Notes under the pieces: model-generated
Told to the model about the DNA's origin: nothing
The model's database searches: none
The model's input: only the letters and a program-made list of their open reading frames with translations
Source: Trichocoleus sp. FACHB-46
Lineage (GTDB): Bacteria; Cyanobacteriota; Cyanobacteriia; FACHB-46
DNA length: 64,000 nucleotides
Direction of reading: 5' to 3'
Assembly: GCF_014695385.1 (NCBI RefSeq)
Contig: NZ_JACJOD010000014.1
Location: forward strand, 124,001-188,000
Part shown: positions 1-64,000 of the stretch, one piece after another
Layout of the letters: every line of letters starts with the position of its first letter
Position numbering within the stretch: the stretch's first letter is position 1
Position numbers and translations under genes: made by a program

Positions 1-423
1 ATTAATACCTACGGAGCGCTGATTCTACCCACAGCAGCCAACGGATTTGGCATTTTTTTGCTGCGACAGTATTTCCAAACGATTCCGGTGGAACTAGAAG
101 AAGCCGCAGCTTTAGACGGAGCGACTCGTTGGCAGATTTTGTGGCGGGTGATGCTGCCGTTAGCTCGTCCAGCTTTGGTGACGCTATTTCTGTTTACTTT
201 TATTGGTGAGTGGAATGATTTATTCAAGCCGCTTGTGTTTACGACTCGCCCAGAATTGCAGACTGTCCAGTTATCTTTGGCCAGTTTTCAAGAGCAATTT
301 ACAAACAATTGGCCTTTGATGATGGCAGCGGTGGTAATCGCAACTGTTCCAGTGGTGCTGCTGTTTTTGGTGGGGCAGCGGCAGTTCATCCAAGGTATTG
401 CCACTACAGGAATCAAAAACTAG
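1..423 (+). CDS. ABC transporter permease, sugar type (MalG/UgpE-like), 3' part
   Basis: This is the C-terminal 140 residues of an inner-membrane permease; the frame is open from base 1, so the gene begins outside the window. It carries the cytoplasmic EAA loop (EEAAALDGA, then MLPLARPAL) that docks on the ATPase subunit. Two hydrophobic segments follow, near [13 protein letters not shown] and [19 protein letters not shown]. The ending [12 protein letters not shown] is typical of MalG/UgpE-class carbohydrate permeases (CUT1). The substrate cannot be read from this fragment, and the binding protein, partner permease and ATPase are not in the window. Confidence 0.9.
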
Positions 424-509
424 ATGGTAGTTTCTACTACAGCCTTAAATCTTCAACAGTGCATGAAGCGGCCTTTATACTGAAAGACTGGGGTTGCAGG
501 GGTCAGAGC

Positions 510-776
510 ATGCAGAAGTTAGGCTGGGTTTTAGTGGGGGTGTCGTTTTTGCCCTGGGCTGCGATTCCGTTGGTCTTACCCCGGCTACCAATTACGACAA
601 CGCAAAAAACTTTACTGATCCCTGTACTGCTGGTATTAGCAGAGATTTTGTTTTGGCTGGGGCTGCTGATTGTGGGGAAGGAGGCGGCGCAGCGCTATAA
701 ACAGTTTTTCAATTTCAAGACTATTTGGCGATCGCTGAAGCGGGGGATTAATCGGTTGGGACGCAGTTTGAGGTAA
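510..776 (+). CDS. Small two-helix membrane protein (transporter-suffix-like)
   Basis: An 88-residue protein with two hydrophobic helices (GWVLVGVSFLPWAAIPLVLP and LLIPVLLVLAEILFWLGLLIVG) and a basic C-terminal tail rich in Arg and Lys. I start it at the ATG at 510. The frame is open further upstream, but that part overlaps the permease and does not look like protein. It follows the ABC permease on the same strand. The layout recalls the 'transporter suffix domain' proteins of cyanobacteria, though this is a memory-based match. It is probably co-transcribed with the permease. Confidence 0.6.
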   Translation: MQKLGWVLVGVSFLPWAAIPLVLPRLPITTTQKTLLIPVLLVLAEILFWLGLLIVGKEAAQRYKQFFNFKTIWRSLKRGINRLGRSLR

Positions 777-784
777 TCCGATCC

Positions 785-831
785 TTGGGGGCACTCGCCC
801 CCAAACCCCCGCTGAGGGACGGTTGCGTCCC
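785..831. repeat. Two consecutive GC-rich hairpins
   Basis: A perfect 8-bp stem with a 4-base loop lies at 785-804 (TTGGGGGC / GCCCCCAA). A 6-bp stem with a 4-base loop follows at 816-831 (GGGACG / CGTCCC). They sit nine bases after the stop at 776. There is no T-run, so this may be a dispersed repeat or mRNA-end stabiliser rather than a classical terminator. Confidence 0.5.
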
Positions 832-894
832 CCAGACCCCCTCCAAACGAATCTAAGTATGAGTGTTTCGATGCTCTTGCTCTTTCTGTGTCTT

Positions 895-922
895 ACTCCT
901 CACTCCTCACTCCTCACTCCTC
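895..922. repeat. Short tandem heptamer repeat (STRR-like), 4 copies
   Basis: ACTCCTC is repeated four times without interruption. Such heptamer tracts (STRR) are known from filamentous cyanobacteria. The stop codon of the minus-strand gene at 907 lies inside the tract, so its acidic tail (DEEGEGVRSEE) is partly repeat-encoded. Confidence 0.8.
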
Positions 923-1983
923 ACCCCTTCCCCTTCCTCATCCCTCAAGTCTGTTTGAATAGTGAGGCGGATTGTTCGGGAGGATTCTAGGCTACCGATT
1001 TGGGTTTCGACGACTTCTCCGGAGAGGTGGTTGAGGCAGCTAAGGAGCGATCGCAGGTGGGGGGTGCTGGCTCCGCTGTCTACGTAGAGACGATCGACTA
1101 AGCCTGTGACTCGTTTCCAGGTGGTGTAAAGCTTGGCGATAGTTTGTTCGAGCTGAGCGGCTTGGTTGACTAAATCAGCGGTGGAGCTAAGGGAGCCGAT
1201 GCGGAGGGCTTCTTCTAGGGCGGCTTCTAAGTCTAGTGACTCGTTGTTGAGGGCTTGGACGTTGGTGGCGGCTTCTAGATATTTGGCTAGGTACTTGGCT
1301 TCAGAGGTGACTTGCTTAAGGGTGTCTACGTCTGGGCTTTCGGCTACGGTTTCGCGGAGTTCTGCCTGGTGCGACTCTGGCAACTTCTCCATTTCCCGCA
1401 CGAATGGCGCTAGATAACGAGAGGGGATGGAGTTGGCGGCGGCTTTTTCTTTGATGACTTCTGGTAGCAAATCGGAGGTCATGGCAGTCCATTCGTCAGA
1501 GAGCTGCCGTACTTCGCGTCGGGTGATGCGATCGCCTCTTCGCGCTGCGTCACTCACCATTTGCTGCACTTCTGGCGCTGATTGAGCGGTTTCGACGAAG
1601 GCGCGTTTGCTAAAGCGCTCAACAGAATCGGTGTCGAGATAGCCGCCTTCTAGTAGAGTATCGGCGCTATCGGCTACCTCAATCAAGGAGTAAGCTTGGC
1701 TTTTGCTGATTTCTCGGTCTTGCAGCCACTTGAGGAATCCGGTGCCACGTCCTTCCCCTCCCCGTTTTTCGCGATCGCGGACGGTGCGCAAAATTCGACC
1801 TCGCCAAATGTCAGTTTGTAGGTCAAAGCGATCGCAAACTTGCCAAGCGGCTTCTACCCGTTGCTGAAATTCTAAATCTGGAATCTGCTCATCTTCTGGA
1901 TCAGGCAGCTCGAAATTGAGTTCTAGTCCACCTTCTAGCGCAGCTTCGGCAAAGTCGGTGGGAAATTCAGGGGCTTGAACCAT
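907..1983 (-). CDS. Hypothetical protein, possible DNA-binding (DUF3102/ParB-like HTH features)
   Basis: A 358-residue soluble protein rich in Glu, Leu and Ala. Around residues 80-100 the segment FLKWLQDREISKSQAYSLIE resembles the helix pattern of DUF3102/phage-type DNA-binding proteins. A second helix-turn-helix-like stretch (RRGDRITRREVRQLSDEW) follows near residue 150. The C-terminal half is predicted helical and may oligomerise. No catalytic motif is visible. The last residues are encoded by a tandem heptamer repeat. It resembles conserved cyanobacterial hypotheticals; a role in DNA binding is inference only. Confidence 0.75.
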   Translation of the reverse strand: MVQAPEFPTDFAEAALEGGLELNFELPDPEDEQIPDLEFQQRVEAAWQVCDRFDLQTDIWRGRILRTVRDREKRGGEGRGTGFLKWLQDREISKSQAYSLIEVADSADTLLEGGYLDTDSVERFSKRAFVETAQSAPEVQQMVSDAARRGDRITRREVRQLSDEWTAMTSDLLPEVIKEKAAANSIPSRYLAPFVREMEKLPESHQAELRETVAESPDVDTLKQVTSEAKYLAKYLEAATNVQALNNESLDLEAALEEALRIGSLSSTADLVNQAAQLEQTIAKLYTTWKRVTGLVDRLYVDSGASTPHLRSLLSCLNHLSGEVVETQIGSLESSRTIRLTIQTDLRDEEGEGVRSEE

Positions 1984-2056
1984 GAGAAACCATGTGCAGA
2001 AAACAGCCGGATCATTATGACATGCCTACAAGGGGTTGCCATGAGAAAAACTGACC

Positions 2057-2099
2057 AAAGTTGGTGCGTCTGCGATCGCTCAGGCCCATCACCAACTTT
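2057..2099 (-). terminator. Probable terminator of the DUF4112 gene
   Basis: A perfect 10-bp inverted repeat (AAAGTTGGTG / CACCAACTTT) has a 23-base loop that contains a HIP1 site. Read on the minus strand, it starts eleven bases after the stop of the gene at 2110 and is followed by GGTCAG and then TTTTT. Confidence 0.55.
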
Positions 2100-2109
2100 T
2101 CACTTAGCC

Positions 2110-2595
2110 TCAGCCACCCGTTAGTTGTCGGAAGAGCCAACTGAAGACTAAAAAGCTCAGTGTCACCACGCCAATAAATACAATGAGCAGTCCTAGCAGA
2201 GCTGCAATGACAACCCAGCGGTTCACTGAGCGGGCATTAGCGGGAGCAACCCTGAGGTGATCTTCAAGCAATGCGACGTTTTTGGTATTTGCTTTCCAAG
2301 TTACGTCTAGGAAATCCCCCAGTACAGGCACCGTGCCAGCCACCGTATCAAATAGCACGTTCGATACCATGCGGGTTAAGGTTTCTTGAGACACACCCAA
2401 TTTGGCACCTTCCCAAATAATGTAGGCCGAGAATAAGAAGCTCGCTAAATCTCCGCCACCGGGTAAAAGCCCTAGGATGGGGTCAAGCCCAAAGCGGTAG
2501 CGAGTCCCCGGAATCGTAATCGAGTTGTCGAGCAGGTGGCTCAGGCTACGAATTCGCTTGAGCCGAGCAGTTTTGGCATCTGAATCGAGACGCAT
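2110..2595 (-). CDS. DUF4112 family membrane protein
   Basis: A 161-residue protein matching the DUF4112 pattern: an N-terminal helix ending LSHLLDNSITIPGT, then RFGLDPILGLLPGGGD, and the segment AGTVPVLGDFLDVTWKANTKN. One hydrophobic stretch lies near SFLFSAYIIWEGAKLG, and a strong C-terminal membrane helix spans WVVIAALLGLLIVFIGVVTL. It is probably an inner-membrane protein of unknown function. It stands alone on the minus strand with its own hairpin terminator downstream. Confidence 0.85.
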   Translation of the reverse strand: MRLDSDAKTARLKRIRSLSHLLDNSITIPGTRYRFGLDPILGLLPGGGDLASFLFSAYIIWEGAKLGVSQETLTRMVSNVLFDTVAGTVPVLGDFLDVTWKANTKNVALLEDHLRVAPANARSVNRWVVIAALLGLLIVFIGVVTLSFLVFSWLFRQLTGG

Positions 2596-2805
2596 GGGAG
2601 GTAGCCAATTAGGTTGGCAATTTAGAGTACTAGAATCCTGCTATCTTGTCACGTCGCCATCCTAGGATTATTAACATTTCTGATACCAACTCATGCAAAC
2701 AACACATAGCAAGAAGTTGTATCAAGAAACACTAGTAATGTTTGGCATAACTTAATTTCCCGAGCCAGAATATAAAACAGCTTAAGTCAAACCTCAGGGA
2801 AGATT

Positions 2806-2943
2806 ATGGACCCTTTATTAGGTGCGCTAATCGCAGCAGCTACTGTTATTGCTTTACAAATTGCGACTTACAAACCACCCAAAGAAACAAAGAAAATTAG
2901 TGTAGTAATTAGTGGTAAGACATACGAAATTACTGAGAAATAA
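2806..2943 (+). CDS. 45-residue membrane-anchored small protein
   Basis: This short reading frame encodes an N-terminal hydrophobic helix (LLGALIAAATVIALQIATY), a lysine/proline hinge (KPPKETKK) and a small beta-hairpin-like tail (ISVVISGKTYEITEK). A purine-rich ribosome-binding sequence (CAGGGAAG) lies about five bases before the ATG. The stop is three bases before the TTG start of the next gene, so the two are probably co-transcribed. I know no named family. The charge and hydrophobicity pattern and the tight spacing argue for a real gene. Confidence 0.5.
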   Translation: MDPLLGALIAAATVIALQIATYKPPKETKKISVVISGKTYEITEK

Positions 2944-2946
2944 AGC

Positions 2947-3822
2947 TTGAAAAAACTGTTAATCACCGGAGCCAGTGGTTTTTTAGGGTGGCACCTGTGC
3001 CAAATTGCTCAGCGCCAGTGGGATGTCTATGGCACTTACTGTTCCCAAGCGATCGCAATGGTTGGCGTCACGGCTCTCAAAGTCGATATCAGCGATTTTG
3101 TCGCCCTCAAGCACTTGTTTGAAAGAGTTCAACCGGATGCAGTCATCCATTTAGCGGCACAATCTAGCCCCAACTATTGCCAAACCCATCCTGAAGCTTC
3201 ACACGCAATTAACGTTACGGCTTCCTGCAACATTGCGGGGCTTTGTAGCGATCGCGTCATTCCTTGTGTGTTCTCTTCTACTGACTTAGTGTTTGATGGC
3301 CTCAATCCGCCTTACCGCGAAACTGATCCAGTTAATCCGGTGAATCTGTATGGCGAGCAAAAAGTATTAGCTGAGGCAGGGATGCGATCGCGTTACCCCC
3401 AAACTGCTATCTGCCGCATGCCCCTGATGTTTGGAGCGGCTAGCCCCACTGCTACCAGCTTCATGCAACCCTTTATCCAAATGCTTCGGGATGAGCAGGA
3501 GCTATGCCTGTTTACTGATGAGTTTCGCACTCCTGCCAGTGGTACGACAGCCGCTCAAGGACTCCTACTAGCGCTTGAAAAGGTGCAAGGCTATATGCAT
3601 TTGGGTGGGGAAGAACGCATCTCCCGTTATGAGTTTGGCCGCTTACTAGTAGAAGTGCTGGGATTACCAGAAACAGGACTCAAAGCGGGCCGCCAACAAG
3701 ATGTAAAAATGGCTGCCCCTAGACCGCCCGATGTTTCTCTCGATAGCTCGCTGGCCTTTTCGCTAGGCTATGCGCCGTTGTCTCTACGCGAAGAATTAGA
3801 GGCATTAAGAGGTAGGGTCTAG
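2947..3822 (+). CDS. SDR family NAD(P)-dependent sugar-nucleotide reductase (RfbD-like)
   Basis: A 291-residue extended short-chain dehydrogenase. The Rossmann motif GASGFLGWHL is at the N-terminus. VDISD follows, then the VIHLAAQSSP segment, SSTDLVFDG and the catalytic YGEQK (YxxxK). The overall pattern is closest to dTDP-4-dehydrorhamnose reductases, which reduce a 4-keto nucleotide sugar. The start is TTG at 2947, directly after the small protein gene. No other rhamnose genes are adjacent, so the true substrate is open. Confidence 0.85.
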   Translation: MKKLLITGASGFLGWHLCQIAQRQWDVYGTYCSQAIAMVGVTALKVDISDFVALKHLFERVQPDAVIHLAAQSSPNYCQTHPEASHAINVTASCNIAGLCSDRVIPCVFSSTDLVFDGLNPPYRETDPVNPVNLYGEQKVLAEAGMRSRYPQTAICRMPLMFGAASPTATSFMQPFIQMLRDEQELCLFTDEFRTPASGTTAAQGLLLALEKVQGYMHLGGEERISRYEFGRLLVEVLGLPETGLKAGRQQDVKMAAPRPPDVSLDSSLAFSLGYAPLSLREELEALRGRV

Positions 3823-4001
3823 GCGATCGCGTCTAGGGCTTCTATCACAGCCATGGACAGTATTTATTTTGCTCGCATCGTTACCAATAACTAAGCAAAG
3901 CTGACGACTAAGCTCACTCACTCCCGAAAGCACAGCGAGCGAAGCAAGGAAAGCTTTAGACGGTCAGGTGCATCGTCTTGTTTGGTGGCTATTGGTCAAT
4001 T

Positions 4002-4727
4002 TCAGGATGGGAATTGTTCATACCAATGCGGTTTAAATTGCCTAGAAGCGTAAAAGTAGTCAACTATCGCTTTGGCAAATGGAAGGACGTAAGGCACAGG
4101 CTCATTGACAAGTTTGCTCCAAATAGATTGATTGGAATAACCAACGTGTTCTCTATCAACCGTTTTCATATGGATAATGTTGTTGCGTAGCTCTTCCAGA
4201 GCAACAAAATCGTGCCATACCTTTGTTCCCTTTGGAGAAGACATTCCACTTATGGCTGGTAGAATATCACCCAATTTTGTCCGTAGGCTTAAAGACCGTT
4301 CGATTTGTACCTTGTTATAAACCTCGCTGCATTTGGACTTAGGTATTGTGTAAACGAAGTCGTCTGGTATCTCTTCGTTTGCGAACGCTTCAAGCGCAGT
4401 ATAGGCAAAGACTACTGATGCCATTATTTCTTCTAGATACGAGAAAACATCTTCATCGGCAAGAAAATGTGAGTCTGGGCCAGAAGAAAATGTTTGGGCG
4501 GCAACGCGAGCTGCCTCATAATGCCTTCTGGACAAGTTAAGAAACAAAGCAGTTGCATTTGGAATTGGAAAGGCAACACGATTAGCTTTGTAATCTATTT
4601 CAGCGACTCCTTTACCAATTGCTCCAACTGGTAGGGAAGTATTGCTGCCTGGCAGTGTTGCCGGCGCTGTAAGGCGCACCACGATATGACAGCGCCAGTC
4701 TACCTTTGTTAAGTGTCCCTCTTCCAT
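4002..4727 (-). CDS. HEPN-like protein, possible RNase toxin or accessory defence protein
   Basis: A 241-residue protein that I cannot assign to a named family. Near residues 99-120 a helix reads YTALEAFANEEIPDD, like the first long helix of several HEPN families. At residues 181-186 comes RNNIIH, which fits the Rx4-6H catalytic motif of HEPN ribonucleases and is followed by a further helix. The N-terminal ~70 residues look beta-rich. Its start is preceded by AAAGGA and lies one base after the stop of an upstream 59-residue ORF, so the two are likely translationally coupled. The gene looks AT-richer than its neighbours and has no HIP1 site. The HEPN assignment is inference from the motif. Confidence 0.7.
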   Translation of the reverse strand: MEEGHLTKVDWRCHIVVRLTAPATLPGSNTSLPVGAIGKGVAEIDYKANRVAFPIPNATALFLNLSRRHYEAARVAAQTFSSGPDSHFLADEDVFSYLEEIMASVVFAYTALEAFANEEIPDDFVYTIPKSKCSEVYNKVQIERSLSLRTKLGDILPAISGMSSPKGTKVWHDFVALEELRNNIIHMKTVDREHVGYSNQSIWSKLVNEPVPYVLPFAKAIVDYFYASRQFKPHWYEQFPS

Positions 4728-4728
4728 T

Positions 4729-4908
4729 TCAATCCTTTAGCCTTGGACCGAGTAGTTTATCGAATCTACCAGATGCGACGAAGTCGCGCTCAGCCGCCGA
4801 ACTATCATTAAATTGAAACTTTCCGTATAACTTGTGAAAAAAGGCAGATAGGCAAGTAGTTTCTGTATAACAGCCCGAATCAGTTTGATATGCAGAACGA
4901 CTCTGCAT
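4729..4908 (-). CDS. 59-residue ORF upstream of the HEPN-like gene (possible partner)
   Basis: The reading frame runs from ATG at 4908 to TGA at 4729, leaving one base before the HEPN-like start. The product begins MQSRSAYQTD, has three Cys in its first half region (SGCYTETTC and nearby), and ends FVASGRFDKLLGPRLKD. The composition looks protein-like. It could be a small partner or antitoxin, or the tail of an older gene, since an in-frame stop lies just upstream. No similarity is recognised, and the purine-rich AAGAGG is rather far from the ATG. Confidence 0.4.
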   Translation of the reverse strand: MQSRSAYQTDSGCYTETTCLSAFFHKLYGKFQFNDSSAAERDFVASGRFDKLLGPRLKD

Positions 4909-5041
4909 ATTTGTGGATTCAGTAGACCTCTTTTACAAATCCGATAGGAAGCATAATGAGTCCTAAGCAGTGATTATTACTTCCTGAACTGAAACGGGCT
5001 ACATTTGAAATCGGGCTTGAATGCGATCGCTTCAAAAACAT

Positions 5042-5078
5042 AGCCAGAGAAGAAGTTTGCAGATACTCCTCTCTGGCT
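5042..5078 (-). terminator. Terminator of the Ycf23 gene, possibly bidirectional
   Basis: A perfect 9-bp stem (AGCCAGAGA / TCTCTGGCT) is flanked by T-runs on both strands: GATTTTT on the plus side and TGTTTTTG on the minus side. It lies just beyond the stop of the gene at 5109. Confidence 0.7.
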
Positions 5079-5108
5079 ACGATTTTTAAGGATAAGTTGC
5101 GATCGCGC

Positions 5109-5858
5109 TTACACAGTTACTTGAGCACGGCTCACAGTTGCTAGCGCTTCTACCAAGCTGCGAACCACTGCAATCATGGCAACTTCACTGTTGAGTTGGT
5201 TCACTGCAGAACCTACACCTACACCAGCCGCGCCAGCCGCGATCGCCAGCGGTGCTGTGACGCTAGACAAACCAGAGGCACAGAGGACAGGAACGCTAAC
5301 CGCACGAGAAATTTCTGCGGCGGCTGCCAGGGTGGGAGCGGCTTTCTCGATTAGGCCCAAGGTGCCAGGGTGAGCGGGAGCGCTGCTGGTGCCGCCTTCC
5401 GTTTGAATGATGTCTGCACCAGCTTTCACCAATTCTTCTGCCAACTGCACTTGCTGGTCGAGGGGCAGAATGTGAGGCACGGTCACAGATAAAGTGATGT
5501 CAGGCAGGAGAGCGCGGGTGGCTTTGGTCAGAGCCAACACTTCCTCTGCCTCAAAGCGACGACCTTGAGCGTAGAAGCTATCAAAGTTGCCAATTTCGAT
5601 TAAGTCAGCACCTGCTTCGACTGCGGCCACAAATTGCTCAGGTTCTACCGCAGAAACGCAGAGCGGCAGACTGATAGCTTGACGCACTTGGCGTACGAGT
5701 TCAGGATCAGCAGCGATATCAACGAACGTCGCGCCACCCAGCTCAGCCGCTTTAGCAACTGCTAAAACGTTCTCTGCATCAAAATTATGCAAACCGCTGA
5801 TAATTTTGAGCGCACGGCCTTGCTCGAAAGCGCTTTGTAGCGTGGGAAGAATGGTCAT
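5109..5858 (-). CDS. ycf23: DUF561 / Ycf23 family protein
   Basis: A 249-residue TIM-barrel-like protein matching the Ycf23/DUF561 family of cyanobacteria and red-algal plastids. Visible blocks are RALKIISGLHNFDAENV, GATFVDIAADPELV, LPLCVSAVEP, GADLIEIGNFDSFY and IIQTEGGTSS, which follow successive strands of a flavin/phosphate-binding-like barrel. I prefer the ATG at 5858 (MTILPTLQSAF), preceded by GAGATGGA, over an in-frame ATG at 5891. Biochemical function is unknown. The gene is monocistronic, with a strong hairpin after it. Confidence 0.9.
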   Translation of the reverse strand: MTILPTLQSAFEQGRALKIISGLHNFDAENVLAVAKAAELGGATFVDIAADPELVRQVRQAISLPLCVSAVEPEQFVAAVEAGADLIEIGNFDSFYAQGRRFEAEEVLALTKATRALLPDITLSVTVPHILPLDQQVQLAEELVKAGADIIQTEGGTSSAPAHPGTLGLIEKAAPTLAAAAEISRAVSVPVLCASGLSSVTAPLAIAAGAAGVGVGSAVNQLNSEVAMIAVVRSLVEALATVSRAQVTV

Positions 5859-5984
5859 GATCCATCTCAAGGTAAAAAACGTATGGATCATTTTGGCATT
5901 CCTAGTAGCTGGATACTAGTCCCTGCTGAAAGTTACATTACAAGCAGGCTGAACATTCCCACCCTATAGAGCAGGAACTACTCT

Positions 5985-6281
5985 ATGAATCGCTTAAATC
6001 GTTTGGTGCGGCAATATCACCGCAAAATTGCTTTAGTTCTGGCCTTACCCCTGCTCCTGACAGTATTGACTGGCATGGCCTACACGATCTTGGTGGAGTG
6101 GTTTCAGCAAGGAGCGATCGCGCCAACCATTCTCAGTCTGCATAACGGTGAGATTTTTCGTTTAGGCGGCATTTACCCGATTCTGAATGGTTTGGGGTTG
6201 TTAGGGTTGCTGGCAACAGGCTTACCTATGACCAGTTTGTTTTCCAAACGGCGCACACAAAAAGAAGCCAGCGATCGCTAG
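5985..6281 (+). CDS. Small PepSY-associated-type membrane protein
   Basis: A 98-residue protein with an N-terminal basic segment RLVRQYHRKIALVLALPLLL that resembles the first transmembrane helix of PepSY-associated proteins. A short external loop follows, then a second helix (YPILNGLGLLGLLATGLPM) and a basic cytoplasmic tail. It has two membrane segments and no enzymatic motif. It converges with the PRC-barrel gene 48 bases downstream. Confidence 0.7.
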   Translation: MNRLNRLVRQYHRKIALVLALPLLLTVLTGMAYTILVEWFQQGAIAPTILSLHNGEIFRLGGIYPILNGLGLLGLLATGLPMTSLFSKRRTQKEASDR

Positions 6282-6329
6282 CTTCCTTGGCATTTCATTC
6301 ATAAATTGAAGAGAAAAAGGAGCGAGGGC

Positions 6330-7292
6330 TTAGAATCCTTCTTCCTCGTACTCAGGCGCTTTGGTTTTCTCAGGAATGTTTAGCTTTTGCGGTTTGTAAG
6401 GCTTGTCATCGGCCCAGGCATCTTCTACTATCTCTTCTTCGTAGGTGCCCGCAAAATCATCTTCGTAGTCATCATCGTAGCTGGAGGTATAGCGATCGCG
6501 ATCGGTGGCTTCGCTCCAGTTGTCCTCTTCGTCGTAGTAAGCAGGCTCGACTTGGCGTTGCTGACGCAGTTGCTTCGGAGCGGGTTGACTTCCCCAGTCA
6601 TCTTCACTCCAAGCTTCTTCCACTACAGGCTGCGGGGTACGTAGGGGTTGCTGCATCGTGGGAATCCGCACGCCACTACCTAGTTGGTTTTCGGCGGGAG
6701 TGGTGGGCAGAATGTAGTCTTCCTCTTCCTCGCGTTCCCAAGGGGCACGACCAATGCCGATGCGCTCTAGCAGACCCACGGTGAGTTGTGTGACTCGCTC
6801 TTCTGCTCCTTCAAACACAATCAGGCGATCGGGGCCACTGCTGACAATTTCTTCAATTGGCAACTCGTAGGTGCTAACGACTTGGTCAGGAATCAGTGGC
6901 ACTCCTAAGGTGGCAATAATCAAAGAATAAACTTTGCCATCCTCAACGTTGAAGCGGAAGCCACGTACCCGACCCAGCATTTCACCCGTTTCTGTAATCA
7001 CTTCGCTATTGATCAGGGTGCTATAGCCGTCAATATTGATGTCGTCAAGGACGGTGTCGTTGTCGACCAGGGCCACATCGCCAATCTGACGAATGCTGCT
7101 CAAGCTCATAAACTGAGGCATGTTACCTAGGACGCCGGAAAGCAGGTTTTCCCGGAGGCCGAGCGCGACGACTTCCCGCCGATCCACGTCAACCCACAAC
7201 TGACTGACGACTCCCAAACGCTTACCGGTATCGCGGGTAATCACTTGAGTGCCAAGGAGATCGGAGCGTTGCCAGATTTTGTCAGATGTCAT
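6330..7292 (-). CDS. PRC-barrel domain protein with acidic tail
   Basis: A 320-residue protein. Residues ~10-80 (LGTQVITRDTGKRLGVVSQLWVD) and ~90-165 (LINSEVITETGEMLGRVRGF) form two PRC-barrel folds. The C-terminal half is acidic and low-complexity (EEEEDY, YDDDYEDD), probably disordered. PRC barrels occur in photosynthetic reaction-centre H subunits and RimM and generally bind proteins or RNA. The gene sits immediately downstream of smc on the same strand (53-base gap), an arrangement I recall from other cyanobacteria. Confidence 0.88.
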   Translation of the reverse strand: MTSDKIWQRSDLLGTQVITRDTGKRLGVVSQLWVDVDRREVVALGLRENLLSGVLGNMPQFMSLSSIRQIGDVALVDNDTVLDDINIDGYSTLINSEVITETGEMLGRVRGFRFNVEDGKVYSLIIATLGVPLIPDQVVSTYELPIEEIVSSGPDRLIVFEGAEERVTQLTVGLLERIGIGRAPWEREEEEDYILPTTPAENQLGSGVRIPTMQQPLRTPQPVVEEAWSEDDWGSQPAPKQLRQQRQVEPAYYDEEDNWSEATDRDRYTSSYDDDYEDDFAGTYEEEIVEDAWADDKPYKPQKLNIPEKTKAPEYEEEGF

Positions 7293-7345
7293 TATGTCCG
7301 AGTCCTGATCGTGAATCCTAGCTATTAAGTATCAATATTACTAAA

Positions 7346-10300
7346 TCATACCGAGGCACTTTGAGGCTCTAGTTTAATGCCTATAACTTGAGTATGCGCC
7401 CCACGAGCTTGGGTAACGCCAATCGTGCGCTCAGCAGACTCAATCATAGGACGGCGAAGACTCACTACAATAAACTGCGCTTGTTGGGCCTGTTGCCTAA
7501 TCATTCTAGCTAATCGCTCCACGTTTGCTCCATCCAAGAACATGTCTACCTCGTCAAAGGCATAGAACGGTGAGGGACGGTAGCGTTGTAGAGCAAAGAT
7601 AAAACTGAGCGCTGTCAGGGATTTTTCACCCCCCGACATCGAGGCGAGTCGTTGCACAGGTTTGCCTTTCGGGTGTGCAACTAGATTTAAGCCACTATTA
7701 AATGGATCCTGGTGATCATCCAGTTGCAAATGCCCGTCGCCATCGGAGAGTTCGGCAAAGATCACTTGGAAATTCGCATTCACCGCATCGAATGCTTCTT
7801 TGAAGGCTCGCTGCCGCAGAGTAGTGAAGTTCTCAATCCGCAATAACAGCTCGGTGCGTTCTTCTTCCAGAATGGTGAGCTTTTGCGTCAGTTCTTCTAG
7901 ACGGGCTTGGGTGCGATCGTACTCTTCTAGGGCCAGCATGTTGACAGGCTCCATCGCCTGAATCCGCTTTTGCAGCGATCGCAACTCCTGCTGCAACTGC
8001 TCTAAACCTAGATTTTCAGGAAGTTCAGGTAATGGATCGGGCAAGTCTGCTTGTTGTTCGGTGAGCTGTTGCTGAAGTTCTGCCAACTGTTGCCGCTGGG
8101 CGAGGAGGGTTTCTTGCAGTTTTTGCCGCTGCCACTCTAGTTGTTGTTGAGCGGTTTGTCGTTCGCGCAGTTGTCGCTCTAGGCGATCGCGGGCTTGTTT
8201 AGAAACCCCCAACGTTTTCTCTAAGGTCGCGAGTTCAGCTTGGGTTTGAGCAATCTGCCGCTGGAGCGCGGCTTGTTGTTCGCTTAGGCCAGCTTGCTGA
8301 TTTACTTGGGTCGTTTGCTGAGTGCGATACTCTTGCAGGCGGGTTTGGCCTTGCTGCACCTTTTCTTGCAAACGTTGTTGTTGATTTTCCAGGTCTTTGA
8401 GTCGTTGTTCAGCGGCACGCAACGCTAACTCTCGCTCATGCAGTTGGGCTTCTTGAGCCCGAATCGCAACCTGAATTTGCTGCCACTCACTATGGGTCTG
8501 CGACTGCTCTAACTCAGCCAGGGTTTGCCGCCATATTTGCAGTTGTGCTTCTTGGGTGGGAATGTCAGTTTCTAGAGTTTGTAGCCGCGTCTGAGCCGTG
8601 GCTAACTCTTGAGAGTTTTGCTGAAGTTGGGTTTCTAGTTGCGATCGCTGCTGGGTAAGGCTCTTTAGCTCTTTTTGCACCTGCTCGACTTGCAGTTGGT
8701 TTTCCCGATGAGCTTGGCGAGCTTCAATTAGCTCTTGCGATCGCTGCTTCACTGCAACCGAAGCTTTGGCGATCTCATTGGTGCAACGGTTAAGGATGCG
8801 ATCGATCTCTTGTAAGCGTTTTTTCAGCTCTACAATTTCTGCCGATTCCATAGGGTCAGCCTTACCGAAATGGATCGCATAACGGCTATCGCTACTGCCC
8901 CCGCTCATCGCACCACTAACTTCTAGCAATTCGCCATCTAGCGTCACTATGCGGTGCTTCCCTAAATGACGCCGCGCATCCTTCAAAGTCTCGAAGACAA
9001 TTGTGTAGCCAAACACATAGGCAAACACATCAAGATAGCGCGGATCGCATTCGATTAGGTTTACGGCGTAGTCCACAAAGCCAGAACCAATCCGTTCCCA
9101 AGGCGCATTGGAAATCCGAGGGGCTTGGATTTTGTTGAGCGGTAGAAAAGTGGCTCGTCCCGCCCGCTTTTGCTTTAGCAGCTCAATCCCAGCCGCCGCT
9201 ACGGCATCATCTTCCACGACTAACTGGCCTAAGCGACCACCTGCCGCAGTTTCTAAAGCCAACTGATACTGTGGCTCCACTCGACCCAGTTGCGCTACCA
9301 AACCGCAGACACCGGGCATCCCGGTTTGAAGAATCAGCCGCGTTGCATGAGTTCCTTGTGATTCCTGGGCGGCTTGTGCTTGGGCTTCTAGTTTATCTAG
9401 GCGGCGATGCTTCTCTCGTTGCTCTTGTAGTAAGCGGGTTTCGGTCTCTTTTTGGATTTGTAGATTTTGCTCAGTGCTTGCGACGGCTTGGGCGAGTTCT
9501 TGCACCTTCTGAGCTAAGCGATCGCGCATCTCACTTTGCTGGGTGGCGATCGCTTCCTTCTCAGCTATTTCCTGAACGACCGACTGCAATAACTGAGTCT
9601 GTTCTTGAATCTGCCGCTCTAGTTGCGTCGTCCGTTCCCGTAACTGTGCTTGCTCGGTGCGTTGCGGTTCCAAGGTTTGCAGCAGTGTGTCAATCTGTTG
9701 GTGCAGGCTGGTTTGTTGCTGCACCCAAACTTCGGAGGCAGAGGCGATCGCACTAGCAGCTTCGCGGTTTTGATTTAAGGCACTCTCCGCCTCATCCCGC
9801 GCTTTTTGTAGAGGGGCTAGGCTTTGGGTTCCTGTGGTTTGTTGCTGAGCCAGGTTTTCCAGAGTCTTGAGATGTTCCTGGATTTCCTGCTGCATTCTGG
9901 TCAGATTTGCCGCCGTTTCTTGACTGGCTTTGGTCAAATCTAGCTCTTGTCTTTGCAGTTGCCGTAACTCAGCTTCACGGGTAGCAAGGGTAGCTTGAAG
10001 CGCAAGCTGTTCTTCCTCACCTAAGGCTTTCACCCGACTGTTAAGTTCTTCTAGTTCTGCTGTGGCTTGTTGTACTTCAGCCGCAACCGTAGTCAGTTGT
10101 GCGGCCAGTTCTGTTGTCTGGCGATCGCCTGCTTCAATCTGCTGATGTAGGCCCTGTGCCTGCCGTTGCTGAGTGCGCCAAGCCAGTACGCCTTCCCACT
10201 GTTCTTTGGCTTGCAGTTCTTTACGTAATTTCTGATATTTCTCAGCTTTGACGCGGTCTTGCGCCAAGCGATCGCGCTGCACCACTAATTCATTTTCGAC

Positions 10301-10945
10301 AATGCGAAAGCGGTCCTCGCGTTCTTTAACCGCATCAAGCTTGTCTTTGGCTTGAATAATCTTGCGATCGAAGGATGCCACCCCAGCCAGCTCATCAATG
10401 ATGGCGCGACGCTCGCGGGGGTTCATCGAAATGATGCTGGTTACGTCCCCTTGGAGCACCACGTTGTAACCTTCCGGGTAAATCCGTAGCCGATTTAGAT
10501 GCTCATGCAGTTCAGTGAGGGTGCAAGGTTCCCCGTTGATGTAGTAGTTGGAAGTGTAGGTGCCTTGCTGCGTTACCCGGAGCTTTCGCGTTACGGTCCA
10601 GTCACTCGACTCCGGACTTTGCAGCTTAAACTTGTTCTCCGAGTTGGGGTTCTCAGCCGCTAGGTTCGGGAGTTCGTCTTCGAGATCAAAAGTGACGGTG
10701 ACACTGGCTTCAACGGTAGAGCGTCCGCGTGCAGTTTGTTGGTTGTTGACCAAGTCAGGCAGTCGCTCAGCCCGCATTCCCTTGGAACTAGACAAGCCTA
10801 AAGCAAACAGCAACGCATCCAAAATATTAGATTTTCCTGATCCGTTTGGTCCCGAGACCACAGTAAAACCAGGGAGCAACGGGACTGGAGTCGTGCCGCC
10901 AAAAGATTTGAAATTGGAGAGTTCTACCCGCTTGACGTACACCAC
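7346..10945 (-). CDS. smc: Chromosome segregation ATPase SMC
   Basis: A ~1200-residue SMC protein, the ATPase and coiled-coil core of bacterial condensin. The N-terminal head carries the Walker A motif GPNGSGKSNILDALLFALG and the QGDVTSI Q-loop region. Long Gln/Glu-rich coiled coils flank a hinge (VCGLVAQLGRV to GELLEVSGAMSGG). The C-terminal head has the signature SMSGGEKSLTALSFIFAL and Walker B PFYAFDEVDMFLD. I start it at GTG 10945 (VVYVKRVELSNFKSF), where SMC proteins normally begin; an in-frame ATG at 10969 would add eight residues. ScpA and ScpB are not in the window. Confidence 0.97.
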   Translation of the reverse strand: MVYVKRVELSNFKSFGGTTPVPLLPGFTVVSGPNGSGKSNILDALLFALGLSSSKGMRAERLPDLVNNQQTARGRSTVEASVTVTFDLEDELPNLAAENPNSENKFKLQSPESSDWTVTRKLRVTQQGTYTSNYYINGEPCTLTELHEHLNRLRIYPEGYNVVLQGDVTSIISMNPRERRAIIDELAGVASFDRKIIQAKDKLDAVKEREDRFRIVENELVVQRDRLAQDRVKAEKYQKLRKELQAKEQWEGVLAWRTQQRQAQGLHQQIEAGDRQTTELAAQLTTVAAEVQQATAELEELNSRVKALGEEEQLALQATLATREAELRQLQRQELDLTKASQETAANLTRMQQEIQEHLKTLENLAQQQTTGTQSLAPLQKARDEAESALNQNREAASAIASASEVWVQQQTSLHQQIDTLLQTLEPQRTEQAQLRERTTQLERQIQEQTQLLQSVVQEIAEKEAIATQQSEMRDRLAQKVQELAQAVASTEQNLQIQKETETRLLQEQREKHRRLDKLEAQAQAAQESQGTHATRLILQTGMPGVCGLVAQLGRVEPQYQLALETAAGGRLGQLVVEDDAVAAAGIELLKQKRAGRATFLPLNKIQAPRISNAPWERIGSGFVDYAVNLIECDPRYLDVFAYVFGYTIVFETLKDARRHLGKHRIVTLDGELLEVSGAMSGGSSDSRYAIHFGKADPMESAEIVELKKRLQEIDRILNRCTNEIAKASVAVKQRSQELIEARQAHRENQLQVEQVQKELKSLTQQRSQLETQLQQNSQELATAQTRLQTLETDIPTQEAQLQIWRQTLAELEQSQTHSEWQQIQVAIRAQEAQLHERELALRAAEQRLKDLENQQQRLQEKVQQGQTRLQEYRTQQTTQVNQQAGLSEQQAALQRQIAQTQAELATLEKTLGVSKQARDRLERQLRERQTAQQQLEWQRQKLQETLLAQRQQLAELQQQLTEQQADLPDPLPELPENLGLEQLQQELRSLQKRIQAMEPVNMLALEEYDRTQARLEELTQKLTILEEERTELLLRIENFTTLRQRAFKEAFDAVNANFQVIFAELSDGDGHLQLDDHQDPFNSGLNLVAHPKGKPVQRLASMSGGEKSLTALSFIFALQRYRPSPFYAFDEVDMFLDGANVERLARMIRQQAQQAQFIVVSLRRPMIESAERTIGVTQARGAHTQVIGIKLEPQSASV

Positions 10946-11077
10946 TAGCGAAGCTTCTAGCAAGTACAAATTTACTAACTACTGTACCAGATGACAATCA
11001 CCAGATGACAATAATGTCCAACAGAGTAGCACGAGCCTATTCAGATGGAGTCAAAAATTCAACAATTTCCTGAAGCC

Positions 11078-12622
11078 TTACAGCGATCGCGCCAACTGAG
11101 CTGAATTGGCATCTGTGAGACGAATCTGTACTTGCTCTCCTAAGTTCAGGCGATCGTATTCCTCGCAAGGCAGGTTCCATGCTCCTGATTTGGCTTCAGG
11201 TTTTTGAAACCAACCGTTTTTCACTAGGTAGCTGCCAGATAAACGGCAAGTGGCACGAGTAGCTGAAATTCTTTGAGGAGGCAACTGTACTAGATTGATG
11301 TCGATGGAACGTCGCTCAGCCGCATCCTGACCCACTCGCTGATGGGTCTGTTGGGGCACCCACTCTTTGACACGATAAGTCATCCAGGTGTCATGCACTG
11401 GAACTGTTGCCATAATGGGCTTTTGCACAGGCACGACACGAGTGCTAAAGATTGGAACTTCACGCGTATGCTCCACTTGCCGAGTGCTGTAGACTGGGAC
11501 TTCGCGCCTATGCTTCACTTGTCGAGTGCTAAAGATTGGGACGGTACGAGTTCGGGGAATTTTGCGAGTGCTATAAAGCAGAATAGTGCGAGTGCGGGGA
11601 ATTTTGCGGGTACTGTAAACCGGAATCTCATGGCAAACTCGCTTGCCCAGCCCGTTACCTTGACTGGTGACTTTACACTCCGACTTAGTACCCGATTGGT
11701 AGCGCTCCGAATCGTAATAAGTCTCAGTACGAGTGCCGCTTTGATATTCTTCCGAGTCGTAATAAGTCTCGGTGCGAGTACCGCTTTGATATTGTTCTGG
11801 TTGAGTATAAATCTCAGTACGAGTGCCGCTCTGATATTGCTCTGGTTCGTAGTAAGTCTCGGTGCGAGTGCCACTTTGGTACTGCTCGCTCACCATGACT
11901 GTACGCACACCTTGCCGTTTTTGGCTTACCCCTCGCTGTTTCCGAATGGATTTGAGAATAGTGGCATTGGTTGGAACCGACTCATCCCAGCCTTGGCGAG
12001 TAGATGTCTTCTGTGTTTGCACATCTACCTCGACGGTCCACTGCAAGTCAGTGACCTGCACTTTCAGCAAGGTAGGATCCTTGGTGCCCACAGACTCAAC
12101 TGCACCATTCCAGAAAACGCCACTGACTACAGTCAGTCCTAGGGCTCCAGCTGTTAGCCAGCCTAATCGACTATTGTTTCCTGACGGGTTAAAGCCGTTG
12201 GAGGGTGAGTGGTCCATTGAACGTGAGGGAGCAATGGTAGGAGACTCGCTCTGACGCTGTACTAGCTCTCCAATCACGGATAAACTTGGGGCTTGCTGAT
12301 CTGCTGCTGAATCGCCGGTAATGCCTCCCACCGCAGAGATTTGATAGCTGTTGCAATTACTGCACTGTAAAAGTTCGGCAGACAGCCCTACATCTTCATT
12401 GACGGCTTCACAGACCTTACAAACCCAAAAAGGCGGGCGATTGATTAAACTGGGGTCCGTAATTAGCTGACTATCTGACGCTTCGTACAGTTTTACGGCT
12501 TCTGTACGCCAATAGAAACAGCTGGGGCAGCGATTCCCCTGAGAGTTGAAGACAGCACTGATATGAAGTTGTCCACAATGAGGGCAATCCCAAAACAATT
12601 CTACGTATTCAACTGTTTCCAT
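11078..12622 (-). CDS. Zinc-ribbon, single-TM protein with a 5+5 repeat beta-ribbon insertion
   Basis: A 514-residue protein of unrecognised family. Residues 13-35 hold CPHC and CPSC, and 68-90 hold CKVC and CSNC: two zinc ribbons. One membrane helix follows at ~153-171. After a beta-rich part (188-215) come five 15-residue repeats of EQYQSGTRTETYY type (246-320), then a loop with Cys316 and Cys330 around NGLGK, then five 14-residue repeats of YSTRKIPRTRT type (336-405). The C-terminus (~440-510) is again beta-rich with two Cys. The matched repeat numbers suggest a long antiparallel ribbon. Function is unknown. Confidence 0.85.
   Translation of the reverse strand: METVEYVELFWDCPHCGQLHISAVFNSQGNRCPSCFYWRTEAVKLYEASDSQLITDPSLINRPPFWVCKVCEAVNEDVGLSAELLQCSNCNSYQISAVGGITGDSAADQQAPSLSVIGELVQRQSESPTIAPSRSMDHSPSNGFNPSGNNSRLGWLTAGALGLTVVSGVFWNGAVESVGTKDPTLLKVQVTDLQWTVEVDVQTQKTSTRQGWDESVPTNATILKSIRKQRGVSQKRQGVRTVMVSEQYQSGTRTETYYEPEQYQSGTRTEIYTQPEQYQSGTRTETYYDSEEYQSGTRTETYYDSERYQSGTKSECKVTSQGNGLGKRVCHEIPVYSTRKIPRTRTILLYSTRKIPRTRTVPIFSTRQVKHRREVPVYSTRQVEHTREVPIFSTRVVPVQKPIMATVPVHDTWMTYRVKEWVPQQTHQRVGQDAAERRSIDINLVQLPPQRISATRATCRLSGSYLVKNGWFQKPEAKSGAWNLPCEEYDRLNLGEQVQIRLTDANSAQLARSL
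11408..11887 (-). repeat. Two in-frame tandem repeat blocks (5 x 45 bp and 5 x 42 bp)
   Basis: Within the zinc-ribbon gene, 11663-11887 encodes five 15-residue units (YQSGTRTE core) and 11408-11617 encodes five 14-residue units (Y/F-STR core). Units are similar but not identical at the DNA level, so they are probably old and under selection. Confidence 0.85.
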
Positions 12623-12794
12623 AGGGCTTAGGGAGCTTGAAGTTGGTAGGTGCTACAAGCCAATAACTTCTGAGAACGGAAAAATTCTCGTTTAGGTGTA
12701 CTAACAATCGTGAATTTTCGTGAGCAAGATTTAGTGGCTATGTCGAGTGTTTCTATAGAGAGCGATCGCCCCAAATCTCCTAATCGCATAGCTT

Positions 12795-14690
12795 TTAGCT
12801 TTCAGCTAAGAGAATGATAGTGTCTTGAGACGAAAAGGTGATGGGCTGGTCTTTTTTGGGATTGATTACCACACCGTAAGCTCTAGCCACATTATTAGCA
12901 TCAGCTTTGCAACGGTAACCGATCGCCGATTCCCCTCGTTGTCTGGCTGCCTCAACCACGGTGTAGAAATTCATAGGTTGAGCGATCGCCACATAATCAT
13001 CTACTGGCTTCAGGTAAATCTCAGAACCTTCTGGGTTGAAGAGGTCAGCGAATACGGCATTTAAGCTTTTTTGTTCTGCCACTTGAGCCAACATTCGACT
13101 GATGATCTGCTCACTAATGACAAAATCATCGGGTCGCGCCACCTGAGCTAAAGCTTGGTTCCGTACATCCAGAATTTCTGTGACGATTTGGAAATCGTGG
13201 TTGTGGCGATTAGCGATATCCCGCAGGTGCAGTAGTCTGACAAGCGTTTCGGCATCTGACTCCTCAGGATCGAGATCCGGATTGCACAAAACCACGACAT
13301 GGTCATATTGAGTCAAGTTCAGGCTCTCTAGGACCCGGCGATCGGTGGGGTCTCCAGCGCGATACTGCATCGTTTGTTTCTGTAACTTGAGGGTTTCCGC
13401 TGAGAGGTCAACCTCTGCTTCCGGAAACCCAGGAGCCACGGTCACTGTAGAACTAGGGGCAACGTATTGATCGAGCTGCTGGATGATTTCAACGACGCGA
13501 TCGTTCCAACCCAAAATTAAGGTATGTTCGGCGGCAGCTGGAGGACGATTGCTCAACTGAATCGCTGATACATTGATGGGTGGCTCTGAGTGAGTAGAGA
13601 GCTGCATGGTGTCGTCATCTTCGCTAATCAAGATGAGTTGCTCACCTGGTTGGAGCGGTGTTTCTACAGGGGGGTTGAGCTGAATGGTGCCATCAGTATG
13701 TTTAATCCCAATCACCGTGGAATCGTTGTAAGCCAGAAGCGCTTTACCATAGGGCTGTCCTTGCAGCGTTGGCTCGGTTCTGAAGTAGATTTCGTTGCCG
13801 CTGAAATCGAGCAGATCCATGTAAACAAGGGACAAGCCTGATTGCCGACAAGTTTGCACCACGATGCGCGAAATTAGATCGTTGGTCAGCAGTATCTCTA
13901 CTTCGTTCTGCCCTACCAAGTTAATGACATCCAGACTCTTGGGATTCTGAACTTGGGCAACGATGTGATAAGGCTGAGGCAGCGATCGCGGAATATTAGT
14001 AATGGCAAGCAGGGTTTTAACGAGTTGCGTATCCGCCCGTTGGTTGTGGGGGCTGAGAATAATGATGGAGCGCGCAGTCTGAATACTCACCATACCGAGA
14101 TCTGCCATGCTGCTAGGGCTTCCGGTACGGCAAACTAAGCGAATGCGGGGCAGCTTACCCAACGTATCGGCTAAGGCAATATCCATCTGCATCTTGTCTT
14201 CTTCACTCAGGACGACAATGCAGGTATCCGGTCGATTGGCATTAGCTAGAGCTAGTTCAGAAATGAGTGTGAAGACTTGAAGCGACCAGCCTAAAATCAC
14301 AATGTGGTCGGTTTCAATTACCCGCGATCGCCCTTTGCGGAGGTCTTCTAGCTTGGTGTCGATACCACTACTAAGCAGACCAATCAGGGTACTGACTACA
14401 AAAATGCCACCAAAGGTGACAAACAGCATTGCAAAGCGGAAGACCCAACCTGTATCACCGCCTACGGTACCTGAGTCTAAGGTTCGCATCAAAACTCCCC
14501 AGATAGCTTCGGGGAGACTGAGGCGATCGCCACCCTCTGGAGCAATCCCACTCAAGCTAACCAGGAATGCCATCAACAGGATAAATGCCAGAGACACCAA
14601 CGCCAGTCCGCTAACGAGGGATACGGTACCTCTGGACATAAAGTTGTCGAATCTGTAGCGCAAGCGGTCTGCGATGGCAATTTTGCCCAT
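12795..14690 (-). CDS. CASTOR/POLLUX-type ion channel with RCK/TrkA-N domains
   Basis: A 631-residue membrane protein. Residues ~20-50 (SLVSGLALVSLAFILLMAFL) and ~80-107 (RFAMLFVTFGGIFVVSTLIG) are membrane helices flanking a short pore region with SGTVGGDTG. Two tandem Rossmann-like RCK regions follow: HIVILGWSLQVFTLISEL with DTCIVVLSE, and HTLILGWNDRVVEIIQQL with HVVVLCNPDLDPEESDAET. This is the layout of CASTOR/POLLUX channels, which gate potassium or calcium. Bacterial relatives are mostly uncharacterised. The start at 14690 gives the basic segment MGKIAIADRLRYR before the first helix. Confidence 0.88.
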   Translation of the reverse strand: MGKIAIADRLRYRFDNFMSRGTVSLVSGLALVSLAFILLMAFLVSLSGIAPEGGDRLSLPEAIWGVLMRTLDSGTVGGDTGWVFRFAMLFVTFGGIFVVSTLIGLLSSGIDTKLEDLRKGRSRVIETDHIVILGWSLQVFTLISELALANANRPDTCIVVLSEEDKMQMDIALADTLGKLPRIRLVCRTGSPSSMADLGMVSIQTARSIIILSPHNQRADTQLVKTLLAITNIPRSLPQPYHIVAQVQNPKSLDVINLVGQNEVEILLTNDLISRIVVQTCRQSGLSLVYMDLLDFSGNEIYFRTEPTLQGQPYGKALLAYNDSTVIGIKHTDGTIQLNPPVETPLQPGEQLILISEDDDTMQLSTHSEPPINVSAIQLSNRPPAAAEHTLILGWNDRVVEIIQQLDQYVAPSSTVTVAPGFPEAEVDLSAETLKLQKQTMQYRAGDPTDRRVLESLNLTQYDHVVVLCNPDLDPEESDAETLVRLLHLRDIANRHNHDFQIVTEILDVRNQALAQVARPDDFVISEQIISRMLAQVAEQKSLNAVFADLFNPEGSEIYLKPVDDYVAIAQPMNFYTVVEAARQRGESAIGYRCKADANNVARAYGVVINPKKDQPITFSSQDTIILLAES

Positions 14691-14854
14691 TGTGGTAACA
14701 ATTCCTTAACGGCTATAAAGAGGTTTCACCCATTTGGCCTCAAGACCATAGACACTCGCTTGCTTTGAAGGTGCCCTGACATGCTAAGCGGTGTAAAAAG
14801 TATTCCCCGTATGGCTATTATTGCCACATATCCTGGCCAGGAATGGAGCCAATG

Positions 14855-15613
14855 ATGAAGAACTTAGTCGCCTGCCTAATTTTCCTGGGGGCTGTTGGGG
14901 TTGCAGTAGGAGTTTGTGCAGTTACTAGAGTTCACCAAGTACCTCAAAGGCGAACTGGTCTCTTCTTCGGCCTCGTTTTTGGCTTCTTGCTCCTATCAAC
15001 ACTCCTAACCTGGGCTGCTAGTAACCTGCTACCCTCGCAAGGAAATTCTAATTGGCTAGTGGTAACACTTTATCAATCATTAATATCTGGATTTGCCAAC
15101 GGTTTGCTTTGGACAAATAGTATTTTGCTCTTACCACCCAGAAGAAATGCAGAATCTCTACTTCTGAGACCAAGTTGGCTTTTTCCGTTATGGTATCGAA
15201 TTACTTTTGGGTTATTGATAGTTTTTGTACTAGGAACAGCAATTTTTTCAACTCAGGTAGCAATTCACGGGATGATGATCCGAGGGTTTCCCGCGGTTAC
15301 CATTACTGTACTCACTGTGTTTAGTCCAATTCTTCAGTGGTCTCAAGTTCTCTTCTTATCCTTATGGATATCAAGCAAGTTGGAATTCAGTACGCAGGGT
15401 ATCAGTTATGGAAGAACCAAGGTGGCAAGATGGAACGAAATCGCATCTTATAGCTGGCAGAGAAATACTCTAAAGATTCGCTTAGCTGGAACTCGTAGGT
15501 CTACCCCCATAGATCTAAAAATCTCCTCAAAGTACAAGGAAGCAGTTGATTGTGTCCTGACAGAACGACTCCCTGGGAGGACCACAACTATTTCAGAGGA
15601 AACTTCAAGTTAG
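14855..15613 (+). CDS. Polytopic membrane protein with C-terminal PH-like segment, unknown
   Basis: About 252 residues. The N-terminal two-thirds contain roughly five hydrophobic segments (LVACLIFLGAVGVAVGVC, LFFGLVFGFLLLSTLLTWA, and others). The C-terminal ~70 residues read KLEFSTQGISYGRTKVARW and then LKIRLAGTRRSTPIDLKI, like a small PH/DUF5673-type beta domain facing the cytoplasm. I prefer the ATG at 14855 because GGAG lies six bases before it; in-frame ATGs at 14843 and 14852 are alternatives. No named family is recognised. Confidence 0.7.
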   Translation: MKNLVACLIFLGAVGVAVGVCAVTRVHQVPQRRTGLFFGLVFGFLLLSTLLTWAASNLLPSQGNSNWLVVTLYQSLISGFANGLLWTNSILLLPPRRNAESLLLRPSWLFPLWYRITFGLLIVFVLGTAIFSTQVAIHGMMIRGFPAVTITVLTVFSPILQWSQVLFLSLWISSKLEFSTQGISYGRTKVARWNEIASYSWQRNTLKIRLAGTRRSTPIDLKISSKYKEAVDCVLTERLPGRTTTISEETSS

Positions 15614-15722
15614 AGAGTTAAAGTGTAACTCTTCAGATTCAGGTTGTAGTTTTTTAACAAATTTAGGCTGGTAAGTTCTAGCCAATTCAAACGCTTCACT
15701 TAGGCGAGAAAGGTTTAATGAT

Positions 15723-15755
15723 GCGATCGCCCTCCCCAGAAAAAAGAGCGATCGC
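15723..15755. repeat. Paired HIP1 palindromes after the PEP-CTERM gene
   Basis: Two copies of GCGATCGC (15723-15730 and 15748-15755) are separated by 17 bases ending AAAAAAGA. Being palindromes, they can pair into an 8-bp stem. The unit lies just past the minus-strand stop at 15766, and a closely similar unit follows the gene at 17115. Confidence 0.5.
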
Positions 15756-15765
15756 CTGGTTGGTT

Positions 15766-16938
15766 TTAGGGATTAGAAGATTTGCGATCGCGCTTTAGGG
15801 ATAACGCTGTTGCTGCAGCGCCGAAGGCCAATAAGCCGACTGTGGTTGTCGGTTCAGGCACACTAATCGGGGCATAGGCAATTCCGATCGGGCGCTTGAG
15901 GTTGGCATTTGTAGCAACGAGGACTGCATTGGTATTGCCAGGACTGGGTAACGGTTGGCCTGTGGTGCCGTCGTAGCGGAGGATGGCTCCGAAATTGTTG
16001 TTCCGGGAGTCAAAACCCACGGTGTAGAGTTTGTTGTCGGGAGTGAAAGTGAGGTTGCCGATGAAGTTGCTGCTGCGGGTTTGGCCGTTGTCGTTAAAGG
16101 TGGCGTAGCTGGTAGCAATCGTTGATTTGAGTGTGCCTGTAGCTAAGTCGTAGCTGCGGATACCATTGGCAAAATCGGTAGTGACCAGATCTCCGTTAGG
16201 GGCGATCGATAGTCCTAAGAAGCTGACAAAGCCAAAACTGAGCGGCAGCGGTTGTGGTTGATCCGCAAAAACAGTCAGGGTGGAGCTGAGTACGCCGTTA
16301 TTATTAGTGAAGCGCAGTACTTGGCTCGGCAAACCAGGAAAGTTAGCCGCAATTTCACCGGGTTCTACATCCCCGTCGCCATCTCCATCGCCGGGAGCTG
16401 CAACACTACCTTGGGTAGTGACGTAGAGGTTGCCAGCTGCATCAAACACCAAATCGTTAGGCCCGTTCAATCCGTTGGCTTGGCCATTTCCCGCCGCAAA
16501 TACATCGATAAAAGCTCCTGTTTTGCCGTCATAACGGAGAATTTGATCGGTTAAGAAGCTGCTGACATAAAGCTCGCCGTCCGGACCAAAGATTGAGCCG
16601 TAGGGACGAATGAGCGTTCCTCCTTGATCAAAGCGACCGCGAAACTGCCCCGTTCTGCCGTCGTAGCGGAGGATGGCTCCTGAGAAGTTGTTGCCACTGC
16701 TGACATAGAGATCGCCATCTGATCCAAAGGTAAGATCATCTGGGCTAGTCAGACCCCCACTACCTGCGCCAATAAATTCACCACCCAGCTTGCCTGTGCG
16801 TTCATCAAAAATGAGAACGTTGTTCCCGGCAGTGTTACCTACTAGCAAAGCAGCTTGCGCTGAGGTCTGTTGTAAACCCCAAGCGGTCAAGGCGCTGACC
16901 ACTGTAGCAGCTTGATACGCGATCTCTCTCCATTGCAT
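15766..16938 (-). CDS. NHL/beta-propeller-like secreted protein with PEP-CTERM sorting signal
   Basis: A ~390-residue exported protein. The start at 16938 (MQWREIAYQAATVVSAL) is chosen because GGAGGAG lies seven bases upstream. The signal peptide ends near QTSAQA. Repeats of the form LxYxGxTGxFxG and GPDGxLYVSS (NHL/SMP-30-like blades) fill residues ~40-340. The C-terminus VPEPTTTVGLLAFGAAATAL followed by KRDRK is a PEP-CTERM signal, recognised by an exosortase and usually linked to exopolysaccharide. No exosortase gene is in the window. A calcium-like acidic segment GDGDGDGDVEPGE is also present. Confidence 0.9.
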   Translation of the reverse strand: MQWREIAYQAATVVSALTAWGLQQTSAQAALLVGNTAGNNVLIFDERTGKLGGEFIGAGSGGLTSPDDLTFGSDGDLYVSSGNNFSGAILRYDGRTGQFRGRFDQGGTLIRPYGSIFGPDGELYVSSFLTDQILRYDGKTGAFIDVFAAGNGQANGLNGPNDLVFDAAGNLYVTTQGSVAAPGDGDGDGDVEPGEIAANFPGLPSQVLRFTNNNGVLSSTLTVFADQPQPLPLSFGFVSFLGLSIAPNGDLVTTDFANGIRSYDLATGTLKSTIATSYATFNDNGQTRSSNFIGNLTFTPDNKLYTVGFDSRNNNFGAILRYDGTTGQPLPSPGNTNAVLVATNANLKRPIGIAYAPISVPEPTTTVGLLAFGAAATALSLKRDRKSSNP

Positions 16939-17047
16939 AAACCCACTCCTCCATCCATAAAACCAATTCATTATTAGGGAATGGGTGGAAGCAGCAGGAG
17001 AACTTCTATAAATTCTTTACTCTCTTTTGGTTGACTGCCTAGATGCT

Positions 17048-17092
17048 GCGATCGCCCTGTCACAACAAAAAGAGAACAAAAAGAGCGATCGC
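17048..17092. repeat. Paired HIP1 palindromes after the alpha/beta hydrolase gene
   Basis: GCGATCGC at 17048-17055 and 17085-17092 is separated by 29 bases ending AAAAAGA. This is the same design as at 15723. It lies between the minus-strand stop at 17115 and the next minus-strand gene, so it is placed like an mRNA-end structure. Confidence 0.5.
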
Positions 17093-17114
17093 CACGATTG
17101 AAATTTAATGAGAT

Positions 17115-18014
17115 TTAACTCGCAATGGAATTGACCCAAGAGCCAATTAGATCATTGACCTGATCAGGCACTTCATCATGGGGACAATGCCCAGCATTCA
17201 GGAAATGCTCAGTTAGTTGCGGGTAATACTGACGGAACTTGACGCTGCGGGCTCTGGCGTTCATCCAAGGGTCATGCTCGCCCCAGAGCATCAGTAAAGG
17301 GCACTGGAGTTGTCCCAACAAGACATCCACCTTGTCACCTTGGGGCGTTTTGAAGACCGCCGCAAACACATCTGCGGCACCAGGGTCACTGGCTGCTCGC
17401 AAAATATCATCAACCAAATCATCGGTGATGGCAGTTTGATCGAGATACACTTTCTGCAACGTTTGGCGCACCACAGAACGCTGGCGGGTGTATTGAAACA
17501 CGAGATAGCTGGCCCAAGGTTGCTGAAATAACGACTGCACAAAACTGCCGAACACTTCCCGGATCGGGTCTTTCTTAGGTGCAGGCTGAGCATCGCTGAA
17601 AGGCCCCGCACTGTTAAACAAAACCAAACCTGCGGCATCTTCGGGGTGTTGGGCAGCAACAGACAAGGCGGCATAGCCTCCCAAGGAGTTCCCCCCTAGA
17701 ACGGTCGGCTGGCCGATTACCTCGGTAATGAAGTCGTGGATTTGGTTCCGCCACAGATCGCCACTATATTGCATGTTGGGTTTTGCCGATCGCCCAAATC
17801 CCAGCAAATCGATCGCCCAAACTTCAAAGTCGTTGCTCAACCCCGCCACGTTTTTGCGCCAATGAAAGGTTGAGGCTCCAAAGCCGTGGATCAACAGCAG
17901 CGGAGGACGGTGAGGCTGGCGATCGCCCGCTCGGACATAGTAGATTGGCTGGCCCCGCCACTGCCAATACTGACCAGATACGGGAGCGATGCTGCTGGCT
18001 TGGGTAACTTGCAT
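17115..18014 (-). CDS. Alpha/beta-fold hydrolase
   Basis: A 299-residue alpha/beta hydrolase. The oxyanion region is LLLIHGFGASTFHWRKN, the nucleophile elbow is GGNSLGGYAAL (Ser), the acid is in WGEHDPWM (Asp) and the catalytic His is in NAGHCPHDE. A helical lid lies between residues ~150 and 215. It resembles cyanobacterial and chloroplast hydrolases of the pheophytinase/haloperoxidase-like class, but the substrate cannot be assigned. It is monocistronic. Confidence 0.9.
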   Translation of the reverse strand: MQVTQASSIAPVSGQYWQWRGQPIYYVRAGDRQPHRPPLLLIHGFGASTFHWRKNVAGLSNDFEVWAIDLLGFGRSAKPNMQYSGDLWRNQIHDFITEVIGQPTVLGGNSLGGYAALSVAAQHPEDAAGLVLFNSAGPFSDAQPAPKKDPIREVFGSFVQSLFQQPWASYLVFQYTRQRSVVRQTLQKVYLDQTAITDDLVDDILRAASDPGAADVFAAVFKTPQGDKVDVLLGQLQCPLLMLWGEHDPWMNARARSVKFRQYYPQLTEHFLNAGHCPHDEVPDQVNDLIGSWVNSIAS

Positions 18015-18394
18015 GGTGAGGAAGCTGTAAAGTATCTTTAAATATCTTAACTTTTAAGCCTGAAAGCTTGGTGCTGTAACGGTTGCACCACCTTCTAAAG
18101 GCAGAGAAACTAGACCTGCTTTCGCGACTCTATAAGATGCTGTAGGGCTGAGTCAATGGTGATCCCTACGGATTAGGAAGGATGAGGGGCGAGGGAAGAA
18201 GGATGAAGGGATGGGAGTTAGATAAAGTAAGGCTCTTTTGGGTAGCTTAAGTTACTAGGGCTTTGGGCTTTAAGAGCCTGAGTTGAGTAAATAAAGTTCT
18301 TGGAATAAAATTGCTAAAAATTAAGAAAAATCTAATATTCTTATACGCAGAAAATAGTTCAGATCGTTATCTGCATCAGGGTCATTTCGTGAAC
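18015..18394. other. Intergenic region with purine-rich repeat
   Basis: This gap separates two divergent genes and holds the promoters of both. At 18174-18215 is a purine-rich tract with repeated GGATGA/GGGATG units (GATGAGGGGCGAGGGAAGAAG), of the same style as other dispersed cyanobacterial short repeats. An AT-rich stretch at 18285-18350 precedes the small gene at 18395. I see no further gene. Confidence 0.5.
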
Positions 18395-18571
18395 ATGGCA
18401 ATCCAGGAACTCGTCGATCGGATTTTGGTATCCCGTCGCATTAGCCGTACTGACCAAAATCGCTTCATGTCAGCACTACTCGCAAAAAATTCTTTGAGTA
18501 CAGAAGACCAACAGCAAATTACTCGCGTTTTCGATGGTTTGCAGACGGGTTTGATCCGAGTGGTGGATTAA
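18395..18571 (+). CDS. 58-residue conserved cyanobacterial small protein
   Basis: The predicted product starts MAIQELVDRILVSRRISRTD and ends GLQTGLIRVVD. It is all-helical, with a pattern (RFMSALLAKNSLSTEDQQQI) that I associate with a widespread small cyanobacterial hypothetical. The ATG at 18395 is chosen; an in-frame GTG lies two codons upstream. No function is known. Confidence 0.7.
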   Translation: MAIQELVDRILVSRRISRTDQNRFMSALLAKNSLSTEDQQQITRVFDGLQTGLIRVVD

Positions 18572-18587
18572 CGGCATTGCTAGCAAA

Positions 18588-19637
18588 TTAGCGATCGCCC
18601 AAAATCGCATCTAAAAGCAAGTCGGCGCGGAACCGCACTGGATCGGTACAAGGTAAACTCGTTTCTTGTTGAGTTTGCTCAATGGCTTGTTTGGCACTGG
18701 CTGTGTCTAGGTGAGCCGTGTTGAGGGCGATCGCGACCACTTTGGCAGGCGCAAAGGCTCCTCCGGCGGTTGCCACGGTTTCATACAACTCAACTACTTG
18801 GCGTAAAGGCGGAATCGGCACATGCGTGAAGTTGCGAATGTGAGTTTGGCCAGCCCGATGTACTAGCACCAGATGAGTCGGCTGAGAGCCACGCAACAAC
18901 GGCAAAGTTGCAGTAGAAGCAGGGTTGAGCAACGAACCTTGACCTTCCACAAACACAATGTCTTGGTCAGCACCCAAGCGCAGCACTAACTGTTCGACCG
19001 CGCCAGAGGCAAAATCCACCCGAATCGCATCAAGAGGAATGCCGTCTCCTGCTAGCATCATGCCAGCCTGACCTGTTGCCAGAAATTTCGCCCGCAAACC
19101 TCGCTGTAAAGCAGTTTGGTGCAGCTCCAAAGCGGTAGACATCTTGCCCACACTCATGTCGGTGCCTACCAGCAACACCCGCAAGCAATTCAGCGATCGC
19201 GCCGCTCCAGTACCTACCGTTAAACCTGTGGGTTCTTGGCGCATATCCCAAATCCATTGATCTGAGCAGAGGAGAGCTTTGAGTTCTGGATCTTCGGCCA
19301 AGGGAGTATGCAAGCCATTGGCTACAGAAACACCTGCCGCGATCGCCTGTTGAATTTCTTGTCGCCAAGCCTCTGGCAAAATGCCACCAGAAGGCGCAAT
19401 CCCGATCGCCAAGACATCTGGTTTGTAGGTCAGCGATTCAGCCACAGAGGCCACGATGGGCGCGGTGCGGTGAATGCCAGTCAAATCGAGCAGGGATTCT
19501 CCAGCGCACTGCTGATCAATCACGGCCACGATATTGGCATCGCTGTAGCGTAGGAGGGATAGCCCTGTTTTTCCCTGAGAACCGCGAATCCCGTCATGGA
19601 GCAGAATCGCGACGCGATGTTCAGGACTGAGGCGCAT
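18588..19637 (-). CDS. DUF1611 family protein (DgcN-like)
   Basis: A 349-residue protein of the DUF1611 family. The N-terminal Rossmann-like half has NIVAVIDQQCAGESL and DVLAIGIAPSGGILPEAW. The C-terminal half has a P-loop, VGTDMSVGKMSTALELH, and FVEGQGSLLNPAS. A family member, DgcN of Pseudoalteromonas, is reported to acetylate D-glutamate to N-acetyl-D-glutamate. The gene overlaps by 17 bases the end of an enolase-superfamily epimerase gene, the class to which DgcA (N-acetyl-D-Glu racemase) belongs. Function in a D-glutamate or murein-peptide pathway is therefore a reasonable inference. Confidence 0.85.
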   Translation of the reverse strand: MRLSPEHRVAILLHDGIRGSQGKTGLSLLRYSDANIVAVIDQQCAGESLLDLTGIHRTAPIVASVAESLTYKPDVLAIGIAPSGGILPEAWRQEIQQAIAAGVSVANGLHTPLAEDPELKALLCSDQWIWDMRQEPTGLTVGTGAARSLNCLRVLLVGTDMSVGKMSTALELHQTALQRGLRAKFLATGQAGMMLAGDGIPLDAIRVDFASGAVEQLVLRLGADQDIVFVEGQGSLLNPASTATLPLLRGSQPTHLVLVHRAGQTHIRNFTHVPIPPLRQVVELYETVATAGGAFAPAKVVAIALNTAHLDTASAKQAIEQTQQETSLPCTDPVRFRADLLLDAILGDR

Positions 19638-20673
19638 AGTAAACTCCTAAACCAGGCAAATCGTTGGGTAGCAAGCGGCCATCCTGCAAGCTGGCACCGG
19701 AGAAAGGACCGTCGAGTAGATTCAAGTGGCTATCGAGATCCAAGTGATCCGCCAGAGGTGAGAGCTGAGCGGCGGCAGTATTCAGCAAGCCACTGTCAGA
19801 ATAGCAACCAAACATAATCTGGAGGCCACAAGCACGCGCTGTATGCACCATCCGCATCGCCTCACTTAACCCACCCGATTTCATCAGCTTGATATTAATG
19901 CCGTGGACGCGATCGCTGAGAGCGGGAATATCTCGACTGGTAAAGCAACTTTCATCGACAAAAATCGGCAAAGGCGATCGCTCGTACAGTTTAAGTAAGT
20001 CTTGCTCTTGCCCCCGACGCAGCGGTTGCTCGATATAAGTCACGCCTTGCTGTTCTAGCCACTGACTCATTTTGATCGCATCAGTCAGGCTCCAACCCCC
20101 ATTGGCATCAATGCTGAGCTTCACCTGCGGGGGAGCGACTTCACGGATAGCCAGCAACATAGCTTGATCGGCAGCAATTCCATCCGGGCTACCTAGTTTG
20201 ACTTTTAGAGCTTTAGCACAGGTGAGCTGTAACCAATCTTTCACTCGTTGCTGAGCTACTTCTGGTGGATTAATGCCAATCGTCACCGAGGTCGGGACAA
20301 TGCGATCGCGATTGAGGCCCCATATTCGCCATAGCGGCAACTGCGCTTTCTGGCCCAGCCAATCTAGCAAAGCGATATCTAACGCAGCATGAGCCGCGGA
20401 AGAAAGTTGAGCTTCCTGTAAAACCCTTTCAATTCTCTGGCGATCGAGGGGATGAAGCGGCTCTAAGGCAGGTGCTATTTGCTGCAACTGTTGCGCGATC
20501 GCTTCTGTAGTTTGTGGCGTTTCTCCGACCGAAAAAGGAGACCCTTCGCCCCAGCCTTCAATGGCATCTGCTTCCACTCGCACCCAGACATTGGTCGTTT
20601 GAGCCGTTGTGCCTCGGCTAATGGTGAGCGGAAATCGTTTGTGAACCGTGAATGTTTCAACGTGAATTCGCAC
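19621..20673 (-). CDS. Enolase-superfamily dipeptide epimerase / N-acyl-glutamate racemase
   Basis: A 350-residue protein with the capping domain at residues ~1-120 and then the barrel. Catalytic KxK is in KALKVKLG, metal ligands are in SIDANGGW, YIEQPL and FVDESC, and the second lysine is in INIKLMKSGG. Near the C-terminus LDLDSH carries the DxD feature that binds the dipeptide amino group in L-Ala-D/L-Glu epimerases. This favours dipeptide epimerisation during murein recycling. The adjacent DUF1611 gene leaves open a DgcA-type N-acetyl-glutamate racemase. It is the middle gene of a three-gene operon. Confidence 0.88.
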   Translation of the reverse strand: MRIHVETFTVHKRFPLTISRGTTAQTTNVWVRVEADAIEGWGEGSPFSVGETPQTTEAIAQQLQQIAPALEPLHPLDRQRIERVLQEAQLSSAAHAALDIALLDWLGQKAQLPLWRIWGLNRDRIVPTSVTIGINPPEVAQQRVKDWLQLTCAKALKVKLGSPDGIAADQAMLLAIREVAPPQVKLSIDANGGWSLTDAIKMSQWLEQQGVTYIEQPLRRGQEQDLLKLYERSPLPIFVDESCFTSRDIPALSDRVHGINIKLMKSGGLSEAMRMVHTARACGLQIMFGCYSDSGLLNTAAAQLSPLADHLDLDSHLNLLDGPFSGASLQDGRLLPNDLPGLGVYYAPQS

Positions 20674-20682
20674 TTTCGGCTG

Positions 20683-20949
20683 CTAACCCTTCAGACTAAA
20701 CGGGCTGTCATACACTCGATGAATCTCAAACATAAGCTTCGTTTCACCGTTTTCCCAGGTTAGCTGACGAACCACAATATCCGCATGAGCAACCCACTGT
20801 TCATTCACCAACGGCAATGGCACATCCATTGGCAGAATGCGATACCCTGGCTTGACGGTTTGATGTTGCGATCGCGGCACCAATTCAGCGGGATAGCCCT
20901 GATTTGAGTTGAGTTTCAAAATACTGTTTACTTCACAGGGCATTCCCAT
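20683..20949 (-). CDS. DUF2584 family small protein
   Basis: An 88-residue protein starting MGMPCEVNSILKL, with GYRILPMDVPLPLVNEQWVAHADIVV, strand-rich and without membrane segments. This fits the DUF2584 family as I recall it. I use the ATG at 20949; an in-frame GTG at 20958 is also possible. It is the first gene of the operon, nine bases ahead of the epimerase start. Function is unknown. Confidence 0.75.
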   Translation of the reverse strand: MGMPCEVNSILKLNSNQGYPAELVPRSQHQTVKPGYRILPMDVPLPLVNEQWVAHADIVVRQLTWENGETKLMFEIHRVYDSPFSLKG

Positions 20950-21075
20950 CGCTTTCACCGTTCAATCCATTACAGACAGTCGAACTTGATTTTACCCACT
21001 GCCTGTCCTGAAAACCGATGAATGATACTCCGTCTGAGCGGTTGCTCTTCGCTTGGGTGCCGAATTTAAGACAGG

Positions 21076-21936
21076 TTAGCTGCAATTAAAGAAGATTTTG
21101 TTTGCGGGTAGAACATAAGTGTCAGTCTGAAACTTATTAGCGATCGCCTTCTTTTTAAGTGCTTCTGCCTCGGAAAAAGATAGATTACTACCTACTACTA
21201 AGGCATGTCTAGAATTGCTAGCTTTGGGTACGCAAGTTCTGGCATTGGGAAACTGTTGATTAAATGACTCACCGACCAGTTTCTGGACGCGGCTCAGTTC
21301 GTTTTGCACATCTTTAGCTCTCAGCGAGGAGGCTGCAATTACGAAGTAGCGCTTGTCTTCATAAGACTGGGTTAAGGCTTGCGCGAATTGAGACCCACTC
21401 TCAGTCGTCGCCGCTTGTTGAGCTTTGGTTGCCACGGGAAGTAGGGAAGCTCGAACCGATTCCTCAATCAATGACTGAATTCTAGGGTTATCAATCGTAG
21501 CTTTAGCAACTTTGTCTTGAAATGCCTGATCTTGATTTAATGACGTAATGACTTCTTTGGCGATCCTGTCCTTAAAAACTTGATCTCGTAGAACTTCCTG
21601 CTTGATCGCTTCTCGCGTATCTGTCGAAATTTTTTCTCGAAAATCCTCATTGACGATCAAACCATCTTTAACATCTCGACTAATATTCTGAATTTCTTTT
21701 TCCTTAATATGCTGCTCAATTTCTTGCACTAAGGCTTGAACTGAGACGAACCCGAATAAGCCCACCACGGTCACTAATCCAACCATGAGGCCAGAGAGTT
21801 TGTTACGAGCTTCAACGTAAAGACGGTAGGGATAGATTTCTTCAGTGAGGGTTTTTAGTTCTTGGCGCAGTTCAGCATTTTGTTGTTCTAAGCTGGCAAT
21901 CTTTTCCAAGTTGGGGCTGTTGGCTGTTTCGTTCAT
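21076..21936 (-). CDS. Coiled-coil, single-TM protein with SPOR-like C-terminus
   Basis: A 286-residue protein. An N-terminal coiled coil (LEKIASLEQQNAELRQELKT) precedes one membrane helix (LSGLMVGLVTVVGLFGFVSVQ). A helical middle region has repeated (F/Q)xDKVAKEV-like units. The C-terminal ~90 residues (YFVIAASSLRAKDVQNELSR, ALVVGSNLSFSEAEALKKKA) resemble a SPOR domain, which binds denuded septal glycan. The SPOR reading is inference. It stands alone on the minus strand. Confidence 0.75.
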   Translation of the reverse strand: MNETANSPNLEKIASLEQQNAELRQELKTLTEEIYPYRLYVEARNKLSGLMVGLVTVVGLFGFVSVQALVQEIEQHIKEKEIQNISRDVKDGLIVNEDFREKISTDTREAIKQEVLRDQVFKDRIAKEVITSLNQDQAFQDKVAKATIDNPRIQSLIEESVRASLLPVATKAQQAATTESGSQFAQALTQSYEDKRYFVIAASSLRAKDVQNELSRVQKLVGESFNQQFPNARTCVPKASNSRHALVVGSNLSFSEAEALKKKAIANKFQTDTYVLPANKIFFNCS

Positions 21937-22144
21937 GGGGCTCTCTTCCCTGCTGAATGCGATCGCGCCTGAGTTGGCTAATTAAAGCTTCACAACTCGT
22001 ACCCCGCTTATCGGAAAACTTACGGTTGACAATGCGATCGCCCCAATAAGGACCCAATAAACAAGAGCCTCAGGCGTTCACCCAAGGCTCCGACTCCAGT
22101 TGATTTCTAGCTTGTATGCACCTAGGACGGTGCTATATCAAAGC

Positions 22145-22834
22145 TTAGTAGCGAGTGCGAGTGGTCTCAGCAGGATCACGGTAGGTCGTGGTGGTTTCAG
22201 GCTTGCGAGTTAGACCAGCCAAACCGAGTAGACCGAGCAGACCTAACCAACCCCAGTCGAAGTCGCGATCGCCAGCAGTATCTGTGGTTGTGGTCGTGGT
22301 CGTGGTGCTAGGAGAGGTGGTAGTACCAGTGGTGCCAGTTGTACCAGTGGTGGTATCTGTTCCAGTTCCGGTGGTGCCAGTCGTGCCAGTCGTGCCTGTG
22401 CCAGTGGTGCCAGCAGTACCAGTCGCATCGGTTCCAGTTCCGGTGGTACCTGTGGTGCCCGTGCCAGTTGTACCAGTGGTGGTATCAGTGCCGAGGCCTG
22501 TGCCAGTTCCGGTGGTGCCAGTCGTGTCAGTACCGAGACCTGTACCAGTTCCAGTGGTGCCAGTTCCGGTGGTGCCAGTCGTATCAGTACCGAGACCCGT
22601 GCCAGTTCCGGTGGTGCCTGTGGTGCCCGTTCCAGTTGCATCAGTACCTGTGCCAGTGGTGCCAGCAGTACCAGTCGCATCGGTTCCAGTACCAGTCGTG
22701 CCAGTGGTGCCAGCGGTACCAGTCGCTCCGCCTGTTGCATCCTGAGCCGCAGCAGGAAGAGTGATGGGGAGTACTGCCAAACTGAGGGTGAGCACACCTG
22801 CCCCAACAACCTTGGATAAGCCTGAAGATTTCAT
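22145..22834 (-). CDS. WGxxGxxG-type protein with Thr/Gly-rich repeats
   Basis: A 229-residue exported protein. The signal peptide is [23 protein letters not shown]. The middle (residues ~32-170) is almost wholly T, G and A with TTGTGTD / [10 protein letters not shown] units. The C-terminus [21 protein letters not shown] is the WGxxGxxG anchor motif of a cyanobacterial family, followed by a basic tail. A Shine-Dalgarno AAGGAA precedes the ATG. The repeat tract is likely length-variable between strains. Function is unknown; an envelope or surface location is inferred. Confidence 0.88.
22320..22740 (-). repeat. Low-complexity Thr/Gly-coding tandem repeats
   Basis: This internal tract of the WGxxGxxG gene is made of imperfect 9-18 bp units such as GTGCCAGTGGTGCC and GTACCAGTCGCATC (plus strand). 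Confidence 0.8.
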
Positions 22835-23206
22835 CTTAAAGTTCCTTTTTTTGTAAAGCGTTTACAGCCTGGACAAACTCTGAATCCTTGCTCTGAATTC
22901 TTTGAGGTCCGCTTGAATCAGTTCAGGACACACCTCTCGTAGAACATTAAGAGTTTTAACGGGTTTGGGAGTCATCCTTGAGCTAGAAGTTGTGCTGACT
23001 TAAACTCCCCCCAAGGAAAGAAACTTTTTCTTACATCTACAGAACCTCTCAAGTTGCCTGAGTTAGGGTGAGTTCAAGCCGCTTCAGATCAGGCAACATG
23101 ACCTCGCAGGCTTATGGCTGGCTGGGCCATAGAGAAGCCACTGAACCAAATGCCCTGTAGTCGGCGATCGCGCCTCAACTATTTGCAGATTGCAGGAGTG
23201 CTGAGC
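22835..23206. promoter_or_regulatory. Divergent promoter region with two inverted repeats
   Basis: This gap lies between the WGxxGxxG gene (minus) and the monooxygenase gene (plus). A short palindrome GTAAAGCGTTTAC at 22853-22865 sits in the 5' leader of the WGxxGxxG gene. A perfect 9-bp inverted repeat (GTTGCCTGA / TCAGGCAAC) at 23053-23097 lies about 110 bases ahead of the plus-strand gene. No further gene is seen. Confidence 0.5.
23053..23097 (+). promoter_or_regulatory. 9-bp inverted repeat upstream of FAD monooxygenase
   Basis: GTTGCCTGA at 23053-23061 and TCAGGCAAC at 23089-23097 match perfectly with a 27-base loop. The arms are too far apart for a simple dimer operator, so it could be a leader hairpin or a looping site. 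No T-run follows. Confidence 0.4.
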
Positions 23207-24460
23207 ATGACAAATGCGACTTCAGAAGTCCCGGTTGCTCTCCCAACGCCGGGAACTCACGAAATCTTAGATGTGCGACCCACAAATTGCTGCATTGTGG
23301 GCGGTGGGCCTGGGGGTGCTTTACTCGGCTTACTTTTGGCACGTCGAGGCATTGCTGTGACGCTGCTAGAAGCCCATCGAGATTTCGAGCGCGACTTTCG
23401 GGGTGATACCTTGCACCCTTCGGTGATGGAGATCATGGAAGAACTGGGTTTGGCAGAGCGCTTGCTCCAACTGCCCCATACTAAGATGCGAACGGGAACG
23501 TTTACGGCGCAAGGGCAAGCCTTCCTAACGCTGGACTTTAGCCGCCTCAAAACTCACTATCCGTATATCACGATGATGCCGCAAGCACGGTTTCTAGAAT
23601 TTATTACGGATGAAGCGAAACAGTACCCTAACTTCCAGCTCGTCTTAGGGGCAAATGTCCAAGAGCTGATTGAGGAGAATGGTGAGATTAGAGGGGTGCG
23701 GTATCGAGGTCAGGGAGGCTGGCACGAAGTCCGAGCCATGCTAACCGTAGGTGCAGATGGTCGTCACTCTCGCATCCGCGAACTGGCAGGCTTTACCGCT
23801 GTCGGCACCTCACCACCTATGGATGTGCTGTGGTTTCGTCTACCTCGACACGCAGACGAACCGGAAGGCGTGGTTGCCAAAGTTGGCCGAGGCAAGATGA
23901 TGGCCTTGCTCAACCGCTTTGAAACTTGGCAAGCTGCTTACATTTTTCCTAAAGGCGGGTATCAGCAGTTGCGGGGAGCAGGTTTGGAAGCGTTGCGCCA
24001 GTCGATCGCGGAAGTGGTGCCAGAATTGCGCGATCGCGTCCATCACCTGCAAGAGTGGTCCCAAGTGGCGTTTCTCTCGGTAGAGTCTAGTCGCTTAACT
24101 CATTGGTATCGCCCCGGATTGCTGCTGATTGGCGATGCGGCTCATGTCATGTCCCCGGTGGGCGGCGTGGGCATCAACTACGCGATCCAAGATGCTGTGG
24201 TGGCAGCCAATATCCTGACCCAGCCGTTGCAGACAAAGCATCTAGAGGTGCGGCATCTGGCAAAAGTGCAAGCGCGACGAGAATGGCCCACTCGGATTAT
24301 CCAAGCTCTGCAAGCGCTGATTCAAAAACGACTGATTGCGCGGGCCCTGGATACTAGCCAGCCCTTCCAGCCACCCGCCTTCCTCCAGTGGCCATTTTTG
24401 CGGGATCTGCCGCCTCGGATCATTGGGTTTGGAGTTTGGCCTGTGCATGTAAGGCAGTAG
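23207..24460 (+). CDS. FAD-dependent monooxygenase (PHBH/UbiH class)
   Basis: About 417 residues. The dinucleotide-binding motif is CCIVGGGPGGALLGLLLARRG, the DG motif is VGADGRHSRIRELAGF, and the second FAD motif is LLLIGDAAHVMSPVGGVGIN. This is the group A flavin hydroxylase layout, acting on aromatic or quinone-like substrates. The start at 23207 (MTNATSEVPV) is chosen because AGGAG lies nine bases upstream; the frame is open to 23114. It converges with the aldo/keto reductase gene with only six bases between stops. The substrate is unknown. Confidence 0.9.
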   Translation: MTNATSEVPVALPTPGTHEILDVRPTNCCIVGGGPGGALLGLLLARRGIAVTLLEAHRDFERDFRGDTLHPSVMEIMEELGLAERLLQLPHTKMRTGTFTAQGQAFLTLDFSRLKTHYPYITMMPQARFLEFITDEAKQYPNFQLVLGANVQELIEENGEIRGVRYRGQGGWHEVRAMLTVGADGRHSRIRELAGFTAVGTSPPMDVLWFRLPRHADEPEGVVAKVGRGKMMALLNRFETWQAAYIFPKGGYQQLRGAGLEALRQSIAEVVPELRDRVHHLQEWSQVAFLSVESSRLTHWYRPGLLLIGDAAHVMSPVGGVGINYAIQDAVVAANILTQPLQTKHLEVRHLAKVQARREWPTRIIQALQALIQKRLIARALDTSQPFQPPAFLQWPFLRDLPPRIIGFGVWPVHVRQ

Positions 24461-24466
24461 GGGGCA

Positions 24467-25432
24467 CTAACCCCAGCTCCACATCACGGGGCCTTCATTA
24501 GCTAGTTGATCGGTGACGATTCGACCGATCGCGTCAATTTCTTGCAGTTCTTCTGCCGAGAGCTTCACTTCTGCGGCTTGAGCATTTTGTACCGACTGTT
24601 CGGCGTTGCGGGCACCCGCGATCGCGTTGGCTTGGGGTTGAGCGATTAACCAAGCTAAGGCCAAGTTCGCTAGTGTGCATTGGTGCCGTTCGGCGATCGG
24701 GCGGAGTTTGTCCAGTGCGGTTTGGGCGCGTTCGTAGTTCTCGCCCTGAAATAGCTTATTTTTGGCTCGGTTGTCGGCAGAGTCAAAGGTGTGGCCTGGC
24801 CCAAACTTACCAGTGAGTAAGCCTTGAGCTAAAGGAGAGTAGGCCAAGATCGAGATGTTGTGCTCAATGCAGTAGGGCACAGCATCAGTTTCGACATAGC
24901 GCCAAAACAGCGAGTAAGGCGGTTGCAAGCTATCGATGCGGCCATACTGGCAGGCTTCTTCTAGCTGAGCGCGAGAGAAATTCGACACCCCGATCGCTCG
25001 AATTTTGCCTTGTTGTTTCAAATCATTCAGCGCCCGCATGGTTTCCTCAATCGGCACTAGCTCGCTGTTGAAGGCTCCACAGGGCCAATGGATTTGGTAC
25101 AGGTCGATGTAGTCGGTTTTGAGGTTTTTGAGGGAGCGATCGCAAGCTTCGATCACTTGGTCATATTTGAGGTGGTTGGCAAAGACTTTGGTGGCATAGA
25201 CCGCTTGATCTCGCACATCGGAGAGGGCTTCCGCGACGACTTGCTCTGAGTGGCCTTCTCCATAAACTTCGGCGGTGTCAATGGTGGTGATGCCTGCCTC
25301 AAAGGCCGCTCGAATTGCTTTAATTGTGTCTGCATCCTCAATCCCTACCCACATACGTTTGCCTGCTTGCCAGGTGCCCATGAGAATGGGCGAAATTTGG
25401 ATGTCGGAGTTACCGAGCGATCGCGTCTCCAT
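24467..25432 (-). CDS. Aldo/keto reductase
   Basis: A 321-residue NADPH-dependent TIM-barrel reductase. The catalytic tetrad is visible: Asp and Tyr in TIDTAEVYGEGHSE, Lys in AVYATKVF and His in YQIHWPCG. Cofactor-binding segments are AIGVSNFSRAQLEEA and the C-terminal AIAGARNAEQ. The start at 25432 (METRSLGNSDIQIS) is preferred because AGGGAG lies six bases before it; an upstream ATG at 25474 adds 14 poorly conserved residues. Substrate is unassigned. Confidence 0.92.
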   Translation of the reverse strand: METRSLGNSDIQISPILMGTWQAGKRMWVGIEDADTIKAIRAAFEAGITTIDTAEVYGEGHSEQVVAEALSDVRDQAVYATKVFANHLKYDQVIEACDRSLKNLKTDYIDLYQIHWPCGAFNSELVPIEETMRALNDLKQQGKIRAIGVSNFSRAQLEEACQYGRIDSLQPPYSLFWRYVETDAVPYCIEHNISILAYSPLAQGLLTGKFGPGHTFDSADNRAKNKLFQGENYERAQTALDKLRPIAERHQCTLANLALAWLIAQPQANAIAGARNAEQSVQNAQAAEVKLSAEELQEIDAIGRIVTDQLANEGPVMWSWG

Positions 25433-25524
25433 GTGGGCTCCCTGAGTTGCTACAACGGATTGGTTTGCTGACAAAATTCCTTTTCACTGTAACAACCGGA
25501 TCTTGATGTAGTGCGATCGCCCCT

Positions 25525-26106
25525 ATGAACACCTATTCCCACTTTTTGATGACGGCTGCCTTGGACAAAGCGCTGCCACGAGTACCCATCGTTAAGCGAG
25601 CCTTCTTGCTGGGTTCTGTAGCTCCCGATTTGCCTCTGTGGGTGCTGTCGATCGGGGGCATTGTCTACTATCACTTCATCAAAGGTTGGAGTTTAGCGGA
25701 TACGGCTCATCTCCTGTTTGACGAGCTTTATTTCCACAACCCTTTTTGGATCGCGGCTCATAATACCTTGCACGCTCCAGTGCTGTTGCTGCTGGGACTA
25801 GCTTATGTATGGCCACGGCGACGGAACATTGGCTCTCGCACTCGCTGGCTGTTTTGGTTTCTGCTCGCCTGTTTATTTCACACAACCGTAGACATCTTGA
25901 CCCATGTGGATGATGGACCGCTGTTGTTCTTCCCGCTGAACTGGACTGCTCGCTTTCACAGTGCCATCAGCTATTGGGACCCTCGCTATTACGGCCATGA
26001 ATTTCAGTGGTTTGAGCAGACCTTAGATCTCGTTCTGTTAGTCTATTTATTGCGTGAAAGAGTCTGCCAATTCTGCCAATATTTACGCCGCTGGAAACCT
26101 GTCTGA
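25525..26106 (+). CDS. Membrane metal-dependent hydrolase-like protein (DUF457/YdjM-like)
   Basis: A 193-residue protein with an N-terminal HFLMTAAL and GSVAPDLPLW, then HNTLHAPVLLLLGLAY and LFHTTVDILTHVDDGPLLFFP. The spaced His and Asp residues within membrane helices resemble the DUF457/YdjM and zinc-phospholipase-C-like group. Four or so hydrophobic segments are visible. The match is by pattern only, and activity is not established. Confidence 0.7.
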   Translation: MNTYSHFLMTAALDKALPRVPIVKRAFLLGSVAPDLPLWVLSIGGIVYYHFIKGWSLADTAHLLFDELYFHNPFWIAAHNTLHAPVLLLLGLAYVWPRRRNIGSRTRWLFWFLLACLFHTTVDILTHVDDGPLLFFPLNWTARFHSAISYWDPRYYGHEFQWFEQTLDLVLLVYLLRERVCQFCQYLRRWKPV

Positions 26107-26272
26107 TTTCAGTGGCGATCGCTCTATCAGCCTGAAATTATTTAAGGTACTAAAGTGCTGCTCATCACATATTTAGCCTGGGTCTCAGGATAGGTGAGAA
26201 TGAGCCCTAATGTTTCTATGATCTAGACAGAGCGCTCAAAGAGCCCCACCGCCAAGAGGAGAATGGCAATCT

Positions 26273-26656
26273 ATGCATGAAATATCACCACAAAGTGCAG
26301 AAGCTGCATTGAGACATGCAGAAATTGCTCAAAAGCATGGGGAATCGATCGAGACGGTCGGCAAGATTTTGCAAGGCCAAGAGGGTGCGAGCGCAGACGT
26401 AGGACAGGTCATTGAAGAGCGGGGACAGTGGATCCAGGAGCATGCCCAAGCGTCTAAGGAGTATGCTAAGCTCGCCCAAATCAACAAAGCTGCCTCTACC
26501 GAAGCTTATGTCATGGCTACGAGTGAGCATGGAAAAGCGGTTGAGGAACATGTAGCAGCCGTCAAAGCTTATCTCGCTGTCGCCCAGGAAAATTTAGAAC
26601 AGCGACGAGCGGAGCAGGTAGAACATAGAATTCTCAGCGAGCATGAGCAGGCGTAA
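26273..26656 (+). CDS. Small helical coiled-coil protein, unknown
   Basis: A 127-residue, Cys-free, almost wholly helical protein with repeated His/Glu/Ala stretches (EAALRHAEIAQKHGES, WIQEHAQASKEYAKLAQ, AVEEHVAAVKAYLAVAQEN). The periodic pattern suggests a helical bundle or coiled coil. No signal peptide is seen. GAGGAGA lies just upstream of the ATG region. No family is recognised. Confidence 0.6.
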   Translation: MHEISPQSAEAALRHAEIAQKHGESIETVGKILQGQEGASADVGQVIEERGQWIQEHAQASKEYAKLAQINKAASTEAYVMATSEHGKAVEEHVAAVKAYLAVAQENLEQRRAEQVEHRILSEHEQA

Positions 26657-26749
26657 CTACCCTCCTGTTACACAAATTGCTACACAATCCTGAGTGAGCT
26701 AAAGTCGGAGCCATACTAGCAGTAACAAAAATTACTGAGAGGGTAGGCT

Positions 26750-27721
26750 GTGAACCGCTTATCTCACCTAAAACCTAAGCCTTCGTTGCTGTTGAGTACC
26801 TTGTTTAGCAGCGCTTTGTTTGTTAGTTGTGCTTCAGCACCTTACCAGACGATGGAGTCGGCTTCAGCGCCAATGATGGCCCAAAAACAAACGGCCACCG
26901 ACTCTGACAGTGGTAATCCTGGCAGTGATAGCAACACCAGCGGCTCTGGAGCAGAAGCAGCATCAGGACAGGCGATCGCGGCAGTTCCCCAAGCTCGACC
27001 CCAATTGATCAAGCGGGCAGAGCTGAGCGTAGTGGTCAAATCAATTGACGCGAGCTTAAAGTCAGTTGCGGCGATCGCTCAACGTCAGCAAGGCGATGTC
27101 GTCGGTCTACAAGACCAAAAACCGCAGGATACCAGTACTCGCCACACCGCTTCAATGCAGATTCAAGTGCCCCAAGAGCGCCTGGAAGCAACGCTTGCGG
27201 CATTGGCGGAATTGGGCAATGTGCAGTCTCGCGCCATCACCGTAGAAGATGTTTCCACTCAACTCGTAGATTTTCAGTCTCGGTTACGCAATCTCCGTCG
27301 CTCTGAGGAAATGCTGCTCAAGATTATGGAGCGCTCTGGCTCGATGAATGATGTGCTGCGTGTAACCCAGGAGTTGAGTAACGTACGGCAATCGATTGAG
27401 CAAATAGATGGACAACTCAAAAGCCTCCAAGGTCAAGTCGCCTTTTCTACGATTAACCTGAGTTTGGCCGAACCGATCGCCGCCTCACCGCCAGCCGAAA
27501 GCCCAGTCGGTTTACGCATGCAGGAAACTTGGGGCCAAGCCACTCATTCGATGGGTAAGCTAACCGTTGGGTTGCTGAACTTGAGCATTTGGTTGTTTGT
27601 CTACAGCCCCTACCTCTTACTGGTCGGCGGATTAGGGGCGATCGCTTACCAGCGCTGGCAAAAACCCACACCTCCTGCGACCCCAGTTGCAGAAACTCCT
27701 CCAGCCTCTGACTCGCTCTAG
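26750..27721 (+). CDS. DUF4349 lipoprotein
   Basis: A 323-residue envelope protein starting at GTG 26750, preceded by GAGAGGGT. A lipobox is visible (LFVSC, cleavage before Cys28). A Ser/Gly/Ala-rich linker follows, then the DUF4349 domain (LIKRAELSVVVKSIDASL, SMQIQVPQERLEATLAAL, VSTQLVDFQSRLRNLRRSE), a coiled coil and a C-terminal membrane helix (LSIWLFVYSPYLLLVGGLG) with a Pro-rich tail. It is anchored at both ends. It is followed 48 bases on by the kinase gene. Confidence 0.88.
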   Translation: MNRLSHLKPKPSLLLSTLFSSALFVSCASAPYQTMESASAPMMAQKQTATDSDSGNPGSDSNTSGSGAEAASGQAIAAVPQARPQLIKRAELSVVVKSIDASLKSVAAIAQRQQGDVVGLQDQKPQDTSTRHTASMQIQVPQERLEATLAALAELGNVQSRAITVEDVSTQLVDFQSRLRNLRRSEEMLLKIMERSGSMNDVLRVTQELSNVRQSIEQIDGQLKSLQGQVAFSTINLSLAEPIAASPPAESPVGLRMQETWGQATHSMGKLTVGLLNLSIWLFVYSPYLLLVGGLGAIAYQRWQKPTPPATPVAETPPASDSL

Positions 27722-27769
27722 CCGATAGGCCACAATTAAAGCAGAACCGCAGCTTGAGGAGCAGGGTGG

Positions 27770-29149
27770 ATGGAGGCACTACATCAGCCGCAGGATGTGA
27801 TTGGCGATCGCTACCGCATCCTGGAAGTTTTGGGTCAGGGGGGCATTGGCACCACTTACAAAGCCACGGATTTACAAACCCAGCAGCAAGTCGCCCTCAA
27901 AGCCCTCTCTCTTCGGCGCATCACTGACTGGAAAGTGCTGGAACTGTTTGAGCGAGAAGCCAGAGTTCTCTCCTATCTGCAACATTCCGCCATTCCGCGC
28001 TATCTCAACTACTTCCAGGTAGATACGCCAGAGAATCGCTGGTTTTATCTGGTGCAAGAATTAGCAGAGGGGCGATCGCTAGCGCAGTGGGTCAAGGAAG
28101 GCTGGCGGATTGGAGAGGCCGAAGCTAAGCAGCTAGCGATACAAGTCCTTGAGGTGCTGAGTTACCTGCACTCGCTCACCCCACCTGTGATTCACCGCGA
28201 CATCAAACCCCAAAACATCCTACGGCGATCGGATGGGCAAATCTTCTTAGTAGATTTTGGGGCGGTGCAAGACACTTACCGGGACACTCTGACTCAAGGC
28301 AGTACAGTTGTGGGCACCTATGGCTACATGGCTCCAGAGCAGTTTCGGGGTAAAGCCGTTCTCGCTACCGATCTGTACGGCTTGGGTGCCACGCTATTAT
28401 TTTTGCTCACCCACCAATCTCCCGCTGATTTGCCTCAGCGTCGCCTCAAAATCGATATTCGTGCCTGTACACAGCTCTCTCCCAGTTTCGCTGATTGGCT
28501 CGACCAGATGCTAGAGCCTGCGATGGAAGATCGCTTTCCGTCTGCCAAGGAAGCTTTGGCTGCATTACAAGCGCCACCTCGTCATCAGGTTGAGTTGGCA
28601 AACTCCGAGTTCCAGATTGATCGGCAACCTGCTGGCAGTCGCATTCAGCTAAAGCGTACAGCCCAGGAGGTGCTAGTTGACATCCCACCCCAACGTTTCC
28701 TATCTCGCAATCTTGGTTTATTCGGTTTTGCGCTGGTTTGGAATGGTTTTATCTTTTTTTGGACAAGCTCGGCGATCGCGATGGGTGCGCCCATCTTTTT
28801 CCCCCTCTTCTCCATTCCCTTCTGGATGGCAGGTTTAACTTTACTAGGCCATGCCTTAGCTCCCATTACCATCCAGACGTATGTAGAAATCAATCGCCAT
28901 CGTTTTCGGCTCCAGCAGCAGTGTTTGGGTTGGCGGTACCGTCAAGTTGAAGGTAATACGGAGGATTTGGAAGCCATTCAATGGTTCGATAGCCAAATGC
29001 GAATCAACGATCAGCCTGTGTATACCTGTGCCTTAATCGAGGGAGTGCGAACTCACCAGTTTGGCTCGGCGCTGACTCATACAGAGCAAAAGTGGCTGGC
29101 ACAGGAGTTGTCAAGCTTTTTAGCCAAGGTGCGATCGCCAAAGGCTTAG
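27770..29149 (+). CDS. Membrane-bound serine/threonine protein kinase
   Basis: A 459-residue Hanks-type kinase. The glycine loop is LGQGGIGTTYKA, the ATP lysine is in VALKALSL, the catalytic loop is VIHRDIKPQNIL, the DFG is in VDFGAVQDTY and the APE is in MAPEQFRG. After the kinase domain (residues ~12-270), two adjacent hydrophobic segments (GLFGFALVWNGFIFFWTSS and IFFPLFSIPFWMAGLTLLG) form a hairpin, followed by a ~95-residue soluble domain. This layout is common among cyanobacterial kinases. It probably belongs with the DUF4349 gene upstream. Confidence 0.93.
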   Translation: MEALHQPQDVIGDRYRILEVLGQGGIGTTYKATDLQTQQQVALKALSLRRITDWKVLELFEREARVLSYLQHSAIPRYLNYFQVDTPENRWFYLVQELAEGRSLAQWVKEGWRIGEAEAKQLAIQVLEVLSYLHSLTPPVIHRDIKPQNILRRSDGQIFLVDFGAVQDTYRDTLTQGSTVVGTYGYMAPEQFRGKAVLATDLYGLGATLLFLLTHQSPADLPQRRLKIDIRACTQLSPSFADWLDQMLEPAMEDRFPSAKEALAALQAPPRHQVELANSEFQIDRQPAGSRIQLKRTAQEVLVDIPPQRFLSRNLGLFGFALVWNGFIFFWTSSAIAMGAPIFFPLFSIPFWMAGLTLLGHALAPITIQTYVEINRHRFRLQQQCLGWRYRQVEGNTEDLEAIQWFDSQMRINDQPVYTCALIEGVRTHQFGSALTHTEQKWLAQELSSFLAKVRSPKA

Positions 29150-29470
29150 CTAAATATTTAACTCTGCTGACAGTTTTTTACTTCAATCAATCTTTAAAAA
29201 GCGAGGTACGGAGAAGCCAAGTCAGCTCCAGCAGGCTGCTATTCAAAGATGCAGAGCGATCGCTGGTTTAGAGAGCTGCACCGTATCACCGCAACTCGTG
29301 CTTTATATCACCATTGCCATGCGTAGACGTTCCTGATTCACTTGAGCTGAGCTGAAAAGCGAAATAAGGTGCTGTTCTGTCACGGTGCAATCTACTCTTA
29401 TAACCAGGTTTAGGCCACCCAGTTTAGGCAGACCCTTCTGACTTGTTCACTTCAGCTATCTGGAAACGCT
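29150..29470. other. Intergenic region, 320 bases
   Basis: Likely holds the promoter of the coiled-coil/TPR gene at 29471. A HIP1 site lies at about 29256. I see no open frame with protein-like composition and no convincing RNA fold. Confidence 0.4.
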
Positions 29471-31897
29471 GTGAATCATCGTCGCTGGCGCGAAACTGCC
29501 GAATATTTCATGCTTGCAAGCTCAGGGGTTGGAGCAGTTGCGGCGGCTGTCTCGCAGCAATTTCTGTTTGCGGCTGCCCCGATTTCTTGCTTGCTGGCTC
29601 TCAATCTAGTCAACCGACAGCGGTTTGAGCAAGAAACCAAGCAACTGACCAAGTTGACCATCACCCGACTGGACAGTCGCGTTACTAGAGAAATAGCCTA
29701 CCTCCAAGAGCACATTGAAGGCTTACCCAGCGTCGCAGAGCTAGACAGTCTCAAGCAAAACTTTTTTCGGCGGCACCGTGAGTCTTTGAACAGACTCTCA
29801 GAACAGTTACAAACACTGCAATGGGAAATGCAGCGCCAACTGGCTCCCCTGAAAGCCCAAGATGTTACAGGGCTGCGTCAAGACTTGGAGCAAATGCAAA
29901 TCCAGCATACTCAAGTTGCCACCGCCTTAGAACAGGTGACAGACCAATTAGCTCAGTTAACAGCGCATCCTCAAGCAGAGCAGACGGAAGCCGCGATCGC
30001 CCGATTACAAGCAGACATGGCACAAGCCCAGGCTGATCTGAAGCTTCTCAGCAACGAGCCTATAAGCCAGGTGAAAGGGTTGCAAGATCAGGTTAACCAC
30101 ATCAACCGTCGCCTGAATCATTTGCCCACTCCCTTTGATGCCAGTTCCCTCAAGCAAGATGTAGACTCCCTGATCCGAGTCATTGCCGGGCTAGTACCTC
30201 GGCGAGAATTTACTCGCGCCTTAGTGGATTTAGAAAATCTACAGCACAAGTATCAAGGTCTAGAGCAGTCTGTCGCCCCTTTGCGGTTGGCAATCACTAT
30301 TTTTCGCAAACAACTAGATGTCCTTCACAGTAAAGTTCATGCCCCTGGCGAAGCCCACCTCCTTGAGGAGTTGAGCCAAACGATCGCTGCAATGGAGGCT
30401 CGGCTGAGCCAATTGCCAACCTTGCCTGCCTTGGCAGATTTGCAAGACCAGATTCAAGCTCAAGCGAGTTTAGGCCCTGAGGTGGCTCAGCTTCGCCAAC
30501 AAATCAGCACCGTACAACGCAACACGGAAGCGCTATACCAACAGCACAAAGCCCTGCGCGACTGGATTCATCGTTTACCGCAACTGTTAGATAACAGTGC
30601 CCTGCAAAGCCAACTCCAAAGCTTAGCGACTCGCCTGGAAGGTGTGGAGGGCAACATAGTAGAAGTCCGGGGCGAGCTAGAAGCAACGTTGCAAAAGCGA
30701 TTGGGCGGTATCAATCAGCAATTGCAAGCTTTGCCGGGAATGCCAAACCATGAGCTAGTCATGGCGCTGCGCTCTACCTTGCCAACATCCAGCGATCGCC
30801 CGGAACCACTAGCGGGTAGCCGAGCCTTTTTAGAAGAATTACTCGACCAAGCGGAAAATCAAGTGATTGTAGTTTGGCCGTGGCCCAACCCGTTTAGTTT
30901 AGATGCTGCCTTGCTAGAGAAGTTTCGAGCGTTCTTGCAGCGTGGCGGTTGCCTTGCGATGGGGTGGAGCCATTTGGGCATGACCCATCAAAGCTACGCC
31001 CCTCGCTATATCAGTCCGCGATCGCCCATATCACCTCCCGAAAGAAGTTGGCTCCACAACACGCTGAAGCAACTAGCGCAACTGAAGCAGGAGTTTCCTC
31101 AACAATTTAAGTTCAAAATCTTGGGAGCAGATGAGAATTTCTTAGTGTGCGATCGCCGCTTAGCCGTTCTCAAAATTCCTAACCTACCCGTCTCTAGCAC
31201 CGTCTTTCCAGAACTAGAACTCGGACTCCGCACCACTGATGCTCAAACTATTCAAGGGTTAATTGATCGCTTTGAGCAACCGCTGTTAGATGCCAATGAT
31301 GCTACGGCTTATTTTCAACGGGCAGCTACCCGTTACGAAATTGGCGATAAATCAGGGGCGATCGCCGATTACACCCAAGTCTTACAGATTGATCCGCATA
31401 ACGATGTCGCCTATACCAACCGGGGCGTGGCTCGTTATGACTTAGGCGACTCAGCAGAGGCAATGGCCGACTTTGACCAAGCAATTCAGCGAAATCCTGA
31501 CAACAGTGTCGCTTATTGCAATCGTGGCTTTATCTGTGCCGAGTTAGGCGACAAGCTGGGGGCAATTGAAGACTACAGCCAGGCGATCGCACTGTCTCCC
31601 GATGATGCGACTACTTACTTCTACCGGGGAGTGGCTCGAACCCGCATTGGCAACAAACTAGGCGCAATTGAAGACTACACACAGGCGATTGGACTCTATC
31701 CTGAAGACGCCACTGCTTACCTCTATCGCGGGCTAGCTCGTGCGAAGCTAGGTGATACCCCAGGAGCGATCGCCGATTTACAGCAGGCAGAACAATTATT
31801 TAGCGATCGCGGTGATCTACTTAATCGCCGTAAAGCTCAGGGTACTCTGCAAAAACTACAACAAGCCGTGGTAGATGCCAACCTAATTAACTGCTAA
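29471..31897 (+). CDS. Membrane coiled-coil protein with PLD-like and TPR domains
   Basis: An 808-residue protein starting at GTG. Residues ~10-45 are hydrophobic (VGAVAAAVSQQFLFAAAPIS). A long coiled coil follows (~50-440, LDSLKQNFFRRHRESLNRL and similar). A ~150-residue globular part (RAFLEELLDQAENQVIVVWP) resembles the degenerate phospholipase-D-like fold found in such cyanobacterial proteins, but no HKD motif is seen. The last ~190 residues hold five TPRs (AIADYTQVLQIDPHNDVAYT type). It probably acts as a membrane-bound scaffold; partners are unknown. Confidence 0.85.
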   Translation: MNHRRWRETAEYFMLASSGVGAVAAAVSQQFLFAAAPISCLLALNLVNRQRFEQETKQLTKLTITRLDSRVTREIAYLQEHIEGLPSVAELDSLKQNFFRRHRESLNRLSEQLQTLQWEMQRQLAPLKAQDVTGLRQDLEQMQIQHTQVATALEQVTDQLAQLTAHPQAEQTEAAIARLQADMAQAQADLKLLSNEPISQVKGLQDQVNHINRRLNHLPTPFDASSLKQDVDSLIRVIAGLVPRREFTRALVDLENLQHKYQGLEQSVAPLRLAITIFRKQLDVLHSKVHAPGEAHLLEELSQTIAAMEARLSQLPTLPALADLQDQIQAQASLGPEVAQLRQQISTVQRNTEALYQQHKALRDWIHRLPQLLDNSALQSQLQSLATRLEGVEGNIVEVRGELEATLQKRLGGINQQLQALPGMPNHELVMALRSTLPTSSDRPEPLAGSRAFLEELLDQAENQVIVVWPWPNPFSLDAALLEKFRAFLQRGGCLAMGWSHLGMTHQSYAPRYISPRSPISPPERSWLHNTLKQLAQLKQEFPQQFKFKILGADENFLVCDRRLAVLKIPNLPVSSTVFPELELGLRTTDAQTIQGLIDRFEQPLLDANDATAYFQRAATRYEIGDKSGAIADYTQVLQIDPHNDVAYTNRGVARYDLGDSAEAMADFDQAIQRNPDNSVAYCNRGFICAELGDKLGAIEDYSQAIALSPDDATTYFYRGVARTRIGNKLGAIEDYTQAIGLYPEDATAYLYRGLARAKLGDTPGAIADLQQAEQLFSDRGDLLNRRKAQGTLQKLQQAVVDANLINC

Positions 31898-31931
31898 ATC
31901 AATCTGACCTGAATAATGGCTCAAGTTGATG

Positions 31932-32147
31932 CTAGGGAACCATCGTAAGCGCATCGTCAGTATCAGTCACGTTAGAAGTTACTTGCTGAGCAGGCGAGGG
32001 GGAGAGCATCATCTGACCTGCAAAGCCATAGCCCAATAAGTATAGGAAGGCAAATCCAGCTAAGCCCATCTGTATCACTTTGCCCAGCGACCACAGTTGA
32101 GGTGGCTGTTCTTGGGGAAGTTGGGGCTTTTTAACTGTTTCAAGCAT
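31932..32147 (-). CDS. 71-residue single-TM protein
   Basis: The product has a Pro/Gln-rich N-terminus (KKPQLPQEQPPQLWSLG), one membrane helix (MGLAGFAFLYLLGYGFAG) and a short polar tail ending DDALTMVP. It lies downstream of the polysaccharide locus on the same strand, 131 bases from the last gene. CAGG precedes the start. Unknown family; the coding call rests on hydrophobicity and gene placement. Confidence 0.55.
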   Translation of the reverse strand: MLETVKKPQLPQEQPPQLWSLGKVIQMGLAGFAFLYLLGYGFAGQMMLSPSPAQQVTSNVTDTDDALTMVP

Positions 32148-32278
32148 TGAGTCAACCTGAGCTGCGTCTTGTAATCCAGTAAACGGTTTTTATCCGCTGT
32201 ATCAGGCTACCTTTGCAGTTACCACCTCAATTACTATCAAAGGGGTGAGACTCAGGGCGGGGTGAGGGTGATTTTTGA

Positions 32279-34591
32279 TTAAAGCGCTGATTTCTCCCAC
32301 TGCACTCGGTAGAGAATATAACGGCTATCCTCATATACTTCCTCATACCAAGTTTTTACTACTTCGGGTTGGGCGATTGCCAGAGTATCTGGAGGCAGTG
32401 ACTTGAGCTGTTGCTTATCGAAGAGAATGTGGGAGATTTCTGACTTCTGTAAGGACTGAAAGGCTTGTTTTTCCTGTCCTCGTGCTGCTCCCCAAGTCGC
32501 TGGGCGGGCGATCGTGGCGTCACTCCACAAGCGATCGCGATCGCTGTAGAATTGGTCACCATCACTAAAGGTGAGAATTCTAGCTGTTTTGGGTAAGTGA
32601 GCATTGATATATTGCCAAGCCGAATAGGAAGGGACTGTTTTCTGTAAATAAGCGGCTTCTGATGTTTGTCCTACTACTACTGGCAAAGGTAGCTCACGAA
32701 TCACATGGGTTAACCAACCAGTCCAACCGACGCGATTACCTTCGTGGAAGGGTAGAAATGGCGGCAAGTTGAGTGGAAGAAGCACAGCTAAGCCTGTGTA
32801 CAAAGCTAGACCACCCCCTCTCGCAAAAGAGTTGAGCCAATGGGCAAGCCCTTCACACGATGCTGCTGCCAGAATTGCTAGAAGCGGAGTAATCGGCACT
32901 AAAAAGCGCATTTGGAAGCTGCAAAAAGGAGAAGCCCAAAGGACAACGTACAACAAGACGAAGCCTGCAAACCAGGACGCAGCTGAAGAGTAGCGACGGA
33001 TAAAAACCCATCCAGGTAGAAACAAGAGAAACAAAGGGCCGAGGGTACCACCGTAATCAGCCGCATTCACCGTCATATCCCAAGGCAAGGTGAGCAGATT
33101 TAAGACAGAGTCGGGACGCCCAAATTGCTCTAAGAAATGATCTAATCCTCTTTCGGAAACTGCATCCCAGCGATCGGCAGGGGCACCAAACAGACTGAAC
33201 AGTTCTGGAAAAACTGGATTTCCTGAAGCGAGCCAGCTGCGGAGATACCAAGGAAACGGTAACACTAGGCTGCCTACACTAAGAGCGATCGCGGGGATGA
33301 CAGCTTGTCGAAAGTTTTTCGTCTGGAACCAAAGCTGTAGAAATAGCCCTATCGCGGCTAGTGCCAGCACAAAGAGCGCCAAGTGTTTACTAGCCAATGC
33401 CAAGCCTAGGTTCAGTGCTGCTAAGACTAACCACTGCCAATGTCGCTCTTGTACATATTGCCACAGAGCATATAACACGAGTCCTACATGCAACGCTAAG
33501 GCTAAATCAACATAAGCGCTGGTGGCCTCCCACAAAACAATTGGAACAGTTACTAAGAAAGCACTAGCGAGCCACGGAGAAACTCCAGCAACAAAGCGGC
33601 GTGTGAGCTGGTAAGTCAGAAGAACGGTCAGGGGCAAAGAAACAAAATGGAGTAATTTGGCAGCGATCGGTCCGCCTAGGGCCAAACCTGCCCCAAAAAT
33701 CAACTCCCAAGTCATTGGGTAAAGCGAAACATACTGAGCTGGCAAGTCTACTAAATATCCTGCCTCCAGCCACATTTCTGGAAAACTGAGGTGGTAACTG
33801 AGCGCATCAAACTCCTGCTCTGGAGCTAAAGCACACACAAATGCAATGGCGATCGCGATCAGAGTAACTCCTTGCCAAATTCGATCAGCAGGGGCCACGG
33901 TGGGAGTAAGGCGGGGTTGAGCAGCTGAGCGAAGTTGCAATGAATTGTCAGACTTGAAACAGTAGCCCAGCCACAAACTACCTGCTGCCAAGACAGTTGC
34001 AACTAAAATTTGAATACTCAAACGATAGTAAATCCCTAGGAACGCGAGTCCTAGAGAGAGATAAGCCAGCGCACCTAAGCCAATTGCACTGTGGTAGAGC
34101 CAGCGATCGCGCCAGTCCTGAAACTGCCAACGCAACAATAGTCGACAAACTCCTAGTCCCAGAAATTGAGCTGCTACCACCGTCAAGCCAGCTCCTACGA
34201 TTCCTAGGACACTACGCCCAACGGCTTCATGAAAGTAAGGTAACCCTGGTAATAAAACCCGGCGAATCAAGAGATAGGAGAGAGCCACATAAATTGTCAG
34301 TCCACCAAATTCAAGCAAAGTGCCATAAAGCAGTTGGGATGGCTGGGTGAATTTTTCCTGTCGTAGCAGTTGACTAATTTTTCTGCCAACTCGCTGCGCT
34401 AAAAACAGTAGTAATGCTGCTCCCAAGCCGATCCCCAACAGTGGCAGTAGATCGACTAGATTGGACCAAACTAAGGCTAAATTTTCTGTGGGTGACAACC
34501 AGACTTGGCGGTAATAAATCAGAAGTAGCCCCACCGTCCAAGCTAACCATAGAGCAAGTAGGCAGTACTGCGACCCTCTTTGGATTCTCAT
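32279..34591 (-). CDS. Large polytopic membrane protein, glycosyltransferase-39-like
   Basis: A 770-residue protein with about 14-16 hydrophobic segments and a C-terminal globular part of ~150 residues. The first large external loop includes CALAPEQEFDALSYHLSFPE, comparable to the acidic DE-type loop of GT39/ArnT lipid-linked sugar transferases. GYLVDLPAQYVSLYPMTWEL follows. This fits a transferase that takes sugars from polyprenyl-phosphate carriers. It is the last gene of the polysaccharide locus, 88 bases after Wzt. Confidence 0.75.
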   Translation of the reverse strand: MRIQRGSQYCLLALWLAWTVGLLLIYYRQVWLSPTENLALVWSNLVDLLPLLGIGLGAALLLFLAQRVGRKISQLLRQEKFTQPSQLLYGTLLEFGGLTIYVALSYLLIRRVLLPGLPYFHEAVGRSVLGIVGAGLTVVAAQFLGLGVCRLLLRWQFQDWRDRWLYHSAIGLGALAYLSLGLAFLGIYYRLSIQILVATVLAAGSLWLGYCFKSDNSLQLRSAAQPRLTPTVAPADRIWQGVTLIAIAIAFVCALAPEQEFDALSYHLSFPEMWLEAGYLVDLPAQYVSLYPMTWELIFGAGLALGGPIAAKLLHFVSLPLTVLLTYQLTRRFVAGVSPWLASAFLVTVPIVLWEATSAYVDLALALHVGLVLYALWQYVQERHWQWLVLAALNLGLALASKHLALFVLALAAIGLFLQLWFQTKNFRQAVIPAIALSVGSLVLPFPWYLRSWLASGNPVFPELFSLFGAPADRWDAVSERGLDHFLEQFGRPDSVLNLLTLPWDMTVNAADYGGTLGPLFLLFLPGWVFIRRYSSAASWFAGFVLLYVVLWASPFCSFQMRFLVPITPLLAILAAASCEGLAHWLNSFARGGGLALYTGLAVLLPLNLPPFLPFHEGNRVGWTGWLTHVIRELPLPVVVGQTSEAAYLQKTVPSYSAWQYINAHLPKTARILTFSDGDQFYSDRDRLWSDATIARPATWGAARGQEKQAFQSLQKSEISHILFDKQQLKSLPPDTLAIAQPEVVKTWYEEVYEDSRYILYRVQWEKSAL

Positions 34592-34679
34592 AGCTGATTT
34601 GCTCCTCTTAGGATGCTCGGCTGGCTTAGTCTGAGAGAATAAAAGAAGAGCTAGATTTAGGTTGCCGAGTCGCGATCGC

Positions 34680-35933
34680 CTAGTAGCGTGTCCCTAAAGC
34701 TGGCACTTGGGCAGGGCTAAGCCGCCAGCGATGAGGAGAAGACAGAATTCCCTTTTGCTGAATGGGTGAGCGAACCGATAAAGGATAGGCATGCCAATGG
34801 TAGTCGTAGGCATAAGCCCAGTTCTGCTCATAGATGCCCACATCCACAAAGTAGTCTCCTCCTACTAAATCAAGGCGATCGAGATGTAATGTGATTTGGT
34901 TTTTGCCGTCGAGCAGAGGTAGCGATCGCCCTAAAGTTTCGGTACTGATATCAAAACAAGCTTGGCCGTCTTCTCGGCTGATCGTCACGCTAATAATTGG
35001 AGATTCTACTGGCTGCTCAGCTTGGTAATGAATCTCGATAGCTAAGGGAGCTCCACTCTCAATTTCACCTTTAGGCAGCAAGCGTACATTAGTAATCTCA
35101 GCTTCTAAAGAACCGAAACGGTTTTCATTCACTCGCAACTCAATGCCTGAATCGGTCAGCTTAGGGGGGCGTGTAGGAGTCCGCCGCTGAGTCTCAGAGC
35201 GCATTTCAGCCACGTATTGGCCTGCAACAATTCCAGGCTCGCCATAAGCGATAATTTGGCCATCGCGTAGCCAGATCGCTTGGTCACACAGTTCTTGAAT
35301 TTGTTCTGCGCTATGCGAAATTAGGATAATAGCACAGCCCTGCTCTTTCAACTGAGCAATGCGATCCAAGCATTTTGCTTGAAAGGAAATATCCCCAACC
35401 GATAAAAATTCGTCTACTAGTAAAACTTGTGGGTCAGTATGCACCGCAACTGCAAAGGCAAGCCGCATCTGCATACCAGTGCTGTAGGTTCTGAGGGGAC
35501 TGTCAATAAAGGGAGCTAGTTCGGCAAACTCAACAATGGCATCAAAGCGGCGTGCCACTTCCCGCCGAGTTAATCCTGCGACTACACCACTGACAAAAAC
35601 ATTTTCACGTCCCGTCAGATCCGAGTGAAAGCCAGCTCCTAGATCTAGCAAGGCTCCAATCCGACCATTGATTTTTACTTTGCCTTCATCCGGTCGGCCC
35701 ACCCCTCCAATGAGCTGGAGCAAGGTAGATTTTCCGGCTCCATTTCTGCCAATAATCCCCAGCATTTGTCCAGGCAGAACGTTGAAGCTGATATCCCGTA
35801 AAGCCCAGAACTTCTCAACGGGTTGCATGCGGCGCAAACCAGATAGAACGGCTTCTTGAAAAGTTAAGGGGCGATCGCCATGATATCGGGAGAACTGCTT
35901 GCCTAGGCCCTGAACTGAGACTGCGTAACGCAT
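34680..35933 (-). CDS. wzt: Polysaccharide ABC exporter ATPase with C-terminal Wzt domain
   Basis: A 417-residue ATPase. Walker A is GIIGRNGAGKSTLLQLIGG, the signature is YSTGMQMRLAFA, Walker B is VLLVDEFLSVGD and the switch His is in ILISHSAEQI. After residue ~245 comes a ~150-residue beta-rich domain (IELRVNENRFGSLEAEITNV, then SGAPLAIEIHYQAEQPV) of the Wzt C-terminal type, which binds the finished glycan's end. The gene follows the permease with no spacer. Together they form a Wzm/Wzt exporter for O-antigen-like chains. Confidence 0.93.
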   Translation of the reverse strand: MRYAVSVQGLGKQFSRYHGDRPLTFQEAVLSGLRRMQPVEKFWALRDISFNVLPGQMLGIIGRNGAGKSTLLQLIGGVGRPDEGKVKINGRIGALLDLGAGFHSDLTGRENVFVSGVVAGLTRREVARRFDAIVEFAELAPFIDSPLRTYSTGMQMRLAFAVAVHTDPQVLLVDEFLSVGDISFQAKCLDRIAQLKEQGCAIILISHSAEQIQELCDQAIWLRDGQIIAYGEPGIVAGQYVAEMRSETQRRTPTRPPKLTDSGIELRVNENRFGSLEAEITNVRLLPKGEIESGAPLAIEIHYQAEQPVESPIISVTISREDGQACFDISTETLGRSLPLLDGKNQITLHLDRLDLVGGDYFVDVGIYEQNWAYAYDYHWHAYPLSVRSPIQQKGILSSPHRWRLSPAQVPALGTRY

Positions 35934-36725
35934 TTACAACTCCTCCACAAAGCGATCGCTCTGCCGTCTGAAAATCTGGTGTCCAATGGGAAGCAGCACC
36001 ACACTCAACGCACTCAAAATTCCTAGCGCCATCCAGTCTGGTTGTACGCCCTGGATCAAAATATCTCGGTAGGATTCCACCAAAAGCACAATTGGATTGA
36101 GGTGATAAACCAAACGTAGGTTTTCCGGTACACTTTTCAGGTCGTAAAACAAGGGTGTGAGATAGAACAACAGTTGCAGAATCACCCCAAGAATGTGCTG
36201 AGTATCCCGAAACGTGACATTGATCGCGGCTAAAGGGTAGGTGAGGCTGACTGTGAGTACAAACTGCAACGCTAGTAGCAGCGGCATCGCCAAGATAATT
36301 GGCTTGAGTTCGATGCCATCAATACTCATAAACACTAGCAAAATGGGCAGCGCTAAAGTAAAGTGAATCAGCCCAGTCGTGACAGTGACTGCGGGCAAGA
36401 TGGCTGCGGGAAAACCAGGTTGTCGAATTAGTGCCCGGTTATTAGTGATCACACCTGTAGCTTGAAAGAGAGAGCTTTGGAACCAGTTCCACACCAATAA
36501 GCCGCTGAACACAAATGAGGAATACTTAGGAACATTAACTGGCAAGACAAGCTGGAAAACAAAGGCAAAAACAGCCAGTTGTAACAAGGGGTTAATGAGC
36601 GTCCAAGCAAGACCCAAAGCCGATCGCTTGTAAAGAATTTGGATATCACGAATTACTAATTCGCGGAGGAGATCTAATCGCTGCATCAACTTCCCCTGAC
36701 GGCGTGATAGGCTAGCTGTTCTCAC
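35934..36725 (-). CDS. wzm: Polysaccharide ABC exporter permease
   Basis: A 263-residue ABC-2 type permease with six hydrophobic segments. The N-terminal amphipathic part LLRELVIRDIQILYKRSALG matches the Wzm family start. TLINPLLQLAVFAFVFQLVL and FYLTPLFYDLKSVPENLRLVYHLNP are other hallmarks. It starts with GTG at 36725 in a four-base GTGA overlap with the stop of the glycosyltransferase upstream, implying translational coupling. Confidence 0.93.
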   Translation of the reverse strand: MRTASLSRRQGKLMQRLDLLRELVIRDIQILYKRSALGLAWTLINPLLQLAVFAFVFQLVLPVNVPKYSSFVFSGLLVWNWFQSSLFQATGVITNNRALIRQPGFPAAILPAVTVTTGLIHFTLALPILLVFMSIDGIELKPIILAMPLLLALQFVLTVSLTYPLAAINVTFRDTQHILGVILQLLFYLTPLFYDLKSVPENLRLVYHLNPIVLLVESYRDILIQGVQPDWMALGILSALSVVLLPIGHQIFRRQSDRFVEEL

Positions 36726-37987
36726 GACACTGCCTCTGGAGCGCTAGCTGAGTCAAGCAGTACTTCAACATCTATGTTCTCGATGCGTTGACTGCGAAGT
36801 CGATCAAAGCTGTAGGAAAATGCTCCTACTAACAGACCTAAAACTTCTAAAGCAATCAGAGAACGAGAGAGCCGATTGGGACGCAGGAAGCGCCGCAGCA
36901 CTGATTGTAAGAACCATTGGTAAAGCATGACATGCCCTACAGCCAACCAGTGAACTCTACCCTTACTAGTAGAAGCGACTAAATGAGCACCAAAACCGCA
37001 GTTATCCCTGAAAATCTTTCGTCGCAATTGAGCTAGACTCGGTTCAGCCGTATGCCAAGCGATCGCAGCAGGTTCATATACCAAAGTATGCCCTTGGGCT
37101 AAAAGACGGTGGAACATTTCCAACTCATCGCCACCACGGCTAGGAGTACCATCTCCCAAAGCTCCATCAAAACCGCCTAGCTCAGTAAAGAGAGAGCGGC
37201 GGAAAGCCATATTAGTGCTTGTACCTAGCAGATTTGTCCATAACAAATTCCGGTTGGGCACCTCTGCATTCACAATCCGTGATTCTGAAAACACCGTTTT
37301 GCAAACGGTACGACGCTGCAACCGTTGCTTCATGCCACCGTAATGCAGCTCATACAGGTATTGTGCTTGAGTTTGTAGTTCAGCAGGTGCAGCCAATCCG
37401 GTAACGGCCATAACTTTGCTATCAGCAAAAGTTCTCGCGATCGCTTGCAACCAGAACTTATCCACTGTTACATCGTCATCAATAAAAGCGACGATGCCAT
37501 GACGTGCAGCTGCAATGCCACGATTGCGCGCCCATGCTAATCCAGTTTGGCTTTCACGGACATAGCGCACTGGCAACTGAGCAACGAGTTGTGCCGTGTC
37601 ATCATTACTAGGAGTTCTATCGACCACAATGATTTCGTAGCTGGGATAGTCCAGTGCCAGCAAGGATTGTAGACATTGGCTTAGAGCAGAGACGCGATCG
37701 CGGGTGCAAACGATGATGCTAATTGGCTCAGCCATAGTTGCTTGTGGCTCAAGCTCTAGGAATTGTTGCTCAACTGTCGCTGCCATCAACTCCCAGCCCA
37801 ACTGTTCGGTCGCAGCTTGCTGCAATTGCTCAGCTGTCACAGCAATCTGATGACGCACAGGTAAGTAGATCCAACCCAGCGGTTTTTGGTGGTAACGCAC
37901 CAAAACTTGCAGTTGATGAAAATCTTCCAGATTCCAAACAGAAGAAAGCGGCTGGCTAAAGTCTAAATCAAGTACCTTAGTTGACAT
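36722..37987 (-). CDS. Glycosyltransferase family 2 with N-terminal accessory module
   Basis: A 421-residue protein starting at ATG 37987 (MSTKVLDLDFSQ), with CGGAG about nine bases upstream; an earlier ATG at 38059 would overlap the previous gene much more. Residues ~1-75 are a small module (VLVRYHQKPLGWIYLP). The GT-A domain follows: ISIIVCTRDR, EIIVVDRTPSND, AWARNRGIAAARHGIVAFIDDDV, and the acceptor segment DGTPSRGGDELEMFHR. A C-terminal amphipathic or hydrophobic stretch follows. It transfers a sugar from a nucleotide donor to the growing glycan. Confidence 0.9.
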   Translation of the reverse strand: MSTKVLDLDFSQPLSSVWNLEDFHQLQVLVRYHQKPLGWIYLPVRHQIAVTAEQLQQAATEQLGWELMAATVEQQFLELEPQATMAEPISIIVCTRDRVSALSQCLQSLLALDYPSYEIIVVDRTPSNDDTAQLVAQLPVRYVRESQTGLAWARNRGIAAARHGIVAFIDDDVTVDKFWLQAIARTFADSKVMAVTGLAAPAELQTQAQYLYELHYGGMKQRLQRRTVCKTVFSESRIVNAEVPNRNLLWTNLLGTSTNMAFRRSLFTELGGFDGALGDGTPSRGGDELEMFHRLLAQGHTLVYEPAAIAWHTAEPSLAQLRRKIFRDNCGFGAHLVASTSKGRVHWLAVGHVMLYQWFLQSVLRRFLRPNRLSRSLIALEVLGLLVGAFSYSFDRLRSQRIENIDVEVLLDSASAPEAVS

Positions 37988-39281
37988 AAACAAGCTCCGG
38001 AGACTGAGAAGGTTGAGCTGGAAGTTCGTAAGTAACTTGAGGCGAGGAGTTAGTGACATTAACAGCCTTGTCTAGGACCAATGCTGGGATCAACGCTGGA
38101 GCCAAAGTCGTAGCTAATGTCGGACGTAGGTGAGCGGCATGTAACCTTTCTGTTCCAGGGATGGCTGGAATGCGACCGATGATTTGTTTGCCATAGTGGA
38201 GACGAACTCCAGTAGGGCGCTCTTGCTCTAATCTGCACTCAGCCTGAGCTAACCCTGCCTTGAGATCGATTTCGATATCTAAGAGGTTGGGACTGGAAAC
38301 AGGGCGAGAACCTTGTAAAAAGGTAGTTAGAGCCTGTTGAGTGCTAGAAGCTTCAGCGATGCCACGCAAATACCAGTAGCCTAAGAGGCGATCGAGCAAA
38401 GTGCGCCAGTAGCTCCGTAAGCGCATCCACTCTAAAAGATCGAGCGATCGCCGTAGTCCTTTGGCCAGCAGATCGCCAAGTGCTGGCATTTTGAATATTA
38501 CAATTAGGGCCATTCGGTCAACCCAGGAGCACCGAGCAATCATGGTTGACACTAATAAAGTGGGTTTTAGCTCTGGATATTTCTGGCCCAGCTGAACATC
38601 TGCCTTGCCTTCTTGATATTTGCGACGTAACGAGCGATCGAGATCAGTTAACTCGTGGTGATAGCCCATCGCTGCTTCAGCAAAGGTAAATTTTGCCTTA
38701 GCTTGCAACAACCTCATGCCTAGCTCATAGTCCTCATGGCAGCGGAACTGAGGGTCAAACTTACCGACTGCGGCAAACAAATCTGCACTCACTGAGAAGT
38801 TGCCACTGAGCAAATCGCAGTAAGCGAAGCGATATCCAGGCTGACGCATTCTCTGAAACATAGCTTCCCACCAACCCCGTAAGGTAATTCGGAAGAAGCC
38901 TGTTTGAGCTTTTAGGATAGTGGGTAGGTAACCCAATACCACTTGATTAGCTTGTTTCTGGTGAGTTTGCACATGAGCTGCGACAAACCCTGGAGAAGCC
39001 TCAATATCATCATCTAGAAAGATGAGTAACGGAGCTAATGCCAAGGCTGCCCCTTGATTGCGGGCAACCGCAGGTCCCTGGCTCGGTTGCTCAATCACCT
39101 TAAGCGTATAAGGCGCTTGATAAGCCTTGAGCATCTCGCTGGTGTCGTCGGTACAACCATCCGCAGCAACGATCACTTCCATCTCAGACAAAGGATAGTT
39201 TTGCTGAGCTAGGGCATCAAGGGTCCGTTTCAGAACAGCACTGCGGTTGTGGGTGGGAATAATTACACTAACAGTCGGCAT
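37977..39281 (-). CDS. Glycosyltransferase family 2 with C-terminal accessory module
   Basis: A 434-residue GT-A enzyme: VSVIIPTHNRSAVLKRTLDAL, MEVIVAADGCTDDT, ARNQGAALALAPLLIFLDDD and CHEDYELGMRLLQ. After the catalytic domain, the last ~100 residues (LDIEIDLKAGLAQ, VRLHYGKQIIGRIPAIPG) look like the module found at the N-terminus of two neighbouring glycosyltransferases. A Pro/Ala-rich tail ends the protein. Its stop overlaps the start of the next gene by 11 bases. Confidence 0.9.
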   Translation of the reverse strand: MPTVSVIIPTHNRSAVLKRTLDALAQQNYPLSEMEVIVAADGCTDDTSEMLKAYQAPYTLKVIEQPSQGPAVARNQGAALALAPLLIFLDDDIEASPGFVAAHVQTHQKQANQVVLGYLPTILKAQTGFFRITLRGWWEAMFQRMRQPGYRFAYCDLLSGNFSVSADLFAAVGKFDPQFRCHEDYELGMRLLQAKAKFTFAEAAMGYHHELTDLDRSLRRKYQEGKADVQLGQKYPELKPTLLVSTMIARCSWVDRMALIVIFKMPALGDLLAKGLRRSLDLLEWMRLRSYWRTLLDRLLGYWYLRGIAEASSTQQALTTFLQGSRPVSSPNLLDIEIDLKAGLAQAECRLEQERPTGVRLHYGKQIIGRIPAIPGTERLHAAHLRPTLATTLAPALIPALVLDKAVNVTNSSPQVTYELPAQPSQSPELVYVN

Positions 39282-39304
39282 GGTGTTAACGGCTTAAGGA
39301 GAAC

Positions 39305-40477
39305 TTAGGCAGATTGTTTGCGAGCAGTTAAATAAGCTTTGGGACCAGCGAGACAACCTTGGAGTTCGGCAAGGGCGAGATCTAAGGGCAAGCTATTTGG
39401 CAGTCGGAAGATGGCGCGAAATAGATTAGGGAGTTGGTCGTGGAGAAACCATGCGATCGCAGGCTGCACCATTACCCATTCTTTTTCCACTAGCAGGGTG
39501 CGAGTCCAGAAAGCGTAAACGCCCACACCATAACCGTAGAGAGCTCGGCGAAGTTCTTCCCAAGTGCGACGATGTCGATGCCAACTCAGTGCTGTAGGTT
39601 CGTAGACAATGCGGTAACCTGCCAGCAGCATGCGAGCAAACATTTCATGGTCACCGCCAGAGCACGTAGCAGTGCCTGCATCCAGATAGGGATCAAATTC
39701 TCCTACTTGTTCAAGTAAGCTGCGGCGTACCGCCATGTTAGCCCCAGCACCCACTCTGCCTGTTGCCAACGGGTTCTGTTTAGCACTCTCAAACACAACT
39801 CGGTGGAAGCCTTTGCCAAAGGGACTATAAGTTTCAAACCACTCTTGAGCTTCTGTTTCTAGCTCCAGAGGCATGGTTAAACCTGTGGTGCAGATAACGA
39901 GGGGGTCGTCAAAATTAACTAAAAGCGATCGCAACCAATTTGGGTCTGGAGCCGCATCATCATCGGTAAAAGCAACAATCTCGTGGCGAGCTTCTCGTAG
40001 AGCTCGGTTGCGAGCGTTGTTCAGTCCTGGGCGATCTTCGCGCACATATCGAACCGTGGGGTAATTGATGACTAGCTGTTGAGTTGCATCTGTGGCAGGG
40101 CAGTTATCAATTACTAAAATCTCTTGGCCGTCGTCTGGCAACTGCATCAGAGAATCCAGACATCGCTTTAAGTCATCGGGGCGATCACGGGTACAAATGG
40201 CCACTGTAGCTAGAGGCAAAGAAAAACTTTTACTTTGCACTTCATCCCAGTCTAGATACTCCCGCAGCCACTGTTCCCAAAGTTGAGACCCAACAGCATT
40301 GACCAACCGTTCTCGCAACTCCAGACCACTAATGTGTCCTTCTGCCACAGGCAGGAGCGCTTTGCCTAGCGGTTTGCCATTAAAGCGAATCAAAACTAAT
40401 GCTTGATTGTATCGTTCTAAATTTGTAATCTCAGCGGGTAACTGTTTTAAGTCAATGTCTAGGACTGCGGTCGCCAT
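39305..40477 (-). CDS. Glycosyltransferase family 2 with N-terminal accessory module
   Basis: A 390-residue enzyme. The start at 40477 (MATAVLDIDLKQLPAEI) is supported by GGGGGAAAT just upstream; an ATG at 40522 is less likely. The N-terminal module (LVLIRFNGKPLGKALLPVAEG) is followed by the GT-A core ATVAICTRDRPDDLKRCLDSL, EILVIDNCPATDAT, NNARNRALREARHEIVAFTDDD and TCSGGDHEMFARML. It lies 23 bases ahead of the next glycosyltransferase. Donor and acceptor are unknown. Confidence 0.9.
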   Translation of the reverse strand: MATAVLDIDLKQLPAEITNLERYNQALVLIRFNGKPLGKALLPVAEGHISGLELRERLVNAVGSQLWEQWLREYLDWDEVQSKSFSLPLATVAICTRDRPDDLKRCLDSLMQLPDDGQEILVIDNCPATDATQQLVINYPTVRYVREDRPGLNNARNRALREARHEIVAFTDDDAAPDPNWLRSLLVNFDDPLVICTTGLTMPLELETEAQEWFETYSPFGKGFHRVVFESAKQNPLATGRVGAGANMAVRRSLLEQVGEFDPYLDAGTATCSGGDHEMFARMLLAGYRIVYEPTALSWHRHRRTWEELRRALYGYGVGVYAFWTRTLLVEKEWVMVQPAIAWFLHDQLPNLFRAIFRLPNSLPLDLALAELQGCLAGPKAYLTARKQSA

Positions 40478-40558
40478 TATTTCCCCCAAAGTGCAGTCAA
40501 AAATAGTAGATTCTGTTTTCAAAAAATCCGGATAATAGTTAAAAAATTCATTTATTCT

Positions 40559-41680
40559 TCAGCTATCTAAAGACGTCTTGAATTGATTTCCTTGCATCCA
40601 CCGATGGAGTGATCTCTCTATTAGTAGTTTTATCCTGATATCAGCCTTGGAATTAATAAACTCTGGTGAAGTACTGACTACTTTTCTGTTAAGCCTAAGT
40701 GAACTTGTTAATCTAGCCCCTCGAAAGCATTTAGTAGCAAGTGAATCAGTAATCATCCCGAAAAAATTCATTATCAGTAAAATATAAAATCCTGGTCTTA
40801 GTAAAGAAGTTGTAAAGTCTACCTTGAAAGCTGCTGTCAACCAGAACAGCGAAGCTAGATAATTTTTACCTTGGTAGCTTTGACGAGCTAAGTACAGATA
40901 GAAGCTACTGCTCGACAAGCGGTAGATTAAAGCAGGGATATCGAAATATTTTTGACGGATTGCCTGTAGCATCAAGGCATGAGATTTGGCCATTGAAGTA
41001 AAATCACGGGACATGCTAGCTGGAAGCTTGCGATATCCAACTAGAAATTCTGAAATAACTCGAAATTGGTAATGTTCAGCAATTCGCAGATATAAATCCC
41101 AGTCTTCACAGCCCTGAGCATTTTGTTGCTTGAAAATGCAGTTGTAACCGCCCACCCTTTCTAAACAGCTGCGCCGAATCAAGGTTGAGCTAGCATTTCC
41201 CAAAAAATAGTGGCAAAGTAGGGTTCTAAAAACAGAACCTTCGATCAGAGAAGCTCGATATTCCCCAGTTTGCCAGTCCGCCTCATCAATATCCGCTGAC
41301 CAAGAATAAACGAGACCTACTGACGCAGGAGCCTGCGAGAGACAGTGCACCTGTTTTTCTAAATTAGTGGGATACCAAATATCATCAGCATCAATGGGAG
41401 CGATAAATTCTCCCTTAGCTGTTTGAATCGCTAGATTACGAGCTGCTGCCACTCCTAAATTGGATTGCTGTAGTAATACAATGCGGCTATCGTTTTGGCT
41501 GATTTGATTAACGATCTCAGCAGTGCGATCGCTAGAGCCATCGTCAACCACTAACACTTCAATATTTTTGTAAGTTTGGTTGATTACAGACTCTAGGGTT
41601 TTAGCGATAAAACGTTCAGCATTATAAGCCGGAATAATTACAGACACTAAAGGAGTATCAGTCTCCTGGCAGCGACTCAT
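40559..41680 (-). CDS. Glycosyltransferase family 2
   Basis: A 373-residue GT-A enzyme: LVSVIIPAYNAERFIAKTLE, IEVLVVDDGSSDRTAEIV, VAAARNLAIQTAKGEFIAPI followed by DADD, and QGCEDWDLYLRIAE. It lacks the accessory module of the three downstream enzymes. The coding sequence looks AT-richer than its neighbours. It is part of the same minus-strand run. Confidence 0.92.
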   Translation of the reverse strand: MSRCQETDTPLVSVIIPAYNAERFIAKTLESVINQTYKNIEVLVVDDGSSDRTAEIVNQISQNDSRIVLLQQSNLGVAAARNLAIQTAKGEFIAPIDADDIWYPTNLEKQVHCLSQAPASVGLVYSWSADIDEADWQTGEYRASLIEGSVFRTLLCHYFLGNASSTLIRRSCLERVGGYNCIFKQQNAQGCEDWDLYLRIAEHYQFRVISEFLVGYRKLPASMSRDFTSMAKSHALMLQAIRQKYFDIPALIYRLSSSSFYLYLARQSYQGKNYLASLFWLTAAFKVDFTTSLLRPGFYILLIMNFFGMITDSLATKCFRGARLTSSLRLNRKVVSTSPEFINSKADIRIKLLIERSLHRWMQGNQFKTSLDS

Positions 41681-41705
41681 CTTTGCAGCCTGATTAAAAG
41701 ATTAA

Positions 41706-42770
41706 TTAATGATCAAAAAGTGTTTTAGTCACAGCTCGGTCCTTACCGAGTTGCTCTTGCCAATGCAGATAATTTCCTATTAGAAAAGCAAGGCCGCTAT
41801 AGATGTAATAGAGCCAGTGCATCAAAATTGCTTTTAGTGTGAAACTCAAGTCCCGCTTTTGTCTGAAAAAGCGATATACGTCTTGATTCAGAATGAGAAG
41901 GGCGATCGCCACCAGCAAAAGTCCCCACACAGCCTGAGGACTATAAAAACTGCTCAGCCCTAGCAACAGAAGCAAATAAACTGCCACAACACTAAGACGG
42001 CTAGAAACTTGAAGATTGAGATCGTTAGCCATCCCAGAACGACTATCGAGCAATAATTGAGTCCAAGGGATACCGCGATCGAACAAGTCTGTTTTAATCA
42101 GGCTGTTAAGCTTCCAGGCCTTGTGATGTTTCACTTGTACTTGTTTGGCTAAAAGAATCTTGCCGCTTGCCTGCTTGATACGATAACCCAAATCAATATC
42201 TTCGATGCTGGGACGAGGATAGCGTTGAGTATCAAATCCTCCTAAGGCCAAAAAGGTAGAACGCTTCACTGCGCCACAGCCTGCCCAAAAAGTGGAAGCA
42301 TCTTCACATCCGGTTTGATGGGTATAGTGATGCAGTAAGTTTTTGTACTGAGCTACAAAGTTGGTGGCTTTGGGGGCATCATCATAAGAGCCGAACACAG
42401 CGTCTAGCGTGAGATTCTTGCGGAGAACTTCTGCTAGACGGTTTAACGTTTGGCTGCTGACTTCACAGTCAGCATCAATAAAGCAAAGATATTGACCTTT
42501 AGCCACCTGAGCCCCGACGTTGCGAGCAAATCCGGGGCCGCTCTGTGGTTGATGAGTGCTGAGCACAGTGGCTCCAAACTCGGAGGCTATCTGAGCAGAG
42601 CGATCGCTAGAGCCATCATCAACTACAATCAGTTCCCAATTTTGGAAGTGCGATCGTGTAATGGCGCTTAAGCAAGCCTGGAAAGCTTCACCACCGTTGT
42701 AGACCGGAACCACGATGGAAAGAAACGGGTGAGAAATGCCTTTGAGTGGTGCTGGTTGTCGCATGATCAT
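41706..42770 (-). CDS. Glycosyltransferase family 2 with C-terminal membrane helices
   Basis: A 354-residue enzyme: FLSIVVPVYNGGEAFQACLS, WELIVVDDGSSDRSAQIASE, GFARNVGAQVAKGQYLCFID and PSIEDIDLGYRIKQ. Two or three hydrophobic segments (VVAVYLLLLLGLSSFYS, GLLLVAIALLIL) close the protein, which suggests it works at the membrane on a lipid-linked acceptor. An ATG two codons downstream of the first is an alternative start. It lies eight bases after the flavoprotein gene. Confidence 0.92.
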   Translation of the reverse strand: MIMRQPAPLKGISHPFLSIVVPVYNGGEAFQACLSAITRSHFQNWELIVVDDGSSDRSAQIASEFGATVLSTHQPQSGPGFARNVGAQVAKGQYLCFIDADCEVSSQTLNRLAEVLRKNLTLDAVFGSYDDAPKATNFVAQYKNLLHHYTHQTGCEDASTFWAGCGAVKRSTFLALGGFDTQRYPRPSIEDIDLGYRIKQASGKILLAKQVQVKHHKAWKLNSLIKTDLFDRGIPWTQLLLDSRSGMANDLNLQVSSRLSVVAVYLLLLLGLSSFYSPQAVWGLLLVAIALLILNQDVYRFFRQKRDLSFTLKAILMHWLYYIYSGLAFLIGNYLHWQEQLGKDRAVTKTLFDH

Positions 42771-42778
42771 CTGTGCCC

Positions 42779-44239
42779 CTACATCCAGCGACCCGCAGCC
42801 GTAGACAGAGGCTGCACTTGCGCCGCCCCTTCTGGAAATAACTTTTCAATTAAGCGGAACACATCTTCAATTACACCGTCACTATTCATGTAGTGGAACG
42901 AGCCAGTTCTACCTGCCAGATGCAGGTTATCCCACTGGTTGAGGTAGTCTTTGACTTTGCTGAGGGTTGGTTCGTATCCAACTCGGTAAACCGGATAAGC
43001 GTAAGGAACCCGCAACACCCAACTTTTGTGCACATCCGCTTTGCTGATCCAACCAATCTGATGCATTTGCTCAATCACCTTGTCCAGAATGGCGTCATCC
43101 GACATTTCCCAAGTGGGTTCGCCTCGGCTGGAAAAAATTTCGATCGCCAGAGAGGTGTAGTCATTGCTAGGAACCATTTCTGGCGACCAATTTTTGGGTT
43201 CATGAGTGCGACCAAAAATTAGGTCTTTCATGGGAAAGTAGGTCCAGCTATCCTGGCTGACTTGTGGGCGTTTGAGCGCTACAAACAAACAAATGATGTC
43301 TCGGTACTCCAAGTTGTAACTCTGTAAAATCTCTTGGCTACCAAGCTCTTCGGGAATCGCTTGCAGTAGGGAGTTGAGTGGAATCGTAGAAACAATTTGA
43401 TCTGCTTTCAAGGTCAGCGTGGTGCCGTCTTGATGACGAACATTAACTTCAAAACCTTGAGTGAGGGGTGTGCAGCTCAGCAAAGAAGTATGGGTGTGAA
43501 TCGTGCCGCCCATCGCCAAAATGTTGCGCCGCAAGGCATCCGGAATCATGCCAAACCCAGCGCGTGGGTAATAGAACTCAGAGATGGCAGTGGCAGGCGT
43601 TTCTTTAGCTGGAGCGATCGCCTGCTTCACCATTCGCCATAGGCTAGGAATGCCAATCCGTTGAGAAGCCCAAGTCGCAGAGAGCTGGTCGCAGGCAATA
43701 CCCCAAACTTTCTCGGTGTAGGGTCGGAAAAATACTTCGTACAGTGCCCGACCGTAGCGTTTAATTACCCAATCTTCAAAAGAAATATCCTGACGAGTCT
43801 TTTCAGTAAATTTAGTTACTAGGTAACTAAACACCATCTGGGCTGCTTTAAGCGGCGAAAAGATGGATAGCGCTCCCGGCAGTTGAATCGGATAGTTAAC
43901 AAATTGCTGGTTTAAATAAATGTGGCTAGTGCGAGGTACTACTCGTAAATCCTTGCCTAATAAATCTTTGAGCCATTGCACAACCGTGGGATTGTTACTG
44001 TGAAACCGATGCCCACCGATATCGAAGCGAAAGCCATCTTGCTCGAAGGTTCGTGCGAGTCCTCCCACTTCAGCACCTTGCTCAATCAGCGTGACTTTGC
44101 AGCCTCGCTTTAGGAGTTCCTGAGCTGCGGCCAGACCTGCAAGACCACCCCCTAAAATCACAAAATTTTGCCTAGCTCTCGTTCCGAAGCAGACGGTTTC
44201 AGAATCTATAGCATCTCTCAAAACTTTCGCGGCGATCAT
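42779..44239 (-). CDS. FAD-dependent oxidoreductase, UDP-galactopyranose mutase-like
   Basis: A 486-residue flavoprotein. The FAD-binding motif is FVILGGGLAGLAAAQELLKR, with EVGGLARTF and FDIGGHRFHSN following. Later blocks (FFRPYTEKVWGIACDQLSA, DQIVSTIPLNSLLQAIPEE, LHLAGRTGSFHYMNSDGVIE) resemble Glf-like and amine-oxidase-like proteins found in polysaccharide loci. Conversion of a hexopyranose to a hexofuranose nucleotide is one possibility but is not established, since this subfamily differs from classical Glf. It is the first gene of a tight run ending at Wzt. Confidence 0.85.
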   Translation of the reverse strand: MIAAKVLRDAIDSETVCFGTRARQNFVILGGGLAGLAAAQELLKRGCKVTLIEQGAEVGGLARTFEQDGFRFDIGGHRFHSNNPTVVQWLKDLLGKDLRVVPRTSHIYLNQQFVNYPIQLPGALSIFSPLKAAQMVFSYLVTKFTEKTRQDISFEDWVIKRYGRALYEVFFRPYTEKVWGIACDQLSATWASQRIGIPSLWRMVKQAIAPAKETPATAISEFYYPRAGFGMIPDALRRNILAMGGTIHTHTSLLSCTPLTQGFEVNVRHQDGTTLTLKADQIVSTIPLNSLLQAIPEELGSQEILQSYNLEYRDIICLFVALKRPQVSQDSWTYFPMKDLIFGRTHEPKNWSPEMVPSNDYTSLAIEIFSSRGEPTWEMSDDAILDKVIEQMHQIGWISKADVHKSWVLRVPYAYPVYRVGYEPTLSKVKDYLNQWDNLHLAGRTGSFHYMNSDGVIEDVFRLIEKLFPEGAAQVQPLSTAAGRWM

Positions 44240-44649
44240 CCAGGTAATACTCCAGCAAAGTCAGTGTTCACAGTCAACTTGTCCACGCTGAGACTGTAGC
44301 TAAACCCGAAAGCATCAGAAATTCTGGCACAGGCCAACCCTGCTCCGAAACTTCCATTAAGGGGTAGAGTTCTCGCGTTAAATTTTTAGGAATTCTGGGA
44401 CTTAATCACTGAATCTCCGACCTCGGTATAAATCTACCGATAGGGTGAGGCTCTGTAGTCCTATCAGGGCTGATAGAAATAACTTTGGCACTAAGCTCTA
44501 GAGTTTCACAGGGCTGCTACTGAAAGTTTATTAAAAGGAAATATGCCTAGCCATACATACTGAGGGGAAAAATTGCTTAGGCTCTTACTGATTCATAGCT
44601 TCAAGCTCTTTGGAATACTTCTTCAGTATGTAAAGTTGTGATTAAATCC
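44240..44649. promoter_or_regulatory. Intergenic region ahead of the glycan operon
   Basis: This 410-base gap separates the membrane protein gene at 44650 from the flavoprotein gene, all on the minus strand, and probably holds the operon promoter. A perfect 6-bp hairpin CTATCA/TGATAG lies at 44461-44476. No credible gene is seen. Confidence 0.4.
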
Positions 44650-46410
44650 TTACGGTGCGGTATTTACTGAGCTAGGAAGCACTTCAGGCCTGCGTACGAA
44701 TCCTTCGGGAAGACCACGGGCAGGATCACGTAGCCATATATTCTTAGCAGGCTGTGGAGAGCAAGGTATCTCTGCGGCCCAACAAGCTCCCTTGGAGTTT
44801 TGAGGCGAGAAATAAACAACATTGTTAACTTGTTGTTGTGTCAATTTGGTCTTAGGCAGTGCAGGTGGTAAGACAAGACGCGATCGCACTGGGGGCTGAC
44901 TCAAAGCCACGAGTACTAAGGTGCCCGAACACAACAACACCCAAGATTGCCACCGATATTTTTGGCGGTGTGGGTTAGCTGTAAAGCGTTTGTTCAGCTC
45001 AATACAACGGTTTTGTAGCTTGGTATGAAACAAAATGGCAACGGACAAGACAGGTAAAAGCACCACGTAGCCAATCCCAAATCTTAAGAGGGGAGACTGC
45101 AACATCATGAAGCTGGTGCCAACTACAGCTAAACCCAACACCCAAAGTTGTCCCTGATTTTGTTGCGAGATGACAGTTCGAAAGACATAAATCATGGAAA
45201 CGATCGAAAGCCCAATTAGTAAAACAATTAACTTGCTAGAGCCGATCGCATTGAACCACTGCCAAAACAGCCACAAAGTCGCAGAAACTCCGGTAGGAGC
45301 TGAACCAAACCAAGTCCCCCACCCACGCGTCACTTCGGCCAGTTGCTTTGCCTCTTGCACCGTTTGGGACCAGGGCAAATCAAGGCAGAGGAAAGTAGAG
45401 GGATAAAGCGGACATCCAGAAGTCACAAGGCTAAATAGCAGCATGGGTAGTAGCAGACCTCCCAAAACCGCACCACCCATTAGTAACCGCTTGAAGCTGG
45501 GGCGCTTAGCTACTAGATAAAACAAGCTAGCAATTAATAAAATTGGCAATGCAGTCAGCTTAATTGTGACGGCTCCAGCGGCCAAAATCAGCGGAATTAG
45601 TTCAGGCTCTAAAATACTTTTTGGCCCTGCATTCACAGAATCGGTTCGTTGCTCAGAAATCACTAAAATACTCCAAGCTACGACTCCCGTTAAAAAAATG
45701 ACGGGGATGTCTGGCGAGGGAGATACCAAAATGACTGACAGCAAGTGGGTAAACAACAGCGGTGGCAGCACTAAGCCAAAAAACAAGGTGGCAAACCAAT
45801 CGCTGAGCTTAGCCTGAGTTGTGAAGCTTCGAGTCAAACTGACCCAGAAATGTAATACGGCTAAAAGTATGGCAAAGCCATTAGGCAAAGCGCTAACGCG
45901 TCCTCCTAAACCCACGGGATTCAAAGGAGCCGCTAGAGCAAACCAAGATGAAGCAAAACCGAACTGCTTTTTCAACAGTGCTAGACCCGGTACTGTACCG
46001 AATTCGGACAACCAACGAATGCTGCCGTAGTGATAAATGCCAGTATCGATCCAAGTAACCTGTCGAGTGGTAATAGCCGCGATCGCCAAGGCAAGGATTG
46101 AAATTCCTAAAATTAGCCGAGGTGATAGATTGACCCGCCAGGCTACAACTTCTTGACGAGCTGATCGCGGTAAGAGGGAAGCAGCAACTAAAGCAACGGT
46201 AACGAACCCACCGACTACAGGAGATAAGGGTAATAAAAGAGAGGTGCCTAGCAATGCTACTGCCAGAACTATCAAACCCAACCAAAGTGCTGCCATCGGG
46301 CGATGGGGCGATCGCTCAAAACAGTCTGCCTGCAATAGGTTTAGCAGAGCTACACCAATCGGCCAGCAAGCCATACTTAACACAGTCCAGGCAGCAATAA
46401 AGTAAAGCAT
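44650..46410 (-). CDS. Polytopic membrane protein of polysaccharide locus (LIC_10190-like)
   Basis: A 586-residue protein with about 12 hydrophobic segments. WIDTGIYHYGSIRWLSEFGT in the first large loop and a short C-terminal globular part are notable. The loop position resembles that of GT-C-fold transferases, and the overall feel is of the LIC_10190-type membrane family, though this match is from memory. It could be a polymerase or a lipid-linked sugar transferase. It heads the locus, separated from the glycosyltransferases by 410 bases. Confidence 0.7.
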   Translation of the reverse strand: MLYFIAAWTVLSMACWPIGVALLNLLQADCFERSPHRPMAALWLGLIVLAVALLGTSLLLPLSPVVGGFVTVALVAASLLPRSARQEVVAWRVNLSPRLILGISILALAIAAITTRQVTWIDTGIYHYGSIRWLSEFGTVPGLALLKKQFGFASSWFALAAPLNPVGLGGRVSALPNGFAILLAVLHFWVSLTRSFTTQAKLSDWFATLFFGLVLPPLLFTHLLSVILVSPSPDIPVIFLTGVVAWSILVISEQRTDSVNAGPKSILEPELIPLILAAGAVTIKLTALPILLIASLFYLVAKRPSFKRLLMGGAVLGGLLLPMLLFSLVTSGCPLYPSTFLCLDLPWSQTVQEAKQLAEVTRGWGTWFGSAPTGVSATLWLFWQWFNAIGSSKLIVLLIGLSIVSMIYVFRTVISQQNQGQLWVLGLAVVGTSFMMLQSPLLRFGIGYVVLLPVLSVAILFHTKLQNRCIELNKRFTANPHRQKYRWQSWVLLCSGTLVLVALSQPPVRSRLVLPPALPKTKLTQQQVNNVVYFSPQNSKGACWAAEIPCSPQPAKNIWLRDPARGLPEGFVRRPEVLPSSVNTAP

Positions 46411-46711
46411 GAAGGCTAGTTGTGAACTAAGGCTAGGCTAGCATTGCCGATTGGTGGAGCCTCTAGCTTGAGAAGATTCAAACTATTGCCTTATAAAGGT
46501 TTTTGTTTATTCAATCGCAATCAAGTGCCTCAAAGATGCAGCGATCGCGACTACTCTACTCGGTCTACTGTCCTTGCTCAAACCACAATGCAGAGAATGA
46601 TGATGTCTTCGGAGGCATGGTGAGAGCCGTGTTTCAGTTTTAAGCAGGTATATAACCAGTTATCCAATCAGGCGATCGCCTAACTCTGGAAGATCGCTCG
46701 GTGAGCTTTAA
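46411..46711. other. Intergenic region, 301 bases
   Basis: Contains the probable promoter of the minus-strand gene at 46410 and two HIP1 sites. I see no gene or clear terminator in it. Confidence 0.4.
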
Positions 46712-47680
46712 CTAGCTACGTGGGGTAGGAGCCGTCAGAGCGGGTCGAGTGTAAGCACGCAGCAGCGTCAGGAACGTTTGCTGATTAAAACTGCGGGGGT
46801 CTTTGCGAGATCCGGAGCGATCGACTGCTTGATGGGTGGTAATCCTCGATTCGGGCACAGCGGCTCTTGCGACTAACCAACTCAGCGATTCGTATTGGGC
46901 GACTGTGTAACCGCTGTGACGGTTGCCGTTATTACGACCATCGGGAGGCGTTTCTAAGGAGATATGGTAAGCAAAATTGTTGACAGAGGGTGGAAATTTA
47001 GGATGCGTTTTCACCGCCTCTGGACCATTCGGGCCATTAAACACCGAGTTGCCTGCCCCAAAAGCTCGCTTATCAGGGGAAACGAGATACACAATCGTCC
47101 CATCCTGAGTAATTAAGGCGTGGTAGCTTGCTTGGTCTTCGTCTCTAGGATGTGGAGTTTGAAAGAATGAGATCGTGCTGTTCGCCGAGCTGACAGTTTC
47201 ATGCAGCACGACAATCGGTGCATGGGCCGCAGAACGACCGTACACATCCTTGAGCACTCGCTCTCCATAATTTGTGGGATCTGCAAAAGCGACCAGTTCT
47301 CTGGGTTGATAAGCCGGGACTGCGGGGAGTCTTGTCGGTGGCTGAGCGGAAGCAGGAGGTGCAGGCTGCGATCGAATGGGTTGAGAGCGAACGGGCCGAG
47401 AGACTTGCGGCGGCACTGGCTGAACGGTGGGGGAAGCTGGCAGCGGGACAGTAGGCACAATGACACTAGACTGAATGCTAGCTCGACTATCAGAGGGTCG
47501 CATTTGGCTAGGTGGCACTTGGGCGATCGCAATTTGCTGAGGTTGATTCGCCAGAATCTCAGCATCTCCAGGTTGGATGGTTGTTACGGCGTAAACCAGC
47601 CACACCACACTAATCACAACAGTCGCTAAGACGGCTTTTAATTGATTATCAAGACTCTGAAACCGACGCAAAAAATTCAT
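46712..47680 (-). CDS. N-acetylmuramoyl-L-alanine amidase, PGRP/Amidase_2 type
   Basis: A 322-residue protein. An N-terminal signal anchor (LKAVLATVVISVVWLVYAVTT) is followed by a Pro/Ser/Gln-rich linker to residue ~125. The Amidase_2 domain then shows VVLHETVSSANSTISFF (zinc His), ASYHALITQDGTIVYLV, NFAYHISLETPP and SRITTHQAVDRSGSRKDPR (second His and the Asp ligand). It cleaves the amide between muramic acid and the stem peptide in the periplasm. The linker could let it span the periplasm. Confidence 0.92.
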   Translation of the reverse strand: MNFLRRFQSLDNQLKAVLATVVISVVWLVYAVTTIQPGDAEILANQPQQIAIAQVPPSQMRPSDSRASIQSSVIVPTVPLPASPTVQPVPPQVSRPVRSQPIRSQPAPPASAQPPTRLPAVPAYQPRELVAFADPTNYGERVLKDVYGRSAAHAPIVVLHETVSSANSTISFFQTPHPRDEDQASYHALITQDGTIVYLVSPDKRAFGAGNSVFNGPNGPEAVKTHPKFPPSVNNFAYHISLETPPDGRNNGNRHSGYTVAQYESLSWLVARAAVPESRITTHQAVDRSGSRKDPRSFNQQTFLTLLRAYTRPALTAPTPRS

Positions 47681-48027
47681 AGAGTTTTAAGTAAGGGTTA
47701 GGGAGTTGCCAATAGAAGAACAGTGCTAGTAGTTTTGAGGTCTAACTTATGTTTAACGCTCAGTCTAACCAGGCTCAGGACAGAATGGCAGAGATTATTG
47801 AGCCTGAAATATTGCAAGCCTAAATAGTTTGTGAGAGGTACACTCCATCAGCTTACGGCTGGCGACAGAGCCATTGATTTAGACATAAGAAAACCCCATC
47901 CAGTTTCTGAAATTTGGATGGGGAGATCAGGCTAGTTTAAGAACTTAGGTCAGTGGTTGAAATAAATAACTTTGGCAGGATTCAGCAAATAGATTTCCGC
48001 TGGGCAAGCAAAATATTCTATCTACTT
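47681..48027. other. Intergenic region with a terminator
   Basis: Contains the probable promoter of the amidase gene and the terminator of the gene at 48028. I see no further gene. Confidence 0.4.
47894..47923 (-). terminator. Rho-independent terminator of the small exported protein gene
   Basis: A perfect 9-bp GC-rich stem (CCCCATCCA / TGGATGGGG) with a 12-base loop. On the minus strand it is directly followed by TTTTCTTATG. It lies about 105 bases beyond the stop at 48028. Confidence 0.8.
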
Positions 48028-48378
48028 CTAGTCGTTACCCGTCACTTTTTCAATTAACTGCTTTGCCCCTTTGATAATTCCTGAGTTTGGCTGATGCTCT
48101 TGATAGGACTCTAGATTTTTTTCGTACTCTTGCTCCAAAGCACTGGAATCTTTAGCGACTTTGGTAGCGTTGTTATAAGCTTGCTCACGCTTTTCAACCG
48201 ACTGCTTCTCTGCCTTAGATGGGTTGGCTTGGTCAGCTCTGAAGTTAGGTACGTTTGCGTCGCCCGCATAGCTAGCTTGCGAAATGATTAGGCTCGATAA
48301 GCTCAGTAAGCCAACCAGCGCTATCACTACTAGACTACTGCGAACAAACTGTCCAATAGCGGTAAGAATTCGTTGCAT
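48028..48378 (-). CDS. Small exported helical protein, unknown
   Basis: About 116 residues. The N-terminal hydrophobic segment SSLVVIALVGLLSLSSLIIS is followed by a possible cleavage at ASYAGD. The mature part is charged and helical (SKAEKQSVEKREQAYNNATK, GAKQLIEKVTGND). ATG at 48378 is chosen because GAGGAA lies seven bases before it; an ATG two codons earlier is also possible. It resembles small cyanobacterial exported proteins of unknown function and has its own terminator. Confidence 0.75.
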   Translation of the reverse strand: MQRILTAIGQFVRSSLVVIALVGLLSLSSLIISQASYAGDANVPNFRADQANPSKAEKQSVEKREQAYNNATKVAKDSSALEQEYEKNLESYQEHQPNSGIIKGAKQLIEKVTGND

Positions 48379-48649
48379 ACCCATTTCCTCGTGATTCTAG
48401 TGAGACTTTGCAGGCTTTGATCAATACAACCAGCAGCGCGATCGATAACAGCGGTATCAATATCCTTTTGACACGAATCCTACGGTGTCTTAGGAAGCAG
48501 CGCCGTCTACCAGAAGGTACATTACTCTTGGCCAAAGAATTACGAAGTATGAATGCTAGGCCCAGGGAGTTAATTAGATACTTGTACGATCGCCCTTAGC
48601 AGCACCTCAAGAGCGATCGCCTAGCTTAAGTTTAAGGAATTTGCTCTAA

Positions 48650-48832
48650 ATGGTGCTTCCAATCATCCGGAGTGCTTCTATAACTTTAGATATAGATGGC
48701 AAAATTTTTGAGGTTTCGCGGTCGCACGACCATCTACAGGGCAGGTTGACGGAAGTCACTCCGCTTCAGCCGACTGAAACTTCCACAGCATCTATGGAAG
48801 CCCTCAAGTCTGCTACTGTGACTGGCGATTAG
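48650..48832 (+). CDS. 60-residue ORF of uncertain status
   Basis: The product starts MVLPIIRSASITLDIDGKIF, with a short beta-like stretch, and ends in a Ser/Thr-rich tail. AAGGAA lies about nine bases ahead of the ATG. It is 13 bases ahead of the hybrid kinase start, so it could be a leader gene. No similarity is recognised. Confidence 0.35.
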   Translation: MVLPIIRSASITLDIDGKIFEVSRSHDHLQGRLTEVTPLQPTETSTASMEALKSATVTGD

Positions 48833-48845
48833 TGTTTGGTTCCTA

Positions 48846-51290
48846 GTGTTTGAGAGCAATCTCAACCAAGATTTGCTGATGAACGATGAAGACAAAACCA
48901 GAGAGCAACTCCTCGACGAAATTGCAGCACTACGGCAGCAAAATCATGAACTGGAGGTTTTGCATCAGCATACCCAGGCACTAAAGCAAGCAGAGGCTGA
49001 GCGCCAACAACTGCTGTTGCGCGAGCAGGCCGCTCGGACAGTCGCAGAATCAGCCGAAAGACGAGCCGCATTTTTAGCAGAAGCCAGCCGAGTTCTGGCT
49101 AGTTCTCTCGATTACGAAGCGACCTTGGAAAGTGTGGCTCAACTCGCCGTCCCGCCGATCGCTGATTGGTGTTTGGTGGATGTCTTAAATCAAGACGGGA
49201 CCTTGCGACGCTTAGCCATTGCCCACCTCGATGCCACGAAAGTAGCCCAAGCTTGGCAGCTAAATCAGCGTTATCCTCCCGTAACTCACGCCTCTTCTGG
49301 CCCTGCTTATGCAGTGCGAATGAGAGCCTCAGAACTGATCCCTCATATCTCTGAGGAGATGTTGATTGCTTATGCTCAGAACGCTGAACATTTAGAGCTG
49401 TTGCGGAGTTTGAGTTGCCAATCTGCAATGGTGGTGCCGCTGATTGCTCGCGATCGCGTCTTAGGCGTGATTACCTTCGCAACGGCTGAATCAAAGTGGC
49501 AGTACAACACAGTAGATCTGGTTTTGGCAGAAGATTTAGCGCAACGAGCCGCGATCGCCGTAGATAATGCTCGTCTCTATCAAACCGCCCAAGCCGCCCT
49601 GCAAGAACGAGAAGCAGGATTGCGGCTCCAGCAAAGCGTTGAGCAAAAGCTGACTTTATTGGTCGAAGCTTCTAGCACCTTAATTAGTTCTCTAGAGCTG
49701 ACGGTACTGCTGCCTAAGATTCTAGACCTGTCTTGCAATCTAATTGCTGCCGATGCTTATGCGGTCTGGCGTTTCTTACCCTCCCTAAACAAATGGCAAG
49801 TTGTTTCAGCCGCCGGATTGTCTGAGGCTTACCAGCAATCTGTGATTCAGGTGACAACTGCTACACCTACGATGCCAGACGAACCATTTGTGATCGAGGA
49901 TGTAGAACAGTCGCCCCTCCTAGAAATGCGCAAAGCGGGCTATCGCCAAGAAGGAATCATGGCGCTCCTAGTACTACCGCTAAAAATTCATGGAGAAACT
50001 TCTGGGACTTTGGTGTTTTATTACCACCAACCCCACCCATTCCACGATACCGAAATCCGAGTGGGGATGGCCTTGGCTAACTTGTCGGCTTCAGCCATCG
50101 GCACAACCGAGCTATATCAGGAGCAGAAGCGCCTACGCGCAGAAGCAGAAGCAGCTAACCGCATCAAAGACGAATTTTTGGCGGTGCTCTCTCACGAATT
50201 ACGCACCCCTCTGAATCCCATTTTGGGCTGGGCCAAGTTACTGAGAGGTGGCAAGCTAGAACCCGCCAAAGTGGATTTAGCCCTAGAAACCATTGAGCGC
50301 AATGCCAAGCTGCAAACTCAACTCATCGAAGATCTGCTCGATGTCTCTCGGATTCTCCAAGGGAAGCTGACCTTGACGGCTCATCCCGTGAATTTAGTGG
50401 CTGTGATTGCCGCTGCGATCGAAACAGTCCGTCTGGCAGCAGAAGCCAAATCGATTCGCATTCACACCTTCTTCGAGGACGGCGTCGGTCAAGTTTTAGG
50501 GGATCAAAACCGACTCCAACAAGTAGTTTGGAATTTGCTGTCCAATGCAGTAAAGTTCACCCCCGCAGGCGGGCAAGTAGAAGTGAAGCTAGAACAAATA
50601 GGGAGTCAAGCCCAAATTCGTGTGAGTGATACAGGCAACGGCATCGCCCCAGAATTTCTATCTTATATCTTTGACTACTTTCGCCAAGCAGACAGCACGA
50701 CCACTCGCATCTTCGGCGGCTTAGGTCTAGGACTGGCGATCGCTCGGCATTTAGTAGAACTGCATGGTGGTATGATTCAAGCCGCTAGCGCCGGAGAAGG
50801 GCAAGGAGCCACATTTGTCATCCGCCTACCGCTGTGGCAAGTCGAGGAAAGAGATCAGCATGAACTGCTGCCTGGAGATGCTGCCGTTCTCAGCCTGCAA
50901 CCCTGGCTAACAGCCTTGAGAATTTTGCTGGTGGATGATGATGCCGACACCAGAGAAGTGGTGGAGTTCATCTTGAGCCAAGCTGGAGCAACCGTCACTG
51001 CTGTAGGTTCTGCGGGGGCAGCCTTACAAGCGCTGAGCCAAGCTCAACATGATTTGCTTTTGAGCGACATTGGCATGCCGCAAATGGACGGTTATATGCT
51101 GATTCGTCAAGTGCGATCGCTGCCTCCCGAGCAAGGTGGCACTATTCCCGCGATCGCCCTAACCGCCTATGCGGGAGAGTTAAATCAGCAACAAGTACTA
51201 GCGGCTGGTTTCCAACAGCATGTCGCCAAACCCATCGAGCCTGATTATCTAATTAAGGCGATCGCCCAACTAATGGGACGAGTGGATTAG
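48846..51290 (+). CDS. Hybrid sensor histidine kinase (GAF-GAF-HisKA-HATPase-REC)
   Basis: An 814-residue soluble protein. An N-terminal coiled coil (~12-60) precedes a GAF domain (~75-250), a second GAF domain (~285-430), HisKA with the phosphorylated His in AVLSHELRTPLNPILGWAK, and HATPase (QVVWNLLSNAVKFTPAGG, DTGNGI, GGLGLGLAIARHLVE). A C-terminal receiver domain has ILLVDDDADTRE and the phosphoacceptor in LLLSDIGMPQMDGY. Starts are GTG at 48846 or ATG at 48879. The ligand of the GAF domains is unknown; they lack an obvious bilin Cys signature. No partner regulator is adjacent. Confidence 0.92.
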   Translation: MFESNLNQDLLMNDEDKTREQLLDEIAALRQQNHELEVLHQHTQALKQAEAERQQLLLREQAARTVAESAERRAAFLAEASRVLASSLDYEATLESVAQLAVPPIADWCLVDVLNQDGTLRRLAIAHLDATKVAQAWQLNQRYPPVTHASSGPAYAVRMRASELIPHISEEMLIAYAQNAEHLELLRSLSCQSAMVVPLIARDRVLGVITFATAESKWQYNTVDLVLAEDLAQRAAIAVDNARLYQTAQAALQEREAGLRLQQSVEQKLTLLVEASSTLISSLELTVLLPKILDLSCNLIAADAYAVWRFLPSLNKWQVVSAAGLSEAYQQSVIQVTTATPTMPDEPFVIEDVEQSPLLEMRKAGYRQEGIMALLVLPLKIHGETSGTLVFYYHQPHPFHDTEIRVGMALANLSASAIGTTELYQEQKRLRAEAEAANRIKDEFLAVLSHELRTPLNPILGWAKLLRGGKLEPAKVDLALETIERNAKLQTQLIEDLLDVSRILQGKLTLTAHPVNLVAVIAAAIETVRLAAEAKSIRIHTFFEDGVGQVLGDQNRLQQVVWNLLSNAVKFTPAGGQVEVKLEQIGSQAQIRVSDTGNGIAPEFLSYIFDYFRQADSTTTRIFGGLGLGLAIARHLVELHGGMIQAASAGEGQGATFVIRLPLWQVEERDQHELLPGDAAVLSLQPWLTALRILLVDDDADTREVVEFILSQAGATVTAVGSAGAALQALSQAQHDLLLSDIGMPQMDGYMLIRQVRSLPPEQGGTIPAIALTAYAGELNQQQVLAAGFQQHVAKPIEPDYLIKAIAQLMGRVD

Positions 51291-51338
51291 AGCGCCAGAG
51301 GCTACAAACTTCTAGAATAAAGCGTTTGCTCTTGATCT

Positions 51339-52043
51339 ATGTCCTTGGAATCGCAGCGACTTCCTCACTACACCGCCAAAACGGTACGCGAAAACGGCAA
51401 ACAATATTATGTCAATGCCCAAGGTAGACGTTTGCCGAGTGTCACCACCATTCTCAATGCCACTAAACCCCAGGCTCATCGCGAAGCTTTAGCAAATTGG
51501 CGCGATCGCGTGGGGGCAGCCGAAGCCACTCGCATTTCTGGGGCCGCAAGTCGGCGCGGGACGGGGACCCACAAGCAAATCCAGCGTTATTTGTCCGGTG
51601 AAGCAGTGGTTTGCTCAGAAACCGTGCAACCTTACTGGGACAGTGTCGCACCCGTGTTGCAGGAAATTCACCAGATTCGCTTAGTCGAAGGTTTCGTATT
51701 TCATGAAGACTTGGGTTACGCCGGACAGGTAGACTGTGTTGCTAGCTATCAAGGCGTGCCCTGTGTCTGTGAGTGGAAAACGGCAGATAAACCAAAGCAA
51801 ACCATAGAGCGGCTGTACGATTATCCCTTACAGTTAGTTGCCTATTTAGGCGCAGCTAATCAGCTATATCAAGACCACGAACTAAACTTGGCGCACGGAT
51901 TGTTAGTTGTGGCTCTCCCTGGCCTGGCAGCCGAATTATTTTGGTTTGACTCAGAAGCCCTCAGTGCTTACTGGCAAGAATGGGAAGCGAGAGTCGCGGA
52001 ATTTTGGCGGCGGGCAAGGTATTGGAGGAAAGGGGAAGGATGA
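51339..52043 (+). CDS. PD-(D/E)XK family exonuclease (MGME1/RecB-like)
   Basis: A 234-residue nuclease. RLPSVTTILNATKP is at the N-terminus, then GAASRRGTGTHKQIQ with the GTxxH element, GYAGQVDCVA (GxVD), CEWKTA (the ExK of the active site) and the RecB-like motif YPLQLVAYLG. This order of motifs matches the MGME1-type single-strand exonuclease group. It would trim single-stranded DNA ends; its cellular role is not known. Confidence 0.85.
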   Translation: MSLESQRLPHYTAKTVRENGKQYYVNAQGRRLPSVTTILNATKPQAHREALANWRDRVGAAEATRISGAASRRGTGTHKQIQRYLSGEAVVCSETVQPYWDSVAPVLQEIHQIRLVEGFVFHEDLGYAGQVDCVASYQGVPCVCEWKTADKPKQTIERLYDYPLQLVAYLGAANQLYQDHELNLAHGLLVVALPGLAAELFWFDSEALSAYWQEWEARVAEFWRRARYWRKGEG

Positions 52044-52053
52044 AGGATAAAGG

Positions 52054-52146
52054 ATGAAAAGGTTAGAGCTTGGGAACCTGCGATCGCTGCTCTCTGCGCT
52101 GCTCTCTGTGCTAGGTATTATTGCCTTATTGCTCAAAAATCTGTAA
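52054..52146 (+). CDS. 30-residue hydrophobic micro-ORF
   Basis: Begins MKRLELGNLRSLLSALLSVL and continues into a single hydrophobic helix ending LLLKNL. It starts 11 bases after the nuclease stop, within a purine-rich repeat that could act as a ribosome-binding site (AAAGG). It may be a small membrane peptide or a chance frame. Confidence 0.25.
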   Translation: MKRLELGNLRSLLSALLSVLGIIALLLKNL

Positions 52147-52218
52147 CATACAGAACAATTCATCATCAAATTTTGTGTATCACCTGTCCCCATAGACAAG
52201 GGCTTACACGACTCCCCT

Positions 52219-52854
52219 ATGAAAAGCCACTTTCCCAACCTGCGTAGAGTAGAGCTAGATCAGTCATTACAAGCTTCACCCCCACGGCGTTTTAAGGCAA
52301 ATAACATCAGGCGGTTTGTTCGGGTCAAGCGATGGCCTCAGCGCTGGAACAACTATGTTGGCAAAATGCGGGGAACACCCATTCAACTGCCGCAGCCGAA
52401 TTATAAATATGTGTTGTGGTCATGGTTGGGCGCTTTCTTAGCGATCGCCACCACCGGATATAGTTCTGCGATCGCTCAAGCTCCAATGTTGATTGCGCCG
52501 TTTGGAGCCACCTGTGTTTTAGCTTTTGCAGCGCCTGAAAGCCCTTTGGCGCAACCGCGTAACATCGTGGGCGGCCACTGTTTAGCGAGTCTGATTGGCT
52601 TGGCTTGCTTGCATCTGTTTGGCTCGGAGGCTTGGGTGATGGCGCTGGCAGTAGCGACCGCGATCGGTTGTATGCAGTTGACTCATACGCTGCATCCACC
52701 CGCCGGAGCTGACCCACTCGTGATCATCATGACAGGGGCAAGTTGGAAATTTTTCTTTACCCCAGTACTGACAGGCTCGATTTTGCTGGTGTTGTGCGCG
52801 GTCGTATTTAATAACCTGGCAGAAGACAGAAAATATCCTAAGTACTGGCTTTAG
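52219..52854 (+). CDS. HPP family membrane protein
   Basis: A 211-residue protein. A basic N-terminal ~65 residues is followed by four membrane helices. The family motif HPPAGADPL is present, together with MLIAPFGATCVLAFAAPESPLAQPRNIVGGH. HPP proteins of plastids and cyanobacteria have been linked to nitrite transport; that role here is only family-based inference. It stands between the nuclease and nitrilase genes. Confidence 0.9.
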   Translation: MKSHFPNLRRVELDQSLQASPPRRFKANNIRRFVRVKRWPQRWNNYVGKMRGTPIQLPQPNYKYVLWSWLGAFLAIATTGYSSAIAQAPMLIAPFGATCVLAFAAPESPLAQPRNIVGGHCLASLIGLACLHLFGSEAWVMALAVATAIGCMQLTHTLHPPAGADPLVIIMTGASWKFFFTPVLTGSILLVLCAVVFNNLAEDRKYPKYWL

Positions 52855-53019
52855 GAATTACGACCCAAAAAATGCAGCAAAAAGACGCGGCAAGCTAAGA
52901 ATCGTTGCAGTCAAACCCAAAGGTGATAAACCATGCGACTTTGCAGGGGAAGATGGATATAGGCCACAATATTGGTTCTAGCTCACATTACTGACCTTGC
53001 ATCTTTGTTAGCGACATCT

Positions 53020-53832
53020 ATGAAGTCTTATCTGGCTGCCGCCATTCAAATGAATAGTCTGCCTAATTTGGAAAAAAATTTAGTGCAGGCAGAAGAACTG
53101 ATCGACCTTGCAGTGCGGCAGGGCGCAGAATTAATCGGGTTGCCAGAAAATTTTTCCTTTTTAGGAGATGAGGACGCCAAGCTGGATCAAGCGGAAGCGA
53201 TCGCCGTTGAGAGCGAAAAATTCCTCAAAACAATGGCTCAGCGTTTTCAAGTCACCATCTTGGGCGGTGGGTTTCCGGTTCCCGTCGGCAATGGCAAAGT
53301 TTACAACACAGCCTTGTTGATTGATCCGAGTGGGCAAGAGTTGGCTCGCTACGAAAAGGCACATTTGTTTGACGTTGACCTACCAGACGGCAACACCTAC
53401 CGCGAATCTAGCAGTGTACTCGCAGGCATGCGGGTGCCGCCCATCCATCCTTCTAAGGAGCTGGGCCAGATTGGGCTGTCGGTGTGTTACGACGTACGCT
53501 TTCCAGAACTATATCGGCATTTGTCTCAGATGGGTGCGGAAGTGCTTTTTGTGCCCGCCGCATTTACAGCCTATACAGGCAAAGACCATTGGCAGGTTTT
53601 GCTGCAAGCTAGAGCGATCGAAAATACTTGTTATGTGGTTGCACCCGCCCAAACAGGTCGCCACAACAGCATACGGCAGTCACACGGCCATGCCATGATC
53701 ATCGACCCCTGGGGCGTGATTTTAGCGGATGCGGGAGATAAACCAGGGATTGCGATCGCCTCGATTGAACCTGCGCGTCTAGACCAAGTCCGTCGTCAAA
53801 TGCCTTCCTTGCAGCATCGCGTGTTTGTCTAA
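53020..53832 (+). CDS. Carbon-nitrogen hydrolase (nitrilase, Nit1-like)
   Basis: A 270-residue enzyme with the Glu-Lys-Cys triad: GLPENFSFLG, LARYEKAHLFDVDLPDG and IGLSVCYDVRFPELYRHL. The length and RFPELYR block match the Nit1/NitFhit branch, whose members hydrolyse deaminated glutathione, a metabolite-repair reaction. I use the ATG at 53020 (MKSYLAAAIQMNSLPNLE); a TTG 16 codons upstream gives an atypical extension. Confidence 0.92.
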   Translation: MKSYLAAAIQMNSLPNLEKNLVQAEELIDLAVRQGAELIGLPENFSFLGDEDAKLDQAEAIAVESEKFLKTMAQRFQVTILGGGFPVPVGNGKVYNTALLIDPSGQELARYEKAHLFDVDLPDGNTYRESSSVLAGMRVPPIHPSKELGQIGLSVCYDVRFPELYRHLSQMGAEVLFVPAAFTAYTGKDHWQVLLQARAIENTCYVVAPAQTGRHNSIRQSHGHAMIIDPWGVILADAGDKPGIAIASIEPARLDQVRRQMPSLQHRVFV

Positions 53833-53904
53833 ATCCAGCGTTTCTGGCAGGACTCCTAGCCTAGAGCAGATTAATTCTGTAAAGAAACCTGTACATTAGA
53901 CAAA

Positions 53905-55428
53905 ATGAGTTCTGCGGAAGCAATGGCTGATTTAACTGCCTGGGTAGCCTCCTCCATCTTCTCCATGCCTTTTGTTCCTCCTGCTCCCTTGCTGGCAACG
54001 GCAGCGGAAACGGAGAGTAGTGCTCTCGTCCTAGCAGGAGTATTGCTGAGCTTAGTTGTTGTTTACTTAGCTAGCAAAATTGGTGGTGAACTTTGCGCTC
54101 GAATTAACTTACCGCCAGTTTTAGGAGAGCTGGTGGGCGGTGTTGTCGTGGGTGTCTCGGCCCTACATTTGTTGGTTTTTCCGGAAGGTGGGGCCGATGC
54201 TTCCACCTCCGTAATTATGAATTTCATCCAAATGACCACAGGCTTGAGTTCGGAAGCGATCGCGAGCCTGTTTTCCGCTCAGAGCGAAGTTGTCTCGGTC
54301 CTAGCGGAACTGGGTGTTGTGATTTTGCTGTTTGAAATTGGTCTGGAATCAGACTTGAAAGAACTGATTAGGGTGGGTCCTCAAGCAGCAGTGGTGGCTG
54401 TGGTAGGAGTAGCTGCACCCTTTGCCGCAGGCACAATTGGGCTTATCACCATTTTTGGTGTGCCCACGATACCCGCAATTTTTGCTGGGGCAGCTCTAAC
54501 CGCTACTAGTATTGGCATCACCGCGAGAGTTTTGGCAGAGATTCAGCGCCTCAGCTCCCGTGAAGGCCAGATTATCATCGGCGCGGCGGTCTTGGATGAC
54601 GTGCTTGGCATCATTGTTCTGGCGGTCGTAGCGAGCCTCGCCAAAACCGGAGAAATTGAAGTCACAAATGTAATTTATCTGATTATCAGCGCCACAGTCT
54701 TCCTAGTAGGCTCGATTCTCCTGGGCCGCTTTCTCAGCCCCTTCTTTGTCTCTTTGGTCAACCAACTGAAGACCCGCGGCCAACTGCTGATTTCCGCCTT
54801 AATCTTTGCTTTCATCTTGTCCTACATTGCAGCCGCAATCCAGTTGGAAGCCATTTTGGGGGCATTCGCGGCAGGCTTGATTCTGGCAGAGACAGAAAAA
54901 CGTGGTGAGCTAGAAAAACAGGTCATCCCCATTGCCGACATGCTAGTGCCGATTTTCTTCGTCACTGTGGGTGCTAGAACGGATATCGGTGTCCTCAATC
55001 CAGCGATTCCCAGTAATCGAGAAGGGTTGATTATGGCAGCCTTTTTGATCGTGGTGGCGATCCTGGGTAAAGTCATCACCGGATTAACAGTGTTTGGTCA
55101 GCCCAACATTAATCGGCTAGCCATTGGAGTTGGCATGATTCCGCGGGGTGAAGTGGGCTTGGTCTTTGCTGGCGTAGGGTCAGCGAGTGGTGTCCTGTCT
55201 AAATCTTTAGAAGCAGCCATCATCGTGATGGTGATTCTAACCACCTTTGTCGCGCCTCCTCTGCTGCGGCTGGTGTTTCAAAATGGCCCGGATGCCTCAG
55301 CCACTGAGCCAGCAGACTTGGCGTTGGCAGCAGGTCAGACTCAACCCTTGACTGAAACCGTTGGGCTGCAAGGCGATCGCGTTGAATCAGACACTCTCGA
55401 ATCCAACAGCGAGCCTGGGCAACATTAG
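53905..55428 (+). CDS. Cation:proton antiporter (CPA2/NhaS-like)
   Basis: A 507-residue transporter with about 12 hydrophobic segments. LPPVLGELVGGVVVGVSAL and the acidic ion-site segment GAAVLDDVLGIIVLAVVAS are characteristic, as are LGAFAAGLILAETEK and MIPRGEVGLVFAGVG. It exchanges sodium or potassium for protons across the plasma or thylakoid membrane. The C-terminal ~60 residues are acidic and soluble. A hairpin (CCTCAG/CTGAGG at 55469-55484) follows, without a T-run. Confidence 0.93.
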   Translation: MSSAEAMADLTAWVASSIFSMPFVPPAPLLATAAETESSALVLAGVLLSLVVVYLASKIGGELCARINLPPVLGELVGGVVVGVSALHLLVFPEGGADASTSVIMNFIQMTTGLSSEAIASLFSAQSEVVSVLAELGVVILLFEIGLESDLKELIRVGPQAAVVAVVGVAAPFAAGTIGLITIFGVPTIPAIFAGAALTATSIGITARVLAEIQRLSSREGQIIIGAAVLDDVLGIIVLAVVASLAKTGEIEVTNVIYLIISATVFLVGSILLGRFLSPFFVSLVNQLKTRGQLLISALIFAFILSYIAAAIQLEAILGAFAAGLILAETEKRGELEKQVIPIADMLVPIFFVTVGARTDIGVLNPAIPSNREGLIMAAFLIVVAILGKVITGLTVFGQPNINRLAIGVGMIPRGEVGLVFAGVGSASGVLSKSLEAAIIVMVILTTFVAPPLLRLVFQNGPDASATEPADLALAAGQTQPLTETVGLQGDRVESDTLESNSEPGQH

Positions 55429-55967
55429 CCAATCAGCTGAGACAACCGGTACATTTGGAGGATTTCCACCTCAGAATCCTGAGGAGGTTCGCTGTAGGTT
55501 GATTAACACTATTGGATGAAACTTGTGTGGCTGAGTCTGCGTCCAATCGCTTATCAATCTCAATTGAACAGGTGAGTTTGAGCGCAGCAGGCTGCTGCAA
55601 AAACGATGGCCGAGTCCGTTGGCATCGTCGAAGCTGCAAGCAACGTCTGCAAATCATGCGTTTAACCGAGACTCTAACTTGAAAGATTGGTGGGTGTGAG
55701 GAATGTGGAGCAACAAGTCAGTTGCCAATGACCAATGGAATAACGCTGTTGGAGCAGTCTGGTTCAGGCAAAAGAGCCTACTAGCTAATCAACTTCTAGC
55801 TTCTAAGGCTGTGGTGTGACCTAAATCGTGGTATTTTTCAACGCAGCCTTCAAGTTTGAACTTAGCAGAGGAACATGGCCCAGCATGGGGTTTGGCTTAC
55901 TGAATTGGGTTGATTTCCAACTCGCCAATAGCTTACAGCGACGCAATCCAAACGAGGAGAAATCACA
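55429..55967. other. Intergenic region, 539 bases
   Basis: A hairpin at 55469-55484 (CCTCAG/CTGAGG) lies after the antiporter. A second short inverted repeat GCAGCA/TGCTGC is near 55585. The region ahead of 55968 should hold the amidase promoter, and AGGAG precedes the start. Short frames here have unlikely composition. I see no tRNA-like fold. Confidence 0.45.
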
Positions 55968-57800
55968 GTGAGGCTTCACTGGCTACTACCCAGCTTTCTG
56001 GGCATTATTTTGCTGTCGTCCCCTGCAGAAGCGGCTAGACTACAGTCTTGGCAATTTAATGCCAATCAAAATCAACTTGACTTCACAACTGACGATGGGG
56101 TGCAACCCAGAGCGCAATTGATTGCTAATCCCACGCGCTTGGTAATTGACTTACCAGGTACTAAGGTGGGCGGAGCCTTGAGAAATCAATTGGTCGGCGG
56201 AGCCATCCGTTCTATCCGGGTCGGCCAGTTTGATCCTCAAACCACTCGCATCGTTGTGGAGCTGACACCGGGCTATACGCTCGACCCACAGCAAGTCAAG
56301 TTTCGAGGCCGTTCGGCCAATCAATGGTCTGTGCAACTGCCAACTCCTCAACCTGTATCGTCTAATACTCCTGGGTTCGTAGTCCCCGGTTCACCCGTCA
56401 ACCCTACACCTCCAGCCACTTCCCCAGTAGTAACGGGGGCGACCACTCAAATTCAGAATGTCCAGGTCACCCCTGATGGCATCTTTGTCCGGACGACGGG
56501 TAGAGCCCCAGAGGTCGAAGTCGATCGCAGTAATAATGGACAGCAAATCGAAATTTCCCTTAAAGGGACCGCTATTTCTCCTCGCCTGACCCAGCGATCG
56601 CTATCGATTAACCGCTATGGAGTCAGTCAGCTTCAGGTGACTCAGGCTCAAGCATCTCCTCCAGTCGCTCGCATTACCCTCAATGTGGCGAGAAGCAGCC
56701 CCAATTGGCAAGCTACAGTCAGTAACTTGGGTGGCGTAGTCCTCGTTCCCACCGGAGGAGTGACAGCAGCCACAGTCGATAGCCAGCGCCCCACCCCCAA
56801 TAACTCGCGGCCAGTTCCCACCAGCCCTCCGGATACAAATCAGGTAGCCACCATTGAAGCGGTGGACCTAGAAAATAACGGTAATCAACTGCTGATTCGC
56901 GGCGATCGCTCGTTCACCTACACCACTGGTTGGGACCGCAATTCGGGGCTATACCGGATTACACTCAACTCGGCTCGATTGGCTGACCGGGTGAGGGGGC
57001 CTAAATTGGATGCAAGCAGTGCGTTGCTACGAGTACGCGTGCGGCAAGAAGACCCCCAGACAGTCGTCATTTTGCTCCAACCCGCAGCGGGTGTGCAAGT
57101 TGGGGACATTAACCAGCCCAGCAACCAAATATTAGCTTTACAGCTGCAACGGTCGCGTCCAGCACCAGTGCTGCCTCCAGGTAGCACAGTCGGGTCTATT
57201 CCAGTCCCACCTCCCACCAACAGACCACCCACGACCAACCTGCCTCGCGTTCCCAACGGGCGACTAGTCGTGATCGTTGACCCAGGGCACGGCGGACCTG
57301 ATCCGGGTGCCGTTGGCATTGGCGGGCTCCAAGAGAAAGGCATTACTATGGACATTTCTCGTCAGGTAGCCGCAAGACTACAGCAACAAGGTGTGCAGGC
57401 AGTTCTGACGCGCGAAGATGACCGAGACTTAGATTTGGAACCTCGCGTTGCCTTAGCAGAGCGAGCGAATGCTAGCTTGTTTGTCAGTATCCACGCTAAC
57501 GCCATTAGCATGAGCCGACCTGATGTCAATGGGCTGGAAACCTACTATTACAGCAGCGGCGAACGCTTGGCTCGGACTATCCATAGCAACGTGCTTCAAG
57601 GGACTGGAGCCCGCGATCGCGGAGTTCGCTCAGCGCGATTCTTTGTGCTACGCAAAACTTCTATGCCTTCAGTCTTAGTAGAGGTTGGCTTTGTGACTGG
57701 TGCAGAAGACGCGGCTAGACTGTCAACGTCGAGTTATCGGACTCAAATGGCTGACGCGATCGCACGTGGTGTTCTACAGTACATCCAGCAAAACTTTTAG
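55968..57800 (+). CDS. amiC: N-acetylmuramoyl-L-alanine amidase with AMIN domains (AmiC type)
   Basis: A 610-residue exported enzyme starting at GTG, with AGGAG nearby. The signal peptide is LLPSFLGIILLSSPAEA. A first AMIN domain (~25-115) and at least one more (~300-390) flank Pro-rich linkers. The Amidase_3 domain begins VVIVDPGHGGPDPGAVG (zinc His), then QEKGITMDI (zinc Glu), FVSIHANAI (zinc His) and SVLVEVGFVTG (catalytic Glu). It splits murein at the septum. Homologues in Anabaena (AmiC/HcwA) drill septal nanopores and are needed for heterocyst formation. murI follows after 10 bases. Confidence 0.95.
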   Translation: MRLHWLLPSFLGIILLSSPAEAARLQSWQFNANQNQLDFTTDDGVQPRAQLIANPTRLVIDLPGTKVGGALRNQLVGGAIRSIRVGQFDPQTTRIVVELTPGYTLDPQQVKFRGRSANQWSVQLPTPQPVSSNTPGFVVPGSPVNPTPPATSPVVTGATTQIQNVQVTPDGIFVRTTGRAPEVEVDRSNNGQQIEISLKGTAISPRLTQRSLSINRYGVSQLQVTQAQASPPVARITLNVARSSPNWQATVSNLGGVVLVPTGGVTAATVDSQRPTPNNSRPVPTSPPDTNQVATIEAVDLENNGNQLLIRGDRSFTYTTGWDRNSGLYRITLNSARLADRVRGPKLDASSALLRVRVRQEDPQTVVILLQPAAGVQVGDINQPSNQILALQLQRSRPAPVLPPGSTVGSIPVPPPTNRPPTTNLPRVPNGRLVVIVDPGHGGPDPGAVGIGGLQEKGITMDISRQVAARLQQQGVQAVLTREDDRDLDLEPRVALAERANASLFVSIHANAISMSRPDVNGLETYYYSSGERLARTIHSNVLQGTGARDRGVRSARFFVLRKTSMPSVLVEVGFVTGAEDAARLSTSSYRTQMADAIARGVLQYIQQNF

Positions 57801-57810
57801 TTCCACCTGA

Positions 57811-58743
57811 ATGCAACCATCCGTGTCTAACCACTCACAGCCGCACTCCACTTCCCTTCCTAGCAACAATTTGACCTCAGAGCCGCAAGCTAGTTTAGAA
57901 CCCAGTCTGCCTACACCGTTTGCCACAGAACGACAGCGGGCCTACATTGGTGTGTTTGACAGTGGGGTCGGGGGACTCACAGTTTTGCGAGAGCTATATC
58001 GGCAATTGCCCAACGAGTCAATTCTCTACTTTGGAGATACGGCTCGCCTCCCCTATGGCACGCGATCGCAAGCAGAGATTTTGCAGTTTGTGCGGGAGAT
58101 TTTGACCTGGATGGTGCAACAAGGGGTCAAGATGGCAATCATGGCCTGCAACACTAGCTCAGCTTTGGCTTTAGAAGCAGTCCGGCGGGAGTTCAAAATT
58201 CCCATCTTGGGTTTAATCTTGCCAGGAGCCCGCGCCGCAGTTCAGCAGGGCAGCCGCATTGGTGTGATTGCCACTCCTGCCACCGCAGCTAGCAATGCCT
58301 ACCGTCAGGCTGTTCAAGAAGTGGATGAAACGGCTGAAGTGTGGCAAGTGGGATGTCCGGAGTTTGTACCCTTGGTAGAGCAAAACCGCATTAGCGATCC
58401 TTACACCTACCAAGTCGCTCAGGAGTATTTGGCTCCCCTATTGCAGCAGCAGATCGACACGCTTGTTTACGGCTGTACCCACTATCCTCACTTAGCACCT
58501 GTACTACGCAGCCTATTGCCGCCCTCTGTGAAGCTAGTCGATCCGGCAGTTAGTGTGGTAGCTGCAGCAGCCCAAGAACTAGAGTTACTCGGGTTGAGAA
58601 ATATCCGATTGCCGTTACCTACCCGCTTTTGTGTGAGTGGCAACCCGGAACAGTTCGCTCAAGTTTCTGTTCAGTGGCTTGGATTCACCCCGACCGTCGA
58701 AAAAATCAATCTTCCAGAAGTACTGAGTCAAATTGTTTCTTGA
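57811..58743 (+). CDS. murI: Glutamate racemase
   Basis: A 310-residue enzyme interconverting L- and D-glutamate for peptidoglycan. Motifs are IGVFDSGVGGLTVLREL, ESILYFGDTARLPYGTRS, the first catalytic Cys in IMACNTSSALAL and the second in LVYGCTHYPHLAP. The N-terminal ~45 residues (Ser/Asn/Pro-rich) are an extra low-complexity extension; the start could lie further inside. It is ten bases from the amidase gene, so the two are co-transcribed. Confidence 0.96.
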   Translation: MQPSVSNHSQPHSTSLPSNNLTSEPQASLEPSLPTPFATERQRAYIGVFDSGVGGLTVLRELYRQLPNESILYFGDTARLPYGTRSQAEILQFVREILTWMVQQGVKMAIMACNTSSALALEAVRREFKIPILGLILPGARAAVQQGSRIGVIATPATAASNAYRQAVQEVDETAEVWQVGCPEFVPLVEQNRISDPYTYQVAQEYLAPLLQQQIDTLVYGCTHYPHLAPVLRSLLPPSVKLVDPAVSVVAAAAQELELLGLRNIRLPLPTRFCVSGNPEQFAQVSVQWLGFTPTVEKINLPEVLSQIVS

Positions 58744-58932
58744 ACCACCGCTGAGCTGTTACCGCTTCTCTAGGCCAAGGCTGGAGCAACTCTAGTCTTG
58801 GTATTTTTTCTGGGCAGGGGGGAAGATTAAGACAGCGCAATTTGAGCGATCGCTAGCCTTAAAGCTACGCCACTACTTACTTCAAGCACTCAACTTCTAG
58901 AGTGCTCCGTCTTTCTGGCTAAGCGAAACAAT

Positions 58933-59040
58933 TTAGCGTGGCACCTTAGAACTTCGCTGAGCCAACATCAGTAGCAAATAGATTGTAAATAGGTACCCTG
59001 TGGCTAGGAGCAGAATAATGGCTGGAATATCGTGATACAT
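58933..59040 (-). CDS. 35-residue single-TM peptide ORF
   Basis: From ATG 59040 to TAA: MYHDIPAIILLLATGYLFTI followed by YLLLMLAQRSSKVPR. One membrane helix with a short polar N-terminus and a basic C-terminus is the shape of small photosynthetic-complex or respiratory subunits. No Shine-Dalgarno sequence is visible. I do not recognise a family. Confidence 0.4.
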   Translation of the reverse strand: MYHDIPAIILLLATGYLFTIYLLLMLAQRSSKVPR

Positions 59041-59260
59041 AAGACGGCCAGGAGCAAAGCGGGGTTGGCGAAGGAAAGCAAGCTCAGGACAAACAAAGCT
59101 AAATTAGCCTGCAAGAAATCACTGGTGTAGCCCCTAGACACACCAACTAATCTCTATCAAGTTGCTCAGCCCAACTGCCGCCTCTAGCCCCTCAAATTCT
59201 GGTTCGGCTACAAAAGACCAAGATTGTAAGCTACAACCCCAACAACATAAGTCTTTTAAT

Positions 59261-59380
59261 TTAGGCAGCAGACAAAACCCCCACTGCCACTAGCACAAGG
59301 AGAAACCAGAAGACTGAACTGCCATTACCTACTGAGTATCTCAGTAGAGCAGACGATACAGTTACCCTGAGGCAACTCAC
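59261..59380 (-). CDS. 39-residue hydrophobic micro-ORF
   Basis: From GTG 59380 to TAA. The C-terminal half GNGSSVFWFLLVLVAVGVL is a clear membrane helix. The N-terminal half overlaps a strong hairpin. Start and expression are uncertain. Confidence 0.2.
   Translation of the reverse strand: MSCLRVTVSSALLRYSVGNGSSVFWFLLVLVAVGVLSAA
59329..59347. other. Perfect 8-bp hairpin in the murI-sds gap
   Basis: CTACTGAG, a three-base loop (TAT), then CTCAGTAG. No T-run follows on either strand. Role unknown. Confidence 0.5.
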
Positions 59381-59439
59381 AGTCTCAGTCGCTTTGTAAA
59401 GTATGAAATTGTTGAAATCCTTGTCATCTAGACTAACAC

Positions 59440-59574
59440 ATGATTTCCGTGTTTTTGGACCTTACTGCACAAGTTAAGTCGCTAGAAGTGGCTGCAATCG
59501 AAAAATTGCAAACAATTGGGTTACTGCAAAACTTGTCACCTTCCCAAAGTCAAGTTCTGCGGTTGATTTCCTAG
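59440..59574 (+). CDS. 44-residue micro-ORF ahead of sds
   Basis: From ATG 59440 to TAG. The product begins MISVFLDLTAQVKSLEVAAI and continues as an amphipathic helix-rich peptide. It lies 160 bases before sds on the same strand. No ribosome-binding site stands out. Confidence 0.25.
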   Translation: MISVFLDLTAQVKSLEVAAIEKLQTIGLLQNLSPSQSQVLRLIS

Positions 59575-59735
59575 GCTCAAACGCCCAATCTACAGTAACT
59601 GTTGGCTCACAGCGAGGTCGAATTATCAATCAGCTAAAAACAAATCTTTCATAATGCGGGAGGGTTAGCTTAAAATGAGGTTAGGATATGTAAAATTTCG
59701 TAACCTAATATCGTAACGCCTGAGCTGGCCTCTCC

Positions 59736-60707
59736 ATGACCTCAGCTACTTCTTTGTTCTCTACTGTCGAAACTGACCTACGGGTCTTGACAGACAATCT
59801 GAAAAACTTAGTTGGTGCCCATCACCCCATTCTCTATGCTGCCGCCGAGCATTTATTTGGAGCGGGGGGAAAACGGCTGAGGCCAGCGATTGTCTTTCTG
59901 ATCTCGCGAGCCACCATGCCAGGTCAAGACATCACTGCTCGGCATCGACGCTTGGCTGAAATCACTGAAATGATCCACACAGCGAGCCTCGTCCATGATG
60001 ATGTCGTGGATGAATCAGAAGTTCGTAGGGGTGTTCCCACGGTCCATAGCAGCTTCGGAAACCGCATCGCAGTGCTAGCGGGCGATTTTCTTTTTGCTCA
60101 GTCCTCTTGGCATTTAGCTAACTTGGACAACTTAGAAGTCGTGAAGCTTCTGTCTAAAGTGATTATGGACATGGCCGAGGGGGAAATCCAGCAGGGGTTG
60201 AACCGCTTCGATACTAGCTTGTCGATTGAAGCCTACTTAGACAAGAGCTATTACAAAACAGCTTCCCTCATCGCTAACAGTGCTAAAGCCGCAGGTGTGC
60301 TCAGCGATGTCCCATCCTCAATGGCTGAGAACCTATACAACTATGGTCGTCATATTGGCTTAGCATTCCAAATTGTGGATGACATTTTTGACTTCACTGG
60401 TTCTTTGGAAGCTTTAGGAAAGCCTGCTGGATCAGATTTAAAGAGTGGCAACCTTACCGCCCCTGTTTTATTCGCCCTTAAAGAAAATCCGATTCTCGAA
60501 GGCTTGATTGAACGAGAATTTGCTCACGAAGGCGATCTCGATCATGCGATCGCCTTGATTTTAGAGAGCAATGGTATGGAGCGATCGCGTGAACTCGCAG
60601 CTCACCATGCCCAAAGTGCCATAGCCTGCCTCAGTGACCTTCCTCCCTCCGAATCCCACCAAGCTTTAACAGAAATGGCAGATTACGTCTTGAGTCGGCT
60701 GCATTAA
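59736..60707 (+). CDS. sds: Solanesyl diphosphate synthase (trans-polyprenyl transferase)
   Basis: A 323-residue polyprenyl synthase. The first Asp-rich motif is LVHDDVVDESEVRRG and the second is FQIVDDIFDFTG. GAGGKRLRPAI binds diphosphate. It extends allylic diphosphates by isopentenyl units to make the C45 side chain of plastoquinone-9. The length and the GEIQQGLNRFDTSLSIEAYL block fit the cyanobacterial enzyme. It follows murI after nearly 1 kb and converges with the gene at 60786. Confidence 0.94.
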   Translation: MTSATSLFSTVETDLRVLTDNLKNLVGAHHPILYAAAEHLFGAGGKRLRPAIVFLISRATMPGQDITARHRRLAEITEMIHTASLVHDDVVDESEVRRGVPTVHSSFGNRIAVLAGDFLFAQSSWHLANLDNLEVVKLLSKVIMDMAEGEIQQGLNRFDTSLSIEAYLDKSYYKTASLIANSAKAAGVLSDVPSSMAENLYNYGRHIGLAFQIVDDIFDFTGSLEALGKPAGSDLKSGNLTAPVLFALKENPILEGLIEREFAHEGDLDHAIALILESNGMERSRELAAHHAQSAIACLSDLPPSESHQALTEMADYVLSRLH

Positions 60708-60785
60708 GCGCCCAGTCGGGAAGCTATCCTCAAAAGCAGTTCGCCTCGGCAATTGGACAATCAACTAAAAAGTTCAGCCAACAAC

Positions 60786-61262
60786 TTAAGCCACATCCGG
60801 CGGTAAGTTGTTGCTTGGCGTGGAAAGCTGTTGCATGTGTCCTTGAATTAACTTCGTCAACTCTTCACGTACAATTTCGGTGCCAATATCAACATTGCCA
60901 GGGGTATCGAAAAAAATCATGCCGTCTAAACCTGGCATGGAGATGAGGTAAAACAAAATGTGCGCGATTGGCATGGGTAAGGCCAGCACCTCAGGATCTT
61001 GTAACTGATAAGGGCCTGACGCCACATCTTTTAGGGTAGAAAAAGCATAAACAACGTTCTTCTCGACCCCAGGTTGGGAACGCTGGTTTAAGGTTGTTAC
61101 AATCCAAGACTGATTCAGGGTTTGTAAGACATAGTATTGAGGGTGCCGCAATCGTCCTGCTATTTGCTTCAAAATGGGGGCGATCGCTTCAATTAAGCGG
61201 GGTGTAGTGCCATCTTGAGGGGCTTGCTCGATCAGGACTTGAATCTGCTGGTCTAGATCCAT
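60786..61262 (-). CDS. Conserved cyanobacterial hypothetical protein
   Basis: A 158-residue soluble protein starting MDLDQQIQVLIEQAPQDGT. Middle segments PQYYVLQTLNQSWIVTTLNQ and MPGLDGMIFFDTPGNVDIGTEI suggest an alpha/beta fold. No motif is recognised. It is divergent from hetZ with 70 bases between, a position I associate with conserved cyanobacterial gene order. Confidence 0.75.
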   Translation of the reverse strand: MDLDQQIQVLIEQAPQDGTTPRLIEAIAPILKQIAGRLRHPQYYVLQTLNQSWIVTTLNQRSQPGVEKNVVYAFSTLKDVASGPYQLQDPEVLALPMPIAHILFYLISMPGLDGMIFFDTPGNVDIGTEIVREELTKLIQGHMQQLSTPSNNLPPDVA

Positions 61263-61332
61263 GCTGGAGTCTCGGAAAGATTAATCATTCTCAGTCTAGA
61301 CTTTCTTCAAAATTGCTTCAAATTTATGGCTG

Positions 61333-62532
61333 GTGAGTATGCTAGGGTCTTGGTTAGCTGTTAACCATCATGGGGAGATCTGCCGCGACGTGGAGGCAAT
61401 TTTTCAGCTACTGTTCAATGAACTTAGGCTGTCAACGGGAGCGTCTGAGCAGAATTGTACGGATGTAGCAGAGCGTTTGACGCAAGAAGTAAAAAGAATT
61501 TGCACTGAAAGTAAGCGGATTCAGGCTTCTGGAGAAGTAGAAACTTGGGCGATCACCTTAGCTCGGCATCGCCTCACTCAGTGTTTGACCTACTACAAGC
61601 TAGGGTCACGGCGGGGTCGAGTCGAGCTGCACAGTACCCTCAGTGCCGTGATCTATCGCTATATCACCCCCTCCCAAGGACAATCCAGTTATCAAGCCCG
61701 ATTAACCTTGATCGAGGATTTTCTGCAAGGGTTTTACATGGAAGCCTTGAATGCATTTCGGCGGGAAACCCAGATGCCAAAGGCTTACTGCCCCAAAACC
61801 TTGCTAGAGCTAGCAGAATACATGGCCTTTACAGAGCGCTATGCTAAACGCCGCATTCCTCTGCCAGGGCACCGAAATCAGCAATTGATCATTCTGCGAG
61901 CCCAAACCTTCTCGCAACAGCAACCCTTAGAAACTTACGTAGATATTGAGCAAGCCGCCGAGGGAGCTTCTCAAGAAACCGATCAAGCTTGGAACGCAGC
62001 TTCGGTACAACAACTGCGGGAGCAAATGGTGGCTCAAGCCCCAGAACCCGCCGATGACAGTTTGCGTCACACCGTTGTGACTGAGCTGATGGCTTACCTG
62101 GAGGAGCGGCAGCAGAGTGACTGTGCAGACTACTTCGCTTTACGACTGCAAGATTTACCTGCCCATGAAATTGAGGCAATTTTAGGGCTAACCCCTCGTC
62201 AGAGGGATTACCTCCAGCAGCGATTTAAGTACCATTTAATTCGATTTGCGCTCTCTCACCATTGGGAATTGGTGCATCAGTGGCTAGAAGCTGACTTAGA
62301 ACATAATCTGGGTTTGACACCCCAGCAGTGGGAGGCCTTTCAAACGCAAATCAGTGCGCAACAGCTTAGAATATTGCAGCTAAAGCAACAGCAATTTACC
62401 AATCTCGCGATCGCTCAAGACGTTGGGTGCACAGTAACTCAAATCCAAAAACAGTGGTCTCAGTTGTTGGAGCAAGCTTGGGAAATTCGCAATAGCCTAG
62501 TATCCGGAGCAAGTCCATCTACAGATGAATAG
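61333..62532 (+). CDS. hetZ: HetZ-family transcription factor
   Basis: A 399-residue helical protein matching HetZ in length (about 400) and position before patU. Two helix-turn-helix-like segments can be seen in the C-terminal half: LPAHEIEAILGLTPRQRDYL and FTNLAIAQDVGCTVTQIQKQ. Both resemble sigma-factor region 4. In Anabaena HetZ controls heterocyst genes including hetP; homologues also occur in filamentous species without heterocysts. The frame has GTG at 61333 and ATG at 61339. The name rests on synteny and remembered family features. Confidence 0.8.
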   Translation: MSMLGSWLAVNHHGEICRDVEAIFQLLFNELRLSTGASEQNCTDVAERLTQEVKRICTESKRIQASGEVETWAITLARHRLTQCLTYYKLGSRRGRVELHSTLSAVIYRYITPSQGQSSYQARLTLIEDFLQGFYMEALNAFRRETQMPKAYCPKTLLELAEYMAFTERYAKRRIPLPGHRNQQLIILRAQTFSQQQPLETYVDIEQAAEGASQETDQAWNAASVQQLREQMVAQAPEPADDSLRHTVVTELMAYLEERQQSDCADYFALRLQDLPAHEIEAILGLTPRQRDYLQQRFKYHLIRFALSHHWELVHQWLEADLEHNLGLTPQQWEAFQTQISAQQLRILQLKQQQFTNLAIAQDVGCTVTQIQKQWSQLLEQAWEIRNSLVSGASPSTDE

Positions 62533-62543
62533 GGGTTTAGGAG

Positions 62544-63656
62544 ATGACTAAGAATCCTGAATCATTTTCCGAAGAGTTACTCGCATGGCTACTGCAAGAC
62601 TCCAACTCAGCTGAATTTTCAACTGAGACGGGTGCCAATTCTATCAATTCAGGCAACCAGGCTCAGGTTGAGCCGCTCGCTTCTAGTCAAGCGAACCCAG
62701 CGGTTAACTATGAGAGTAACAGTCCTGAATTAGCAGACTTAGATCCGTTGGATTCAGAAGGGATAGACTTTGCACTGACTAACTCCAGTGAAGTGCCAGC
62801 CTTCTCCCCGCACTCAGGGAGCCAATCACTCAAACCGGGAGAAATACTTACTGTGCAAGACAGATTCCACGCTCTTTTAAAGCGTCGATTACAAACTGAA
62901 ATTCAACGCCATCCGCCCCTGTTTCCTTGGGAATCGGAGGTCTATGCTTACGAGCCTGATCAAGTTGACTCAACTGTGGTCGGGCAGGTTCCCAGGCGGT
63001 TATGGGCAGCTCAACTACGCAACCTGAGTGTCCCCGTTGCGCTACCAGAGGCGGTTCTGGCTCAATTGCTGGACCAATGCCAAGATTTGCTGCAAACTTC
63101 TTTGCGGGAAGGAGCCAAATTAGTTCGAGCGGTTGAGACCTTATTTCCGGGCCATACTCAAACTCTGAATGATTTGGCTGGTATGGTACTGGTGTCTCCG
63201 GCTCGCTCTGGAACCTTGGATGCTCAGATGGGATCCTCCCTATTAGAAACGAGCACTAAGTTTCCCGATAGTTATGAAGCGGCTACACCGAAGCAGCAAA
63301 TGGCGCTATCCCTTCTGGCGGCTCGCGAAATTTTAAGTTCGCTAACTTTATCGATTTCAGCTAGCCAATCTTGCCTGGAACGCCAGTGGTTAACAGCAGC
63401 AGGGCTGTTGACCTTGGAGATCCGCTATCAGCCTCAAGCAGAACCAAGACTCCGGGTGCAAGGTCGGTTACCTTCCGGTGGCAGCTTAAAGTTACAAGGG
63501 CGATCGACTCAATCAACCGCTTCTCGGTCGCGACCGGGTTGCATTAGCGTTGAGGTATTTGATCCACAACCCAATCAAACCTATCCTCTAACCGTGGAAT
63601 TCTACGACCAGGAGCAAGAGCCGCTGGTCTTTGTGATTCAGCCGCTGAGCGATTGA
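62544..63656 (+). CDS. patU: PatU-like heterocyst pattern protein, unsplit
   Basis: A 370-residue protein beginning SFSEELLAWLLQDSNSAEF, followed by an acidic, probably disordered stretch to ~105. A helical part (LLKRRLQTEIQRHPPLFPWE, LLDQCQDLLQTSLREGAKLV) comes next, and a beta-rich C-terminus (LLTLEIRYQPQAEPRLRVQG). It starts 11 bases after hetZ. In Anabaena PCC 7120 the equivalent is split into patU5 and patU3; here it is one frame. Its molecular function is unknown. Confidence 0.75.
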   Translation: MTKNPESFSEELLAWLLQDSNSAEFSTETGANSINSGNQAQVEPLASSQANPAVNYESNSPELADLDPLDSEGIDFALTNSSEVPAFSPHSGSQSLKPGEILTVQDRFHALLKRRLQTEIQRHPPLFPWESEVYAYEPDQVDSTVVGQVPRRLWAAQLRNLSVPVALPEAVLAQLLDQCQDLLQTSLREGAKLVRAVETLFPGHTQTLNDLAGMVLVSPARSGTLDAQMGSSLLETSTKFPDSYEAATPKQQMALSLLAAREILSSLTLSISASQSCLERQWLTAAGLLTLEIRYQPQAEPRLRVQGRLPSGGSLKLQGRSTQSTASRSRPGCISVEVFDPQPNQTYPLTVEFYDQEQEPLVFVIQPLSD

Positions 63657-63769
63657 GTGCTTAACCAGAATTGATTTTGTACAGAAGCGCTAGGATAACT
63701 CCAAGGCGCTTATGGTTGGCTTGCTACCAACCGCTGAGCGGCTAGAGTTAACTGCTTCTGTATAAATCT

Positions 63770-64000
63770 ATGTCTAACTCACCTGGGGTACGGCAACGGC
63801 GAGGCATCCCTGTTTGGCAGCAGCTACAGCAGCGTTTGCAATCACTGCCAAACGTTGAGGTGGAGGACTCGATCCTACTACGAGTACTTGTGCAGGTACT
63901 GGTAACGGTGGGAATTATCGCAACCGATATCGCGGCCAAGGATGCAGTGGCAGAATGGCCGATTACCAGTTATTGGGCGATTCCGTTGAGCTTGTTGGGG
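63770..64000 (+). CDS. TgpA-type membrane transglutaminase protein, 5' part
   Basis: The first 77 residues only; the gene runs off the window. The sequence MSNSPGVRQRRGIPVWQQLQ is followed by LPNVEVEDSILLRVLVQVLV and a membrane helix (TVGIIATDIAA). This fits the N-terminus of the cyanobacterial TgpA/DUF3488 transglutaminase-like membrane proteins as I remember them. A hairpin GGTTGG/CCAACC (63714-63732) lies between it and patU. Confidence 0.6.
   Translation, partial: MSNSPGVRQRRGIPVWQQLQQRLQSLPNVEVEDSILLRVLVQVLVTVGIIATDIAAKDAVAEWPITSYWAIPLSLLG

Follow-up and report, generated by a model that had tools for sequence, protein, structure and literature searches.

The window, that is, the whole stretch of 64,000 nucleotides of Trichocoleus sp. 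FACHB-46 analysed here, carries on its minus strand an open reading frame of 514 amino acids that begins with ATG and spans positions 11078-12622, as derived from the reading frame itself and from homologues. The first-pass annotation had these coordinates right and named no strand. On one side the gene is flanked by a Castor/Pollux-type channel gene and on the other by smc, all on the same strand, and from 6330 to 14690 the minus strand displays in succession the channel gene, the 514-aa frame, smc, and a PRC-barrel gene. No evidence was found for a functional link between the 514-aa frame and the flanking channel gene or smc. A frame of 266 amino acids on the opposite strand (11342-12142) is a mirror of the repeats, and we found no support for it as a gene.

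The encoded protein revealed the following layout, all of it on the minus strand. Two zinc ribbons come first, one at residues 13-35 (C13, C16, C32, C35; 12518-12586) and one at residues 68-90 (C68, C71, C87, C90; 12353-12421); the cysteines of both are invariant in the homologue alignment, and for the first ribbon Pfam zinc-ribbon matches are seen in relatives. A single membrane helix is placed at residues ~153-175 (12098-12166) by hydropathy and by a positive-inside charge pattern across 80 family members. These Cys4 sets and the one hydrophobic segment agree with the first-pass annotation, which had described a single membrane helix with a pair of zinc ribbons on its cytoplasmic side. The ectodomain core is split: its first half, residues 185-230 (11933-12070), includes an AF2-predicted strand at 185-212 (pLDDT ~95) and the conserved W195, W212, and P217, and its second half, residues 413-514 (11081-11386; W421, C459, C486), is conserved and displays AF2 strands with a pLDDT >90. 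Between them lie the N arm, the tip, and the C arm. The N arm, residues 231-315 (11678-11932), is made up of five 15-residue YQSGT units plus base units of 13 and 7 residues and carries Gly nodes at 231, 238, 251, 266, 281, 296, and 311; the C arm, residues 331-412 (11387-11632), consists of five 14-residue [YF]STR units plus base units of 12 and 6 residues, with partner nodes at 334, 348, 362, 376, 390, 402, and 408. The tip, residues 316-330 (11633-11677), reads C-KVTSQGNGLGKRV-C and contains a conserved GxG; Cys316, G324, and G326 are invariant or nearly so in homologue alignments.

The YQSGT motif starts at residues 248, 263, 278, 293, and 308, with a spacing of exactly 15 and a fifth unit shortened by Cys316, and [YF]STR starts at residues 336, 350, 364, 378, and 392, with a spacing of exactly 14. 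Five repeats of each length had been proposed at the outset; their spacing and counts proved exact, but the array is longer than that, since two degenerate base units bring the Gly nodes of the N strand to seven, with seven matching positions on the C strand (six Pro, one Leu). Likewise, all five C units are present, but their core, given earlier as YSTR, is [YF]STR, the Tyr not being constant. Cys316 and Cys330 do bound the loop between the two blocks, as had been stated. At the DNA level, TRF reports tandem arrays of 45 bp and 42 bp. Codon differences among the four full N units are mostly synonymous (30 synonymous versus 18 nonsynonymous), and the net charge per unit ranges from -1 to -3 in the N units and from 0 to +4 in the C units.

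The window protein gave no match at family cut-off in Pfam, NCBIfam, PADLOC, or the PDB sequences. It is not a one-off but an extreme, long-armed member of an undescribed family, in which Pfam recognises the zinc ribbons only and leaves the ectodomain uncovered. With this family it has in common the domain order, in which two or more zinc ribbons of the CxxC type are followed by one helix, a split ectodomain core with its Trp and Pro residues (W195, P217, and W421 in the window protein), a Cys-bounded GxG tip, and a Gly/Pro node register in which the N strand has one extra residue per node. In cyanobacteria the gene is rare (9 of 390 genomes), and it is absent from two other genomes compared for its genus and order. 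The family is common in Myxococcota (69 of 146 genomes at E <= 1e-12) and in Chloroflexota; in the phylum to which locus L041 belongs, 17 of 113 genomes have it, while it is rare in Patescibacteria and appears sporadically in Pseudomonadota. Viral contigs and plasmids yielded no relatives. Gene neighbourhoods at ~40 loci revealed no recurring partner, the neighbours varying by lineage (HDAC-like, VanY, PhoU, AhpC, DUF364). An origin as a mobile-element, toxin, or defence gene was considered and found no supporting evidence.

Some loci hold only part of such a gene. L044 (G130 contig 55; C55:6552-6929) is a close relative of the zinc-ribbon half whose frame stops early, ahead of the membrane helix, and looks truncated; its contig ends soon after the gene, and a transposase-like gene lies further upstream. 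The cyanobacterial locus L015 / L045 (G063 contig 24) displays an open frame of 94 amino acids that covers hardly more than zinc ribbon 1; this gene is apparently decaying.

Arm length differs between distant relatives among the species-level genomes, and where it differs, the two sides mostly differ together. The one further expanded member that was found is L019, encoded in an alphaproteobacterial MAG; its YQSGT units and its [YF][SD]TR units number three each. From L019 to the window protein, that is, from 3+3 to 5+5, the N arm gains 30 residues and the C arm 28, two units per side. In short relatives both arms are short, the C side measuring 15, 21, or 37 residues. The expectation that N- and C-side repeat numbers covary among homologues was thus borne out, with expanded arms known in only two proteins, the window protein and L019. 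In a tree built without the arms, L019 is not firmly sister to the window protein (support 81/41), so the matched expansion may have occurred more than once. L019 (3893-5365) is the sole long-armed member among 349 genomes of its phylum; it lies in a 1.8-Mb MAG next to fumC, metX, and chorismate mutase, which are bacterial housekeeping genes, and was probably acquired horizontally. Measured between distant anchors, arm lengths gave a raw correlation of only r = 0.73, owing to lineage-specific insertions before the N arm in some lineages and to some mis-picked anchors; because this dilutes the signal, node offsets were used instead. An exception is a Chloroflexota class (L051, L052, L054, L056-L058, L069) in which the N arm exceeds the C arm by ~10 residues, possibly through a side loop on one strand.

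Counted from the tip cysteines, every Gly-Thr/Val of the N strand faces a Pro-Val/Ile-Tyr/Phe/Met, or a substitute, on the C strand, and per node the N side gains one residue over the C side (15/14, 13/12, 7/6). In the window protein, N-node offsets of 5, 20, 35, 50, 65, 78, and 85 from C316 predict C-node offsets of 4, 18, 32, 46, 60, 72, and 78 from C330, the last two of each series belonging to the degenerate base units. Pro stands at six of these seven positions, and when the prediction was shifted by 1-6 residues, 0-3 matches were left; as nodes were picked by eye in the sequences before tabulation by script, it is this shifted control that should be judged and not the plain count. The same arithmetic also holds for the five nodes of L019, for the short form found in cyanobacteria, for L050, a Chloroflexota search hit whose tip differs by two residues, and for three hits of the Myxococcota search (L092, L098, L103), while L146 misses it. 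Relatives mostly have 0-3 nodes, compared with five in L019 and seven in the window protein. Each Gly node is probably a G1-type beta-bulge that would add one residue on the N strand, which would give the one-residue excess at each Gly. The cross-strand charge product showed no clear optimum register by offset. Mutual information across the strands is weak; its maxima fall on the predicted register and on one lying two residues away, and one parallel control was equally high; it is suggestive at most, weakly favouring the predicted register.

Cysteines in other branches speak to the same register. Candidate cross-strand pairs at the base or in the middle of the arm in three of them sit at the offset it predicts, the difference between the two sides being equal to the number of nodes between pair and tip: -8/+8 with no node (13 sequences), -16/+14 with two nodes (13 sequences), and, in Myxococcota, -15/+14 with one node and -33/+30 with three. 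Within the -16/+14 class (n = 40), Cys+14 is present in all, Cys-16 in 13, and Cys-28, mostly after the core Trp, in 27; the latter two never occur together and are never both absent. Misses are a Myxococcota pair at -6/+7 and two small classes, a Chloroflexota one with -19/+9 and L146. The Myxococcota pair belongs to the long-hairpin members L098-L108, which display three extra cysteines on each arm; the other two pairs that these form fit the register. Several genomes with members of this type carry two or more copies.

As to topology, the 80 homologues display a mean net charge of +2.8 in the 15 residues before the helix and -0.1 in the 15 after it, 68 of them obey the positive-inside rule, and in 77 the ectodomain has an even number of cysteines. 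Charge pattern and even counts are consistent with cytoplasmic zinc ribbons and disulfides outside. As zinc ribbons need reduced cysteines and those of the ectodomain appear paired, the ribbon formed by the two arms most likely lies in the periplasm, the thylakoid lumen being the alternative compartment in a cyanobacterium. A disulfide between Cys316 and Cys330 would close the tip. Three Myxococcota members (L088, L094, L095) are without tip cysteines; the GNG of the tip is retained in them, as are TG and PVY/PIY-like motifs in the arms, and this bond thus seems dispensable in some lineages.

Structure prediction of the ectodomain by AF2, from an alignment of 23 rows comprising the window protein and homologous loci of other genomes, gave a pLDDT of 83.4 and a pTM of 0.48. 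The two blocks came out as two continuous strands joined at the tip, one covering the N arm (221-320) and one the C arm (326-432), each of ~100 residues, with a five-residue turn (321-325) inside Cys316-Cys330. Confident core strands flank the arm before (185-212) and after (450-510), as expected for an arm inserted into a split domain. In the middle of both arms the pLDDT drops to 55-59, which together with the pTM of 0.48 means that the model does not fix the middle register of the ribbon; such values are what one would expect when an arm is long and thin and only a few homologues are expanded.

Taken together, we consider it likely, at a probability of roughly 0.8 that concerns architecture and not function, that the encoded protein crosses the membrane once, has its two zinc ribbons in the cytoplasm, and projects one very long antiparallel beta-ribbon from a domain in the periplasm. 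The repeats, the covarying arm lengths, the register arithmetic, and the two-strand model are strongly supported. The antiparallel ribbon that the first-pass annotation had suggested from equal repeat numbers thus gained support, both from that covariation and from a model in which the blocks form two strands joined at the tip; neither test that the annotation had named as able to refute it did so. The N strand (231-315) would pair with the C strand (331-412) along its length as a ladder of units, each Gly-Thr/Val node lying opposite a Pro-Val/Ile-Tyr/Phe/Met, and the ribbon would grow when a 15-residue unit of the N strand and a 14-residue unit of the C strand are duplicated in step.

What such an arm does can be addressed more tentatively. 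At ~0.33 nm per residue, the ~85 residues of the window arm would reach ~28 nm, and the arm of L019 ~18 nm by the same arithmetic. With the same repeat number on two separately encoded strands, the arm appears built to an adjustable length, and since the GxG of the tip, the core, and the zinc ribbons are conserved while arm length varies, a spacer is the simplest reading. The protein may, then, serve as an adjustable periplasmic spacer or ruler, a possibility to which we give clearly less than even odds, holding the conserved Gly-rich tip at a set distance from the inner membrane and perhaps linking it, by way of the zinc ribbons, to a partner in the cytoplasm. With no greater confidence, we envisage a molecular ruler in the form of a two-stranded beta-ribbon, each unit of which is encoded in two distant places of the gene and which grows by coordinated duplication on both strands.

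The main rival to the spacer concerns function only and is compatible with the ribbon architecture: the protein could be a signalling receptor whose ectodomain or tip binds a ligand and whose zinc ribbons relay or regulate, arm length being incidental. The succession of zinc ribbons, one helix, and ectodomain resembles sensor topology, and the GxG is conserved family-wide; however, neither an output domain nor a linked regulator or operon was found, and the matched lengthening of the arms is left unexplained. We regard this reading as only slightly less likely than the spacer.

The ribbon architecture itself has weaker competitors. It is improbable that each block folds alone, for example as repeat hairpins in a meander sheet, with equal numbers by coincidence. 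A single-sequence AF2 run did show separate 10-residue strands in the N block, but at an uninformative pLDDT of 35, and the aligned run replaced them by two continuous strands; independent folding also gives no reason for the covariation of 5+5 and 3+3, for the one-residue-per-node register, or for the offsets of the Cys pairs. Very improbable is a pore-forming or membrane-inserting hairpin of the aerolysin or lysenin kind. Pores of these two proteins were the top Foldseek matches in the PDB, but the best E was 1.9e-3 and TM-scores were 0.07-0.18, with only a long hairpin in common, and searches of both PDB and BFVD returned other long hairpins only and no fold relative. Moreover, the units are strongly charged and are without the alternating hydrophobic face of a membrane barrel, the protein has a helix of its own as an anchor, and most of its relatives have short arms. 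Least credible of all is a neutral, mostly disordered expansion without structure, since slippage readily expands tandem arrays but would not account for exact unit lengths, mostly synonymous changes in the N units, equal growth on both sides, and nodes conserved across several lineages.

A two-stranded ribbon of matched repeats would make the family of wider interest. The analysis exposes a widespread family of bacterial membrane proteins for whose ectodomain no Pfam or NCBIfam model and no PDB relative was found, and it offers what would be a clear case of a beta-hairpin lengthened through paired repeats on both strands. As length must change at two separated places at once, the family provides a clean test of matched-strand co-evolution, and the 15/14 unit, with a Gly/Pro node in each, may provide a rule by which long soluble beta-ribbons could be designed to a desired length. 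If the ruler reading is true, setting the reach of a tip across the periplasm by coordinated duplication would be a new structural principle.

Known systems share single aspects of this architecture. TcaA-type membrane zinc-ribbon proteins likewise combine a membrane protein with a zinc ribbon, and two family members match NF053815 (TcaA-type; best E 6.6e-6); the window protein itself has no match to this NCBIfam model, and the similarity of the family is probably limited to the zinc ribbon, no ectodomain similarity having been found. Aerolysin and lysenin also display a very long two-stranded hairpin, whereas the arm of the window protein is polar, membrane-anchored, without a known toxin context, and without a significant fold match to them. 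In SMC and Rad50, antiparallel coiled-coil arms are formed by strands that lie far apart in the sequence and keep matched lengths, just as in the long antiparallel arm proposed here; their arms, however, are helical and without recognisable paired repeats, while ours is predicted to be beta and reveals such repeats. In the periscope proteins (SasG, Rib, and the SHIRT arrays of Sgo_0707), the distance between the cell and a functional end depends on the number of repeats (PMC8201768), and the likeness to the proposed arm lies in a reach governed in this way. Periscope proteins are surface proteins with one tandem array of whole domains (PMC8201768). Where these form a rod of near-identical whole domains in one tandem row, the window protein, held by a membrane helix, displays an array of 15-residue units before the tip and one of 14-residue units after it, so that its unit is split between separated arrays that must change together.
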